From: an uncultured Bacilli bacterium
Lineage (GTDB): Bacteria > Bacillota_I > Bacilli_A > Izemoplasmatales > UBA1188
DNA: 51,151 nt
NCBI GenBank assembly: GCA_905235635.1
Contig: CAJOMC010000004.1
Span: 1 to 51,151, forward strand
Direction of reading: 5' to 3'
In this document: positions 1-51,151 of the stretch, in pieces
How the letters are laid out: each line of letters begins with the position of its first letter
Position numbering within the stretch: position 1 is the stretch's first letter
Program-made: the position numbers and the translations under genes
Notes under the pieces: model-generated
Seen by the model: the letters and a program-made list of their open reading frames with translations, nothing else
The model's database searches: none
What the model was told of the DNA's origin: nothing

Positions 1-52
1 AATTGTATTAATGATTAGTGTGTAAAACAATTTTAAAAAAACTATAAATATT

Positions 53-129
53 GAGGTGTGTCTTCAATAAACAACATGTTTTGGAAAATCCACACCTCAT
101 TATTTATAGATACTTTAGACACACCTCTT
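53..129. repeat. Alternative inverted repeats in the upstream intergenic region
   Basis: One arm, GAGGTGTGT (53-61), can pair with CACACCTC at 91-98 (8 bp) or with ACACACCTC at 121-129 (9 bp). The two pairings exclude each other. No gene is visible in 1-231 on either strand. The pairing could be part of the 3' end of a gene to the left of the window, or chance in AT-rich DNA. Confidence 0.35.
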
Positions 130-148
130 TATTTATTGAACCGATTAA

Positions 149-183
149 AGAGGCTTAGTGATGGCTAAGCCTCTTTCTTTATA
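149..183 (+). terminator. Intrinsic terminator upstream of rimP
   Basis: A perfect 12-bp stem, AAAGAGGCTTAG (149-160) with CTAAGCCTCTTT (167-178), has a 6-nt loop and is followed by CTTTAT. It probably ends a transcript that starts left of the window and insulates the rimP operon. The T-tract is interrupted, so efficiency is uncertain. Confidence 0.75.
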
Positions 184-212
184 AAATATCTAGTTTTAGA
201 CAAAATCTCTTA

Positions 213-241
213 TTGAATAAGAGATAAATATATGATATTAT
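213..241 (+). promoter_or_regulatory. Promoter of the rimP-nusA-infB operon
   Basis: The -35 is TTGAAT (213-218), the spacer is 17 bp, and the -10 is TATTAT (236-241). This fits a housekeeping sigma factor. Transcription would start near 248, so the RNA would begin with the hairpin at 250-265. Confidence 0.6.
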
Positions 242-249
242 TTAAGTGT

Positions 250-277
250 GAGTGGAGGTCCACTCATGTTTTTATGA
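250..277 (+). promoter_or_regulatory. 5' hairpin and three-codon mini-ORF in the rimP leader
   Basis: GAGTGGA (250-256) and TCCACTC (259-265) form a perfect inverted repeat that contains the Shine-Dalgarno-like GGAGG. It is followed by ATG TTT TTA TGA (266-277). The TGA overlaps the AAGGAG ribosome-binding site of rimP (277-282). The layout could stabilise the mRNA 5' end or couple a mini-ORF to rimP translation. The structure is seen; the function is inferred. Confidence 0.4.
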
Positions 278-288
278 AGGAGATACCG

Positions 289-720
289 ATGGATTTATCT
301 AAATTAAAAGAAGACATAAGCAAAATGGTAGTATTACCTCTTAGGTTATTTAATCTTGAATATCTAAATGAAAATGGAACTAACTATTTAAGAGTAACTA
401 TAGATAGTGATACTGATATAGATATCGATGATATTGAAGCATTATCAAATGTGATTAATGAATATCTAGATAGAACTGACCCAATTGATGAAGAATATGT
501 GCTTGAAGTTACCTCAAGAGGCATAGAAAGAGAATTTTCTTTTGATGAGGCAAAAGATTATTTAAAAGAATATATCTTAGTTAAAACATATGATCAAGTT
601 CAATATGGATATCTAGTAAAGGTAGATAAATCAAGTATTTCAATCAAAAATAATAAAAATAAAATAATTAATATAGATGCTAATGACATTGTCCTATTAA
701 GGACAGCTGTAAAGTTTTAG
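289..720 (+). CDS. rimP: Ribosome maturation factor RimP
   Basis: A 143-residue protein that assists maturation of the 30S subunit. The family pattern is visible: an N-terminal alpha/beta domain with the stretch around DIDDIEALSNVINEYLD, then the conserved EEYVLEVTSRGIERE segment, then a small C-terminal SH3-like barrel. The start at 289 is chosen because AAGGAG lies 6 bases before it. An in-frame ATG at 232 would put the start inside the promoter and add residues with no family counterpart. It is first in the rimP-nusA-ylxR-ylxQ-infB-rbfA order that is conserved in Bacillota, which supports the call strongly. Confidence 0.93.
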   Translation: MDLSKLKEDISKMVVLPLRLFNLEYLNENGTNYLRVTIDSDTDIDIDDIEALSNVINEYLDRTDPIDEEYVLEVTSRGIEREFSFDEAKDYLKEYILVKTYDQVQYGYLVKVDKSSISIKNNKNKIINIDANDIVLLRTAVKF

Positions 721-732
721 GAGGAACTTATT

Positions 733-1914
733 ATGCAAAGAAGTAAATTATTTCCCGCTGTAAGCGCAATATGTGAAGAATATGGATTCGCTGAAAAAGA
801 TGTACTAGAAGCGCTTGGTGCCGCAATCGCTAATGAATATGGTAAACAAGTAGGCGAAAAGAACGTTAAAACTATCTTTAACGACAATACTAGTGAAATT
901 AATCTTGTTCACTGCTACACAGTTGTTGCGGATGGTGAAGAAGCAAACGATCCTTATTTAATTGAACTCGAGAAAGCTAAAAAGCTAAAAAGAGGAGTTA
1001 AAGTAGGTGACTATTTTGAAATACCTATTAAAGGATCTTTAGATGATCTTGGACGTATCGCTATTGTAAATATTAAGAACCAATTAAACCAAAAGATTAT
1101 TGAACTTCAAAGGAAACAAGCTCTTGAATATTTTGAAAAACATATCGATGAAATGATTATTGGTACTATCGCTAAAATCTTAGATGATTCTGTAATCTTT
1201 GATTTAGGATATGGCGTATCCGCAAGATTAAGCAAGAAAGAACTAAAAGAAAGCGAAATTAGGCTAGGCCAAAGAATCGCATTATATCTTGTTAGAATTG
1301 TTGATGATAATAAATATAGTGGACAAGGAAAATCTAAAGCACAAGGCAAGATGCCTAAGGTTGAAGTATCTAGATCTGATAGAAACTTAATTAAGAGATT
1401 GCTTGAAGCTAATATCCCAGAAATTAAAGATGGCACAATTGAAATCATGGGTATTGGACGTATTAGTGGTGAAAGATCTAAGGTTGCGGTTAAATCTAAT
1501 GATCCTAATGTTGATGCACTCGGCTCATGTCTTGGTCCTAAAGGTGCACGTATTAAACCTATCATCGATTCATTAAATGGTGAAAAGATTGATATTTTTG
1601 AATATAGTGATGATCCACAAACATTAATCGCAAATTCACTCTCTCCAGCTGATGTATACAAAGTTGTTATTGAAGATTTACACGACAAAAAAGCTACTGT
1701 AGTTGTCCCTGATGTTAACTACTCACTCGCAATTGGTAAAGAAGCACAAAACGTTAAACTTGCGGTTAAAGCCACTAACTGGGCAATAAATATCATCCCT
1801 GTTTCTGATCTTGATAAAGATGAGAAATATAAAGATTTACGTGATGAGTTCTTTGCGACTAACGAAGATATTAGTGATATCTTAAACGTATTTAAGGGTA
1901 AAGAAACTAACTAA
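733..1914 (+). CDS. nusA: Transcription termination/antitermination factor NusA
   Basis: A 393-residue RNA polymerase-associated factor that influences pausing, intrinsic termination and antitermination. Visible regions are the N-terminal polymerase-binding domain (about 1-125), an S1-type RNA-binding domain (about 130-200) and tandem KH domains. These include the conserved DPNVDALGSCLGPKGARIK segment near residue 257 and VNYSLAIGKEAQNVKLA near residue 330. It lacks the acidic C-terminal repeats of proteobacterial NusA, as expected in Bacillota. The ribosome-binding site AGGAGG (719-724) overlaps the rimP stop codon, so the two genes are probably translationally coupled. Confidence 0.96.
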   Translation: MQRSKLFPAVSAICEEYGFAEKDVLEALGAAIANEYGKQVGEKNVKTIFNDNTSEINLVHCYTVVADGEEANDPYLIELEKAKKLKRGVKVGDYFEIPIKGSLDDLGRIAIVNIKNQLNQKIIELQRKQALEYFEKHIDEMIIGTIAKILDDSVIFDLGYGVSARLSKKELKESEIRLGQRIALYLVRIVDDNKYSGQGKSKAQGKMPKVEVSRSDRNLIKRLLEANIPEIKDGTIEIMGIGRISGERSKVAVKSNDPNVDALGSCLGPKGARIKPIIDSLNGEKIDIFEYSDDPQTLIANSLSPADVYKVVIEDLHDKKATVVVPDVNYSLAIGKEAQNVKLAVKATNWAINIIPVSDLDKDEKYKDLRDEFFATNEDISDILNVFKGKETN

Positions 1915-2186
1915 TGACACCAAAGAAAAAACCAGAAAGAACCTGTGTAGTCACAAGAGAAAAACTACTTAAAACTGATTTATTTAGAATAGTTAGAAAT
2001 AAGGATGGTTTAGTGTTTGTGGATGATGAAAAGGGCAAAGCTAACGGAAGAGGTGTATATCTTAAAAAGGATAAAGATGTAATCTTAAAAGCTAAGAAAA
2101 CTCATATCCTAGATAAACATCTTGAAGTAAGTGTACCTGATGATATCTACGATACTTTACTAAAATTACTTGATGGACAAAACTAA
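1914..2186 (+). CDS. ylxR: YlxR family protein (RnpM), RNA-binding
   Basis: A 90-residue protein with the YlxR signature: an R-T-C-V-x-x-R start (RTCVVTREKLLKTDLFRIVR), then a G-R-G-x-Y-L motif (GRGVYLKKD, about residues 44-52). In Bacillus subtilis the family has been reported to modulate RNase P, hence the name RnpM. The start codon overlaps the nusA stop codon (TAATG), indicating coupled translation. Position between nusA and ylxQ/infB is the classical one. Family membership is clear; the RNase P role is taken from the homologue. Confidence 0.9.
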   Translation: MTPKKKPERTCVVTREKLLKTDLFRIVRNKDGLVFVDDEKGKANGRGVYLKKDKDVILKAKKTHILDKHLEVSVPDDIYDTLLKLLDGQN

Positions 2187-2472
2187 GTTAATTAGCAAAG
2201 TATCTCTCGCATATAATGCAAAGAAAGTAGTTATTAGTGGTGATTTGGTTCTAAATGAAATAAAGAAAAATAATATATATTTAATATTTATCGCAAATGG
2301 TCTTTCGTCTAACCTTAAAGACAAAGTGGTAAAAAAAGCATCAGATAAAAATATTAAATATATAGATATCCTTACTGAAGACGAGATATCAAATGCAGTA
2401 AGCAATAAAAATATTAAGATTATAGGCATAAGCGATCCCAATTTATCTAAATTGATCCTTATGCAGTTATAG
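2173..2472 (+). CDS. ylxQ: YlxQ, L7Ae/L30e-family RNA-binding protein
   Basis: A 99-residue protein of the L7Ae/L30e/S12e/Gadd45 fold. The pattern is an N-terminal helix with AYNAKKVVISGDLVLNEIKK, then a hydrophobic strand (YLIFIANGLSSN) and a final hydrophobic strand (IKIIGISD). The ATG at 2173 is preferred to the TTG at 2170. The gene overlaps the end of ylxR by 14 bases and has no good ribosome-binding site, so it probably depends on coupling. The family is expected to bind RNA kink-turns, but the cellular role is not established. Confidence 0.85.
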   Translation: MDKTKLISKVSLAYNAKKVVISGDLVLNEIKKNNIYLIFIANGLSSNLKDKVVKKASDKNIKYIDILTEDEISNAVSNKNIKIIGISDPNLSKLILMQL

Positions 2473-2479
2473 GAGGAAT

Positions 2480-4363
2480 ATGGCTAAGAAAGGATATAGT
2501 ACTCAACCAAAAAAGAGTGACCTAAAGGCAAAAGAAAATAGTAAAAACAATAAGAGACAAGCTCATAATAATATGGTGGAAAATCGCCAGAAAAAGCCAC
2601 AATTTGTCCCTAAGTTTCCACTTATATACGTGGATGGGATGACTGTGTCTGAGATTTCTGAGGTTACAAAGAGATCTATCCCAGATATTATTAAAGAATT
2701 AATGAAGCTTGGTGTTTTGGCATCTCAAAATCAATCAATCGATTCTGATACCGCAGAACTACTTGCGGATGCATTTGGCATTGAATTTAAGATTGATGAA
2801 TCAAAAGATTTAACTAACTTTGAAAAGATTGAAATAGAAGATGATCCAAAAGATCTAGTATCTCGTCCACCTGTGGTTACTATTATGGGTCACGTTGACC
2901 ACGGTAAAACTACTCTACTTGATACAATAAGATCATCTCGTATCGCATCAACTGAAGCCGGTGGCATCACTCAAGCAATTGGTGCATACCAGGTTAAAAG
3001 AAATGATAAATTAATCACATTTATCGACACTCCAGGTCACGCTGCGTTCACTGAAATGAGAGCTCGTGGTGCACAAGTAACTGACATAGTTGTATTAGTT
3101 GTTGCGGCGGATGATGGTGTAATGCCTCAAACTAAAGAAGCGATTGACCATGCTAACGCATCAAAGTGTCCAATTATTGTTGCGGTAAATAAATGTGATA
3201 AGGCTCAAGCTAATCCTGATAGATGTATGCAGGAATTATCTGAACTAGGAATCCTCCCAGAAGACTGGGGTGGAGATGTTCCATTCGTGAAGATATCTGC
3301 CTTAAGAGGCACAAATGTTCCACTACTCCTTGATACTATTCAACTTGTTGCGGAAATGGAAGAATATAAGGCAAATCCTAATAGGGAAGCTATTGGATAC
3401 GTTATTGAATCAAAACTTGATAAGAATAAAGGTCCTCAAGCTACCTTATTAATCAAAAATGGTACTCTTCATGTGTCTGATTATTTAATGGTTGGAAATA
3501 CTTGGGGTAAGATTAAAGCCATGTATGATGATATGGGGCGCCTTGTTAAAGAAGCTGGTCCATCTACCCCTGTATCTATTATGGGTTTACAGGATGTCCC
3601 ACAAGCTGGCGACAAGTTCATGGTATTAAACGATGAACGTAAGGTAAGAAAGATTGCTGAAGCTAGAAAAGAAAAATCAAAACTCAAATCAATCGAATCT
3701 AAAACTATTATTTCCCTTGACTCATATTCAAGAGATAAAGATGAAACTCCTGAATTAAAATTATTAGTAAAGGCTGATACATCAGGATCTGCAGAAGCGC
3801 TTAAAGCTTCACTGGAAAAATTATCAGTTGAAGGCGCAAAACTCTCTATCATTAGGGCATCAGTAGGCCAAGTAACTGAAAATGATGTACTACTTGCCCA
3901 AGCATCTAAGGCAGTTGTTATCGCATTTAATGTGGCATCGCTTTCTAATGTTAAAGACCTCGCAAAGCTAAAAGGTATCGAGATTAGAAACTATAATATC
4001 ATCTATAAATGTCTTGAAGATATTGAAGCCGCAATGAAAGGAATGCTATCACCTGTATATGAAGATGTTAACTGTGGTGAGGCAAGAGTACTTGAAGTCT
4101 ATAAAGCATCTAAAGTTGGTACTATCGCCGGATGTATGGTTGATAGTGGCTTTGTAAGACGTGGTGCTATGGTTCAAGTATTAAGAGATGGTGTTCAAGT
4201 ATATAAGAGTACTGTATCATCACTTAAAAGATATAAAGATGATGCTAAAGAAGTTAAGGCTGGATTTGATTGCGGCCTTACAATCACTAACTATAATGAT
4301 ATTAAGATTGGTGATGTCTTAATTTTTAGTATCACTGAGGAAGTAAGCCAAGATGAAAACTAA
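2480..4363 (+). CDS. infB: Translation initiation factor IF-2
   Basis: A 627-residue GTPase that places initiator tRNA on the 30S subunit. A short basic N-terminus precedes an IF2N-type domain (about 50-105). The G domain then shows G1 GHVDHGKT (near residue 137), G3 DTPGH, and G4 NKCD. Domains II-IV follow. The N-terminus is short compared with enteric IF-2, like the compact forms in small-genome Bacillota. The ribosome-binding site AGGAGG (2471-2476) overlaps the ylxQ stop and leaves only 3 bases before the ATG, closer than usual. Confidence 0.97.
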   Translation: MAKKGYSTQPKKSDLKAKENSKNNKRQAHNNMVENRQKKPQFVPKFPLIYVDGMTVSEISEVTKRSIPDIIKELMKLGVLASQNQSIDSDTAELLADAFGIEFKIDESKDLTNFEKIEIEDDPKDLVSRPPVVTIMGHVDHGKTTLLDTIRSSRIASTEAGGITQAIGAYQVKRNDKLITFIDTPGHAAFTEMRARGAQVTDIVVLVVAADDGVMPQTKEAIDHANASKCPIIVAVNKCDKAQANPDRCMQELSELGILPEDWGGDVPFVKISALRGTNVPLLLDTIQLVAEMEEYKANPNREAIGYVIESKLDKNKGPQATLLIKNGTLHVSDYLMVGNTWGKIKAMYDDMGRLVKEAGPSTPVSIMGLQDVPQAGDKFMVLNDERKVRKIAEARKEKSKLKSIESKTIISLDSYSRDKDETPELKLLVKADTSGSAEALKASLEKLSVEGAKLSIIRASVGQVTENDVLLAQASKAVVIAFNVASLSNVKDLAKLKGIEIRNYNIIYKCLEDIEAAMKGMLSPVYEDVNCGEARVLEVYKASKVGTIAGCMVDSGFVRRGAMVQVLRDGVQVYKSTVSSLKRYKDDAKEVKAGFDCGLTITNYNDIKIGDVLIFSITEEVSQDEN

Positions 4364-4715
4364 GAGTAATCACCTATTAGGTCTTGAAACTCTAATCAAA
4401 AGAAATATGTCTGATTTAGTCCAAAACCACGTGGATAAAAACATTGGTTTTGTGACTATCACAGATGTAAGCCTCACAAGTGATTATTCATACTGCACTA
4501 TTTACTATAGTGTACTTGACGCAAAAGATCAAAAAAGAGCGTATGACGGGTTAAATAGTCTTCAAAAATTCTTTAGAGGTGAAATAGGAAGAAGAGTTAC
4601 TATGAGAAAAGTACCTACTTTCATCTTTAAATATGATGATTCTTTTGAAAAAGGAAGAAGAATTGAAGAACTACTCGCTGAAATACACGCTAAAGAAGAA
4701 AATAAGGAGTCTTAA
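4353..4715 (+). CDS. rbfA: 30S ribosome-binding factor RbfA
   Basis: A 120-residue KH-like protein for late 16S rRNA/30S maturation. Family features are the N-terminal helix (LETLIKRNMSDLV), the strand GFVTITDVSLTSDYSYCTIYYSV, and the C-terminal VTMRKVPTFIFKYDDSFEKGRRIEELL segment. That segment matches the conserved R-x-x-P-x-L-x-F-x-x-D pattern. The start lies 11 bases inside infB, as in coupled operons. The stop codon falls inside the following terminator hairpin. Confidence 0.94.
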   Translation: MKTKSNHLLGLETLIKRNMSDLVQNHVDKNIGFVTITDVSLTSDYSYCTIYYSVLDAKDQKRAYDGLNSLQKFFRGEIGRRVTMRKVPTFIFKYDDSFEKGRRIEELLAEIHAKEENKES

Positions 4716-4730
4716 AAAGACTCTTTTATA
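4704..4730 (+). terminator. Terminator-like hairpin between rbfA and uvrC
   Basis: GAGTCTT (4707-4713) pairs with AAGACTC (4717-4723) across a 3-nt loop and is followed by TTTT. The rbfA stop codon is in the 5' arm. The stem is only 7 bp, so partial read-through into uvrC is plausible. AAGGAG at 4704-4709 is partly buried in the stem. Confidence 0.6.
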
Positions 4731-4734
4731 GTAT

Positions 4735-6501
4735 ATGAACGAACTAATTAAAGAAAAACTAAAGCTCATACCTGATAAACCTGGAAGTTACCAGATGTAT
4801 GACAAAGATGGATACATAATATACGTTGGTAAAGCGAAGAATTTAAAAAATAGAGTTCGCTCATATTTTGTTGGGGCACATGACGCAAAAACTCAAGCCC
4901 TTGTATCTAAAATAGAAGATTTTAACTACATTATCACAAACAACGAAACAGAAGCTTTTCTTCTTGAAATTACTTTAATTAAGAAATATAGTCCCTTCTA
5001 TAATATTTCTTTAACCGATGATAAAACCTATCCATATATAGAGTTTACTAAGGAAAAGAATCCTAAACTAGTAATCACAAGGAACCTATCTAAAAAGAAT
5101 AATAGATACTTTGGTCCGTATCCAAATGTAGTAAAGGCTAGAGAAACAATAGAGCTATTAAATAGTATCTATAAATTAAGAAAGTGTAAGACGTTGCCTA
5201 AAAAACCATGTATATATTATGAGATGGGTGAATGTAATGCCCCATGTATTAATAAAATAACTGATGAAGAATATGATTCAATCTACCAAGAGATTAGATC
5301 TTTCTTAAATGGTTCTAACCAAGATATAGTTAAAAAACTAAAAGAAGAAATGGAATCATACTCTAAATCCTTAGATTTTGAAAAAGCCAAAAGATGTAGA
5401 GATTTAATTAACTCTATTAATGAAACAACTAAGAAAGAATCGGTTATATTAAAAGATAAATCATCTATTGATGTATACGGAATAGCGAGTGATGAAAACT
5501 ATATTTCTATCTCTATTTTATTTATTAGAGGTGGTGTATTAACTTTCACAAAAAACGAAGTATTCCAGTATTATTTTGATTTAGAAAACAATATAGAAGC
5601 CTATATAAACAACTATATTTCAAATAATATGATTTCTGACAACGTATTTGTGGATAGCGAATATAGTGATTTATTCAAAATGATATTTGGGTCAAATATC
5701 AATGTATTTACTCCACAAAAAGGAATAAAGAAGAATTTACTTGAAATGGCTAAATCTAACGCTTTAACACACCTTTTAAATAAGACAAAGGTTGTGGTGG
5801 ATAAAAGAAGAGAAGTGCTATCTCAATTATCTAATTTATTAAATATAGAGGTACCACATAGAATAGAATCGTTTGATAATTCTAACCTTTTTGGTGATGA
5901 TCCTGTATCATCTTGTATAGTTTATATTGACGGGAAGAAAGCGCCAAAAGAATATAGAAAATATAAGGTTAAGACAGTGATAGGCGCAAACGACTATGAA
6001 ACGATGAAAGAGGTTGTTAGAAGAAGGTATTTAAGACTTAAAGAAGAAAATAAGGAAATGCCTAATCTAATTATCGTGGATGGTGGGGAAATCCAAATTA
6101 ATGCCGCAAAAGAAGCACTAAATGAAATAGGTGTTGAGATTAAGGTTTCTGGCCTTAAAAAAGATAAAAACCACGATACTGACATCCTTTTATACGAAAA
6201 TAAAGAATACCCACTCGATAAACATTCAAAGCTGTATCAATTTCTTTTTGAAATTCAAGAAGAAGTTCATCGTTTTGCGATAACCTTCCATAGAACACTA
6301 AAAGAAAAAAATGACTTCACAAGTGTCCTTGATGAGATAAAAGGTGTAGGTGAAGCCACTAAAAATAAATTATTAAAGAAATATAAAACTCTATCCAATA
6401 TAGTAGATGCGCCTATAGAAGAATTAAAGGAACTAGGAATAAAAGAATCTACTATAATAGAGATAAAGAAAAAACTAAATGAGGTTTTAAACTATGAGTG
6501 A
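4735..6501 (+). CDS. uvrC: UvrABC system protein C (excinuclease subunit C)
   Basis: A 588-residue nuclease that makes the dual incisions in nucleotide excision repair with UvrA and UvrB. It has an N-terminal GIY-YIG nuclease domain (about 14-95; YIIYVGKAKNLKNRVRSY contains the motif) and a UVR domain (about 200-235). The C-terminal RNase H-like endonuclease core includes ESFDNSN and IVDGG, and helix-hairpin-helix motifs close the protein (KGVGEATKNKLLKKY). The length is typical. No normal ribosome-binding site lies in front of the ATG; the only AAGGAG is 25 bases upstream, inside a hairpin. Confidence 0.96.
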   Translation: MNELIKEKLKLIPDKPGSYQMYDKDGYIIYVGKAKNLKNRVRSYFVGAHDAKTQALVSKIEDFNYIITNNETEAFLLEITLIKKYSPFYNISLTDDKTYPYIEFTKEKNPKLVITRNLSKKNNRYFGPYPNVVKARETIELLNSIYKLRKCKTLPKKPCIYYEMGECNAPCINKITDEEYDSIYQEIRSFLNGSNQDIVKKLKEEMESYSKSLDFEKAKRCRDLINSINETTKKESVILKDKSSIDVYGIASDENYISISILFIRGGVLTFTKNEVFQYYFDLENNIEAYINNYISNNMISDNVFVDSEYSDLFKMIFGSNINVFTPQKGIKKNLLEMAKSNALTHLLNKTKVVVDKRREVLSQLSNLLNIEVPHRIESFDNSNLFGDDPVSSCIVYIDGKKAPKEYRKYKVKTVIGANDYETMKEVVRRRYLRLKEENKEMPNLIIVDGGEIQINAAKEALNEIGVEIKVSGLKKDKNHDTDILLYENKEYPLDKHSKLYQFLFEIQEEVHRFAITFHRTLKEKNDFTSVLDEIKGVGEATKNKLLKKYKTLSNIVDAPIEELKELGIKESTIIEIKKKLNEVLNYE

Positions 6502-7429
6502 CATAGTAATGGGAAAAATCCATGATTTCTTCCCAAGAGATAGATTATTTTCTATCAGAGATAAGAAACAAGTAAAATATTATTCTTATAAAAAAGAATA
6601 TCATAAGTACTTTATAAATGCGATGAGACATAAAACTGTCTTCGTAAAGTTTAATACTTTAGAAAAGACTAAGACAATAAGAAATGTTCCCGCAAGTACT
6701 ATTGATATACTTTTCTTAATCACTTATTCAACACGAAAAGGTAGTAGAACTATCTTTAGTGATGAAGAAAAGAAAAATGATATTAAAGAATTGATTAACG
6801 AGAAAAGATATAAGATGTTTATTGACCTTGAACTTACTATGCCACCATATAATGAAACAAAGAGATTCTATCCTGAGATTCTTCAAATAGGTTGTGTAAT
6901 AGTAGATGAAGAAGACAACATTGTGAACTATTATACCAATTATGTGAAGACAAACCATCCTGTAAGTTATAGGACATATAGGTTCTTGTCTTTAAACCCA
7001 GAAGAACTAGATGAATCTATATCATATGAAGAATTCTATAACGATTATAAAGAACTAATTGAAGTTTATAATCCTATAGTATATGTATGGGGAGAAAACG
7101 ATATTCACGCCCTAAACAACTCAATTAAATATCATTCACTTCCTGAGATAAAGGCTACATATCGCGATTTACTAGGAATCCATACTGATTATTTCCACTT
7201 TAAATCATTCCCGGGATTATTTAGCGCGCTCAAGGTATATAAAAATATAAACGCAACTCAAGTTCATCACGCACTAACTGACGCCCAAGCTACAAAAGAA
7301 GTATTTGATGGCTTTAAAGCATACATAAATGGTGAATCTACTATTAACCCATACGATATGATCAAACAAGTAGAAGTTAGTGATGAGACCGTGACAGAAA
7401 CTTCTAATATAACAAACCAGGATGAATAA
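6494..7429 (+). CDS. DEDDh-type 3'-5' exonuclease-like protein
   Basis: A 311-residue protein with a DnaQ-like nuclease fold in its middle and C-terminal part. The catalytic DxE is at FIDLELT (about residue 112). A later Asp is in VWGENDIHAL (about 200). The H-x(4)-D pair is HALTDAQ (about 257). About 105 N-terminal residues match nothing I recognise. It overlaps uvrC by 8 bases, so the two are co-translated and a role in DNA or RNA end processing is plausible. The substrate cannot be read from the sequence. Confidence 0.75.
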   Translation: MSDIVMGKIHDFFPRDRLFSIRDKKQVKYYSYKKEYHKYFINAMRHKTVFVKFNTLEKTKTIRNVPASTIDILFLITYSTRKGSRTIFSDEEKKNDIKELINEKRYKMFIDLELTMPPYNETKRFYPEILQIGCVIVDEEDNIVNYYTNYVKTNHPVSYRTYRFLSLNPEELDESISYEEFYNDYKELIEVYNPIVYVWGENDIHALNNSIKYHSLPEIKATYRDLLGIHTDYFHFKSFPGLFSALKVYKNINATQVHHALTDAQATKEVFDGFKAYINGESTINPYDMIKQVEVSDETVTETSNITNQDE

Positions 7430-7465
7430 CCGAGAAACAATTTTGTTCCTCGGTTATTTTGTTAT
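7428..7465 (+). terminator. Intrinsic terminator after the exonuclease gene
   Basis: AACCGAG (7428-7434) pairs with CTCGGTT, with an inner AACAA/TTGTT pairing, and is followed by ATTTTGTTATTCTTTT. The gene's TAA stop overlaps the 5' arm. It separates the uvrC unit from the accessory pair that follows. Confidence 0.75.
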
Positions 7466-7543
7466 TCTTTTAATCAAATTAATTATCCTTTAAATATACT
7501 TATCGTAATTCAGGTAATATATTCAGTTTTATAAAGCATATTG

Positions 7544-7572
7544 TTGATTAATTGTGCTGGATAATATATAAT
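7544..7572 (+). promoter_or_regulatory. Promoter of the DUF3990/HTH pair
   Basis: TTGATT (7544-7549), a 17-bp spacer and TATAAT (7567-7572). Transcription would start near 7579 and leave an AT-rich leader of about 75 nt before the first gene. That leader is room for self-regulation by the HTH partner, though no clear dyad stands out there. Confidence 0.65.
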
Positions 7573-7653
7573 ATACGTGTATATAAAATACTTAAAAAAT
7601 AATAATATAATATAAAGATTTACATATTATATCTACACAAGATAAGTTTTGAA

Positions 7654-8310
7654 ATGGAAAGAATTATTTACCACGGAAGTGAAGACATTATCGAAAAACC
7701 AGAATATCTAAAAGGCAATATCCATAATGATTATGGGCTTGGTTTTTATTGTACACAAAGTAGAGAACTAGCGAGAGAATGGGCATCAAGAAAAAGTGGT
7801 AAAGGATATGTAAATAAATATTCTATTAGAGATGATAGACTTAAAATATTAGATCTAACCAAACCGCCTTATGATAATGTTTTATATTGGGTTGCTTTAT
7901 TAATGCACAATAGAGATTTATCTTCTAATTTAAAACATAATTATCCAAGAGAATTAAAGTATCTTGAAGATCACTATTTAATTGATGTTTCATTGTATGA
8001 TGTGATTATTGGGTATCGTGCAGACGATAGTTATTTTCACTTCCCTGAGTCTTTTGTAAGAAGCGAAAATACACTTGAGTCGTTAAACGAGATCTTTAAA
8101 GCTGGAGAACTCGGAAAACAGTATGTAATTGTTTCAAAGAGAGCTTTTAATTTGATTAAGTTTGTGGATTATCAACTAACAAGCATAGAAAACAAAACTG
8201 ACTATTATAAAAGAAAGAATAAAGCTGATAAAACTTTTGCTGATTTACTAGTTAAAGATAGATATGCTAAAGGTATTAGATTAAGAGATATGGTGATGGA
8301 TGATGATTGA
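7654..8310 (+). CDS. DUF3990-like, ADP-ribosyltransferase-fold protein (putative toxin)
   Basis: A 218-residue protein. The N-terminus has YHGS (residues 5-8) and, about 20 residues on, DYGLGFYCT (about 27-35). This is the H...GxGFYxT pattern of ADP-ribosyltransferase-like folds and of DUF3990. A later segment, GKQYVIVSKRAFNLIKF (about 168), matches the place where DUF3990 proteins carry their third conserved motif, but with Gln where classical transferases have Glu. There is no signal peptide or membrane segment. The gene overlaps an HTH gene by 11 bases in its own transcription unit, which suggests a toxin-antitoxin module. No good Shine-Dalgarno precedes the ATG. Enzyme activity is inferred. 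Confidence 0.65.
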   Translation: MERIIYHGSEDIIEKPEYLKGNIHNDYGLGFYCTQSRELAREWASRKSGKGYVNKYSIRDDRLKILDLTKPPYDNVLYWVALLMHNRDLSSNLKHNYPRELKYLEDHYLIDVSLYDVIIGYRADDSYFHFPESFVRSENTLESLNEIFKAGELGKQYVIVSKRAFNLIKFVDYQLTSIENKTDYYKRKNKADKTFADLLVKDRYAKGIRLRDMVMDDD

Positions 8311-8899
8311 TTATGAGTTAAGAATTGTGCGAGACACTTTTGCAAATCTTTTCGTTTTAGCACTTAAGAACAAATTTCATCCATATTCATTTACATATTA
8401 TTTAGAGAAAAGTGAATTCTTATTATCGATTGAAAAAGATATTTATCCAAATTGTATCAACAAATCGTTAGAAGAACTGTTTTTCGATATAACAGGCCAG
8501 GAAATTAAAGGTGACTATTTTGGTGTATATAACGATGCCTATTGGTGCGGCATAGCATACTTTGAACTACATATGAGATTAAATAAATCATTCTCATATT
8601 TATTCTTAAAACTACCTTTAGTTAGTATGCTAGATCTATATAATGTTTATCATGAAATGGATATATCTTCATTAGTCCAATATTTTAGTGAAATAGAGAA
8701 GAAAAAAACTATACTAAGGCTACTTATCGAAAACAAAAAAATCTCTGTGAATGATTTAAGTAAGGCTACTGGAATAAATCTAAATACTTTAATTAAATAT
8801 AGCCAAAGCGATGATGCTTTATACAATGCATCATTTCAAAATATCATTAAACTTGTTGATTATTTTGATACAACAATTAACTTATTTGTGAGAAAATAA
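8300..8899 (+). CDS. HTH-containing partner protein (putative antitoxin)
   Basis: A 199-residue protein. The last 65 residues look like a Cro/CI-type helix-turn-helix (LIENKKISVNDLSKATGINL and the following helix), close to single-domain antitoxin repressors. The N-terminal two-thirds contain a middle segment, AYWCGIAYFELHMRLNKSFS then LPLVSMLDLYNVYHEMD. It resembles proteins I recall beside DUF3990 genes, and may neutralise the partner. Translation starts 11 bases before the end of the first gene (ATG at 8300 or 8303), so the products are made together. The antitoxin role is inferred from context. Confidence 0.6.
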   Translation: MMIDYELRIVRDTFANLFVLALKNKFHPYSFTYYLEKSEFLLSIEKDIYPNCINKSLEELFFDITGQEIKGDYFGVYNDAYWCGIAYFELHMRLNKSFSYLFLKLPLVSMLDLYNVYHEMDISSLVQYFSEIEKKKTILRLLIENKKISVNDLSKATGINLNTLIKYSQSDDALYNASFQNIIKLVDYFDTTINLFVRK

Positions 8900-8938
8900 A
8901 TATTAAATAAATAAGCCTAAATGTAAGCAATAATGAAA

Positions 8939-8977
8939 ATATGAAAAAGAAAATGTAAATATTTTCATATTTTTTTC
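8939..8977 (+). terminator. Terminator of the DUF3990/HTH pair
   Basis: ATATGAAAA (8939-8947) pairs with TTTTCATAT (8962-8970), followed by TTTTTTC. The stem is AT-rich but the U-tract is good. It closes the two-gene unit and separates it from the ccpA-like promoter. Confidence 0.6.
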
Positions 8978-8985
8978 ATTTTTCA

Positions 8986-9014
8986 TTGAAAAAGAATAAT
9001 GATTATAATATAAT
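8986..9014 (+). promoter_or_regulatory. Promoter of the ccpA-like gene
   Basis: TTGAAA (8986-8991), a 17-bp spacer and TATAAT (9009-9014). A second TATAAT overlaps it 5 bases upstream. Transcription should start near 9021, shortly before the GGAGG site of the regulator. It probably also drives tyrS and the genes behind it. Confidence 0.75.
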
Positions 9015-9038
9015 CATTTTAATTGGAGGTATTTCTAT

Positions 9039-10040
9039 ATGAATAAAGCAACAATTTATGACGTTGCGGCACTTGCGAGAGTATCTAACGCAACTGTTTC
9101 AAGAGCGCTTAATGAGCCAGATAAAGTAAAGCCTGAGACAAGAGATAAGGTACTTAAAGCCGCAAAGGAGTTAGGATATAAAGCGAATGCATTCGCAAAA
9201 GGACTTGCGTCTAATAAATCAACTGAAGTCGCTGTGGTGGTTTCAGATCTTTCTCGTGCATCTGTCGCAGAAATGGTGAAAGGAATTAGTGAGGTTGCAT
9301 CTCACTATAACTATTCAATTCTACTATTTACTGATACTTCAGATGATAAATTACCAGAGTTATTAACAAACCTTGTATCACATTCTGTGGATGGTGTATT
9401 GTATCTAAACGATGAGATAACACAGAAACAGAATCAGATGCTTGAGGATTTAGTGGATAAATTCCAAATACCACTAGTGCTATGTAACACAGTATCTAAT
9501 TCAGACCATAATTTCTTATCTGTCGCAATAGATTTTGAGAAAGCTGGATATGAAGTTACTAAATCACTAATTCAAGAAGGAAGAAATAATATTGCTTTAT
9601 TTACAACTACTAAACGCTTCCCTGTAAATGAACTCAAAGAAGCTGGATATAAAAAAGCAATTAAAGAATATGGACTAAAAGAACTTATTTGTTACACAAC
9701 AGGTAATCTTGATTCAAATAAAAATGATATTGATACCTTCTTAAATGAAAATGACATTGATGGTGTAATTGGGGTAAGAGATTCAATCGCTATTGCGGTA
9801 CTTAATACTCTAATCGCCAAAGGAAGAAGAATTCCAGAGGACGTATCAGTGTTTGGATTCCAAAATACAAGATATACTCAATTATCTCGTCCACTACTTT
9901 CAACTATCAATATTCCAATTTATGAAATTGGCGCAAGAAGTATGAGAGTACTAACAACCGAGATGATGAAAGAAGAACAAGAACACAAAGGACTAATTAC
10001 CCTTGAACACTCAATAATTAAAAGATTAACCACAAAATAA
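9039..10040 (+). CDS. ccpA: LacI-family regulator, probably catabolite control protein CcpA
   Basis: A 333-residue repressor. The N-terminal LacI helix-turn-helix (ATIYDVAALARVSNATVSRAL, about 4-24) and hinge (NAFAKGLASNKS) precede a periplasmic-binding-like core. The C-terminal NTRYTQLSRPLLSTINIPIYEIG segment is very close to the HPr-contacting region of Bacillus CcpA, which favours CcpA over a sugar-specific LacI. The neighbour tyrS also lies near ccpA in other Bacilli. CcpA would bind cre sites with HPr-Ser-P. I saw no convincing cre site in its own promoter, and a local regulator cannot be excluded. Confidence 0.75.
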   Translation: MNKATIYDVAALARVSNATVSRALNEPDKVKPETRDKVLKAAKELGYKANAFAKGLASNKSTEVAVVVSDLSRASVAEMVKGISEVASHYNYSILLFTDTSDDKLPELLTNLVSHSVDGVLYLNDEITQKQNQMLEDLVDKFQIPLVLCNTVSNSDHNFLSVAIDFEKAGYEVTKSLIQEGRNNIALFTTTKRFPVNELKEAGYKKAIKEYGLKELICYTTGNLDSNKNDIDTFLNENDIDGVIGVRDSIAIAVLNTLIAKGRRIPEDVSVFGFQNTRYTQLSRPLLSTINIPIYEIGARSMRVLTTEMMKEEQEHKGLITLEHSIIKRLTTK

Positions 10041-10052
10041 GAGGAAATAGAA

Positions 10053-11291
10053 ATGAATTTATATGAAGATTTAAAATGGCGTGGTCTTATTGGCCAATAC
10101 GCTGGTGAAGGATTTATTGATGAATTAAATAAAGGTGGACTCACATTTTACCTTGGCATTGACCCAACTGGTAAATCAATCCACGCAGGTAACTTTTTAA
10201 CTGTAATGGGTGTTATGAGGCTATCGCGTGCTGGGCACAAACCTATTATTCTAGTAGGTGGTGCGACAGGTATGATTGGAGATCCTAGTGGTAAAAGCCA
10301 AGAAAGAAATCTACTTGATAAAGAAACTACTATGAACAACTCTTCTTCAATCTTAGCTCAAGTTAAAAAACTTCTCCCAGAGGCAGAGTTCGTAAATAAC
10401 TATGACTGGACAAGTAACATGGATGTAATCACTTATTTAAGAGATTATGGCAAACACTTAACTATTGGTTATATGATGGCAAAAGAAAGTGTTAAGAAAA
10501 GGCTAGAAGCAGGCCTTTCCTACACAGAGTTCTCATACCAAGTGCTTCAGGCTCTAGATTACTACCATCTTTATAAGAATCATAACGTTAGACTTCAAGT
10601 TGGTGGTCAAGATCAATGGGGTAACATTACTTCTGGATTTGAATTAATTAGAAAGATGGAAGGTGAAAAAGCAAATGTATATTGCCTCACATTCCCACTC
10701 CTTCTTAAACCAGACGGAACTAAATTTGGTAAAACTGCAGGTGGTGCAGTATGGCTTGATCCATCAATGACCTCAGAATATAAATTCTATCAATTCTGGT
10801 TAAATACTTCAGATGAAGAAGTTATTGATAGGCTTAAACAATTTACCTTCTTATCTAAAGAAGAAGTGGACCAAATTGAAGCTCTATGGGCAGTAAATAA
10901 AGAAGGACGTCTCGCCCAAAGACGTCTTGCAGAAGAAGTCACAAAAATCATCCACGGAGAAGAAGGACTGTCTAAGGCAGAATCTATCACCAAGGCTGTG
11001 TTTAGTGGTGATGTATCAGCTCTTTCTAAAGATGAAATTGCGGATGCATTCAAAGATGATGTAGTTGTTGAAGTTGAAGGTGATGTATCTATTATTGAAG
11101 CCTTAGTAAAGACAGGACTCGCCCAATCTAATAGTGACGCAAGAAAGTTAATCCAAGGTGGTGGTGTATCAGTTAATTCAGTTAAGATTAATGATTTCAC
11201 TAAAGTACTACATAAAGAAGAAGCCATTGATTCAACTTATACTTTCATTAAGAAAGGCAAAAAGAATCATGCTTTAATCAAACATTTTTAG
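10053..11291 (+). CDS. tyrS: Tyrosyl-tRNA synthetase
   Basis: A 412-residue class I synthetase that charges tRNA-Tyr. The N-terminal catalytic domain has the HIGH-equivalent (GIDPTGKSIHAGNFLTVMG, about 31-49). The tyrosine-binding region YDYYHLYK/VGGQDQWGN and the KMSKS-equivalent KFGKT (about 225) follow. The C-terminal S4-type RNA-binding domain (RKLIQGGGVSVNSVKI) is present. The length is normal for the bacterial TyrRS family. It starts 12 bases after the ccpA-like gene, behind GAGGA. No T-box leader is present, unlike tyrS in many Bacillota. Confidence 0.97.
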   Translation: MNLYEDLKWRGLIGQYAGEGFIDELNKGGLTFYLGIDPTGKSIHAGNFLTVMGVMRLSRAGHKPIILVGGATGMIGDPSGKSQERNLLDKETTMNNSSSILAQVKKLLPEAEFVNNYDWTSNMDVITYLRDYGKHLTIGYMMAKESVKKRLEAGLSYTEFSYQVLQALDYYHLYKNHNVRLQVGGQDQWGNITSGFELIRKMEGEKANVYCLTFPLLLKPDGTKFGKTAGGAVWLDPSMTSEYKFYQFWLNTSDEEVIDRLKQFTFLSKEEVDQIEALWAVNKEGRLAQRRLAEEVTKIIHGEEGLSKAESITKAVFSGDVSALSKDEIADAFKDDVVVEVEGDVSIIEALVKTGLAQSNSDARKLIQGGGVSVNSVKINDFTKVLHKEEAIDSTYTFIKKGKKNHALIKHF

Positions 11292-11300
11292 GAGAGAATA

Positions 11301-12671
11301 ATGTCTAATTTTAATGGTAAAGAATTATTTAAAAAATATTATGATTCATATATGGAAGATCTAGTATCACTACTCAAATGCCCAAGCGTATTAGATAAGT
11401 TTGACCCATCTAATAAGGAGGCACCATTTGGTAAAGGAATAAGAGAAGCATTAGATAAAGCACTAGAAATAGGTCAACGTATGGGATTTAGCGTTCATAA
11501 CGTAGATAATTATTGTGGCTATATGGACTATGGAATGGGCGATGAAACATTAATCATCCTGGCCCATCTTGATGTAGTACCCGCAATTGGCCCATGGTCA
11601 CATGACCCATTTGACCCAGTGATTAAAAATAATAGAATCTATGCCCGTGGTTCATCAGATGATAAAGGCCCTCTTTTAAGTGCTTTATATGCGCTTAAGA
11701 TGCTTAAGGATGAAGGGTTTATGCCTAATAAAAAGATTAGATTCTTTGTGGGATGCGATGAAGAAACTGGCTCAAGAGGCTTGGAACATTATCTATCGCT
11801 TTATGGTGAGGCTGAATATGGCTTTTCTCCAGATGCCGAATACCCATTAATATATGCTGAAAAAGGAATTTCTAGAATTACATTTAGTGGTAAATCATCA
11901 TCACCAATTAAATCATTTAAGTCTGGTACTGTCGCAAACATTGTCCCAGATACCGCAAAAGTTAAACTTGAAGGCATCAACCTTAGTAAAGAATTTATGG
12001 AATACCTAAAGGAAACTGGCTTAAGTGGTTCAGTTGAAGGTGATGAATATACACTAAAAGGTGTCGCCTGCCATGGGTCAATTCCTGAAAAAGGAATTAA
12101 TGCGGCACTTATGTTATCGCATTTCCTCTCAAGATATATTGATGACAATTTCCTTAAATTCCAAGAGGAATACTTATATAACGACTTTAAAGCTGAACGT
12201 TTTGGTGTAGCACATCACGACGAAGAAATGGGTGATATTTCAAATAACGCTGGTGTATATAATTATGAAAATGGTGAATTTTCTATCGTATGTAACTTTA
12301 GATACCCTAAAGGTTTAGATTTTGATTCTTCTATGAAACACATAGAAAACTTAGTATCTAAATATAATATTAAATTGACTGTAGATTCTAATTCTCCAGT
12401 TCACTATGTACCAAAAGATTCTAAGCTTGTCTCTGACTTGCTTGATGCATATAAAAAATGGGTAGAATATGCTCCATTTGATAAAACAGTAGAACCTTTC
12501 TCAATCGGTGGTGGAACTTATGCCCGTGATTTTAAGAATGCAGTCGCCTTTGGCGCCTTATTCCCTGGTGAAGAAGATTCTATGCATATGATCGATGAAT
12601 CAAGTGATATCGATAGTTTAATTCTATCTGTATTCATCTATAAAGATGCGATTGTAAATCTAACTAAATAA
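11301..12671 (+). CDS. pepV: M20-family dipeptidase, PepV type
   Basis: A 456-residue zinc peptidase of the Sapep/PepV group, expected to cleave dipeptides in the cytoplasm. Metal-site motifs are visible: AHLDVVP (about 88-94), SSDDKGP (about 116-122), DEETGSRG (about 151) and the later GGTYARD (about 410). It has no signal peptide. The ribosome-binding site GGAGAG lies 5-6 bases upstream. The closest family is PepV; exact substrates cannot be told from sequence. Confidence 0.85.
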   Translation: MSNFNGKELFKKYYDSYMEDLVSLLKCPSVLDKFDPSNKEAPFGKGIREALDKALEIGQRMGFSVHNVDNYCGYMDYGMGDETLIILAHLDVVPAIGPWSHDPFDPVIKNNRIYARGSSDDKGPLLSALYALKMLKDEGFMPNKKIRFFVGCDEETGSRGLEHYLSLYGEAEYGFSPDAEYPLIYAEKGISRITFSGKSSSPIKSFKSGTVANIVPDTAKVKLEGINLSKEFMEYLKETGLSGSVEGDEYTLKGVACHGSIPEKGINAALMLSHFLSRYIDDNFLKFQEEYLYNDFKAERFGVAHHDEEMGDISNNAGVYNYENGEFSIVCNFRYPKGLDFDSSMKHIENLVSKYNIKLTVDSNSPVHYVPKDSKLVSDLLDAYKKWVEYAPFDKTVEPFSIGGGTYARDFKNAVAFGALFPGEEDSMHMIDESSDIDSLILSVFIYKDAIVNLTK

Positions 12672-13312
12672 TGCATTTAAGAAAAGTTAAGAATGCATCT
12701 TTAATTATTGATGAAGCTAAAGATGTATGTATAGTTAACCCAACTGAATATAAAGGAAACTGGTTGTCTTTCTATCCAAGTGCTAAAAAAATAGTACTTG
12801 AGATAGGGATGGGAAAAGGCCAATATCTCACAAATCTCGCTCTTTTAAACAAAGATGTTTTATATCTTGGAATGGAAAAGATGGATTCAGTGATTTGTCG
12901 TGCTATCCCTAAAGTTAAAGATTATAATTTAAGTAATTTAATCCTTATTAAAACGGACGCGATTAATCTTTCTTCATGTTTTATGCCAAATGAAGTAGAT
13001 ACAATTTATTTATCATTCCCAGATCCTTGGCCTAAGTCAAGACATGACAAAAGAAGACTAACACATCCAAAATTCTTAAAACTATATAAAGAGATACTAA
13101 CTACTAAAGGTACTTTAAGACTAAAGACAGATAATGTTGATTTATATAATTATTCACTAGAAACTATGGCTTTATATTTAGATAACCCAAAATATGGTGA
13201 ATATATTCATGAAGAGAATGAACCTAAAACTGAGTTTGAAGAGAAATATTTAAAACTAGGCAAGAAGATATATTTTATTGAAGGTAAATTTAAAGATGAG
13301 AATCCTCTTTGA
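12671..13312 (+). CDS. trmB: tRNA (guanine-N7-)-methyltransferase TrmB
   Basis: A 213-residue SAM-dependent enzyme making m7G46 in tRNA. It has the SAM-binding loop LEIGMGKGQYL (about 40-50) and the family hallmark FPDPWPKSRHDKRRL (about 117-131), which carries the catalytic Asp and substrate-binding residues. The C-terminal TEFEEKYLKLGKKIY completes the family pattern. The start codon overlaps the pepV stop (TAATG), so the genes are coupled. Confidence 0.96.
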   Translation: MHLRKVKNASLIIDEAKDVCIVNPTEYKGNWLSFYPSAKKIVLEIGMGKGQYLTNLALLNKDVLYLGMEKMDSVICRAIPKVKDYNLSNLILIKTDAINLSSCFMPNEVDTIYLSFPDPWPKSRHDKRRLTHPKFLKLYKEILTTKGTLRLKTDNVDLYNYSLETMALYLDNPKYGEYIHEENEPKTEFEEKYLKLGKKIYFIEGKFKDENPL

Positions 13313-14018
13313 TATTGGAAACACAAACGTAAAAGTTAATACCGATGGTCAAACATCATTTTATAGTAATGACTCTTTAAAAAAGTCATTACCCTTATCT
13401 TTACCTAATATAAGCGATGAAGTGGTTGCCTATATATCAAGCGTAAATAAGGATGCGTTTGAAATAGTAAAAGAAATACTAATTGATAAATATTGTCATA
13501 AACTTACCCTTAATAAGATTGGTCCTCTAAATACAAAATCAATCACCTATATTGATGAAAGTATGAAAGAGGAACTTGGAAGTGATATATATTTCGCACT
13601 AAATAGTTCTATTAAATATAGTAAGACTTTCTTAAATATTGATTTTGGCACAGCCCTTACATTTAACCTTGTGATCGATTCTAAATACACGGGTTGCGCA
13701 ATAGTGCCTGGTGTATATACATCATATAATGCCTTAATCAGTAAAGCATCCCTACTTAAAGATGTGGAACTCTCAAACGAGAACGTAAAACCACTTGGCT
13801 TAAACACTAAAGAGGCAATCACCTCTGGAATTATTCAAGGATATGCAAGTTTAGTTGATGAACATATAAAAAGAATTAAGGAAGAATATAAATTAGATAA
13901 TCTAGATATATACGCTACAGGTGGAGCGTATAACCTTATATCTAAATACTTAAAAACTAAAGTTATTTATAAAGAAGATTTAGTTTTTAGTGGAATGCTT
14001 AATATAATAGGTGAATAA
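13296..14018 (+). CDS. coaX: Type III pantothenate kinase CoaX
   Basis: A 240-residue ASKHA-fold kinase for the first step of CoA synthesis. Motifs are DIGNTNVK (residues 5-12, phosphate loop), NIDFGTALTFN (about 113-123) and the substrate region GCAIVPGV. The ATG at 13296 gives the expected M-R-I-L-F-D-I-G-N-T start and overlaps trmB by 17 bases. An upstream ATG at 13278 adds only seven residues. The last CoA enzyme, CoaE, is found two genes downstream fused to MutM. Confidence 0.92.
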   Translation: MRILFDIGNTNVKVNTDGQTSFYSNDSLKKSLPLSLPNISDEVVAYISSVNKDAFEIVKEILIDKYCHKLTLNKIGPLNTKSITYIDESMKEELGSDIYFALNSSIKYSKTFLNIDFGTALTFNLVIDSKYTGCAIVPGVYTSYNALISKASLLKDVELSNENVKPLGLNTKEAITSGIIQGYASLVDEHIKRIKEEYKLDNLDIYATGGAYNLISKYLKTKVIYKEDLVFSGMLNIIGE

Positions 14019-14019
14019 G

Positions 14020-16635
14020 ATGAAAAAACTACTTATTGTGGACGGATATAATGTAATGTTTAGAGCGTATTACGCTACTGCGTCTATGGGAAATCTTATG
14101 AGAAATAAGAATGGGTTTCCTACAAATATGATCTATGGATTCATTAATATTCTAACTAAAGTGAAAAATGATAATTATACTCATATCGCTATCGCATTTG
14201 ATGCGGGTGGTAAAACACGTCGCCATAAAATGTATAGTGAGTATAAGGCAGGGCGTGAAAAAACACCACAAGAATTAATTGATCAAATCCCATATGTATT
14301 TAAATATCTAGATGCGATAAATATTAAATACTTTATGAATGAAGACTATGAAGCCGACGATATTGTCGCATCACTTTCAAAGAAGTTTGATTACTTTGAT
14401 GAAGTGGATGTTTTATCTAATGATAATGACTTATTCCAATTAATTTCAAAGAACCATTTTCAACTTTACACAAGACAAAAAGAAACAATTAAGTATTCAG
14501 TTGATATATTAAAAGAAGAAAAAGGTATAACTCCGTCGCAGATTCCAGATTATAAGGGATTAATTGGCGATTCATCCGATAACCTTAAGGGTGTTCAAGG
14601 TATTGGCCCTGTGACAGCGGCTAAGCTTTTAAGTGAGTTTGGCTCACTAGAGGGAATTTACGAATCAATAGATAGCATTACTGGTAAGAATAAAGATAAG
14701 TTAATTGAAGGGCGCGATCAAGCATTCTTCACTAAAGGAATGGCTCTACTTGACCCAACATACGCCATTCCATATGATGAAGACTATTTCTTAGTAGATG
14801 AACCTGATTATGAAAAACTAAACAATCTATTCAGCGAATTAGATTTTAATTCCTTTATGAAAAAAATTCCTCAAAAAAGAATTAAAGCTAAATTTGAATA
14901 TAAAGTAGTTGATGAAGCAAGCGACCTATCTTCTATTATTGATGAAGAAGGTATTAATCACCTCTATCTTGAAAACCTAGGTGAAAATTATCACACTGCA
15001 TCTCCAATTGGTTTCGGATTAACCAATAAATTTGGTTGTTTCTTTATTCCATATGAAATAGGGATTAATTCATTTGATTTCAGCTTATTTTTAAGTGATG
15101 ACAATATTAAGAAATCAGTCTATGATTACAAAAAAATGTATGTGACGCTAGCTCATGACAATATAATTTTGTCTGGAGTATATTTTGATTTGCTTCTTGC
15201 TTCTTATCTAATTAACCCAGATTTAACCAAAGATGATTTTAAGATAATCACTAATCATTTTGGGTATTCTGAACTTTCTTTTGATGAAGAAGTATATGGA
15301 AAAAGAGGAAGAGAAGAATTACCTCTTTCAATAATCTATGAGGAACATATCGCTAAAAAATCTTTTGCGATGAGTTTAATATATGAAAACACATTATCTG
15401 AGATTAAAAATAATGACCAAGAAAAACTCTTAAAAGAAATAGAGATTCCACTATCTAAAACGTTAGCCAAGATGGAACTTAAAGGATTAAGAGTGGATAA
15501 GGATGAGCTTGATAGATATGAAGAAAGACTTGTATCTGAATTAAACGAAATAGAAAAAGAGATATATGAATTATCAGGACATCCTTTCAACATTAACTCA
15601 CCTAAACAGTTAGGCACAGTATTATTTGAGGAATTAGGATTAAATAGCGGAAAGAAGACTAAGACAGGTTATTCCACAGATGCAGAAGTACTAGAAAGTT
15701 TAAGAGAAATTCACCCTATTATTGATAAAGTGTTGAGATATAGAATGTTATCTAAACTTGAAGGCACATATGTGGTTGGAGTTAGAAATGCGATGAATGA
15801 ACTAAGTGACTCGCATATCCACACCATCTACAAACAAGCCCTAACTGATACAGGAAGACTCTCGAGTGTGGAGCCTAATCTTCAGAATCTACCCGCAAGA
15901 AGAATGGAAGCATCAGAATTTAAGAAGGTATTTATCGCAGAAGATGATTCATATCTTATGAGTTCAGATTATTCTCAAATAGAATTAAGGGTGCTTGCCC
16001 ATATGTCAGGTGATCCTAATTTAATTAAAGCCTTTAAAGAAGGCGATGATATACATGAGGCTACCGCAAAAGCCATCTTCCGTAAGAGTGAAGTCACAAA
16101 AGAAGAAAGAAGACAAGCTAAGGCCGTCAACTTTGGAATAGTATATGGTATCTCATCATGGGGACTTGCCCAGGATGTTCAAATTAGCCCAAAAGAAGCA
16201 CAAGATTTTATCAATAGATATCATGAATCATTCCCATTAATTGGTCCATTTACTGCATCACTTATTAAATGCGCTGAAGATAATGGATATGTATCTACTA
16301 TTTTTAATAGAAGAAGATATATAAGAGATATTCATGCGTCTAACTATAACTTAAGAGAATTCTCTAAACGTACTGCGATGAATGCGCCAATTCAAGGTAC
16401 AGGCGCAGATATATTAAAGCTTGCGATGGTATCCCTTGATAAAGCGATTGAAGAGAATCATCTTCACGCAAAATTAATATTAACTATTCATGATGAAATA
16501 GTATTAAATGTACCTAAGAATGAAATAGATAAAACTATTAAAATAACCGAAGACGTAATGACTAGTGTCGTAAATCTTAAGGTACCACTAGTTGTCTCCA
16601 CATCTTACGGTATGAATTTATTTGAGGCGAAATAA
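14020..16635 (+). CDS. polA: DNA polymerase I
   Basis: An 871-residue repair and Okazaki-fragment polymerase. The N-terminal 5' nuclease domain (about 1-290) shows LIVDGYNVMFRAYYA, YEADD and GDSSDN. The middle 3'-5' exonuclease domain seems inactive: where a D-x-E would be expected it reads LYLENLGEN, as in Bacillus PolI. The polymerase domain is intact, with motif A DYSQIELR, motif B RRQAKAVNFGIVYG and motif C IHDEIV. ATG 14020 is preferred to the in-frame GTG at 14011 because the GTG lies inside coaX. It heads the polA-mutM-coaE block typical of Bacilli. Confidence 0.97.
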   Translation: MKKLLIVDGYNVMFRAYYATASMGNLMRNKNGFPTNMIYGFINILTKVKNDNYTHIAIAFDAGGKTRRHKMYSEYKAGREKTPQELIDQIPYVFKYLDAINIKYFMNEDYEADDIVASLSKKFDYFDEVDVLSNDNDLFQLISKNHFQLYTRQKETIKYSVDILKEEKGITPSQIPDYKGLIGDSSDNLKGVQGIGPVTAAKLLSEFGSLEGIYESIDSITGKNKDKLIEGRDQAFFTKGMALLDPTYAIPYDEDYFLVDEPDYEKLNNLFSELDFNSFMKKIPQKRIKAKFEYKVVDEASDLSSIIDEEGINHLYLENLGENYHTASPIGFGLTNKFGCFFIPYEIGINSFDFSLFLSDDNIKKSVYDYKKMYVTLAHDNIILSGVYFDLLLASYLINPDLTKDDFKIITNHFGYSELSFDEEVYGKRGREELPLSIIYEEHIAKKSFAMSLIYENTLSEIKNNDQEKLLKEIEIPLSKTLAKMELKGLRVDKDELDRYEERLVSELNEIEKEIYELSGHPFNINSPKQLGTVLFEELGLNSGKKTKTGYSTDAEVLESLREIHPIIDKVLRYRMLSKLEGTYVVGVRNAMNELSDSHIHTIYKQALTDTGRLSSVEPNLQNLPARRMEASEFKKVFIAEDDSYLMSSDYSQIELRVLAHMSGDPNLIKAFKEGDDIHEATAKAIFRKSEVTKEERRQAKAVNFGIVYGISSWGLAQDVQISPKEAQDFINRYHESFPLIGPFTASLIKCAEDNGYVSTIFNRRRYIRDIHASNYNLREFSKRTAMNAPIQGTGADILKLAMVSLDKAIEENHLHAKLILTIHDEIVLNVPKNEIDKTIKITEDVMTSVVNLKVPLVVSTSYGMNLFEAK

Positions 16636-16639
16636 GACA

Positions 16640-17989
16640 ATGCCAGAACTTCCAGAAGTTGAAACTGTAAAACTAAAACTTGAACCTTTCATTATAGGAA
16701 AGACTATTAAGAGTCTTGATATTTTTTATGATAAATATCTAGAACTTAAGGTAATTCAAGGTGAGACAATAAATAAAATAGATAGATTAGGTAAATATTT
16801 AATATTTACTCTTGATAATTATAAAGTTGTATCACACTTAAGAATGGAAGGAAAATATAGAATTAAGGATTTAGACTACAAAAAGGAAAAACATGATTTA
16901 GTCTTCTTTAATTTTGATTCATTCAGGTTAGTTTATAATGATACAAGGAAGTTTGGGGTATTTCATGTATTTGGTAAAGACATTGATATTTATAATATAG
17001 AACCACTAGTAAATGTCGGAAAAGAGCCATTTTACATTAGTCCAGACGAATTCTTTAATTCACTACATAAATCTCACGAAAAGATTAAAACTGCACTTCT
17101 TAATCAATCTATTATGTCGGGTCTTGGGAATATTTATGCAGACGAAGTATTATATTTATCACATATTCACCCACTAAGAATTGCATCTAGTATTACTAAA
17201 GAAGAATCAGAAATACTAGTTAAATCATCAATTGATGTATTAAATAAAGCAATAAATGCAGGTGGCACAACAATTAAATCCTTTGAATCTTTCAACAATG
17301 AATCAGGCCACTTCCAATCATCCCTTCTTGTCCATTTAAGAGAAGGTGAAAGATGTAAGATGTGTAATAACGTGATAAGAAAGATAAAAGTAAATGGAAG
17401 AAGTTCATACTTTTGCCCAACATGCCAAAAAATAAGAGATTATAAAACATACGCTATTACTGGAACCTATGCGAGTGGTAAATCTTTAGCTCTATCTATG
17501 CTTAAAGAAAAAGGATATATGACTTTATCTTGTGATGACATATATAATGAACTCTTTATATCTAATAATAAAATGAAAAAAGAAATAATGGATGAATTTA
17601 ATACCTTAGATAAAAAAGAGTTAAGGGATATAGTTTATTCTAGTGAAGAAAGAAATGAGAAATTAAAAGAAATTACTCACAAATATATTTTAAATAAGTT
17701 ATTTGAAGAAATAGAGTCTAGTAATGAAACAAAAATCTTTATCGAGGTGCCAATTTTATTTGAATCTCATCTAGAAAAAGCATTTGATTATTCTATTTGT
17801 GTTTATTCAAACAGAGAAGAATCTAATTTTATAGAAAAGAACGTAGATTCTAATATAAAAGAAAAGGTTGATAAAAATCAATTTAGTAAAGAATTTAAAA
17901 AAACACACTCAGACTACGTATTATATAATATAAGTGATATAGAAAATTTAAAAAATAATTTAAGTAAATTATTGGAGGAACTAAATTGA
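16640..17989 (+). CDS. mutM-coaE: MutM (formamidopyrimidine-DNA glycosylase) fused to CoaE (dephospho-CoA kinase)
   Basis: A 449-residue fusion. Residues 1-275 are MutM, which removes 8-oxoguanine: MPELPEVE with catalytic Pro2 and Glu3, RLGKYL lysine, SHLRMEGKY, NDTRKFG, SGLGNIYADE, and the zinc finger CKMC...CPTC (about 250-273). With no linker beyond a few residues, a CoaE domain begins: P-loop GTYASGKS (about 282-289), SCDDIYNEL, and EVPILFES (about 371). The kinase part is short (about 170 residues against about 200) and the lid lacks the usual arginine-rich stretch. The start at 16640 is fixed by the need for Pro at position 2. Both genes are separate neighbours in most Bacilli. Confidence 0.92.
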   Translation: MPELPEVETVKLKLEPFIIGKTIKSLDIFYDKYLELKVIQGETINKIDRLGKYLIFTLDNYKVVSHLRMEGKYRIKDLDYKKEKHDLVFFNFDSFRLVYNDTRKFGVFHVFGKDIDIYNIEPLVNVGKEPFYISPDEFFNSLHKSHEKIKTALLNQSIMSGLGNIYADEVLYLSHIHPLRIASSITKEESEILVKSSIDVLNKAINAGGTTIKSFESFNNESGHFQSSLLVHLREGERCKMCNNVIRKIKVNGRSSYFCPTCQKIRDYKTYAITGTYASGKSLALSMLKEKGYMTLSCDDIYNELFISNNKMKKEIMDEFNTLDKKELRDIVYSSEERNEKLKEITHKYILNKLFEEIESSNETKIFIEVPILFESHLEKAFDYSICVYSNREESNFIEKNVDSNIKEKVDKNQFSKEFKKTHSDYVLYNISDIENLKNNLSKLLEELN

Positions 17990-18345
17990 GCATTTTTTCT
18001 ACTGAAGTCGAAACAAAGGAAATACACAAAAAAGAACAACTTAGAACTCATTACTACAGAAATAATTTTAATGATGTATTAAATGCGCTAAATAAAATAG
18101 CGGAAGAAGATAATATGGAAGTTCAACACGTAGATAAAAAATGGGGTGAAATATATATTATCGCAAACGGTTATGAAGTAATCGCTATAGTAAACCAAAT
18201 TACTCCAATCGAAACTGCGGTTGATTTCAAGGTTAACTATTTCGTTACATTTGGATTTAATAGGCCAAGTAAAAGAGCCATTCATCTATATGAAAGACTA
18301 GACTCAATGCTTAACTTTAAGGGGACAATGTTACACGTAAACTAA
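17986..18345 (+). CDS. Unknown 119-residue protein between coaE and dnaB
   Basis: A soluble protein of unknown family. It starts with TTG: GGAGG (17974-17978) lies 7 bases upstream, and the TTG overlaps the TGA of mutM-coaE (TTGA), so the unusual start is well supported. The N-terminal 45 residues are helical and charged. The rest alternates short beta strands (WGEIYIIANGYEVIAIVN, AVDFKVNYFVTFGF), ending with a helix. It has no Cys, so it is not NrdR, which holds this position in Bacillus. Its place before dnaB and dnaI suggests a replication or nucleotide role, but that is only context. Confidence 0.8.
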   Translation: MSIFSTEVETKEIHKKEQLRTHYYRNNFNDVLNALNKIAEEDNMEVQHVDKKWGEIYIIANGYEVIAIVNQITPIETAVDFKVNYFVTFGFNRPSKRAIHLYERLDSMLNFKGTMLHVN

Positions 18346-18346
18346 T

Positions 18347-19447
18347 ATGGACAAAAAATTTAAATTAGTAAGAAACAATAATTTTCACTTAGATGAAAAT
18401 GATTATACTATCTTAAATCTTTTATATAAACCAATCATAGGAAATGAATCTTATGATCTTTATTTAACCCTATATTCACTGCTTAAAGAAAGAAGCAGTG
18501 ATATCTTTGATAGTATCTTACTAATTGATTTTATGTCTCATTCAAAGGGTAGAATAGATATAAAGGATGCGATGAAGACCTTATCTATCTATAAGTTATT
18601 AAAAATAAAGACTGCTACTGAGTATGAGATTTATCCACCATATACCTTTAAAGAATTTAAAGGGTCTCCTCTTTATGCACATTATCTAAACGAGACATCG
18701 TCTTTAGAAAAAGCGTGTGTATCTCAAATGTATAATCACATCTTTAGTGAGGAATTATCTTCTTTGAGTCAAGATGAATTAAATAAGACTTTGTCTTTTA
18801 AACCAAAGAAGAATAAAACTATCCCATTTTCCTTTGATTCTTTTAAGAATGAAATGAAAGAATCAGGATTTGAGATTAAAGATGAAGATGAATCGTTCTT
18901 TAATTCTTTATCAGTTATATATGATCTTAATTTAGATAAAATGAGTAGATTATTCTTTGAGGCATCAGGAGACACCTCATATACAAAAGAAGATATTCTA
19001 CTAAATATATCTGAGAATTATATTAAGAAACACGATAGAAATAAACAACTAGAAAATATTAGTATAAGCGATAAAGAGAGAATAGAATACTTAAAGAACA
19101 TATCACCCGAAAAATTGCTTAAAGATTCAAGAAAAGGTGATGTTCCTGAAGCGGATATGAGTATAATAGTAAGGCTTAGAGAAAAACGCCACTTAAGTGA
19201 TGAACTAATAACTTTATTATTAGCGTATTCTCTTGCGACTGGAGATAATAAAATAAAAGGTTATTCCTTCTTTGAAAAGATATCCATTGATTGGCATAAA
19301 AGAGGAATAAATGATATAGAAACTGCTTATTTCTATATAACGGAGTTGTACTCTAAAACCACTAAAGAAAATAAAGATAAGAATAAACAATCTAGTGAAG
19401 AATGGTTTAAGTCTTATTGGGATGAAATATTAAAGGAGAAGCCATGA
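18347..19447 (+). CDS. dnaB: Replication initiation/membrane attachment protein DnaB (DnaD-like)
   Basis: A 366-residue protein of the Bacilli DnaB/DnaD family, which helps load the replicative helicase at the origin with DnaI. An N-terminal winged-helix-like region contains DYTILNLLYKPIIGNESYDLYLTLYSLL (about 18-45). The C-terminal DnaB_2 domain has SPEKLLKD, LLLAYSLATGDNK and a tryptophan-bearing helix (IDWHKRGINDIETAYFYI). The length is less than the Bacillus protein. It lies directly before dnaI with a 4-base overlap, matching the family context. Confidence 0.88.
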   Translation: MDKKFKLVRNNNFHLDENDYTILNLLYKPIIGNESYDLYLTLYSLLKERSSDIFDSILLIDFMSHSKGRIDIKDAMKTLSIYKLLKIKTATEYEIYPPYTFKEFKGSPLYAHYLNETSSLEKACVSQMYNHIFSEELSSLSQDELNKTLSFKPKKNKTIPFSFDSFKNEMKESGFEIKDEDESFFNSLSVIYDLNLDKMSRLFFEASGDTSYTKEDILLNISENYIKKHDRNKQLENISISDKERIEYLKNISPEKLLKDSRKGDVPEADMSIIVRLREKRHLSDELITLLLAYSLATGDNKIKGYSFFEKISIDWHKRGINDIETAYFYITELYSKTTKENKDKNKQSSEEWFKSYWDEILKEKP

Positions 19448-20334
19448 TTAAAATAGGTGATTTAATGGATAAAAATACAAGTTTTGATAAAGACGCTATA
19501 GAAGATAGTGTTTGCAGTAATGACTATATAGGTGCGTTTATCAGATCAAACAATCTTACACATGATCAGGTTGAAGAAGCTATGGTTATATTCTTAAATT
19601 TCATTGATGATTCTATCTTTGATGAATATGGTAATTATGAGTCAAAGCAACACCCTGGGTTTAAGATGGTTTTATCTCTAAAGAATGGTAAGGTTGAAAT
19701 GAGTTATAGAAGGTGCGATGATAAAGGAAGATATCTACCTGAAAACTTAAGATCTATCGCAGTTCCAGAGGAACAGAAAAACGCTATGTTAAGCGATTTC
19801 TCGCTTCTAACCGAACAAAGAAGAACCGCCCATAGATACGCTAGGTTGTTTATTAATAACTTTGGTGAAGAAGATAATAAGGGTTTATATATCTCTGGTA
19901 TGTTTAGGACGGGTAAGTCGTATCTTGCGGCCGCAATAGGAAGAGAAATTGCGGAAAAAGGTCATTCTGTATTAATGGTGTATTACCCAGAGTTATCATC
20001 GCTTTTAAAGAGTTATATTGGTACTCCTAAATTCCAGGAGACGATTGATTCGCTTAAAGACGTTGATCTCTTAATCCTTGATGATTTTGGCGGTGATTCT
20101 GTCACGCCTCTTGTGAGAGATGAAGCACTTGGTGTTGTACTTCAATATAGAATGGTTAAAAAAATGCCTATAATAGTCACCTCAAATATTACGGTATCTC
20201 GTCTCGCTGATACGTGTCTTAGAAAAGATGGTTCAGAAGGTGAACAAATAAAAGCGCTAAGAATAGTTGAAAGAATTAAAGAGATGACTGCGGAAATCTT
20301 TTTAACCGATAAATATGTAGAAAATCCATTTTAA
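19444..20334 (+). CDS. dnaI: Primosomal protein DnaI, helicase loader
   Basis: A 296-residue AAA+ ATPase that loads the replicative helicase. The N-terminal helicase-interaction domain (about 1-100) is followed by Walker A GMFRTGKSYLAAAI (about 155-168), Walker B LLILDDFGG (about 213-221) and sensor 1 PIIVTSN. The ATG overlaps the dnaB stop by 4 bases. The gene pair is diagnostic for Bacilli. Confidence 0.95.
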   Translation: MIKIGDLMDKNTSFDKDAIEDSVCSNDYIGAFIRSNNLTHDQVEEAMVIFLNFIDDSIFDEYGNYESKQHPGFKMVLSLKNGKVEMSYRRCDDKGRYLPENLRSIAVPEEQKNAMLSDFSLLTEQRRTAHRYARLFINNFGEEDNKGLYISGMFRTGKSYLAAAIGREIAEKGHSVLMVYYPELSSLLKSYIGTPKFQETIDSLKDVDLLILDDFGGDSVTPLVRDEALGVVLQYRMVKKMPIIVTSNITVSRLADTCLRKDGSEGEQIKALRIVERIKEMTAEIFLTDKYVENPF

Positions 20335-20351
20335 AAAAGAAGGTCTAAATT

Positions 20352-22271
20352 ATGAAAATTAAATTAATGGAAAATATAAAGGAATTTGAAGGTACTATAT
20401 CTTTATCTGATATCGCATTATCTATTTCTAATAGCCTTAAGAAAAGATGTGTCGCTGGTATGGTAGATGGTCACCTTAAAGATATGGACTATATAGTAGA
20501 TAAGGATAGCGATGTTAGATTTATCACAAATACTGATAAAGAAGCTATTGAAATATTAAACCACTCCACAGCCCATCTTATGGCTGAATCAATCAAGGAA
20601 CTTTGGGGTAATGTGGTATTTGGTGTTGGTCCTGCGATCGAAGAAGGGTTCTACTATGACTTTAAAATCGATGGAAAGATGTTAACTGAGGATGATTTTA
20701 AAGCCATAGAAGATAAGATGAATGAAATTTCAAGAAGAGCGGAACACCCTCTAAGAAAAGAGATGACTAAGAGTGAAGCACTATCTATTTTTAATGGTGA
20801 TAGGCTTAAAACTGAAATTATTAATGATCTTCCTGATGATGAAATAATAAGCGCATATACTCAAGGTAACTATATTGATTTATGTCGTGGCCCACATATC
20901 CCATCAACTTCATTTATAAAGCACTTTAAGTTACTCTCAATCGCTGGTGCTTACTGGAGAGGTGATTCTAAAAGAGAAATGCTTCAAAGAATATATGGTA
21001 TTTCATTCTTTGAAGAAAAAGACCTTAAGGATTATCTAGTACTTCTTGAGGAAAGAAAGGCAAGAGACCATAGAAAACTTGGTAAACAAATGGGTATATT
21101 CATGTTTGATGACCTAGTAGGAAGAGGTCTTCCTATGTGGCTTCCTAATGGCTTTATTGTAAGAAGACTCCTCTCCGATTACATTATGGATAAAGAAATA
21201 GCCTTAGGGTATCAACATGTACTTACACCATCACTTGGAAACGTTGAATTATATAAGACATCAGGACACTGGGCACACTATAAAGATGATATGTTCCCTA
21301 AGATGGACGTTGATGATGAATCATATGTACTTCGTCCTATGAATTGCCCTCACCATATGGTTATGTATAAGAGTCAGCTTCACTCATACAAAGAATTCCC
21401 ACTAAAGATTGCGGAAATTGCAGCTGACTTTAGATATGAAGCATCAGGAGCATTAACTGGTATTGAGCGTACTCGTGCTTTCTACCAAAACGATAGTCAT
21501 ATCTTTGCGATGGAATCTCAGATTGGTGATGTATTTAAAGAAGTAGTAGAATTAATACTTGATGTATATAATGACTTTGGCTTAAAAGACTATAGAATGA
21601 GGCTATCTTTAAGAGATCCTAATGATACTAAAAAGTATTTTGGAAATGATGAATTATGGGAAAGAAGTGAAAATGAACTAAGACAAGTTCTAAATGATTT
21701 AAATATTGATTATTATGAAGCACTTGGTGAAGCTGCATTCTATGGACCAAAACTCGATGTACAAGTGAGAAGCGCCATAGGACACGATGTAACCTTATCA
21801 ACAATTCAACTTGATTATCAATTGCCAGAAAGATTTGAATTAACATATATTGATGAAAAAGGTGAAAAGGCAAGACCAGTCGTTATTCATAGAGCGATAC
21901 TCGGTTCCCTTGATAGATTTGTAGCATTCCTTCTTGAAGAAACAAAAGGCGTATTGCCACTATGGCTTGCACCTACTCAAGTAAAAGTAATCCCAGTAAA
22001 TCTAGGATTACATAAGGAATATTCTGATTCAATATATCAATTACTCAAAAAGAATAATCTTAGACCTCAGGTAGATTATAGAGATGAAAAACTTGGTTAT
22101 AAGATTAGAGAAGCTCAAACTCAAAAGATACCATATCAACTTGTAATTGGTGATAATGAGGTTCAAAACAATACTGTAACATATAGAAAATATGGTGAAA
22201 AAGACCAAGTTACAGTAACAAAAGAGGAATTCGTAGAATTACTTAAGAAACAAGTAGAGGAAAGAAAGTAA
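20352..22271 (+). CDS. thrS: Threonyl-tRNA synthetase
   Basis: A 639-residue class II synthetase. Regions in order: an N-terminal TGS domain (1-60); the editing domain with HSTAHLMAE (about 71-79) and YIDLCRGPHIP; the catalytic core with FRYEASGALTGIERTRAF (motif 2) and HRAILGSLDRF (motif 3); and a C-terminal anticodon-binding domain. It follows dnaI by 17 bases behind AGAAGG. There is no T-box leader, although Bacillus thrS has one, so supply-based control is absent or lies elsewhere. Confidence 0.97.
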   Translation: MKIKLMENIKEFEGTISLSDIALSISNSLKKRCVAGMVDGHLKDMDYIVDKDSDVRFITNTDKEAIEILNHSTAHLMAESIKELWGNVVFGVGPAIEEGFYYDFKIDGKMLTEDDFKAIEDKMNEISRRAEHPLRKEMTKSEALSIFNGDRLKTEIINDLPDDEIISAYTQGNYIDLCRGPHIPSTSFIKHFKLLSIAGAYWRGDSKREMLQRIYGISFFEEKDLKDYLVLLEERKARDHRKLGKQMGIFMFDDLVGRGLPMWLPNGFIVRRLLSDYIMDKEIALGYQHVLTPSLGNVELYKTSGHWAHYKDDMFPKMDVDDESYVLRPMNCPHHMVMYKSQLHSYKEFPLKIAEIAADFRYEASGALTGIERTRAFYQNDSHIFAMESQIGDVFKEVVELILDVYNDFGLKDYRMRLSLRDPNDTKKYFGNDELWERSENELRQVLNDLNIDYYEALGEAAFYGPKLDVQVRSAIGHDVTLSTIQLDYQLPERFELTYIDEKGEKARPVVIHRAILGSLDRFVAFLLEETKGVLPLWLAPTQVKVIPVNLGLHKEYSDSIYQLLKKNNLRPQVDYRDEKLGYKIREAQTQKIPYQLVIGDNEVQNNTVTYRKYGEKDQVTVTKEEFVELLKKQVEERK

Positions 22272-22305
22272 AATAAAGGCTGGATTGAACCAGCCTTTAT
22301 TTATC
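22271..22305. terminator. Bidirectional terminator between thrS and the DtxR-family gene
   Basis: A perfect 13-bp stem, AAATAAAGGCTGG (22271-22283) with CCAGCCTTTATTT (22290-22302), has a 6-nt loop. It lies exactly between two convergent genes, with a run rich in T on one side and A on the other. It can serve both strands. Confidence 0.85.
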
Positions 22306-22664
22306 TATTTAAGTATCTTTTTAAGTGCCTCAACCGTTTCGTTAGAGATATCATGCTCTATTTTACATGCGTCATCTCTTGCGGTACTCTCTTTTATTCC
22401 AAGACTTAAGAACACCTCTACAAGAATGTCGTACTTAGAAACAATAGAAGATGCAACTTTTAAACCCTCATCAGTTAATTTAATATTATCTAAACCATCA
22501 AGTATTATTAATTTTTCATCTTCAAGAGTATGAATTGCACGAGAAACACTAGGTTTAGAAAAACCCATTCTTTTCGCAACATCAATAGATTTTACAAAAT
22601 CTTTTTCTTTGCTTAACTCATATATAGTTTTAAGATACATTTGTCCAGATTCTTGTATTCCCAT
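22305..22664 (-). CDS. DtxR/MntR-family metal-dependent regulator
   Basis: A 119-residue repressor-like protein. The N-terminal winged helix contains ESGQMYLKTIYELS, then a recognition helix in KRMGFSKPSVSRAIHTLEDE, and the wing KLTDEGLKVA. The C-terminal part keeps metal-site style residues (EVFLSLGI...ARDDACKIEHDIS). It has no SH3/FeoA-like third domain, so it resembles MntR in size. It is divergent from feoAB, whose leader has two dyads, so iron (or manganese)-dependent control of feo is likely. Which metal it senses cannot be told. Confidence 0.88.
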   Translation of the reverse strand: MGIQESGQMYLKTIYELSKEKDFVKSIDVAKRMGFSKPSVSRAIHTLEDEKLIILDGLDNIKLTDEGLKVASSIVSKYDILVEVFLSLGIKESTARDDACKIEHDISNETVEALKKILK

Positions 22665-22679
22665 ATGTCCCCTATAATA

Positions 22680-22708
22680 AGTATATTATATATAATTCTT
22701 TTAATCAA
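22680..22708 (-). promoter_or_regulatory. Promoter of the DtxR-family gene
   Basis: Read on the minus strand: TTGATT (complement of 22703-22708), a 17-bp spacer and TATACT (complement of 22680-22685). The feo dyads lie more than 50 bp upstream of this -35, so they probably do not block this promoter. Confidence 0.6.
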
Positions 22709-22725
22709 ATAATTGATATAAATTG

Positions 22726-22754
22726 TTTACTTTTTTATTATCATATAATATAAT
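22726..22754 (+). promoter_or_regulatory. Promoter of the feo operon
   Basis: TTTACT (22726-22731), a 17-bp spacer and TATAAT (22749-22754). An overlapping TATAAT starts at 22744. The predicted start near 22761 coincides with the first dyad, an arrangement suited to repression. Confidence 0.6.
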
Positions 22755-22760
22755 TAGGTA

Positions 22761-22776
22761 GTTAGCCAATGCTAAC
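22761..22776. promoter_or_regulatory. feo operator dyad 1
   Basis: GTTAGCCAATGCTAAC: perfect 6-bp arms (GTTAGC/GCTAAC) around a 4-base centre. It sits on the predicted transcription start. Its likely ligand is the divergently encoded DtxR-family protein. Confidence 0.75.
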
Positions 22777-22794
22777 TTAATTTTTCGAGTATAA

Positions 22795-22810
22795 GTTAGC
22801 ATATGCTAAC
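22795..22810. promoter_or_regulatory. feo operator dyad 2
   Basis: GTTAGCATATGCTAAC: a perfect 16-bp palindrome that shares both arms with dyad 1. The centres are 34 bp apart. It ends 18 bp before the first feoA start codon. Two identical arm pairs in 50 bp are hard to explain by chance. Confidence 0.8.
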
Positions 22811-22828
22811 TATAGATAAGGAGTCAAT

Positions 22829-23044
22829 ATGCCTATTATAATTGCACCACTTAATGAAGAATTAACTATTTCAAAAATTAATATCAATGACTTAAAAGTG
22901 AAGAAGCATCTAGAGTCACTTGGGTTTTTAGTTGGTTCAAAACTTGAAATACTAGAAGTATCAGGTGGGAATTTAATTATCCATATAGGCAATTCACGTA
23001 TTGCCCTAGATAAGGGCACCGCAAGAGGAATACACGTATATTAA
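22829..23044 (+). CDS. feoA: FeoA-domain protein (first copy)
   Basis: A 71-residue SH3-like FeoA protein, expected to bind and tune FeoB at the cytoplasmic membrane face. The family pattern is visible: VKKHLESLGFLVGSKLEILEVSGGNLIIHIGNSRIALDKGTARGIHV. A strong AAGGAG precedes the ATG. It is followed 17 bases later by a second, different FeoA gene. Confidence 0.9.
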   Translation: MPIIIAPLNEELTISKININDLKVKKHLESLGFLVGSKLEILEVSGGNLIIHIGNSRIALDKGTARGIHVY

Positions 23045-23061
23045 TAAGGAGAGTTTAATAG

Positions 23062-23301
23062 ATGAAAAAGAAACTAAATGAAATGTCTCTTGGAGAATCA
23101 GGAATAGTTTGCCAGGTAACTGGTGAAGGAAAGGTTAGAAGAAGACTATTTGATATGGGATTAACTCCTGGTGCAAATGTCTTTTTAAGAAAAGCAGCTC
23201 CACTTGGTGATCCGATAGAGATTACAGTTAGAAATTACGAACTAACACTCAGAAAAACAGAAGCGGAATTAGTTATTGTGAATATTAAGGAGGACAAGTA
23301 G
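23062..23301 (+). CDS. feoA2: FeoA-domain protein (second copy)
   Basis: A 79-residue FeoA protein. The pattern is clear: EMSLGESGIVCQVTGEGKVRRRLFDMGLTPG, then LRKAAPLGDPIEITVRNYELTLRKTEAELV. It is the more canonical of the two copies (RRRLxDMGLxPG and the GDP motif). It ends one base before feoB, so it is probably the direct FeoB partner. Confidence 0.92.
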   Translation: MKKKLNEMSLGESGIVCQVTGEGKVRRRLFDMGLTPGANVFLRKAAPLGDPIEITVRNYELTLRKTEAELVIVNIKEDK

Positions 23302-23302
23302 G

Positions 23303-25921
23303 ATGAAAAGATTCGCGCTTGCAGGAAATCCTAATTCCGGTAAAACCACATTATTTAATATGCTTACTGGTTCAACTGAATATGTAGGTAACTGGCCAGG
23401 TGTAACGGTAGAAAAGAAAGTTGGTACCTATAAAAAACTAGAAGAAGCAGTAGAGATAGTAGACTTACCTGGTATATATTCACTTAGTCCATATACTCCA
23501 GAAGAAGTAATCGCAAGACAGTTTATTATTGAAGAAAAACCAGATGCAGTAATTAACATTGTTGATGCGACCAATCTTGAAAGAAACTTATATCTCACAA
23601 CTCAACTACTTGAAATGGATGTACCCGTGATAGTTGCGCTTAATATGTATGACGTTGTCGAAAAAAATGGAGATTTAATAGACACAGACGAACTAAGCAA
23701 AGCACTAGGCGTTCCAGTTGTTAGTGTATCTGCAACAAAGGGTACAGGTATTAAAAAGCTAATGGAAGTTGCGTATAAGGAATTAAAGAATAGAAGAAGC
23801 GCAAAAACTATTGTCAGTGCTTTAAATATCAATAAATTGCTCACTAAACTTGAAAAAGAATATGAGAATAAAGGTATTAGCAACCCACTATTTCATGCGA
23901 TAAAACTCGCAGAATATGATGAACTTGAAATCGTACAAAATAGCGATTTATTAGAAATAGTTGATGAGTTCAAAAAGACACTATCTGATGAAGTTTTTGG
24001 CGATGATATTGAAGCTATTATCGCTGATGATAGATATAAATATATACAAAGAGAATGCTCTATCGCATACCATCACGTTGTATCTTTAAACGAGAAAGAG
24101 GGAAGTGAAAGTGAAGAAAAACTATCTAAATCAGATAAGATAGATAAAGTATTAACAAACAAATGGGTTGGTATTCCAATCTTCCTTGTAATACTATTCT
24201 TAATATTCCATTTAACTTTCTCAGAAAATCTATTCTGGTTTGGAAATTTATTTAGTGATGCAGCACCATCATTTGAAGGCACTATGTTTGAAGGTCTTTT
24301 CTGGACTGATGGTGGTATAAATTCACCGGGAGTTATTTTATTTAACTTCCTTGGTTCGCTTACTGATGCTTTATCTAACCTAATCGCATCTTGGCTTCAA
24401 AACGCGCCAGCTTGGATTTCTGGTCTCGTTGTAGATGGTATATGTGCAGGTATATTTTCTGTGTTATCATTTGTGCCTCAGATTTTATTCTTATTCTTAT
24501 TCTTCTCAATTCTAGAAGATTCAGGATATATGGCACGTGTTGCGTTTATCTTAGATAGAATATTTAGAAAATTTGGATTATCAGGTAGAGCATTTATGCC
24601 TATGATTATGGGATTTGGTTGTAGTGTTCCTGCGATGATAAATGCAAGAACTCTTGCGACAGATAACGAGAAAACCGCCACAATTCGCGTTATACCTTTC
24701 TTCTCTTGTGGTGCGAAACAACCTATTCTAATTGTAATTTCCGCAGGTATTTGTACAGTATTCAATTTCCCACACAAAGACTTAATAGTATATCTAATGT
24801 ACTTAGTCGGTATTATAACCGCAATAGTTACTATTATTCTTATGAGAAATACTACTATGCGTGGTAAGGTTCCACCATTCATTATGGAACTTCCTTCATA
24901 TCATATGCCTAAGTTTAAATCACTCTTAATACATATGTGGGATAAACTAAAACATTATGTCAAAAAGGCGTTCACTATTATACTTGCCTCTACAATAGTA
25001 ATTTGGTTCATGCAATCATTTACTTGGAAATTCCATTTTATTGAGCAAGCCGATACTATGGAAATAACTGAAGAAGTATTTGAAGGAAATTTCGACGACA
25101 CTACTCATACAAATGATGAAGTAAATGCATCAAAGAGCGAACTCTTATCTCTTTATAGTGATGCATTTGATGAGGAAGGCAATCTAGCGGTTGATTTTGG
25201 TACACTCTATAATCTTTATCTTGAAATGTTAGAAGATGAAGGTGTAGACAAAGAAGAGTTACAGGCACTTGAATCATACTGCAATAAGATCCTCACTCAA
25301 GCTAACGAAGAATATAAATCTATTGTTAATGAGGATGAATATATAGATTCATCTAAATCAATTCTCGCATCAGTGGGTAAAGTATTAACTCCTATATTTA
25401 CACCTCTTGGATTTGGCCTACAGTTAAATCGTGCAAATGGTTGGATCTTCCCTGTATCCGCAGTAACTGGTTTAATTGCGAAAGAAAATGTTATCGCAAC
25501 ATTCGCAGTTCTTGCACAGTGTACTACCACAAAAGCGACTACATTTGAAGATTTTAAAGAAATATATGAAGTAAACTTAACTGCCGAATCAGGTGATGCT
25601 GCCGCAGTTCAAATGATTAAGAATACTAGCGCTACATGGGCAGGATTAATCGCATTTATTGTCTTTAATATGACAACTATTCCTTGTTTTGCCGCGATCG
25701 CAACCGCGAAAGCTGAACTCGTGTCATCAAAAGATGATAAACTTGGCAAAAAGAGATTCCGCTTTACTCTATTATTCTGGATATTAACTTCATATATCGC
25801 ATCATCAATGATTTATCTATCACTTGAGTTTGTATGGCCTATCGCTATATTCCTAATTCTAATATCTATTGGAGTATATCTCATCTATAGATATAATAAA
25901 ACTCATCCTCTTGGTGAATAG
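23303..25921 (+). CDS. feoB: Ferrous iron transport protein FeoB
   Basis: An 872-residue Fe(II) transporter. The cytoplasmic N-terminal G domain has G1 GNPNSGKTTLFN (residues 8-19), G3 DLPGIYSLSPYTPEE and G4 NMYD. A helical spacer follows, then a membrane region with two Gate motifs: the segments around GFGCSVPAMINART and GLIAKENVIATFAVL. Between about residues 575 and 685 there is an acidic, hydrophilic stretch that is much longer than the short loop usual in FeoB. It explains the length above the usual 700-770. The gene is transcribed with two feoA genes and a Cys-rich small protein. Confidence 0.95.
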   Translation: MKRFALAGNPNSGKTTLFNMLTGSTEYVGNWPGVTVEKKVGTYKKLEEAVEIVDLPGIYSLSPYTPEEVIARQFIIEEKPDAVINIVDATNLERNLYLTTQLLEMDVPVIVALNMYDVVEKNGDLIDTDELSKALGVPVVSVSATKGTGIKKLMEVAYKELKNRRSAKTIVSALNINKLLTKLEKEYENKGISNPLFHAIKLAEYDELEIVQNSDLLEIVDEFKKTLSDEVFGDDIEAIIADDRYKYIQRECSIAYHHVVSLNEKEGSESEEKLSKSDKIDKVLTNKWVGIPIFLVILFLIFHLTFSENLFWFGNLFSDAAPSFEGTMFEGLFWTDGGINSPGVILFNFLGSLTDALSNLIASWLQNAPAWISGLVVDGICAGIFSVLSFVPQILFLFLFFSILEDSGYMARVAFILDRIFRKFGLSGRAFMPMIMGFGCSVPAMINARTLATDNEKTATIRVIPFFSCGAKQPILIVISAGICTVFNFPHKDLIVYLMYLVGIITAIVTIILMRNTTMRGKVPPFIMELPSYHMPKFKSLLIHMWDKLKHYVKKAFTIILASTIVIWFMQSFTWKFHFIEQADTMEITEEVFEGNFDDTTHTNDEVNASKSELLSLYSDAFDEEGNLAVDFGTLYNLYLEMLEDEGVDKEELQALESYCNKILTQANEEYKSIVNEDEYIDSSKSILASVGKVLTPIFTPLGFGLQLNRANGWIFPVSAVTGLIAKENVIATFAVLAQCTTTKATTFEDFKEIYEVNLTAESGDAAAVQMIKNTSATWAGLIAFIVFNMTTIPCFAAIATAKAELVSSKDDKLGKKRFRFTLLFWILTSYIASSMIYLSLEFVWPIAIFLILISIGVYLIYRYNKTHPLGE

Positions 25922-25923
25922 AT

Positions 25924-26115
25924 ATGACAGCCATTGAAATAGTTGTGATGGTTTTAACTATATCATTTGTGTTATCTGTTTTTGGTGTAAGAATTTATAA
26001 ATATCTTACTCATAAGATGGTTGATGATTGTGGGTGCCATAAGACTAACCTTAAGAAGTGGTATTATAAAACCTATAAAAAAGGATATTGTTCATGTCAC
26101 AATAGAAATAAATAA
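25924..26115 (+). CDS. FeoB-associated Cys-rich membrane protein
   Basis: A 63-residue protein with one N-terminal membrane helix (about 4-24) and a cytoplasmic tail with a CGCH motif (about 37-40) and a CSCH motif (about 56-59). Small proteins of this build follow feoB in many Bacillota and are thought to assist Fe(II) transfer. It starts 2 bases after the feoB stop. Function is by association only. Confidence 0.85.
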   Translation: MTAIEIVVMVLTISFVLSVFGVRIYKYLTHKMVDDCGCHKTNLKKWYYKTYKKGYCSCHNRNK

Positions 26116-26121
26116 AGATAG

Positions 26122-26151
26122 TGATGGGTTCTAACCCATCATTTTCTTTTT
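26122..26151 (+). terminator. Terminator of the feo operon
   Basis: TGATGGGT (26122-26129) pairs with ACCCATCA (26134-26141) over a 4-nt loop, followed by TTTCTTTTT. It is a strong intrinsic terminator ending the feo transcript. Confidence 0.85.
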
Positions 26152-26154
26152 AAG

Positions 26155-26163
26155 TGCTATAAT
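26155..26163 (+). promoter_or_regulatory. Extended -10 promoter of thiI
   Basis: TGCTATAAT: an extended -10 (TG at 26155-26156, TATAAT 26158-26163) right after the feo terminator. There is no clear -35, as is common for extended -10 promoters. The start would be near 26170, about 25 bases before thiI. Confidence 0.55.
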
Positions 26164-26194
26164 ATACTATATTTGTATATTATAAGGTGAAAAT

Positions 26195-27436
26195 ATGAAC
26201 GAAAACCTAATTATAAGATATGGCGACTTATGCCTTAAGGGGAAGAATAAAAAGTTCTTCATTAAAGAAGCAAATAATTTAATTAAAGAAAAATTGTCTG
26301 GTTTAGATGTTTCTTTCCATTATTCTGGTGAAAGAGCCTATCTTAATATAAAGAACGAAAAGTTTGAAGATGTCATAGAAAGATTGAATAAAGTATCGGG
26401 AATCAATTCCTATAGTCTTTATAAAAAATGTAGTTTAGATATAGATGAAATATGTAAACTATCTCTCGCTTTTTATGACAAATCACATAAAAATGGTGAA
26501 TCTTATAAGGTTGATGTAAGACGTGTTAATAAGACGTTTCCACTTGATTCTATTTCTTTAATGAAGAAAGTTGGCGGATATATTTATTCTAAAAGAGAAG
26601 GAGCTATTGTTGATGTCCATAACCCAGATTTACTAATATTCATTGAAATAAGAGATGACGGGGCATATGTATTAACTGAGAAGTTTGATGCGATGGGAGG
26701 TTTCCCGACAGGCACTGGCGGAAAAGCCCTCGTTATGATGAGTGGTGGTATTGATTCACCTGTCGCATCCTATGAACTTATTAAACAGGGTATGACTATT
26801 GAATTAATCCACTTTGAATCAACTCCACTCACATCTATTGAATCTGCGCAAAAAGTCATTGACCTCGCGAAAAAGATATGTGCATACACAAAAGGATCAA
26901 AGATAGTTATCCATATGGTGCCTTTTACAGAAGTTCATAAAGAAATCTTATCTAAAGTAGATCAAACATATCTCGTAACCATCATGAGAAGATGTATGTA
27001 TAGGATTGCAGAAGGTGTCGCAAAATTAAGAAAAATCAAAGCTATTGCGAATGGCGAATCACTTGGTCAGGTTGCATCTCAAACGATTGAATCAATGTTT
27101 GTGATTAATAGTGTCACAAATATGCCAGTATTAAGACCACTTCTAACTATAGACAAAAGAGATATTATCAAAATCGCAAAGAAAATAGATACATTTGATA
27201 TATCTATTAGACCATTTGAAGACTGTTGCACAGTATACGTACCTAAAAATCCAGTAATTAAACCTACAATTAAAGAAGCTGAATACTATGAATCGCTTGG
27301 TGATTTTGATTCATTAATTAAAGATGCGATTAAAAATACTATAAGAATTACTATTGATATAAACACTGATTTAGAATTAGCACTTCTAGGCTTCACTGTT
27401 AAGGAAGCCCTAGACACATATAAAGGAGAAAAATAA
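26195..27436 (+). CDS. thiI: tRNA 4-thiouridine synthetase ThiI
   Basis: A 413-residue enzyme that makes s4U8 in tRNA. An N-terminal ferredoxin-like/THUMP region (about 1-165) precedes a PP-loop ATPase domain with MMSGGIDSPVA (about 181-191). There is no C-terminal rhodanese domain, so sulfur must come from a separate cysteine desulfurase, as in Bacillus with NifZ. No such gene is visible in the window. A role in thiamine synthesis is unlikely without the rhodanese domain. Confidence 0.94.
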   Translation: MNENLIIRYGDLCLKGKNKKFFIKEANNLIKEKLSGLDVSFHYSGERAYLNIKNEKFEDVIERLNKVSGINSYSLYKKCSLDIDEICKLSLAFYDKSHKNGESYKVDVRRVNKTFPLDSISLMKKVGGYIYSKREGAIVDVHNPDLLIFIEIRDDGAYVLTEKFDAMGGFPTGTGGKALVMMSGGIDSPVASYELIKQGMTIELIHFESTPLTSIESAQKVIDLAKKICAYTKGSKIVIHMVPFTEVHKEILSKVDQTYLVTIMRRCMYRIAEGVAKLRKIKAIANGESLGQVASQTIESMFVINSVTNMPVLRPLLTIDKRDIIKIAKKIDTFDISIRPFEDCCTVYVPKNPVIKPTIKEAEYYESLGDFDSLIKDAIKNTIRITIDINTDLELALLGFTVKEALDTYKGEK

Positions 27437-27438
27437 AA

Positions 27439-29181
27439 ATGTACGATTGGAATCTTGAAAAAATTTATCCTGGACTTGACTCAGAAGAATTTAAAAAGGA
27501 CTATGAAAAAGGAATTGAGCTTGCAAAAGAAGCCCTAGATATGAGCCTTGAAACAGTAGAAGATTTTAGAAATTTCATCTTACTAGAAGAAAAGGCAGTT
27601 ACTACAATTTATTCACTTTCTAACTATATTTCTTTAAGATTATCGGCTAATACTGAAGATATTGATGCGATGAAAGCCATGGGTAAAATGAATAGTGTAT
27701 TTGAAGAATATGGCACTCCACTTTCGCTTAAAGAAAAGAATTTTGTGAAAGAACACAAAGAAATCATAGAAAAAGCATATGATGATGAAGTATTAAAAGA
27801 CTATAGATATTATCTTGATGGACTAAAGAATCAAGCTAAAAGAAGCCTTTCTAATGAAACAGAATTACTTCTATCTAAATTATCTAAATCATCAGGAGAT
27901 GCATGGGAAAATCTTCACAGTGACCTAACATCTACTCTTGAAGTAGATTACGATGGTAAGGTTGTTTCATTAAGCGAAATAAGAAACAACGCTTATTCGA
28001 GTGATCCAAAGGTTAGAAAGGAATCATATGAGGCAGAACTTAAGGCTTATAGGAAAATAGAAAAATCACTCGCAGCATCTCTTTCATCAATTAAACAAGA
28101 AGTCATCACAATGTCTAAAGAAAGAGGATATGATTCCCCTCTTGATAGAACGCTTGTTGAGTCAGGTATGACAAGAAAGACTCTTGATGCCTTAATATCA
28201 TCTATTGAAGATTATTATCCTTATTTTAGAATGTATCTAAAAAGAAAGGGAGAATTATTAGGACATAAAAATGGGCTTCCTTTCTATGACTTATTCGCAC
28301 CTCTTGGCTCAGTTAATAAAAACTATACAGTAGAAGAAGCTAATAGTTATTTAATTGAAAGATTCACAAAGTTCTCAAAAGAAATTGGTGATCTCATGAA
28401 TAAAGCTATGCATAATGAATGGATTGACTATCTTCCTAAGAAAGGAAAAGTTGGCGGTGCATTCTGCTCGCACGCTATTAAATTAAATGAATCAAGAGTA
28501 TTAACTAACTTTGATGGTACATTTAATTCTATTTGTACACTAGCTCATGAATTAGGTCACGCATACCATAGTGAAGTGTTAAAAGAAAAATCACTATTCC
28601 ATCACGATTATCCAATGCAACTCGCAGAGACCGCATCTACATTCAATGAAACTTTTGCGAAAGATAATGCATTAAAAGAATCTAAATCAAACGAAGAAAA
28701 AATAGCAATGCTTGAGGCAACTATTTCTGATGACAATCAAGTAATAGTTGATATTATGAGTAGATATTACTTTGAATCAAGCGTTTTTGAGCATGTAAAA
28801 GAAGCAGCCCTTACTCCAAGTGAACTATGTGATTTAATGAAAGAAGCTCAACTTAAGAGTTATGGTGATGGACTTGATAAAGATTATCTTCACCCATATA
28901 TGTGGTGCCCAAAAGGCCATTATTATTCTACTGGACTCTCTTTCTATAACTTCCCATATGCATTTGGACAACTATTTGCCTATGGTCTTTATTCTAAATA
29001 CCTAGAAGATGGTGAGAAGTTCTTCCCATTATATAAAGAAATACTCAAGAACTCAGGTTCTATGCCTATAAGAGAATGTGTACTACTTTCTGGCATAGAT
29101 GTAGAAGACAAAGAATTCTGGAAGAGATCACTAGATATTTGTAAGAATCATATCCTAGAATTCTTAGAATTAACTAAATAA
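27439..29181 (+). CDS. pepF: Oligoendopeptidase F (M3 family)
   Basis: A 580-residue zinc metallopeptidase that degrades short peptides in the cytoplasm. The M3 zinc motif HELGH lies in LAHELGHAYHS (about residue 370), with the third ligand Glu in the ETASTFNE segment about 25 residues on. There is no signal peptide. It starts 2 bases after thiI behind AAGGAG, so it is probably co-transcribed. Confidence 0.95.
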   Translation: MYDWNLEKIYPGLDSEEFKKDYEKGIELAKEALDMSLETVEDFRNFILLEEKAVTTIYSLSNYISLRLSANTEDIDAMKAMGKMNSVFEEYGTPLSLKEKNFVKEHKEIIEKAYDDEVLKDYRYYLDGLKNQAKRSLSNETELLLSKLSKSSGDAWENLHSDLTSTLEVDYDGKVVSLSEIRNNAYSSDPKVRKESYEAELKAYRKIEKSLAASLSSIKQEVITMSKERGYDSPLDRTLVESGMTRKTLDALISSIEDYYPYFRMYLKRKGELLGHKNGLPFYDLFAPLGSVNKNYTVEEANSYLIERFTKFSKEIGDLMNKAMHNEWIDYLPKKGKVGGAFCSHAIKLNESRVLTNFDGTFNSICTLAHELGHAYHSEVLKEKSLFHHDYPMQLAETASTFNETFAKDNALKESKSNEEKIAMLEATISDDNQVIVDIMSRYYFESSVFEHVKEAALTPSELCDLMKEAQLKSYGDGLDKDYLHPYMWCPKGHYYSTGLSFYNFPYAFGQLFAYGLYSKYLEDGEKFFPLYKEILKNSGSMPIRECVLLSGIDVEDKEFWKRSLDICKNHILEFLELTK

Positions 29182-29189
29182 AATAAAGC

Positions 29190-29213
29190 GTGCCGCAACA
29201 ATCAATGCGGCAC
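29190..29213 (+). terminator. GC-rich hairpin after pepF, without a T-tract
   Basis: GTGCCGCA (29190-29197) pairs with TGCGGCAC (29206-29213) across an 8-nt loop. It is strikingly GC-rich for this region. What follows is purine-rich and not T-rich, so it may protect the mRNA 3' end and not be a normal intrinsic terminator. Beyond it (29214-29410) I see no gene, only a weak TAGTGAA/TTCACTA repeat (29291-29329) and an isolated TTGACA at 29352. Confidence 0.45.
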
Positions 29214-29410
29214 ACCAAGAGGAGAGAAAATAATATACTTTAATTGTACTCGCCTATTGTGATGGTTTAATCCGTTTTATAGTGAGTTTTTAGTGAACTA
29301 TTAGGTTTATTAAGAAATCTTATTCACTATCTCCTTTAACAATATAAAATATTGACATAAGTATGAGTCAAACAAGTATGTACTGTGTGTGGCTTTGTTA
29401 CATATGATCC

Positions 29411-29416
29411 TATAAT
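29411..29416 (+). promoter_or_regulatory. Possible -10 element close to the lipoprotein start
   Basis: TATAAT at 29411-29416 lies only 12 bases before the first ATG. If used, the mRNA would be almost leaderless. No good -35 is seen at the right distance. Confidence 0.35.
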
Positions 29417-29427
29417 TATACCCATAA

Positions 29428-30444
29428 ATGAAGCAGAAGATGAAACACAATAAACTTTTATTTATATTATCTATGATAGTTTTACTAGCACAGTTATTTC
29501 TAATCTCTTCATGTGGAGGCCATCCTATTCGTGAGATATCATTTAAAAGATATTATACTGGTGAGATTAAAACAGAAGAAATATCAAAAGTTAAAGTTAG
29601 AATATTAAGTTATAGGGATAAGTACCAAGTTCACTCTAAGGCAAATGCATATATACTTGAATCTACTATATATTTTGAAGAAAAATATATAAAAAACGAG
29701 AATAATGATTTTACTATAGAATTAACAGATGAACAAGTTTCGTTGCTTATTGATGTTTTTGGAGAAAGTGAAATACTCACAAGAAATGGTGAAAAGCGTG
29801 TCCCTATACACCCTACCCATGTAATGATAATAACCACAAAAAACGGGAAAGAAAAATTACTTGACTTTGGTAGTGATTTGGCTAGTACGCCGACAGAAAT
29901 GAATTATATTTATAAAATGGTGCCTCAAATTACAGGCTTTGACTTATTTTCTGGAGAAGAACTTAACCCTAATATAGAAGTCAACTATTATATCTCTTAT
30001 AGTAAGGAAGTGAACGGCAGATGGACTACCCTTCCTGCTCGTCGTAGTTCTTTCCTACTAAATTATTCATATGGTTGTTTTTCTAATCTTAATAGAGATC
30101 TTTTTTTGGAATCTTTAAGCATTCAAGAAATTATTTCTCAAATTAGTCCCGATGAACGTCGAGTAGGAAATGAAGGAATTATGATTTTTATGAAATATGC
30201 AAATCCAAGCATATTTGTAGTTAGTCAATATTCGATTGAAAAAAACTTTGAAAATAATATATATACCTCTTTTAAGCCTAAAGAGTATGTTGATAAGCCA
30301 CCATATGAATCACAAACAATAATAAAAATCCCTAATTTGATACCCGACAAATACTACTTAGTAAGAATAGAAGATGAAGATGGCAATTTCTATGAGTGTA
30401 TGTTTAATACTATTGGTCTGAACGAAGAATATATTATCCCATAA
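29428..30444 (+). CDS. Uncharacterised lipoprotein
   Basis: A 338-residue secreted lipoprotein. A basic N-terminus and hydrophobic stretch (about 9-26) end in a lipobox-like L-I-S-S-C with Cys at about 29, then GG. The mature part is mostly beta-rich and hydrophilic. I recognise no family. The start may be 29428 or the ATG at 29440; neither has a good ribosome-binding site. It stands alone between pepF and the ileS T-box. Surface location is supported; function is unknown. Confidence 0.8.
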   Translation: MKQKMKHNKLLFILSMIVLLAQLFLISSCGGHPIREISFKRYYTGEIKTEEISKVKVRILSYRDKYQVHSKANAYILESTIYFEEKYIKNENNDFTIELTDEQVSLLIDVFGESEILTRNGEKRVPIHPTHVMIITTKNGKEKLLDFGSDLASTPTEMNYIYKMVPQITGFDLFSGEELNPNIEVNYYISYSKEVNGRWTTLPARRSSFLLNYSYGCFSNLNRDLFLESLSIQEIISQISPDERRVGNEGIMIFMKYANPSIFVVSQYSIEKNFENNIYTSFKPKEYVDKPPYESQTIIKIPNLIPDKYYLVRIEDEDGNFYECMFNTIGLNEEYIIP

Positions 30445-30493
30445 TCTTATTTATTTACTATTTACATTTAATAATGTAAAATAACAATAGTTT

Positions 30494-30499
30494 TATAAT
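30494..30499 (+). promoter_or_regulatory. -10 element of the ileS T-box transcript
   Basis: TATAAT at 30494-30499, followed by the T-box leader from about 30506. There is no good -35. An AT-rich inverted repeat (TTTACATT 30461-30468 with AATGTAAA 30473-30480) precedes it and may be a weak terminator of the lipoprotein gene. Confidence 0.5.
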
Positions 30500-30504
30500 A
30501 AAGG

Positions 30505-30730
30505 CTGAGACAGAGACTCTATTATACAAAGTTAACTATAAAGAGAGAACGAAAGTGGTGAAACAAGTTCTAGTTATAGTATAGTAGTATCACTCTTGAG
30601 CTGAATGGTGAAATAAGTAGTAGCTATCTCCGGAACCTAGACCGTTATCTTTGGAGCATATGATAGTATGTTTAAATAAGTGGTAGTGAACTTAAGCTTC
30701 ACCTTATTTAAGGTGGAGCTTTTAATTTAT
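30505..30730 (+). promoter_or_regulatory. T-box leader for ileS (specifier AUC)
   Basis: A tRNA-Ile-sensing leader. Stem I contains AGAGAGAACGAAAGTGGTG (30543-30560) and the specifier codon ATC (30589-30591), followed by the usual TTGAGCTGAA. The antiterminator has outer arms TTAAATAAG (30672-30680) and CTTATTTAA (30703-30711) and a bulge TGGTA. Its inner arms are GTGAA and TTCAC. TGGT (30681-30684) fits the ACCA end of uncharged tRNA-Ile. The competing terminator pairs 30694-30705 with 30710-30721 (one G-U), then a T-rich run. Uncharged tRNA should switch on ileS. Confidence 0.92.
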
Positions 30731-30742
30731 TGGAGGATTTTC

Positions 30743-33700
30743 ATGTATAAGAAAGTTAACTCAGATCTAAAAGTTACAGAAAGAGAAGAGATTATAAGAG
30801 AATATTGGAAAGAAAACAATATTTTTGAAGAATCAATTAAATCAAGGGAAGGACATCCATTCTTCACATTTTTTGATGGACCACCTACCGCAAATGGTAA
30901 ACCACATATCGGTCATGTCATTACACGTGCGATGAAGGATTTATTCCCTAGATATAAAACAATGAAGGGATATAAAGTTTTACGTAAGGCAGGCTGGGAT
31001 ACACACGGCCTTCCAGTAGAGCTTGAAGTAGAAAAACTACTTGGTTTTTCTGGTAAGGAACAAATTGAAAAATATGGTATCGCTCCATTTATTGATAAAT
31101 GTAAGGAGAGCGTATTTAAGTATGAATCAATGTGGGAAGAGTTCTCTGAAAAAGTAGGATTCTGGGCTGATATGGAAAACCCATATGTCACATTCCATAA
31201 TGATTATATTGAATCAGTGTGGTGGGCACTTAAGAAGATATTCGACCAAGGACTTCTTTATAAGGGTCACAAGATAGTTCCATACTGCCCTAGATGTGGC
31301 ACACCTCTTGCCTCACACGAAGTTGCGCAAGGATATGAAGACGTAAAAGAAAGAACCGTATTCGTTAAATTTAAGATTAAAGATAGTGATACATTCTTTA
31401 TGGCTTGGACTACTACTCCTTGGACCCTCCCATCAAACGTAGCTTTAGCGGTTAATCCAACACTTGAATATGTAAAAGTATTAGTTGAAGGTGAAAAATA
31501 TATAATCGCGAAAGGGCAAATACCATATGTATTTAAAGATAAGGAAGTAGAAGTTCTTGAAACATATCTAGGTAAAGACCTTGAATATACTGAATATGAA
31601 CCACTATATTATTTTAAGAAACTAGATAAGAAAGCACACTTTGTAACTCTCGCAGACTATGTCGCTTTAGGTGAGGGCACAGGTATCGTTCATATAGCCC
31701 CAGCTTTTGGCCAGGATGACTATTTAGTTGGAAGAAGATACAACCTTCCATTTGTTCAATATGTAAACAATAAAGGTGAAATGACTGAAGATACTATCTG
31801 GCCTAATACTTTTGTGAAAGATGCTGATCCAATGATTATAGATGACCTCAAAGAAAGAGGGTTACTCTATAGAACGCAGATGCATGTTCACTCATACCCA
31901 TTCTGCTGGAGATGTCATACTCCTTTAATCTATTATGGGAGAGATTCTTGGTTCATTGAAACTACTAAGATAAAAGATAAATTAATAGAGAATAATAAAC
32001 ACATCAACTGGATTCCTGAAACTATCGGTACAGGTAGATTTGGTGATTGGTTAAATAACGTTCAAGATTGGGTTATCTCAAGAAATAGATATTGGGGTAC
32101 ACCTCTTCCTATTTGGGTAAATGATAAAACAGGTGAATTATACTGCATAGGATCTGTTAAGGAACTTCATGACTTAACAGGATGTGATATGAATATAGAA
32201 CTTCATAGACCTTATATTGATAATCTAACTTGGGAAGATAAGGTAAATGGTGGTGTATTTAGAAGAGTAGAAGAGGTTATAGACTGTTGGTTCGACTCTG
32301 GTTCTATGCCTTTCGCACAATGGCACTATCCATTTGAAAATAAAGAATTATTTGATAACCAATTCCCTGCGGATTTTATCAGTGAAGCTGTAGACCAAAC
32401 AAGAGGATGGTTCTATTCACTTCTTGCGATTTCTACATTGCTCTTTGATGAAGAAGCATTTAAGAACTGTATAGTTCTTGGTTTAGTCCTTGATGAGAAT
32501 GGCCAGAAAATGTCTAAATCTAAAGGAAATGCAGTAGATCCAATGACTGTATTAAATAAGTTTGGTGCGGATGCGACTAGATGGTTCTTCTATGAAACAT
32601 CTCAACCATGGGTATCAAAGAATATCTCTGATGCAGCAATACTTGAAGGACAAAAGAAATATTTAAATACTTTATATAATACATATTCATTCTATGTTTT
32701 ATACGCTAATATAGATAATTTTGATGCGACCAAATATTCATATGATTACGATAAACTATCATTAATGGATAAATGGCTATTATCTAAATTAAATACTTTA
32801 ATTAAAGAAGTTGATGAAAGACTTGATAGATATGAAGTCGCAGAACCAGCGAGATTAATTGAAACATTTGTGGATGAATTATCTAACTGGTATGTGAGAC
32901 GCTCAAGAAGTCGTTTCTGGGCTAAAGGTATGGAGCAAGATAAGATAGACGCATATCTAGTACTTTATGAAACACTCGTTAAACTATCAAAATTAATCGC
33001 ACCTTTCTCACCATTTATCGCTGATGAAATCTATCAAAATTTAGTACTTTCACTAAATGATAAAGAACTAAAGAGTGTACATTTATGCGATTATCCGGTT
33101 TCAAATCCTCTTCATATTGATAAAGAGCTTGAAAAGAATATGGATGAAGTACTTCAGATTGTAGTATTAGGTCGTGCAATAAGAGCGCAAAAAACTCTTA
33201 AGAATAGACAACCACTATCAAAGATGTATGTGGTTGGCGGAAAAGCGTTAAATGATTACTACGCTAAAGTAATTGAAGATGAATTAAACGTTCATGAAGT
33301 TCTATATTCTGAGGATTTAGATGACTTCACATCACATAGAATCAAACCAAATCTTAAGGTATTAGGTCCTAAACTAGGAAAAACACTTGGTGAAATAAGA
33401 AGTACTCTTGAATCTATGGATCAAAATGCTGCCTATAAAACACTAAAATCAAATGGATATCTAGATATCCTTGATTTAAGGTTAGAAGAAGCTGATTTAT
33501 TAGTTGAGACACTTGAATCTGATGAATTTGCATCTATGTCTAACCAAAAACTTGCTGTCGTATTAGATACTAATTTGACAGAAGAGTTAATAAATGAAGG
33601 CTACGTTAGAGATGTTGTATCTAAGGTACAATCACTAAGAAAAGAGGCAGGATTTGAGGTAATAGACCATATCACTTTATCATTTAAATGTAGTGATACA

Positions 33701-33841
33701 CTAGCTAATATTTTAAAGAATAATGAAGAAAGCATCGCATCTGTCACTCTCGCAGATAAGGTAGTATATGGTGAAACACTAGGGTATACGTCATCAATTG
33801 AAGTAAATGATGAAACACTTTATATTGGAGTATTAAAATAA
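30743..33841 (+). CDS. ileS: Isoleucyl-tRNA synthetase, type 2 (IleS2)
   Basis: A 1032-residue class I synthetase. HIGH is in PPTANGKPHIGHVI (about 44-57) and KMSKS in ENGQKMSKSKGNAVDP (near residue 590). GWDTHGLPVE, DQTRGWFYSL and the long C-terminus without the terminal zinc finger mark the eukaryote-like type 2 form. Type 1 would read KMSKSIGN and end with a Cys cluster. ATG 30743 is right: GGAGG (30732-30736) lies 6 bases upstream. The GTG at 30680 lies inside the T-box antiterminator. It is controlled by the T-box just upstream. Confidence 0.96.
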   Translation: MYKKVNSDLKVTEREEIIREYWKENNIFEESIKSREGHPFFTFFDGPPTANGKPHIGHVITRAMKDLFPRYKTMKGYKVLRKAGWDTHGLPVELEVEKLLGFSGKEQIEKYGIAPFIDKCKESVFKYESMWEEFSEKVGFWADMENPYVTFHNDYIESVWWALKKIFDQGLLYKGHKIVPYCPRCGTPLASHEVAQGYEDVKERTVFVKFKIKDSDTFFMAWTTTPWTLPSNVALAVNPTLEYVKVLVEGEKYIIAKGQIPYVFKDKEVEVLETYLGKDLEYTEYEPLYYFKKLDKKAHFVTLADYVALGEGTGIVHIAPAFGQDDYLVGRRYNLPFVQYVNNKGEMTEDTIWPNTFVKDADPMIIDDLKERGLLYRTQMHVHSYPFCWRCHTPLIYYGRDSWFIETTKIKDKLIENNKHINWIPETIGTGRFGDWLNNVQDWVISRNRYWGTPLPIWVNDKTGELYCIGSVKELHDLTGCDMNIELHRPYIDNLTWEDKVNGGVFRRVEEVIDCWFDSGSMPFAQWHYPFENKELFDNQFPADFISEAVDQTRGWFYSLLAISTLLFDEEAFKNCIVLGLVLDENGQKMSKSKGNAVDPMTVLNKFGADATRWFFYETSQPWVSKNISDAAILEGQKKYLNTLYNTYSFYVLYANIDNFDATKYSYDYDKLSLMDKWLLSKLNTLIKEVDERLDRYEVAEPARLIETFVDELSNWYVRRSRSRFWAKGMEQDKIDAYLVLYETLVKLSKLIAPFSPFIADEIYQNLVLSLNDKELKSVHLCDYPVSNPLHIDKELEKNMDEVLQIVVLGRAIRAQKTLKNRQPLSKMYVVGGKALNDYYAKVIEDELNVHEVLYSEDLDDFTSHRIKPNLKVLGPKLGKTLGEIRSTLESMDQNAAYKTLKSNGYLDILDLRLEEADLLVETLESDEFASMSNQKLAVVLDTNLTEELINEGYVRDVVSKVQSLRKEAGFEVIDHITLSFKCSDTLANILKNNEESIASVTLADKVVYGETLGYTSSIEVNDETLYIGVLK

Positions 33842-34086
33842 TGAGCTACTTTGAATACCCAATAGATTATGATATGTATAATTTAGAAGAAGTTGAAATT
33901 ATAATTTCATTTCTTTCATACATAGAAGAAAACCATAAACACTATCAATTTAAAGAGTTTGAATCTAAGTATAAACTCTATCGTAATACCATTAATTCAA
34001 AAGCTGAAGAAAAAAGAATTAACAAAGAATTTGAGGAATTATCTGGGATAAGCATTTATCAAGAAGCCAGAAAATTAGGTTTATAA
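33841..34086 (+). CDS. UPF0223 family protein (YktA-like)
   Basis: An 81-residue protein. The start (YFEYPIDYDMYNLEEVEIIISFL) and the end (NSKAEEKRINKEFEELSGISIYQEARK) match the UPF0223/YktA pattern of Bacillus. No function is known. It overlaps the ileS stop by one base and shares its stop with the start of ylbF, so it is in the same operon. Confidence 0.82.
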   Translation: MSYFEYPIDYDMYNLEEVEIIISFLSYIEENHKHYQFKEFESKYKLYRNTINSKAEEKRINKEFEELSGISIYQEARKLGL

Positions 34087-34457
34087 TGGATACTAGTGAC
34101 GTAATGATATCACTTTATGATGTGATAGATGAAATCAAAGAATCAACCGAATATAAAGCATTAAAAGAGTCTTATAATAATCTTTTAAACGATAATGAGG
34201 CATCACTATTAGTCGATGATTTTAACCATAAAAAAGAGCTTTATAACACCTATCCATCTAAGGAAAATATTAAGGCATTATCAAGCGCTAAAAAAGCCCT
34301 ATATTCAAACAAATTCTATAAGATTTATTCTGATAATCTTCTTATTTATAATACTAAAATATCTAAACTTGAAAAAGAGATTAATATCGCCATATTTGGC
34401 GATAACCTGGAAGAATTTAAGAATCTATTTCATGAAAGAGGAGGATGCATTAAATGA
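34086..34457 (+). CDS. ylbF: YlbF family protein
   Basis: A 123-residue all-helical protein of the YlbF/YmcA family. In Bacillus subtilis YlbF acts with YmcA and YaaT in a complex that modulates RNase Y and mRNA decay. The helical segments are LYDVIDEIKESTEYKALKES, NEASLLVDDFNHKKELYN and LIYNTKISKLEKEIN. The pair ylbF-ylbG is kept next to each other here as in Bacillus. No YmcA or YaaT gene is in the window, so the role is by homology. Confidence 0.82.
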   Translation: MDTSDVMISLYDVIDEIKESTEYKALKESYNNLLNDNEASLLVDDFNHKKELYNTYPSKENIKALSSAKKALYSNKFYKIYSDNLLIYNTKISKLEKEINIAIFGDNLEEFKNLFHERGGCIK

Positions 34458-34738
34458 TAAAAAGAGATGAAGTACTTGTATACTTTAACTATAGAAGTGA
34501 CATTATAAAATATCTTCAAAGTTTGAATGTTACTATCCAATATTTATCAAAAAGAGCGGGATATGCAGTCTTATATGTTGATGATAATAAATTAGGAAAG
34601 ATTATAAATCAGTTAAGGCAAATGAAAGGATTTAAAGGTTATGAGGTATCCCCTACCGATCTTTTAGAGCTAGATATTGATTTGGGAGATAATAAAAATA
34701 ATAAGGAAGAAATTAACACAAAAGAGGAGACTAACTAG
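34454..34738 (+). CDS. ylbG: YlbG family protein (DUF2129/UPF0298)
   Basis: A 94-residue protein matching YlbG: a short N-terminal strand (VLVYFNYRSDIIKYLQS), YLSKRAGYAVLYV, then the signature MKGFKGYEVSP. The ATG overlaps the ylbF stop (ATGA) and has AGGAGG about 8 bases upstream. The C-terminal 17 residues are hydrophilic and are encoded by the terminator stem itself. Function is unknown. Confidence 0.85.
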   Translation: MIKRDEVLVYFNYRSDIIKYLQSLNVTIQYLSKRAGYAVLYVDDNKLGKIINQLRQMKGFKGYEVSPTDLLELDIDLGDNKNNKEEINTKEETN

Positions 34739-34757
34739 CCTCCTCTTTTGTGTTAAT
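34712..34757. terminator. Strong bidirectional terminator between ylbG and a convergent lipoprotein gene
   Basis: A perfect 18-bp stem (34712-34729 with 34740-34757), 10-nt loop, with an A-run in one arm and a T-run in the other. The 5' arm is coding for the end of ylbG. It is the strongest hairpin of the window and can stop both transcripts. Confidence 0.9.
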
Positions 34758-34761
34758 ATTC

Positions 34762-35688
34762 TTAGTTTTCTAATAGTGATAGTAGATGGCTAATTGCTTC
34801 ATCTACAGTTTCACTTGATGGATAAAGAAGAATTAAATCTACTCCACATTCATATGATAAATAAGGACTTAAATAAGTACCAGTAGTTCTCTTGAATGTG
34901 AAATCACCTATACTAATTGAAGTTGTTTCGGTTCCGAATTCGTCTTTCGATGTAGTTATTCTTAAATCCTCATTCTTAACTTCTTGCGGTAAACCATTTG
35001 GAAGTTTATAGTATACTGAACCCTTAAGTGACTTACTGTTTATATCGACTACTAAATAATCGTAGTGTCCTCCGGTCCATTCACTATAAAAAACACCATT
35101 AAGTCCGTTAAGTTCATATCTATTATATGTTAAATTGACACTTAATTTTTTATTTACATACTTTAAATCTGTATCTGAACTCTTTCTTTCATAAGTTACG
35201 CTTTGACTATATTTTCTATTAAATACTTTTGGATATGAATAGTTTAACTGCTTACTAAATGTTTTAAAGTTTACTCCAAGAGTTTCTCTTCCCTTTCCAG
35301 GATATCCATCACCATTAGATGAAAGTCCATCAGTATATGATATAGATGATACTAGTGTTTCATCTTCCATACTATAACTAAAAGATACTTTAACTACAGT
35401 GCAAGATAATGTTGTTTCTTTATCTTTGTATACATAGTAACCATTTCCATCCTCATTGATAATAAGATAAGCAGTAATCTCCTTTTCTTTAATTAAATCG
35501 TGAGTTGTGGTGGTTGTTTCACTACCATCTTCATTAGTTTCTACATATGACCTTGTGTAGTTTTTTAGTACATATGTTCCTATTACATCTTCAAGTGGTG
35601 CAGGATTAGACACGTAGCAAGATGTAAGCGACAATGAAAGTAAAAATATTGACAAAATTGAAAGTATTAAAACATTAATCTTTTTCAT
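34762..35688 (-). CDS. Uncharacterised lipoprotein
   Basis: A 308-residue secreted lipoprotein with a signal of hydrophobic residues (about 6-22) and a lipobox L-S-L-T-S-C with Cys at about 24. The mature part is Ser/Thr/Tyr-rich with repeated beta-strand-like stretches (for example YVLKNYTRSYVETNEDG and an immediate TTTTT run). It looks like a surface beta-structure. I recognise no family. AAAGGAGG lies just upstream of the ATG. It is divergent from rpoB with a 360-base gap. Confidence 0.8.
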   Translation of the reverse strand: MKKINVLILSILSIFLLSLSLTSCYVSNPAPLEDVIGTYVLKNYTRSYVETNEDGSETTTTTHDLIKEKEITAYLIINEDGNGYYVYKDKETTLSCTVVKVSFSYSMEDETLVSSISYTDGLSSNGDGYPGKGRETLGVNFKTFSKQLNYSYPKVFNRKYSQSVTYERKSSDTDLKYVNKKLSVNLTYNRYELNGLNGVFYSEWTGGHYDYLVVDINSKSLKGSVYYKLPNGLPQEVKNEDLRITTSKDEFGTETTSISIGDFTFKRTTGTYLSPYLSYECGVDLILLYPSSETVDEAISHLLSLLEN

Positions 35689-35937
35689 AGAGTTTCCTCC
35701 TTTTAGATAAGGGTAGTATTTTAAGGCAAAAAAGTCAAATCTAGTGTCAAAAATACTAATTATTTTATGAATTAGGCGTGAATTTGTGTGGAATACATGT
35801 TTTTGACATAAAATAAAAAATATTTTTCATTATAGTGATAATGTTTAAATGGCATTTTTTATTCATCTATTTTATATATAAAATACATCTAATTGACATT
35901 TTAATGAAAAAACATAGAAAATTATAAAATTTTATTA
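35689..35937. other. Gene-free AT-rich region between the lipoprotein gene and rpoB
   Basis: No gene is visible on either strand. On the plus strand there are TTGACA hexamers at 35803 and 35893 without -10 boxes at the normal distance. On the minus strand there are two TTGAC hexamers near 35741-35756 that could belong to the lipoprotein promoter, but the -10 is poor. Tandem or non-standard promoters are possible. Confidence 0.4.
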
Positions 35938-35966
35938 TTGACTATTTACAAATATAGGAGTAAGAT
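35938..35966 (+). promoter_or_regulatory. Promoter of rpoB-rpoC
   Basis: TTGACT (35938-35943), a 17-bp spacer and TAAGAT (35961-35966). The predicted start near 35973 gives a leader of about 80 bases that begins with GCG/CGC and then a long AT-rich hairpin. Confidence 0.65.
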
Positions 35967-35986
35967 AAAAAAATGCGATAAAACGC

Positions 35987-36022
35987 GGCTTTTAAAATAT
36001 ATAAATATATTTATAAAAGGCC
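35987..36022 (+). promoter_or_regulatory. Hairpin in the rpoB leader
   Basis: GGCTTTTAAAATATAT (35987-36002) pairs with 36005-36022 through about 16 bp with two single-base bulges and a 2-base loop. It has no T-tract after it, so it is not a terminator. It may affect stability or translation of the rpoB mRNA. Confidence 0.45.
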
Positions 36023-36056
36023 AGTAATCGAAATATATAGTTAGAGGTGAATGAAT

Positions 36057-39000
36057 TTGTACAAAATTATCAAGTACGGTAAGTTTCACGAGAGAAGAAA
36101 TTTTGCCCAAGCAAAACTAAGACTAGAACTTCCATATTTAATTGAAAACCAATTAGATTCTTTCAAGAAGTTCGCTGAACAGGACATTGTAGAATTATTC
36201 AATGATTTCTCTCCAATCATGAATAAAAAGGATGGTAATCTAGAACTTTATTTATTAAATCCTAGATTTGATGAACCAGATACTACTATCCGTGAATGTA
36301 AAGAAAAAGAGATTTCATACACTAGAGCTTTAAGATGTGATGCACAATTTGTGAATACTGAAGAATCTGGTGATATCAAAGAAGCAAAAGGTATATTCTT
36401 ATTAGACTTCCCTTGGATGACTCCAAACGGGACCTTTGTGATTAATGGTGCTGAACGTATTATCGTTAACCAAATTATTAGGTCTTCAGGTGTTTTATTC
36501 AAACAAGCATCTGATCCTAAAACAGGTGCACTTGTAGTAGAAGGTATGGTTATCCCAACAAGAGGCGCATGGATTGAATATGGCGCTAACACTAAGGATG
36601 TATTGTATGTTTCTGTGGATAAATCAAACAAAACACCTCTCCCAATATTCTTAAAATCTATCGGTATAGAAACTTATGATGATATGAAGAGACTATTTGG
36701 TGAAAACCAAAAATTAGTTGAAGTATTAGATAAGATACCTGAAAGAACATACGAAGAATCAATGAGTGAACTCTATGGAAAGATCAAATCTGGCGATTCA
36801 ATCCCACTTGAAGGTATCCAATCATATCTCCAAGCTCATTTAATGACTAAAGAACATTATGATTTAATGGCCGTTGGTAGATATAAATACAATAAAAAGT
36901 TAGACTTCATTGAAAGAGCTAAAGGACATAAACTAGCTAAAGCTTACAAAATCTCTGAAAAAGTAGATGAAAATGGTGAAGTTATTCAAGAAGCAATGAC
37001 TCTTGAAAAGGGTGTACTTGTTACTAAAGAAATTGCAGCTTTACTCGATAAGAATAGAGCTGACTTTAGAGAACCACTCAAATTAGAACATGATCTTGAT
37101 TCAGTTCCTACATATATTGAAGTTATTGAAGTTGTGGCTAACCAACCAGATGATACTAAGAGAAAAGTTAAGATTATTGGTAATAACTCAGTTGAAGATA
37201 GAGAATTAATCTCAACATCAGATATCATTGCCGCAACATCATATTGGTTAAACCTTTTTGATAATGTTGGTTCTTTTGATGATGTAGATAATCTCGCTAA
37301 TAGAAGGCTCCGTCTAACAGGTGAGTTACTCCAAAACGAATTCAGACAAGGTTTAATAAGACTTAGAAAGAATACAGTTGATAAGATGTCAACAAATGAT
37401 GTTAAGGAAATGAACCCTAAGAACTTATTAAATGCTGCACCTCTACAACAAGTAATCAAAGCATTCTTTGGTTCTTCACAATTATCACAATTTATGTCAC
37501 AAATTAACCCTCTTGATGAAATAACTCATAAGAGAAGAATGAGTGCCCTTGGTCCTGGTGGTATCACTAGAGATAGAGCTGGTATTGAAGTCAGAGACGT
37601 TCATCCTACTCACTATGGTAGAATCTGTCCTGTTGAAACACCAGAAGGACAAAACATCGGTTTAATTTCATCTCTCGCAACATACGCTAAAGTAGATAAA
37701 TATGGTTTCATTATGACTCCTTACTTCAAAGTTGTAGATGGTAAAGTTACTGAAGAAGCAGTATATATGACAGCTGACGAAGAAGCTAAACACTATATCG
37801 CTGAAGCCAATACTGAACTAAATGATGATTTATCTTTCAAAGATAAAACTCATATTTATGCAAGACATGAACTAGAAACAGATATTTATACCGCAAAAGA
37901 TATCGATTTTATGGATATTTCTCCAAAACAAATTATGTCGATATCTGCATCTTGTATCCCATTCCTAGAGCATGATGATGCAAATAGAACACTCATGGGT
38001 TCAAATATGCAACGTCAATCTATTCCACTAATTAAACCTGAAGCGCCATTTGTTGCAACAGGTATAGAATACAAGGCAGCCCATGACTCAGGTGCTGCAT
38101 GTATCTGTGAAGCTGACGGTATTGTTACATATGTTGATGGTCAAACTATTAAAGTTAGAGAAGATGAATCAGGTTTTGAACATGTTTATAACTTAACTAA
38201 GTTCATGAGAAGTAACCAATCAACATGTATTAACCAAACACCTATTTGTGAAATTGGTGAAATTGTTAAGAAAGGCGATGTACTCGCAGATGGTCCTTCA
38301 ATGGATAAAGGTGAACTTGCTTTAGGTAGAAATGTTGTTGTTGCATTCATGACATGGCAAGGTTATAACTACGAGGATGCAGTTGTAATGAATGAAAACC
38401 TCGTTAAGAATGACGTTTATACTTCTATTCATATTGAAAAGTATGAAGTTCAAGCACGTGATACAAAGCTTGGTAAAGAAGTAATCACAAGAGATCTCCC
38501 TCAAGCAACTGAGGCAATCCTTAAGAATCTAGATAGTCGTGGAATTGTTATTCCAGGAACTGTCGTTAAAGAAAATGATATTTTAGTAGGTAAACTAACA
38601 CCTAAAGGACAAACTGAACCTTCTCCACAAGATAGACTAATGCAAGCTATCTTTGGATCTAAGTCAGACGACCATAAGAATACATCACTTAGAGTTCCTC
38701 ATGGTGGTGGCGGTATTGTCCAAACAGTTAGACATTACACAAGACAAGAAAACAAGAGCTTAATGCCAAGTGTTGAAGAAGTTGTAAGAGTATATATCGT
38801 ACAACGTCGTAAGATTCAAGTTGGTGATAAGATGAGTGGACGTCATGGTAATAAAGGTGTTATCTCAAACATCCTTCCACAAGAGGATATGCCATATTTA
38901 GAAGATGGTACTCCAGTAGATATTCTCTTAAACCCTCAAGGTGTTCCTTCTCGTATGAACTTAGGCCAAGTTCTTGAGATGCATCTTGGTATGGCATGCA

Positions 39001-39584
39001 AGAAACTCGGAGTTTTAGCCGCTACAGAAGTATTCGACTACTGTCGTGACGAGGACTTAAGAGAAATGATGAATGAAGCCCACATGACAAAAGATGGCAA
39101 GGTTACACTTTACGATGGAAGAACCGGTGAAGCCTTCGATAATCCTATCACTGTCGGTGTAATGTATATGATTAAACTAGACCACATGGTTGATGATAAA
39201 TTACACGCAAGAAATACAGGTAGATATGTTCTTGTAACCCAACAACCTATCGGTGGTAAAGCCCAAAATGGTGGTCAAAGATTTGGTGAAATGGAAGTTT
39301 GGGCTCTTGAAGCATATGGTGCTGCATATACTTTAAGAGAAATGCTCACAGTTAAATCAGATGATATGCTTGGAAGAAATAAAGTATTTAAAGCTATCTC
39401 TACTGGTAGAGAAATTCCTGAACCAGGACTTCCTGAATCATTTAGAGTTTTCGCAAGAGAACTTAAAGCACTAGGTATTCACATAGAATTACTTCACAGT
39501 GAAACTGGCGAAAACGTTGTTAATCAAACTATAGTTGATCAAGATTCTGATGAATTCGTTCATAGAATTAATGGTCAAGAATAG
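36057..39584 (+). CDS. rpoB: RNA polymerase beta subunit
   Basis: A 1175-residue catalytic subunit. Conserved regions are clear: the fork/rifampicin region FGSSQLSQFMSQINPLDE then ITHKRRMSALGPGG; the NRTLMGSNMQRQ region; QVGDKMSGRHGNKG; and a C-terminal beta-clamp contact region. TTG 36057 is preferred: GAGG (36044-36047) lies 9 bases before it, whereas the in-frame ATG at 36051 would leave only 3 bases. The ATG remains possible and would add two residues. The rifampicin pocket carries Ser at the E. coli Asp516 position. There are no rplK/A/J/L genes upstream. Confidence 0.96.
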   Translation: MYKIIKYGKFHERRNFAQAKLRLELPYLIENQLDSFKKFAEQDIVELFNDFSPIMNKKDGNLELYLLNPRFDEPDTTIRECKEKEISYTRALRCDAQFVNTEESGDIKEAKGIFLLDFPWMTPNGTFVINGAERIIVNQIIRSSGVLFKQASDPKTGALVVEGMVIPTRGAWIEYGANTKDVLYVSVDKSNKTPLPIFLKSIGIETYDDMKRLFGENQKLVEVLDKIPERTYEESMSELYGKIKSGDSIPLEGIQSYLQAHLMTKEHYDLMAVGRYKYNKKLDFIERAKGHKLAKAYKISEKVDENGEVIQEAMTLEKGVLVTKEIAALLDKNRADFREPLKLEHDLDSVPTYIEVIEVVANQPDDTKRKVKIIGNNSVEDRELISTSDIIAATSYWLNLFDNVGSFDDVDNLANRRLRLTGELLQNEFRQGLIRLRKNTVDKMSTNDVKEMNPKNLLNAAPLQQVIKAFFGSSQLSQFMSQINPLDEITHKRRMSALGPGGITRDRAGIEVRDVHPTHYGRICPVETPEGQNIGLISSLATYAKVDKYGFIMTPYFKVVDGKVTEEAVYMTADEEAKHYIAEANTELNDDLSFKDKTHIYARHELETDIYTAKDIDFMDISPKQIMSISASCIPFLEHDDANRTLMGSNMQRQSIPLIKPEAPFVATGIEYKAAHDSGAACICEADGIVTYVDGQTIKVREDESGFEHVYNLTKFMRSNQSTCINQTPICEIGEIVKKGDVLADGPSMDKGELALGRNVVVAFMTWQGYNYEDAVVMNENLVKNDVYTSIHIEKYEVQARDTKLGKEVITRDLPQATEAILKNLDSRGIVIPGTVVKENDILVGKLTPKGQTEPSPQDRLMQAIFGSKSDDHKNTSLRVPHGGGGIVQTVRHYTRQENKSLMPSVEEVVRVYIVQRRKIQVGDKMSGRHGNKGVISNILPQEDMPYLEDGTPVDILLNPQGVPSRMNLGQVLEMHLGMACKKLGVLAATEVFDYCRDEDLREMMNEAHMTKDGKVTLYDGRTGEAFDNPITVGVMYMIKLDHMVDDKLHARNTGRYVLVTQQPIGGKAQNGGQRFGEMEVWALEAYGAAYTLREMLTVKSDDMLGRNKVFKAISTGREIPEPGLPESFRVFARELKALGIHIELLHSETGENVVNQTIVDQDSDEFVHRINGQE

Positions 39585-39596
39585 GAGGTATGATAT

Positions 39597-42500
39597 ATGA
39601 GTAAAGAATATTCATGTTTTAAAATTAGATTAGCCTCTTCAGACGAGATTAAAGAATGGTCTTATGGTGAAGTTAAAAACCATGAAACCATCAACTATCG
39701 TACTCTTAAACCAGTAGAAGGTGGTTTATTTGCGGAAGAAATTTTTGGTCCTGTTAAAGATTATCAATGTGCTTGTACTAATAAGAGTAAAAAGAGCATT
39801 AACTATGAAAATAGAAAATGTCCTATTTGTGGCGTTGAAATCACATCAGCAAAAGTTAGAAGAGAAAGAATGGGCCATGTTACTCTTGAAGCTCCAGTAG
39901 TACACAACTGGTTCCTTGGTTCTAACCCTTCTAAAATCGGTAGAATTCTTGACATTAAAACATCTGAATTAAGAGAAGTCGTATATTATGCTTCATATAT
40001 CGTAACTGAACCTGGTAGTGATACAGATCTTGAATTCAAACAAATCTTAACTCCAGCTCAATACGATATCGCAAGAGCTAAATATCATGGTAGATTTAAG
40101 GCACAAATTGGTGCTGAAGCTATTCAAACACTCCTAAAGAAATTAGATTTAGACAAGGAAATCGCTGATTTAAGAAGAGAACTAAAGAACTCATCTAAAC
40201 AAATTAGAGAAAACGTTATTAAGAGATTAAGCGTATTAACTGACCTTAAGAACTCAGGCAATAACCCTGAATGGATGGTACTAGATATTCTTCCAGTACT
40301 TCCACCAGATTTAAGACCTATGGTGTCACTTGATGGTGGTAGATTCGCAACAACTGGTATTAATGACTTATATCGTAAGATAATTAACCGTAATAATCGT
40401 TTAAGAAAAGAAAAGGGTAAGATTACCCCAGCTATGATTCTTAATAACGAAAAGAGATTACTTCAAGTTGCGGTTGATGCTTTATTTGGTGGTAGTGCAT
40501 CAAGTAGTAAAAAGACTGTGTCTGAGAAACACCCTTTAAAGAGTTTCGCAGATCAATTCAAAGGTAAACAAGGACGTTTTAGACAAAATCTCCTTGGTAA
40601 GAGAGTTGACTACTCAGGTCGTTCAGTTATCGTTATCGGTCCAAACCTCAAGATGCATCAATGTGGTGTACCAAGAGAAATGGCTTTAATTCTCTTTAAA
40701 CCTTTCATCTTCAATGAACTCGTTCAATCAGGTGTTGCGACTAATGTACAAGGCGCAAAGAGATTATATGATAATAGAGACGCTAAGATTTGGGGAGCAC
40801 TTGAAAAGGTAATCCTCGAACATCCTGTACTCTTAAACAGAGCTCCAACTCTACATAGACTTGGTGTTCAAGCGTTTGAACCAATCCTAATTGAGGGTAA
40901 AGCTATTCAACTTCACCCACTAGTATGTACAGCATTCAACGCTGACTTTGATGGTGACCAAATGTCTATTCACGTTCCACTATCAGAAGAAGCTCAAGCT
41001 GAAGCTAGAATTATGATGCTTGCATCTAACAACATCTTAAACCCAAGAAGTGGTAAACCTATCGTTACACCAGGACAAGATATCGTTCTTGGTAACTACT
41101 ACTTAACTATGGAAAAGAAAGGCGATAAAGGTGAAGGAAGAGTATTTAAAGATATTGATGAAGCTGAAATGGCTTATTCAGAACATCAAATTACTCTTCA
41201 TGCACGTATTGCGTTTAAAGTTTCTTCTCTACCATTTGTTTTCCCAGTAGAACATCAAAATGATTATATAATCACAACATACGGTAAGATATTATTCAAC
41301 ACAATCTTACATCCTCAATATCCATATGTTAATGAACCATCGGATGCAAATATTAAGGGTGAAACTCCTCATATGTATTTCGCTAAAGTTGGGACAAACA
41401 TTAAGGAATTTATCAATGAACTAGATGCATCTAGAGCTCAAAAAGATTCAGAACATAGAAACGATGATACTCCTTATAGAGGAGATGGTTCAGTTAGACC
41501 ATTCAAGAAGGGAACTCTTCAATCTATCATCGCAACTACATTCGCAAGATATAAAGTATCTGAAACTACTAAGATGCTTGATAGACTCAAAGATATTGGA
41601 TATAAGTATTGTACAAAGAGTGGTATCACTGTATCTGCATTTGACGTAAATGTCTTCGCTGATAAACAAAAGGTTATCGAAAACGCTCAAACGAGAGTTG
41701 ATAGATATAAAGAAGACTGGGAAAATGGTACTTTAACTGATAAACAAAGATATACACTTGTATGTAATCTATGGGCTAAAGTAAAAGATGATATGGTTAA
41801 ATCAATTAAGATTGATATGGAAGACCATCATAATTTAAACTCTATCTACATGATGTACGATAGTGGCGCCCGTGGTGACGTTGGTACTTATACTCAGCTC
41901 GCTGGTATGCGTGGTAACCTAGCTAATGCAAAGAGCGAGACAATTGAAATCCCTGTAACTGCATGTCTTAGAGAAGGTCTTTCAATGCGTGAGTTCTTCA
42001 TTTCAACCCATGGTTCAAGAAAGGGTTCAACCGATACCGCACTTAGAACTGCAGACTCAGGTTATCAAACAAGACAACTTGTTGACGTATCACATGATGT
42101 TGTATTAAGAGAATTTGATTGTGGCACTGATAAAGGCTTAAATGTTACCGCTATTATTGATAGTGAAGGAAAAGAAATTGAATCACTATACGATAGAATC
42201 CTAGGTAGATATGCATATAGAGATAATCTTGACCCAGTAACGGGTGAAGTAGTTCTTCATAAGAATCAATATATTGATGAAGAAGCAGTTAAGAAAGTTA
42301 GAGAACACAACCTCAAAGAAGTTGGCGTAAGAAGTGTATGTACATGTAACTCTAAGAGTGGTGTCTGCGTTAAATGTTATGGTAGAAACCTCGCAACTGC
42401 AAATGTTGCAGAAGTAGGTGAAACTGTCGGCGTTATCGCAGCTCAATCAATTGGTGAACCTGGTACCCAACTTACAATGCGTACATTCCACTCTGGTGGT

Positions 42501-43259
42501 CTTGCCGGTGGTGATATTACCACAGGTCTTCCACGTGTTAAGGAATTGTTCGGTGTTCACTCACCAAAAGGCGCAGCACTTATCGCAGCATTTGATGGTG
42601 ATGTAAAGGTAAGTGGATCTCAAATCACAGTTAAAGGTCTTTATGATGAGCAAACTTATACCGTTAAAGCTGGTACTAAGATTTTAGTATCAACAGGACA
42701 ACATGTTCATGCCGGCGACGCACTAACTCCTGGATCTAAGAATATAAGAGACCTACTAAGATACACAAATATTGAAACTGTTCAAAAATATATTTCTGAA
42801 GAAGTTCAAAAAGTGTATACAAAAGAAAATGTGCCAATCAATGATAAACACCTTGAAATTATCATTCGTCAGATGACAAGAAAATTAGTTGTTACTCTTG
42901 AAGGCGATACAGAATTAATCCCAGGACAACTTGTGACAAAACAAAGATTTGAAGAAGCCAATAAGAAAGCATTCGATTTAGGCCTAAAACCTGCGGTTGC
43001 TGTTCCTGTAGTTCAAGGTATTATTGATGCTGCACTTACATGTGAATCATTCTTATCAGCTGCATCTTTCCAACATACTACTAAAGTATTAACTGATGCT
43101 GCACTTGCTGGTAAGGTAGACTACTTAACTGGTCTTAAAGAAAATGTCATTATTGGTGGTATTATTCCTGCCGGTACTGGTATATTAACTGATAAGTCAT
43201 TTGACTATGAAAAACCAATAGTACCAGAAAAAGAAAGTTTCAATAATTACGACTTTTAA
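39597..43259 (+). CDS. rpoC: RNA polymerase beta' subunit
   Basis: A 1220-residue catalytic subunit. The active-site metal motif is in NADFDGDQMSIHVPLS. The N-terminal zinc finger is CAC...CPIC (about 59-80). The bridge/trigger region QSIGEPGTQLTMRTFHSGG is near residue 950. The second zinc site CTCNSKSGVCVKCYG is near 915. Its AGGAGG ribosome-binding site overlaps the rpoB stop. The gene is complete and ends before a terminator. Confidence 0.97.
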   Translation: MSKEYSCFKIRLASSDEIKEWSYGEVKNHETINYRTLKPVEGGLFAEEIFGPVKDYQCACTNKSKKSINYENRKCPICGVEITSAKVRRERMGHVTLEAPVVHNWFLGSNPSKIGRILDIKTSELREVVYYASYIVTEPGSDTDLEFKQILTPAQYDIARAKYHGRFKAQIGAEAIQTLLKKLDLDKEIADLRRELKNSSKQIRENVIKRLSVLTDLKNSGNNPEWMVLDILPVLPPDLRPMVSLDGGRFATTGINDLYRKIINRNNRLRKEKGKITPAMILNNEKRLLQVAVDALFGGSASSSKKTVSEKHPLKSFADQFKGKQGRFRQNLLGKRVDYSGRSVIVIGPNLKMHQCGVPREMALILFKPFIFNELVQSGVATNVQGAKRLYDNRDAKIWGALEKVILEHPVLLNRAPTLHRLGVQAFEPILIEGKAIQLHPLVCTAFNADFDGDQMSIHVPLSEEAQAEARIMMLASNNILNPRSGKPIVTPGQDIVLGNYYLTMEKKGDKGEGRVFKDIDEAEMAYSEHQITLHARIAFKVSSLPFVFPVEHQNDYIITTYGKILFNTILHPQYPYVNEPSDANIKGETPHMYFAKVGTNIKEFINELDASRAQKDSEHRNDDTPYRGDGSVRPFKKGTLQSIIATTFARYKVSETTKMLDRLKDIGYKYCTKSGITVSAFDVNVFADKQKVIENAQTRVDRYKEDWENGTLTDKQRYTLVCNLWAKVKDDMVKSIKIDMEDHHNLNSIYMMYDSGARGDVGTYTQLAGMRGNLANAKSETIEIPVTACLREGLSMREFFISTHGSRKGSTDTALRTADSGYQTRQLVDVSHDVVLREFDCGTDKGLNVTAIIDSEGKEIESLYDRILGRYAYRDNLDPVTGEVVLHKNQYIDEEAVKKVREHNLKEVGVRSVCTCNSKSGVCVKCYGRNLATANVAEVGETVGVIAAQSIGEPGTQLTMRTFHSGGLAGGDITTGLPRVKELFGVHSPKGAALIAAFDGDVKVSGSQITVKGLYDEQTYTVKAGTKILVSTGQHVHAGDALTPGSKNIRDLLRYTNIETVQKYISEEVQKVYTKENVPINDKHLEIIIRQMTRKLVVTLEGDTELIPGQLVTKQRFEEANKKAFDLGLKPAVAVPVVQGIIDAALTCESFLSAASFQHTTKVLTDAALAGKVDYLTGLKENVIIGGIIPAGTGILTDKSFDYEKPIVPEKESFNNYDF

Positions 43260-43268
43260 TTAAAACAC

Positions 43269-43310
43269 ATACCCCAATTCCTTCAAAAGAATTGGGGTAT
43301 ATATATTTAA
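43269..43310 (+). terminator. Terminator after rpoC
   Basis: A 12-bp perfect stem, ATACCCCAATTC (43269-43280) with GAATTGGGGTAT (43289-43300), has an 8-nt loop. The tail is AT-rich (ATATATTT) and not pure T, so some read-through into the acyltransferase gene may occur. No separate promoter for that gene is evident. Confidence 0.75.
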
Positions 43311-43322
43311 AAGGGAGAGAAA

Positions 43323-44654
43323 ATGAAAGAAAAAAATAAACTAACCCATGAACAAGAACTTGCGAGGAGAAAATGGAAAAAGACTTGGCTACCATTCTAT
43401 TTAGTATATTATGTTGCGAATAAACTAATTATTCAAAGACCATTTAGACCAACTGTAGTAAAGAAGGATAAACTTCCAAGAAAGGGTGCTGCGATAGTTA
43501 TATATAATCATATGTCTAGAGTGGATCACTCACTATTCCAAAATGCTACTTGGCCAAGAAGAATAAATATCCTTGCGGGATATGTTGAATTCTTTAGAAG
43601 CCATCTTCATTGGGCATTTAAACATAATCAAGTTATTCCGAAAAAAATCTATAGTAATGATATGGTTTCATTAAAAGCCATGAAATCTATCATTAAAGAT
43701 AAAAAAGGTGTGGTATGTTTTTCACCTGAAGGTAATTCATCTATCTTCGGTAATGGTCAACCAATCGTCCCAGGTACTGCCCATTTCTTAAAACATTATG
43801 GTGTTCCAGTATACTTTCTCACTATAAAAGGAACATATCTCGTACAAAATAAAGTAGATAATAACTTAAGAAAAGGAAAGAGTGAATGCATTCTTGAATT
43901 AATGTTTTCACCAGATGATCTTAAAAACTTATCAAATGAAGAAATTACAGATAGAATTCATGATAAGTTAAGATTTGATGACTATGAATGGAATAAGGAA
44001 AAACATTATCGCTATGAACCAGCAGAAGGCACTGGTATGGCACATAATTTAAGTCATATCCTTTATAGATGTCCGAAATGCCACACTCTATTTTCTACCA
44101 TAGATGACGGGGATATTGTAAAATGTAACCATTGTGGATTAACTGCCCATATGGACAACTATTACACATTTAAAGTAGAAGGAAAAGAATTTAAAAACAT
44201 CACCAAACCAACTGATTGGGTAGACCTTGAAAGAATAGATGTTATTAAAGAAATAAGAAAAAATAAAGACTTCTTTAGGGAATACAATGTTGTATTAGGT
44301 GGTATTCCAAAATACGAGTGGTTAGAAAACTACGCCACATCATATCCTATTGGAGAAGGAGTATTTAGAGTAGATCACACTGGTGTATCATTTAAAGGCA
44401 CTAAGGATGGAGAAGATTATAGTTTCTCATTATCTTATAAGGAAATATATACTTTATCTTTTGAAACTGATGCAACCGCATTTGATATATTCGTAAATGG
44501 AGTATTCCATGAGTTTACTCCAAAGAATCCTCAAGAATCAATTTATTTACTTCATCTAGTTCAAGAAATGCATAGACTTCATGTGAATACATTTAAGAAT
44601 TTTAAATGGAATGAATATATGTATGATGGACTAGAAACAAAAGAAGAAGCATAA
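43323..44654 (+). CDS. PlsC-type acyltransferase with zinc ribbon
   Basis: A 443-residue protein. The N-terminal lysophospholipid acyltransferase domain has NHMSRVDH (the H-x(4)-D motif, about residue 60) and FSPEGNSS (EGxxS motif, about 137). In the middle there is a zinc ribbon CPKC...CNHC (about 247-267). The C-terminal part (about 350-425) looks like a beta-rich PH/GRAM-like domain. It probably acylates a glycerophospholipid precursor at the membrane, but the zinc and C-terminal parts are unusual for PlsC. A hydrophobic patch near 20-35 may anchor it. Confidence 0.75.
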   Translation: MKEKNKLTHEQELARRKWKKTWLPFYLVYYVANKLIIQRPFRPTVVKKDKLPRKGAAIVIYNHMSRVDHSLFQNATWPRRINILAGYVEFFRSHLHWAFKHNQVIPKKIYSNDMVSLKAMKSIIKDKKGVVCFSPEGNSSIFGNGQPIVPGTAHFLKHYGVPVYFLTIKGTYLVQNKVDNNLRKGKSECILELMFSPDDLKNLSNEEITDRIHDKLRFDDYEWNKEKHYRYEPAEGTGMAHNLSHILYRCPKCHTLFSTIDDGDIVKCNHCGLTAHMDNYYTFKVEGKEFKNITKPTDWVDLERIDVIKEIRKNKDFFREYNVVLGGIPKYEWLENYATSYPIGEGVFRVDHTGVSFKGTKDGEDYSFSLSYKEIYTLSFETDATAFDIFVNGVFHEFTPKNPQESIYLLHLVQEMHRLHVNTFKNFKWNEYMYDGLETKEEA

Positions 44655-44655
44655 A

Positions 44656-44694
44656 ATATAAAGGCGATTAGACAGACTAGTCGCCTTTATATTA
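44656..44694. terminator. Bidirectional terminator between the acyltransferase gene and recR
   Basis: A 13-bp perfect stem, AATATAAAGGCGA (44656-44668) with TCGCCTTTATATT (44682-44694), extends inwards through a few more pairs. It lies between two convergent genes and has T- and A-rich flanks. Confidence 0.8.
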
Positions 44695-44704
44695 TATACA
44701 TGTA

Positions 44705-45298
44705 TTAATTAATAGTATTTCTTCCTTCAAGTGCTTTCATTATTGTGGTTTCGTCATTATATTCAAGTGATGAACCAACTGGCATACCATAAGCTATTCT
44801 TGAAACTTTTGTCTTATCTTTTAAAAGCCTTGCCAGATAAAGGGCAGTAGTTTCACCCTCAACTGTAGCACTTGTTGCGACAATTACTTCAGATACACTA
44901 TCTTTTTCAACTCTATTGAGTAAAGTATCTATATTTAATTCCTCAGGACCAATACCGTTAAGTGGCGAAATAACGCCATTTAACACATGATATAATCCGC
45001 TGAATTCATTGCATCTTTCAATTGCGATTACATCTTTTGGTTCTTCAACAACAAGTACTATACTTTTATCTCTTATAGGGTTTTCACAGATATCACAGAT
45101 ATAATTATCGGTTAAAAAACCACATTTTTCACATCTCTTAATAGATTTAATACCTGATAAAGAAGAGATGAATGAATCAATTTTTTCATCATTCAATGAA
45201 TTAAGAAGTGAATATGCATATCTTTCTGCAGTTTTTCTTCCAACGCCAGGAAGTCTCATAAAGGAATTAATAAGAGATTCAAGTGATTTAGGATACAT
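44705..45298 (-). CDS. recR: Recombination mediator protein RecR
   Basis: A 197-residue protein that acts with RecF/RecO in gap repair. Regions in order: a helix-hairpin-helix (MRLPGVGRKTAERYA), a zinc finger (CEKCGFLTDNYICDIC), a Toprim domain (VVEEPKDVIAIE...VIVATSATVEGETTALYL), and the C-terminal AYGMPVGSSLEY with family motif. The start at 45298 gives the family's M-Y-P-x(n)-L-I start. A longer reading from 45322 lies inside ybaB. It is the last gene of the dnaX-ybaB-recR cluster, conserved across bacteria. Confidence 0.95.
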   Translation of the reverse strand: MYPKSLESLINSFMRLPGVGRKTAERYAYSLLNSLNDEKIDSFISSLSGIKSIKRCEKCGFLTDNYICDICENPIRDKSIVLVVEEPKDVIAIERCNEFSGLYHVLNGVISPLNGIGPEELNIDTLLNRVEKDSVSEVIVATSATVEGETTALYLARLLKDKTKVSRIAYGMPVGSSLEYNDETTIMKALEGRNTIN

Positions 45299-45632
45299 CA
45301 CTTCTAATTTCCTCCTCATCATTATCTTCTTTTGATGTACTTCGCATAAAATCTTCTTTTAGGATAGAATCAAGGAAAGGAAGTCCTTCAGGTGATGACA
45401 TAAGTTCAAGCATATCTGCGTTCATTAAATTCTTTGAGTTATTAATTACTTCAAGAACTGCATTTTCAACTTCTTTAGGACTAACATCAAAAAGACTATC
45501 TCTATTGATTTTTAGTGATTTAAAATTACCATCACCAGTAAATACTAGTGTTACAAGACCATCACTAGATTTAATTACATGTGTTTGTTTCTTTAGGTGT
45601 TCTTGAAGAGCTTGTATACTTTTTGAGTCCAT
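45288..45632 (-). CDS. ybaB: YbaB/EbfC family nucleoid-associated protein
   Basis: A 114-residue protein; the central part (SSDGLVTLVFTGDGNFKSLKINRDSL) matches the YbaB/EbfC fold. The N-terminal helix that normally precedes it is shorter than usual. The C-terminus is acidic. It binds DNA in homologues. It shares a base with the dnaX stop (TAATG) and overlaps recR, so the genes are coupled. Confidence 0.88.
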   Translation of the reverse strand: MDSKSIQALQEHLKKQTHVIKSSDGLVTLVFTGDGNFKSLKINRDSLFDVSPKEVENAVLEVINNSKNLMNADMLELMSSPEGLPFLDSILKEDFMRSTSKEDNDEEEIRSDVS

Positions 45633-47458
45633 TATTTCACCTCAAGTTTATCTCCAAATAAGGAGAGTACGTCTTTATATTTTTCATCATTAATAATATC
45701 TTCTTTCTCGTCCCATTTAAATCCCTCAATATAAATAGGAGTAAGATTGATAAAGGATTGAATAGAAGATGCGTGATTTGATCTATATATTTTCACAAAT
45801 TCATCTGAAACAGTTTTCCATATATCATGTGGTAAAGCTATATAATCCATATCATAACCAAGATAATCACTAATTAATTTCTTAACCCCATCTTTATTGT
45901 CCCTACTATTTAAGAGATTACAGTATCCTAATGCATTAAATGAAATAATCATAAAATCTTTTGAACATGCTTCAAGAGTTCCATCCTCAAGCATAAGTCC
46001 ATATTTATTATTATCAGTGCCTTTCTTTGATTTAACCAAATCTTTCCAACTATTTTTGATGGATTCTTTTAATACCTTATTGGCATTATTTAAGACGTTT
46101 TCAACGATATGAATATCAAATGAACCTTTAGATTTATCAATTGGTTTTTCTTTCTTAGTAAGTTCCGTAGGAATTTCTTCTAGTTCATTACTACTATCTT
46201 CAATAATTGGTTCTGCCTCATGAGTTTTCTCTTTAATCTCAACTAACTTCTCTTCTTTAGACTCAACTGCTAGGATAGGCTTTTCTTCAACTGCCTTAGG
46301 TGTTTCTTTAGTCTTCTTATCCTCAAATTTAGGAGAAGAAGTAACGACTTTTTGCGAATCACGAACTACCATGAAACCGCCATTATCAGCCATTTTAATC
46401 AAAGCAAGTTCCATATATAATTTTTTATTATCAGCATATCTCATGTCAACTACAGTCTGAGATAATACATCTATATATCTATATAGGTCTTGGTTAGTTA
46501 GAGAATTAACTAAAGTGATAAATGCATCTGAATCATATCCAGTTTTATTTATTTTCTTTTCTACATTTTTAATAACAAGAATATCTTTATAGAAATCAAT
46601 TAAACCATTGATTATTTTTGGAATCTCTTTGCCTACTCTTAGAAGATCATCTAAAAGATTAATAGCTTCAAGTGAATTTGAATTCATGATTGAGGTCGCA
46701 AGACTAATAATCATATCACTAGATATTTTTCCTGATACTTGAAGGACGTCGCTTAAGGTAATGTGTTCATTTCTTGAATATGCGCTACATTGATCAAGAA
46801 GAGATAGTGCATCACGTAGTCCCCCTTCTGCGATATCAGCGATATTGAGTAGTGCGTCTTCATCTATATCTATTAGTTCACTAGCGCAGACAGTTCTTAT
46901 TCTTTTCTTTAATTCGTCTTTTGAAATTAGATGGAATTCGAATCTTTGGCATCTTGATTGTATAGTCTCAGGTACTTTTTGAAGCTCTGTGGTACAAAGA
47001 ATGAATATTACATGTTTTGGGGGTTCTTCAAGAGTTTTAAGAAGGGCATTAAATGCTTGAGTAGTTAGCATATGAACTTCATCAATTATGTATACTTTAT
47101 ATTTGCATAATGAAGGCAAGTATTTTACCTTATCTCTTAAATCTCTAATTTCATCAACACCATTGTTTGATGCAGCGTCAATCTCTATAATATCAGAAAT
47201 AGATGAATCACTAATACCACTACATATTTCGCAATGACCACATGCTTCACCATTCTTCATATTAGGACAATTAACGGCTTTAGCCATAATCTTTGCGATA
47301 CTTGTCTTGCCTACACCTCTTGGGCCACTAAAAAGGTAGGCATGGGAAACACGCTCTTCCATAATTGCGTTGCGAAGAGTTCTAGTGATATGTTCCTGAT
47401 CACATACTTCTTTGAATGTTTGAGGGCGATATTTTCTATATAAAGCTTTATAACTCAT
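45632..47458 (-). CDS. dnaX: DNA polymerase III gamma/tau subunit
   Basis: A 608-residue clamp-loader ATPase. Walker A is GPRGVGKT (about 45-52), a zinc site has the Cys residues in CPNMKNGEACGHCEICSG (about 64-81), Walker B is IIDEVHM, and the SRC motif is QSRCQRFEF. After about residue 370 comes a charged linker rich in E and K, then a C-terminal tau-like region. The frame is intact and shows no obvious frameshift slip site. The ribosome-binding site GGGAGG overlaps the stop of the upstream membrane gene. Confidence 0.95.
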   Translation of the reverse strand: MSYKALYRKYRPQTFKEVCDQEHITRTLRNAIMEERVSHAYLFSGPRGVGKTSIAKIMAKAVNCPNMKNGEACGHCEICSGISDSSISDIIEIDAASNNGVDEIRDLRDKVKYLPSLCKYKVYIIDEVHMLTTQAFNALLKTLEEPPKHVIFILCTTELQKVPETIQSRCQRFEFHLISKDELKKRIRTVCASELIDIDEDALLNIADIAEGGLRDALSLLDQCSAYSRNEHITLSDVLQVSGKISSDMIISLATSIMNSNSLEAINLLDDLLRVGKEIPKIINGLIDFYKDILVIKNVEKKINKTGYDSDAFITLVNSLTNQDLYRYIDVLSQTVVDMRYADNKKLYMELALIKMADNGGFMVVRDSQKVVTSSPKFEDKKTKETPKAVEEKPILAVESKEEKLVEIKEKTHEAEPIIEDSSNELEEIPTELTKKEKPIDKSKGSFDIHIVENVLNNANKVLKESIKNSWKDLVKSKKGTDNNKYGLMLEDGTLEACSKDFMIISFNALGYCNLLNSRDNKDGVKKLISDYLGYDMDYIALPHDIWKTVSDEFVKIYRSNHASSIQSFINLTPIYIEGFKWDEKEDIINDEKYKDVLSLFGDKLEVK

Positions 47459-47460
47459 AT

Positions 47461-48075
47461 CTATTCCTCCCCTTCTTTCATGTTACTAATAAATTCTTTT
47501 TCAACTTTTTCTTTTCTCTTTCTTTCTGTGAATGTAACTAAATATTCCATAGCTTCTTTTTCTTTAGTTCCTTTATCAAATTTACGAAGAAGAAGCAGAT
47601 ATGACTTATTCTCAGTTTCACCATTCTTATATATTTCATATAAGGTATTAAGGCAACCTTGGAATTTAACATTTGACCTAAAATGTCTAAAATCCTCTAC
47701 ATTAAACTTTCTTGTCTTGTTTAACTCAATACCAATTTCATCAATAAACTTATCGTATGCTTCTTTGCTATCTGAAGCCTCTTTATTCTTTTTAGTTCTA
47801 AGGCGTCCCATCGCAAGATCTATAATTACAAATACCATAGTAAAAATTAAAGGGAAAACAAAGAGCATTAATAAATCTAGTAAGTATTTGCCAAGAAGAA
47901 ATGTCCTATTTTTATATAAAAAGATAGAAAATTCATTTGCCCACACACCTTTTACATTGATGCTTGCGGAAATAAGATACGTATCTCTTGCGTGAGACAC
48001 TATCATTATAATGACCATAAATACAAATACCATTAAAAAAGTTATTAGATAATATTTGAACGTTCCTCTCTTCAT
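47461..48075 (-). CDS. Unknown membrane protein before dnaX
   Basis: A 204-residue protein with two membrane helices, about 7-27 and 63-85, and a charged cytoplasmic C-terminus (about 90-204) that is mostly helical with many Lys and Glu. I recognise no family. The ATG at 48075 has GGTG 8-9 bases upstream; a GTG start at 48087 is also possible. It is transcribed with dnaX, ybaB and recR, and shares regulatory space with mnmE. Confidence 0.75.
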   Translation of the reverse strand: MKRGTFKYYLITFLMVFVFMVIIMIVSHARDTYLISASINVKGVWANEFSIFLYKNRTFLLGKYLLDLLMLFVFPLIFTMVFVIIDLAMGRLRTKKNKEASDSKEAYDKFIDEIGIELNKTRKFNVEDFRHFRSNVKFQGCLNTLYEIYKNGETENKSYLLLLRKFDKGTKEKEAMEYLVTFTERKRKEKVEKEFISNMKEGEE

Positions 48076-48099
48076 AAAAATCACCACATCCTCTATCTA

Positions 48100-48105
48100 A
48101 TTATA
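48100..48105 (-). promoter_or_regulatory. -10 element of the dnaX-recR operon
   Basis: On the minus strand the hexamer is TATAAT (complement of 48100-48105), 25 bases before the membrane-protein ATG. No good -35 is present. It lies 22 bp from the divergent mnmE -10, so the two compete for space. Confidence 0.5.
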
Positions 48106-48124
48106 CACTAGATAAGGCCTCTTA

Positions 48125-48133
48125 TGTTATAAT
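48125..48133 (+). promoter_or_regulatory. Extended -10 promoter of mnmE
   Basis: TGTTATAAT: TG at 48125-48126, TATAAT at 48128-48133. The start would be near 48140, so the mnmE mRNA leader is only about 8 bases long. Confidence 0.55.
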
Positions 48134-48147
48134 TTATTCATAAGGTT

Positions 48148-49494
48148 ATGAATAATTATGATACAATTTGCGCTATTTCAACATCTCTTGGAAAAAGCGC
48201 CATCAACATTATTCGCTTGTCTGGTGAGGACTCAATCGAGATTGCATCTAAGATAATAAGTGGTGTTGATATTAGAAAAAAAGAAGGTGGGACAATCACC
48301 CATGCATATATTAAAGAAAATGGAAACTATATCGATGAAATATTAGTTTCAGTTTTTAGAGCGCCTAAATCATATACCGGTGAAAATTTAGTTGAAATTA
48401 ATACTCATGGTGGGGCGTATGTCACAGAAAGAGTATTCGATATGCTTATATCACTTGGCGCTCGTGTTGCTCTTCCTGGCGAATTCACAAAAAGAGCTTT
48501 TATGAATAACAAGATGGATTTAACTAGCGCAGAAGCCGTAATGGATATAGTAAACGCTAATACTAGGAAATCCCTAGATTTAGCGAATAAAGCATTACAT
48601 AGAGATATCTATAATTTAGTTCACGAATTAAGAGGTAATATTATGGATATTCTTCTTCAAATAGAAGTTAATATCGATTACCCTGAATATGAAGATGAAA
48701 TAGAAATATCTCATGAGAAAGTTAAACACGACACATCTATGTTAATTGATAAAATAACTGATTTAATTGATAAGGCGGAAGTAATGAGAGTTTACAAGGA
48801 GGGTATTAAAACTGTCATCCTTGGAAAACCTAATGTAGGTAAATCGTCTCTTCTTAATGCTTTATTAAATCAAAATAAAGCCATTGTAACTAATATTTCT
48901 GGTACTACAAGAGATATAGTTGAAGGAAAAATTAATATTGGGGGTGTGGTCTTACATCTTCTTGATACTGCGGGCGTAAGAGACACCGATAATCCTATTG
49001 AGCTAATTGGTATTGAGAAGACAATGGAAGTACTAAATGAAGCTGAATTAGTTCTTCTTGTATTAGATACATCAGCTCCTCTTGATGCGCAAGATTATTC
49101 TCTTCTTGAAATGACTAAAGATAAAAAGAGAATAATCATAGGCAATAAGATTGACTTACATGGGAAACTAGATATTGTGGATATTGTGAATGTATCATCA
49201 GTTACTAAAGCTGGAGTAGATGATTTAAAGAAAAAGATAATCAAATTATTTATCGATGAAGATATGGAAAAAGATACAGAAGTAGCCATTTCTTCCACAA
49301 GACATATAGGATTGCTTAAAGAAGCACTCTCTTCGCTTAAGGATGCATATGAATCAGAAAAAGAAGGTTTATATCTAGATATGCTTGAAATAGATTTTAA
49401 AAAAGCATATACATCTTTAGGTCTTATTACTGGAGAAGAAGCCACAAGCGATATTGTGGATGAATTATTTAAAAAGTTTTGTCTTGGAAAATAG
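48148..49494 (+). CDS. mnmE: tRNA-modifying GTPase MnmE
   Basis: A 448-residue GTPase for wobble uridine modification with MnmG. The N-terminal folate-binding domain (about 1-115) has DTICAISTSLGKSAINIIRLSG. The G domain has G1 GKPNVGKSS (about 230), GTTRD and DTAGVRDT. The C-terminal motif is FCLGK. The only purine-rich site, AAGG, is 2 bases from the ATG, too close for normal use. The mRNA is probably almost leaderless. No mnmG is nearby. Confidence 0.96.
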   Translation: MNNYDTICAISTSLGKSAINIIRLSGEDSIEIASKIISGVDIRKKEGGTITHAYIKENGNYIDEILVSVFRAPKSYTGENLVEINTHGGAYVTERVFDMLISLGARVALPGEFTKRAFMNNKMDLTSAEAVMDIVNANTRKSLDLANKALHRDIYNLVHELRGNIMDILLQIEVNIDYPEYEDEIEISHEKVKHDTSMLIDKITDLIDKAEVMRVYKEGIKTVILGKPNVGKSSLLNALLNQNKAIVTNISGTTRDIVEGKINIGGVVLHLLDTAGVRDTDNPIELIGIEKTMEVLNEAELVLLVLDTSAPLDAQDYSLLEMTKDKKRIIIGNKIDLHGKLDIVDIVNVSSVTKAGVDDLKKKIIKLFIDEDMEKDTEVAISSTRHIGLLKEALSSLKDAYESEKEGLYLDMLEIDFKKAYTSLGLITGEEATSDIVDELFKKFCLGK

Positions 49495-49511
49495 TTATTA
49501 TATAATATAAT
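49484..49511 (+). promoter_or_regulatory. Promoter of the RDD protein and tRNA-Ser
   Basis: TTGGAA (49484-49489, inside the end of mnmE), a 16-bp spacer and TATAAT (49506-49511). A second TATAAT overlaps at 49501. It may drive the RDD gene and the tRNA behind it. Confidence 0.5.
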
Positions 49512-49538
49512 AGTTATACAAACTAAGAGGTATAGAGT

Positions 49539-50804
49539 ATGAATGATAACGCTGGATTTATGAAAAGAAGTTTTGCTGCCCTAATTGATCTTGCACTTGT
49601 TATTTTGGTAGCGTGGCTTTTATTTTTATTCCCATTTAAAATGATAATAGGAAACTCAATTCATGAGGATTATAAGAATATATTTATTGAACCTTACAAC
49701 GTGGTCTCAGAAAAATATAGTGGTACTACAACATTTTTAGGTACCACTACTTTGGGTATATATTCCGTTATTAATTCATGTGCTGATGAAAAATTATCTC
49801 AGTTTAATGTAGAAGGATCAAAAGTTATTACTTTTAGAGAGTATGTGGAAAGCGCTAATTCTAGCGCAAGAGGACATGCGCTAGAATTACTTAATTCCGC
49901 AAGCAATGAATTTAGTGCTGATACACCAGTAGAGGAACAATTTGCCTCAAGACTTTACGCTGTATATATGAGATTAAACAATATTTATCTTGTTGAAAAA
50001 GAATATAAAGAATCAGACGATGGAAGATATTATGATGATATTCTTGCCTCAGGTGAAATTAATAAAGACGAATATGACTTACTAGTTAATACATATCTTA
50101 CTACTCTTGAAAATGAATATATTAATAATCTTGAAATCTTATTTAATACTGTACTTGTATTTGAAAAAACAAATCCAGATGTTAATATAACTCGAACTCT
50201 TGGATATAATAATCTATATGATGAGTTTTATGCTTTAACAAAAAAGAAACCATCTGATTTATCAGGTGAAGTAACTGAAGCTGACATTACCAAGATAGTT
50301 AACAAAATTGATTCATATTATCAAAAAGAAGAAAGAATTTTTAGAATGAATGAATCAATTAATGAAGAAGAAATATATGTATATGGCGTTGATGCTCACT
50401 ATGTAGTTTATTATGACGCAGTTTATAATCAAACAATCGAGCAACTTCCATATTCTGATTATTATAATTTATATTCTACATGGACTGTAATCTATGCCCT
50501 TGGTATGTTTATAGTACTATTCTCAATCTATACTATGTCCTTTAGAGGATATACACTTGGAAGAAGAATATCTAAGATTTATCTTGTGAGCGGATCATCT
50601 CCTGATAGATGTAATCCAGCTCTTGCATTCCTCCACGACGTAGTATTTAGATATCTATATATTCTTGTGATTGGTATGTGGTCTTTAATATTCGCTCTAA
50701 TAGCATTTATTATATTTATAATAGTGGACGCTATTATGATGAAGGTGTGGAAGAGAAAGACTCTAAGAGATATCATTACAATGACAAGAGTAATCAACGC
50801 ATAA
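49539..50804 (+). CDS. RDD-family membrane protein with a large external loop
   Basis: A 421-residue protein. Residues 7-35 (FMKRSFAALIDLALVILVAWL) match the first RDD helix with its conserved R and D. About 270 hydrophilic residues follow, then helix 2 (about 307-328), GYTLGRRISKI (second RDD motif, about 333-343), and a terminal helix (about 370-405). The long loop, rich in acidic and Tyr residues, should lie outside the membrane; typical RDD proteins lack it. Function is unknown, with transport or ion tolerance proposed for relatives. Confidence 0.75.
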   Translation: MNDNAGFMKRSFAALIDLALVILVAWLLFLFPFKMIIGNSIHEDYKNIFIEPYNVVSEKYSGTTTFLGTTTLGIYSVINSCADEKLSQFNVEGSKVITFREYVESANSSARGHALELLNSASNEFSADTPVEEQFASRLYAVYMRLNNIYLVEKEYKESDDGRYYDDILASGEINKDEYDLLVNTYLTTLENEYINNLEILFNTVLVFEKTNPDVNITRTLGYNNLYDEFYALTKKKPSDLSGEVTEADITKIVNKIDSYYQKEERIFRMNESINEEEIYVYGVDAHYVVYYDAVYNQTIEQLPYSDYYNLYSTWTVIYALGMFIVLFSIYTMSFRGYTLGRRISKIYLVSGSSPDRCNPALAFLHDVVFRYLYILVIGMWSLIFALIAFIIFIIVDAIMMKVWKRKTLRDIITMTRVINA

Positions 50805-50893
50805 GAAGCGATATCGAAGTGGTCATAACGAGCCTGACTCGAAATCAGGTAGCCGTCAAAGGCTCGAGGGTTCGAATCCCTCTCGCTTCGCCA
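50805..50893 (+). tRNA. serX: tRNA-Ser(CGA)
   Basis: An 89-nt tRNA with CCA encoded (50891-50893). Acceptor arms GAAGCGA (50805-50811) and TCGCTTC (50883-50889) pair fully. The discriminator is G, the usual Ser identity. The anticodon loop reads CTCGAAA with anticodon CGA at 50840-50842. A long variable arm (GCC/GGC) and the T arm (GAGGG/CCCTC, loop TTCGAAT) are as expected for class II. It starts at the base after the RDD stop codon. The gene symbol is only a placeholder. Confidence 0.95.
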
Positions 50894-50905
50894 CGCTTGA
50901 AAAAC

Positions 50906-50961
50906 ACTCGCTACTAAATCGCTGCTCGTTGAGCAAAAGATGAGTAAAAGCGAGTTTTTTT
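50906..50961 (+). terminator. Terminator after tRNA-Ser
   Basis: ACTCGCT (50906-50912) pairs with AGCGAGT (50949-50955), with an inner GCTC/GAGC hairpin, followed by TTTTTTT. It ends the RDD/tRNA transcript. Confidence 0.8.
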
Positions 50962-51014
50962 ATTTCGTTTTTAATTTGGATTGTGAAAACTTGATAAAGC
51001 ACGACACAAAAACG

Positions 51015-51039
51015 AGAATTGATGTATACGTCAAAATTC
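51015..51039. repeat. Imperfect dyad between the two terminators
   Basis: A roughly symmetrical stretch with GAATT at one end, AATTC at the other and GTATAC (51024-51029) near the centre. It could be an operator or chance. No gene is visible in 50962-51051. Confidence 0.3.
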
Positions 51040-51051
51040 AACACGTATTAT

Positions 51052-51109
51052 AAAAAAGATAATCAAATGTTATAGTTTAAATTTGCTATAATAAATGATT
51101 ATCTTTTTT
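51052..51109. terminator. Long bidirectional terminator hairpin at the right end
   Basis: AAAAAAGATAATCA (51052-51065) pairs perfectly with TGATTATCTTTTTT (51096-51109), with an inner TTATAG/CTATAA. Both strands end in a T-run, so it can serve a minus-strand gene beyond the window. The last 40 bases hold no supportable feature. Confidence 0.8.
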
Positions 51110-51151
51110 GTTTAATCCGCCAATTTCCGCCGGTGGGATTAGAACTCTACC

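Follow-up and report, generated by a model that had tools for sequence, protein, structure and literature searches.

Dephospho-CoA kinase (CoaE) has been described in one chain with another domain in two systems, the CoaE-UPF0157 protein of M. tuberculosis and the mammalian CoaD-CoaE protein (CoA synthase), in which the partners are a folding helper and the preceding enzyme of the pathway, respectively (PMC2765170). In the M. tuberculosis enzyme, Arg140 and Gln144 have been assigned, in that enzyme's own numbering, to holding the phosphates of dephospho-CoA (PMC2765170). In unfused related Bacilli, mutM and coaE are separate adjacent genes, in two frames with two starts. The window analysed here, the whole of a 51,151-nucleotide stretch of DNA from an uncultured Bacilli bacterium of the order Izemoplasmatales, keeps the gene order and near-zero spacing of these relatives, but carries both enzymes in a single frame. 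As in the two described systems, CoaE shares its chain with another domain; unlike in those systems, the partner is a DNA repair enzyme and lies on the N-terminal side. The features of the gene are as follows.

16640..17989, + strand: fused mutM-coaE gene, 449 aa, ATG at 16640, stop TGA at 17987-17989
16640..17431, + strand: MutM/Fpg part, residues 1-264, from Pfam domains and invariant residues
17345..17431, + strand: MutM C-terminal zinc finger, residues 236-264 (PF06827, E 7e-9)
17432..17443, + strand: linker of about 4-5 residues; last zinc Cys at residue 262, first P-loop residue G275
17444..17986, + strand: CoaE (dephospho-CoA kinase) part, residues 269-449, from TIGR00152, Pfam and fold matches to 8dv0, 2if2 and 1uf9
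17462..17485, + strand: CoaE P-loop GTYASGKS, residues 275-282 (motif GxxxxGK[ST])
17534..17536, + strand: catalytic Asp of CoaE, D299, present in 155/155 sequences of the comparison set
17807..17881, + strand: CoaE lid region, with two lid arginines out of register and Q414 kept; block mean pLDDT 58

The frame from 16640 to 17989 was uninterrupted, with no internal stop, and encoded a complete MutM (residues 1-264) followed by CoaE (residues 269-449). The original prediction of one continuous frame, with a few residues between zinc finger and P-loop, was thus borne out by the frame itself, by the Pfam and NCBIfam matches and by a linker of about 5 residues. All four Pfam domains exceeded their curated cut-offs: Fapy_DNA_glyco (1-107), H2TH (PF06831; 134-214), zf-FPG (236-264) and CoaE (272-434). 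The NCBIfam equivalog TIGR00577 (fpg) scored 275 bits, as compared with a cut-off of 203, and matched MutM/Fpg over its whole length, while the dephospho-CoA kinase equivalog TIGR00152 scored 78 bits against a cut-off of 65.6 over residues 272-442. No in-frame ATG, GTG or TTG was found between the zinc finger and the P-loop of the window gene, so that CoaE is without a usual start codon of its own. The fused gene was the sole CoaE match (PF01121) in the genome, which is 97.9% complete, and the sole MutM homologue detected there. The AlphaFold model of the whole protein had a pLDDT of 93.4 and a pTM of 0.84, with less confidence at the lid and in one MutM loop.

Since the genome is a 44-contig draft, an assembly or sequencing error might have joined two genes. 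The same fusion was found, at 50-54% identity to the window protein, in the five other genomes of the genus (g1) with an intact locus (G001-G004 and G006); in the seventh, G005, the locus was split by contig ends. Because the frame is continuous in 6/6 g1 genomes with an unbroken locus, the window genome included, and recurs in many other fused genera, an artefact is ruled out and its probability is negligible. The search for the same domain order in related genomes that had been proposed therefore succeeded, and the contrary case envisaged with it, relatives of high identity with separate genes, was absent within the genus; separate genes were found only in other families, whose MutM is ∼40–49% identical.

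The MutM part resembled known MutM/Fpg enzymes (TIGR00577; L. lactis Fpg 1pm5, MutM 1r2y) over the whole length, with an N-terminal Pro-Glu, the H2TH domain and a C4 zinc finger, and differed from them in that a second enzyme follows the zinc finger on the same chain. The MutM half of the AlphaFold model matched the 1pm5 and 1r2y structures, the match to L. lactis Fpg having an identity of ∼41%. P2, E3, K52, R103, F105, N164, R254 and the four zinc cysteines (C239, C242, C259 and C262) were invariant among the 13 fused proteins of the order, all 13 of which begin with MPE, providing the N-terminal Pro and Glu3. We take the roles of these residues, catalytic, intercalating or zinc-binding, from known Fpg enzymes. 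The MutM part is predicted to be an 8-oxoG glycosylase/AP lyase that has probably kept its activity. The best match to a MutY model in the genome, a 211-aa frame (G000:C7:93504-94040; L224), reached 79 bits, far under the cut-off of 286.5, so that the cell may have MutM without MutY.

The CoaE part shared with characterized enzymes (TIGR00152; R. felis 8dv0, A. aeolicus 2if2) the P-loop, the catalytic Asp, the PLLFE motif, the lid Gln and the fold; when it was modelled alone, all of the best 28 fold matches were dephospho-CoA kinases (8dv0, TMq 0.89). The P-loop was invariant in the 155 CoaE sequences compared. PLLFE and the lid Gln were intact in the CoaE parts of g1, this Gln (of RxxxQ) being Q414 in the window protein and kept in 6/6 g1 proteins. 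In addition to lacking its own start, the CoaE part differed from known CoaE in the DxD motif, whose first Asp aligns with Ser, and in the two lid arginines (QxxR(L/M)xxR), which are conserved in relatives, though not an established hallmark of CoaE, and are not kept in register in g1. The first of these was present in 1/6 g1 proteins as compared with 102/102 unfused relatives, and the second in 0/6 as compared with 92/102, in a region where both alignment and model are weakest. In most g1 proteins a Lys or Arg was seen, by eye, one position off the lost Arg. The lid was altered differently in the other old fused clade, that of families f9 and f20, where the Gln was found in 0/24 proteins as compared with 102/102 unfused relatives. 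CoaE scores in g1 were 68-106 bits, as compared with 156-205 for full-length matches elsewhere in the order. The loss of lid arginines together with these low scores means that CoaE activity in g1 could be reduced or changed. Comparison of two congeners (L003 and L004) gave a dN/dS of ∼0.06 for MutM and 0.14 for CoaE, indicating that both halves are under purifying selection. The ratio of CoaE to MutM branch lengths was 1.41, as compared with 1.24 in unfused relatives; this modest rise led us to reject a strong acceleration of CoaE after fusion.

The surrounding genes place the fusion in a run comprising a trmB-type methyltransferase, type III pantothenate kinase, polA, mutM-coaE, a small ORF, a DnaB_2-type gene, a DnaI-type gene and thrS. 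Its nearest members are listed below.

13296..14018, + strand: type III pantothenate kinase (coaX), in the same gene run
14020..16635, + strand: polA, ending 4 nt before mutM-coaE
17986..18345, + strand: next ORF, 119 aa, with a TTG start that overlaps the fusion stop and no Pfam family above cut-off

This order was kept in relatives, with polA just 5′ of the fusion and the small ORF 3′ of it in those g1 loci that were read in this direction; the 119-aa ORF is also found in the g1 relatives L003 and L004. Elsewhere in the CoA pathway, coaD was present in the window genome, and CoaBC was matched in none of 26 genomes of the order, the window genome among them, as compared with 14/14 control genomes. 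With CoaBC undetected while CoaD (in the window genome) and CoaE are present, the cell may rely on salvaged late CoA precursors of the pantetheine type.

The distribution of fused and separate genes was surveyed in 61 related genomes, in an order of 90 genomes and in a class sample of 159 genomes. Within the order, the fused frame was found in g1, g6 (5/5, of which one has its MutM part interrupted by a stop), g11 (2/2) and g19 (2/2), and the remaining genera whose locus was readable had separate genes. In the class sample, fused proteins were found in families f7 (7/8 read), f9 (14/14 with a match) and f20 (3/3), and also in f12 (g61 and g98), f21 (g57 and g120) and f22 (g127); unfused genera coexist with fused ones in f7, f12, f21 and f22. 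The fusion occurs in at least nine families across the class, several with unfused genera as well, and it was seen in public contigs from uncultured Bacilli (L032, L033, L035, L036, L037 and L041). Some candidates were discarded. The 501-aa frame of G097 looked fused by length and was found to be unfused, and a second CoaE in G063 (515-aa frame) was a fused copy grouping with the f9/f20 type, probably a contaminant. Genus g132 (f12; genomes of 0.5–0.9 Mb) was ruled out as a carrier, since all 16 genomes had a stand-alone MutM frame (273–292 aa) and none of the 16 a CoaE match. Another f12 genus, g130, has a frame of fused length and is a further candidate carrier. No CoaE match was found in 16/19 sampled genomes of family f13.

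A tree of MutM plus CoaE (104 rows) implied 11 changes between the fused and separate states, or 8 when unsupported branches were collapsed; shuffling the labels on the same tree gave a mean of 30 changes (24-35). The tree is unrooted, and such changes do not tell gain from loss. Since single fused genera nest within unfused families, it is simpler to assume several gains, and a single ancient origin of all fusions was rejected given the 8-11 state changes needed. An AU test also rejected g6 and g11 as one clade (p 0.0008). Union of g1 with the f9/f20 fused clade was not rejected (p 0.47 and 0.33), so the g1 fusion may or may not be an event of its own, separate from that of f9/f20. The suggestion that the fusion would make a good lineage marker holds within the genus, where it is fixed, and fails at higher rank, where a minimum of 8-11 state changes on the gene tree makes the character homoplastic.

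How the genes could be joined is apparent from the unfused relatives. In some, no more than a few codons separate the start of coaE from the end of mutM, and the two frequently share a frame (e.g. L008, L010 and L021); elsewhere coaE opens in a different frame and overlaps the mutM stop. One stop loss or one indel therefore suffices to join them, and the idea that a simple junction mutation could do so gains support from these near-touching or overlapping genes. In g19 (L134 and L020) the fused frame keeps an ATG eight codons before the P-loop, preceded in L134, one of the two g19 genomes, by GGAAGGAG, which resembles a ribosome-binding site of the GGAGG type. This genus has the appearance of an intermediate stage, and its genes may yield both the fusion and free CoaE. 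No start was present near the junction in the window gene and 4/5 other g1 proteins; L003 has an ATG there. Adjacent junctions behaved differently. The mutM-coaE junction was fused in 53/146 cases, whereas in the same loci the junction of mutM with the preceding gene, within 80 nt in 132/139, was fused in 0/132, and that of coaE with the next gene, within 60 nt in 38/48, was fused in 0/38, the latter being a small and phylogenetically clustered control. The nucleophile of MutM is its N-terminal Pro; MutM can therefore only be the first partner, which explains why it is never fused to the gene before it.

We consider it probable that the gene makes a constitutive bifunctional MutM-CoaE protein, which arose by a simple junction mutation and is near-neutral or slightly beneficial. 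In an ancestral operon, coaE would have directly followed mutM; the two would have been joined when the mutM stop was lost, if coaE was in frame with it, or when a short indel arose where stop and start overlapped, and the internal coaE start would then have been erased. One protein would be translated from the mutM start and would fold as an Fpg/MutM glycosylase with its N-terminal Pro nucleophile free and a dephospho-CoA kinase on the zinc-finger end. Both predicted activities would probably be retained, independently of each other, the CoaE part being the cell's sole candidate for the last step of CoA synthesis. Fixation may have come through low cost, with a possible small gain from equal dosage or folding, so that joining would be an easy genetic accident, well tolerated or perhaps useful. 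Against this explanation stand the lost lid arginines and low CoaE scores of g1, and also the recurrence: a minimum of 8-11 state changes, while two neighbouring junctions of similar tightness stayed unfused, suggests more than purely random accident, although the control junction after coaE is small and clustered. That the fusion was repeatedly selected in the class for a real advantage, in CoaE folding or dosage or in CoA-repair coupling, with the kinase lid of old fusions remodelled accordingly, appears to us decidedly unlikely. Selection specifically for coupling of 8-oxoguanine repair with CoA supply or redox state would account for the same domain order arising from many independent origins with none at the flanking junctions, and CoaE protein does rise in a B. 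subtilis mutant without MutM, MutY and MutT (PMC10968225). That rise may be a polarity effect, given that mutM lies upstream of coaE there; moreover, touching genes make junction mutations trivially available, and no regulatory element or shared ligand was seen. We give coupling only a slim chance, and the link between redox or CoA state and 8-oxoguanine repair offered as speculation in the original prediction finds no sign in the sequence.

The state of the lid raises another possibility, that CoaE is degenerating or repurposed in g1 and, in a different way, in f9/f20, making CoA poorly and being kept, for example, to stabilize MutM, or accepting another substrate or regulator. The lost lid arginines of g1 and lost Gln of f9/f20 point in this direction, as Gln144 and nearby arginines have been described as stabilizing the dephospho-CoA phosphates in the M. 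tuberculosis enzyme (PMC2765170), and the CoA pathway is already partial in the 26 order genomes in which CoaBC was undetected. We nevertheless find such a kinase unlikely: g1 retains the P-loop, the catalytic Asp, the PLLFE motif and the lid Gln, a basic residue stands next to the position of the lost Arg in most of its proteins, the CoaE half is under purifying selection with branches only modestly lengthened, and there is no second CoaE in the genome. The bifunctional protein with both activities probably kept remains our preferred interpretation.

No paper naming a MutM-CoaE fusion was found in the open-access literature; it may be on record in a subscription journal or on the domain-architecture pages of databases. 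The protein combines the domains of two known enzymes, and nothing is unusual in how they would be joined. What was not expected is that the fusion arose repeatedly within a single bacterial class, many lineages of which carry enzymes of unrelated pathways on one chain. The series from touching genes, through fused genes with an internal start (g19), to obligate fusions provides a natural experiment on how fusions originate and persist, and the loss of conserved CoaE lid residues in two ways, while P-loop and catalytic Asp stay fixed, is a testable case. There is also a warning for annotation. The sole CoaE of a cell may sit in a protein named ‘formamidopyrimidine-DNA glycosylase’, and CoaE can consequently be wrongly scored as missing.

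One locus carried an interrupted frame, and another may do so. In L009 (g6, G034) a TAA at ∼1738-1740 breaks off the MutM part past residue 79, with the CoaE part open, and represents either a sequencing error or loss of MutM. In L083 (2707-3543), from an uncultured Erysipelotrichaceae, MutM ends with ‘...CPICQKSKARPFFL’ before its stop, like the junction of fused relatives, and is possibly a frameshifted fusion.
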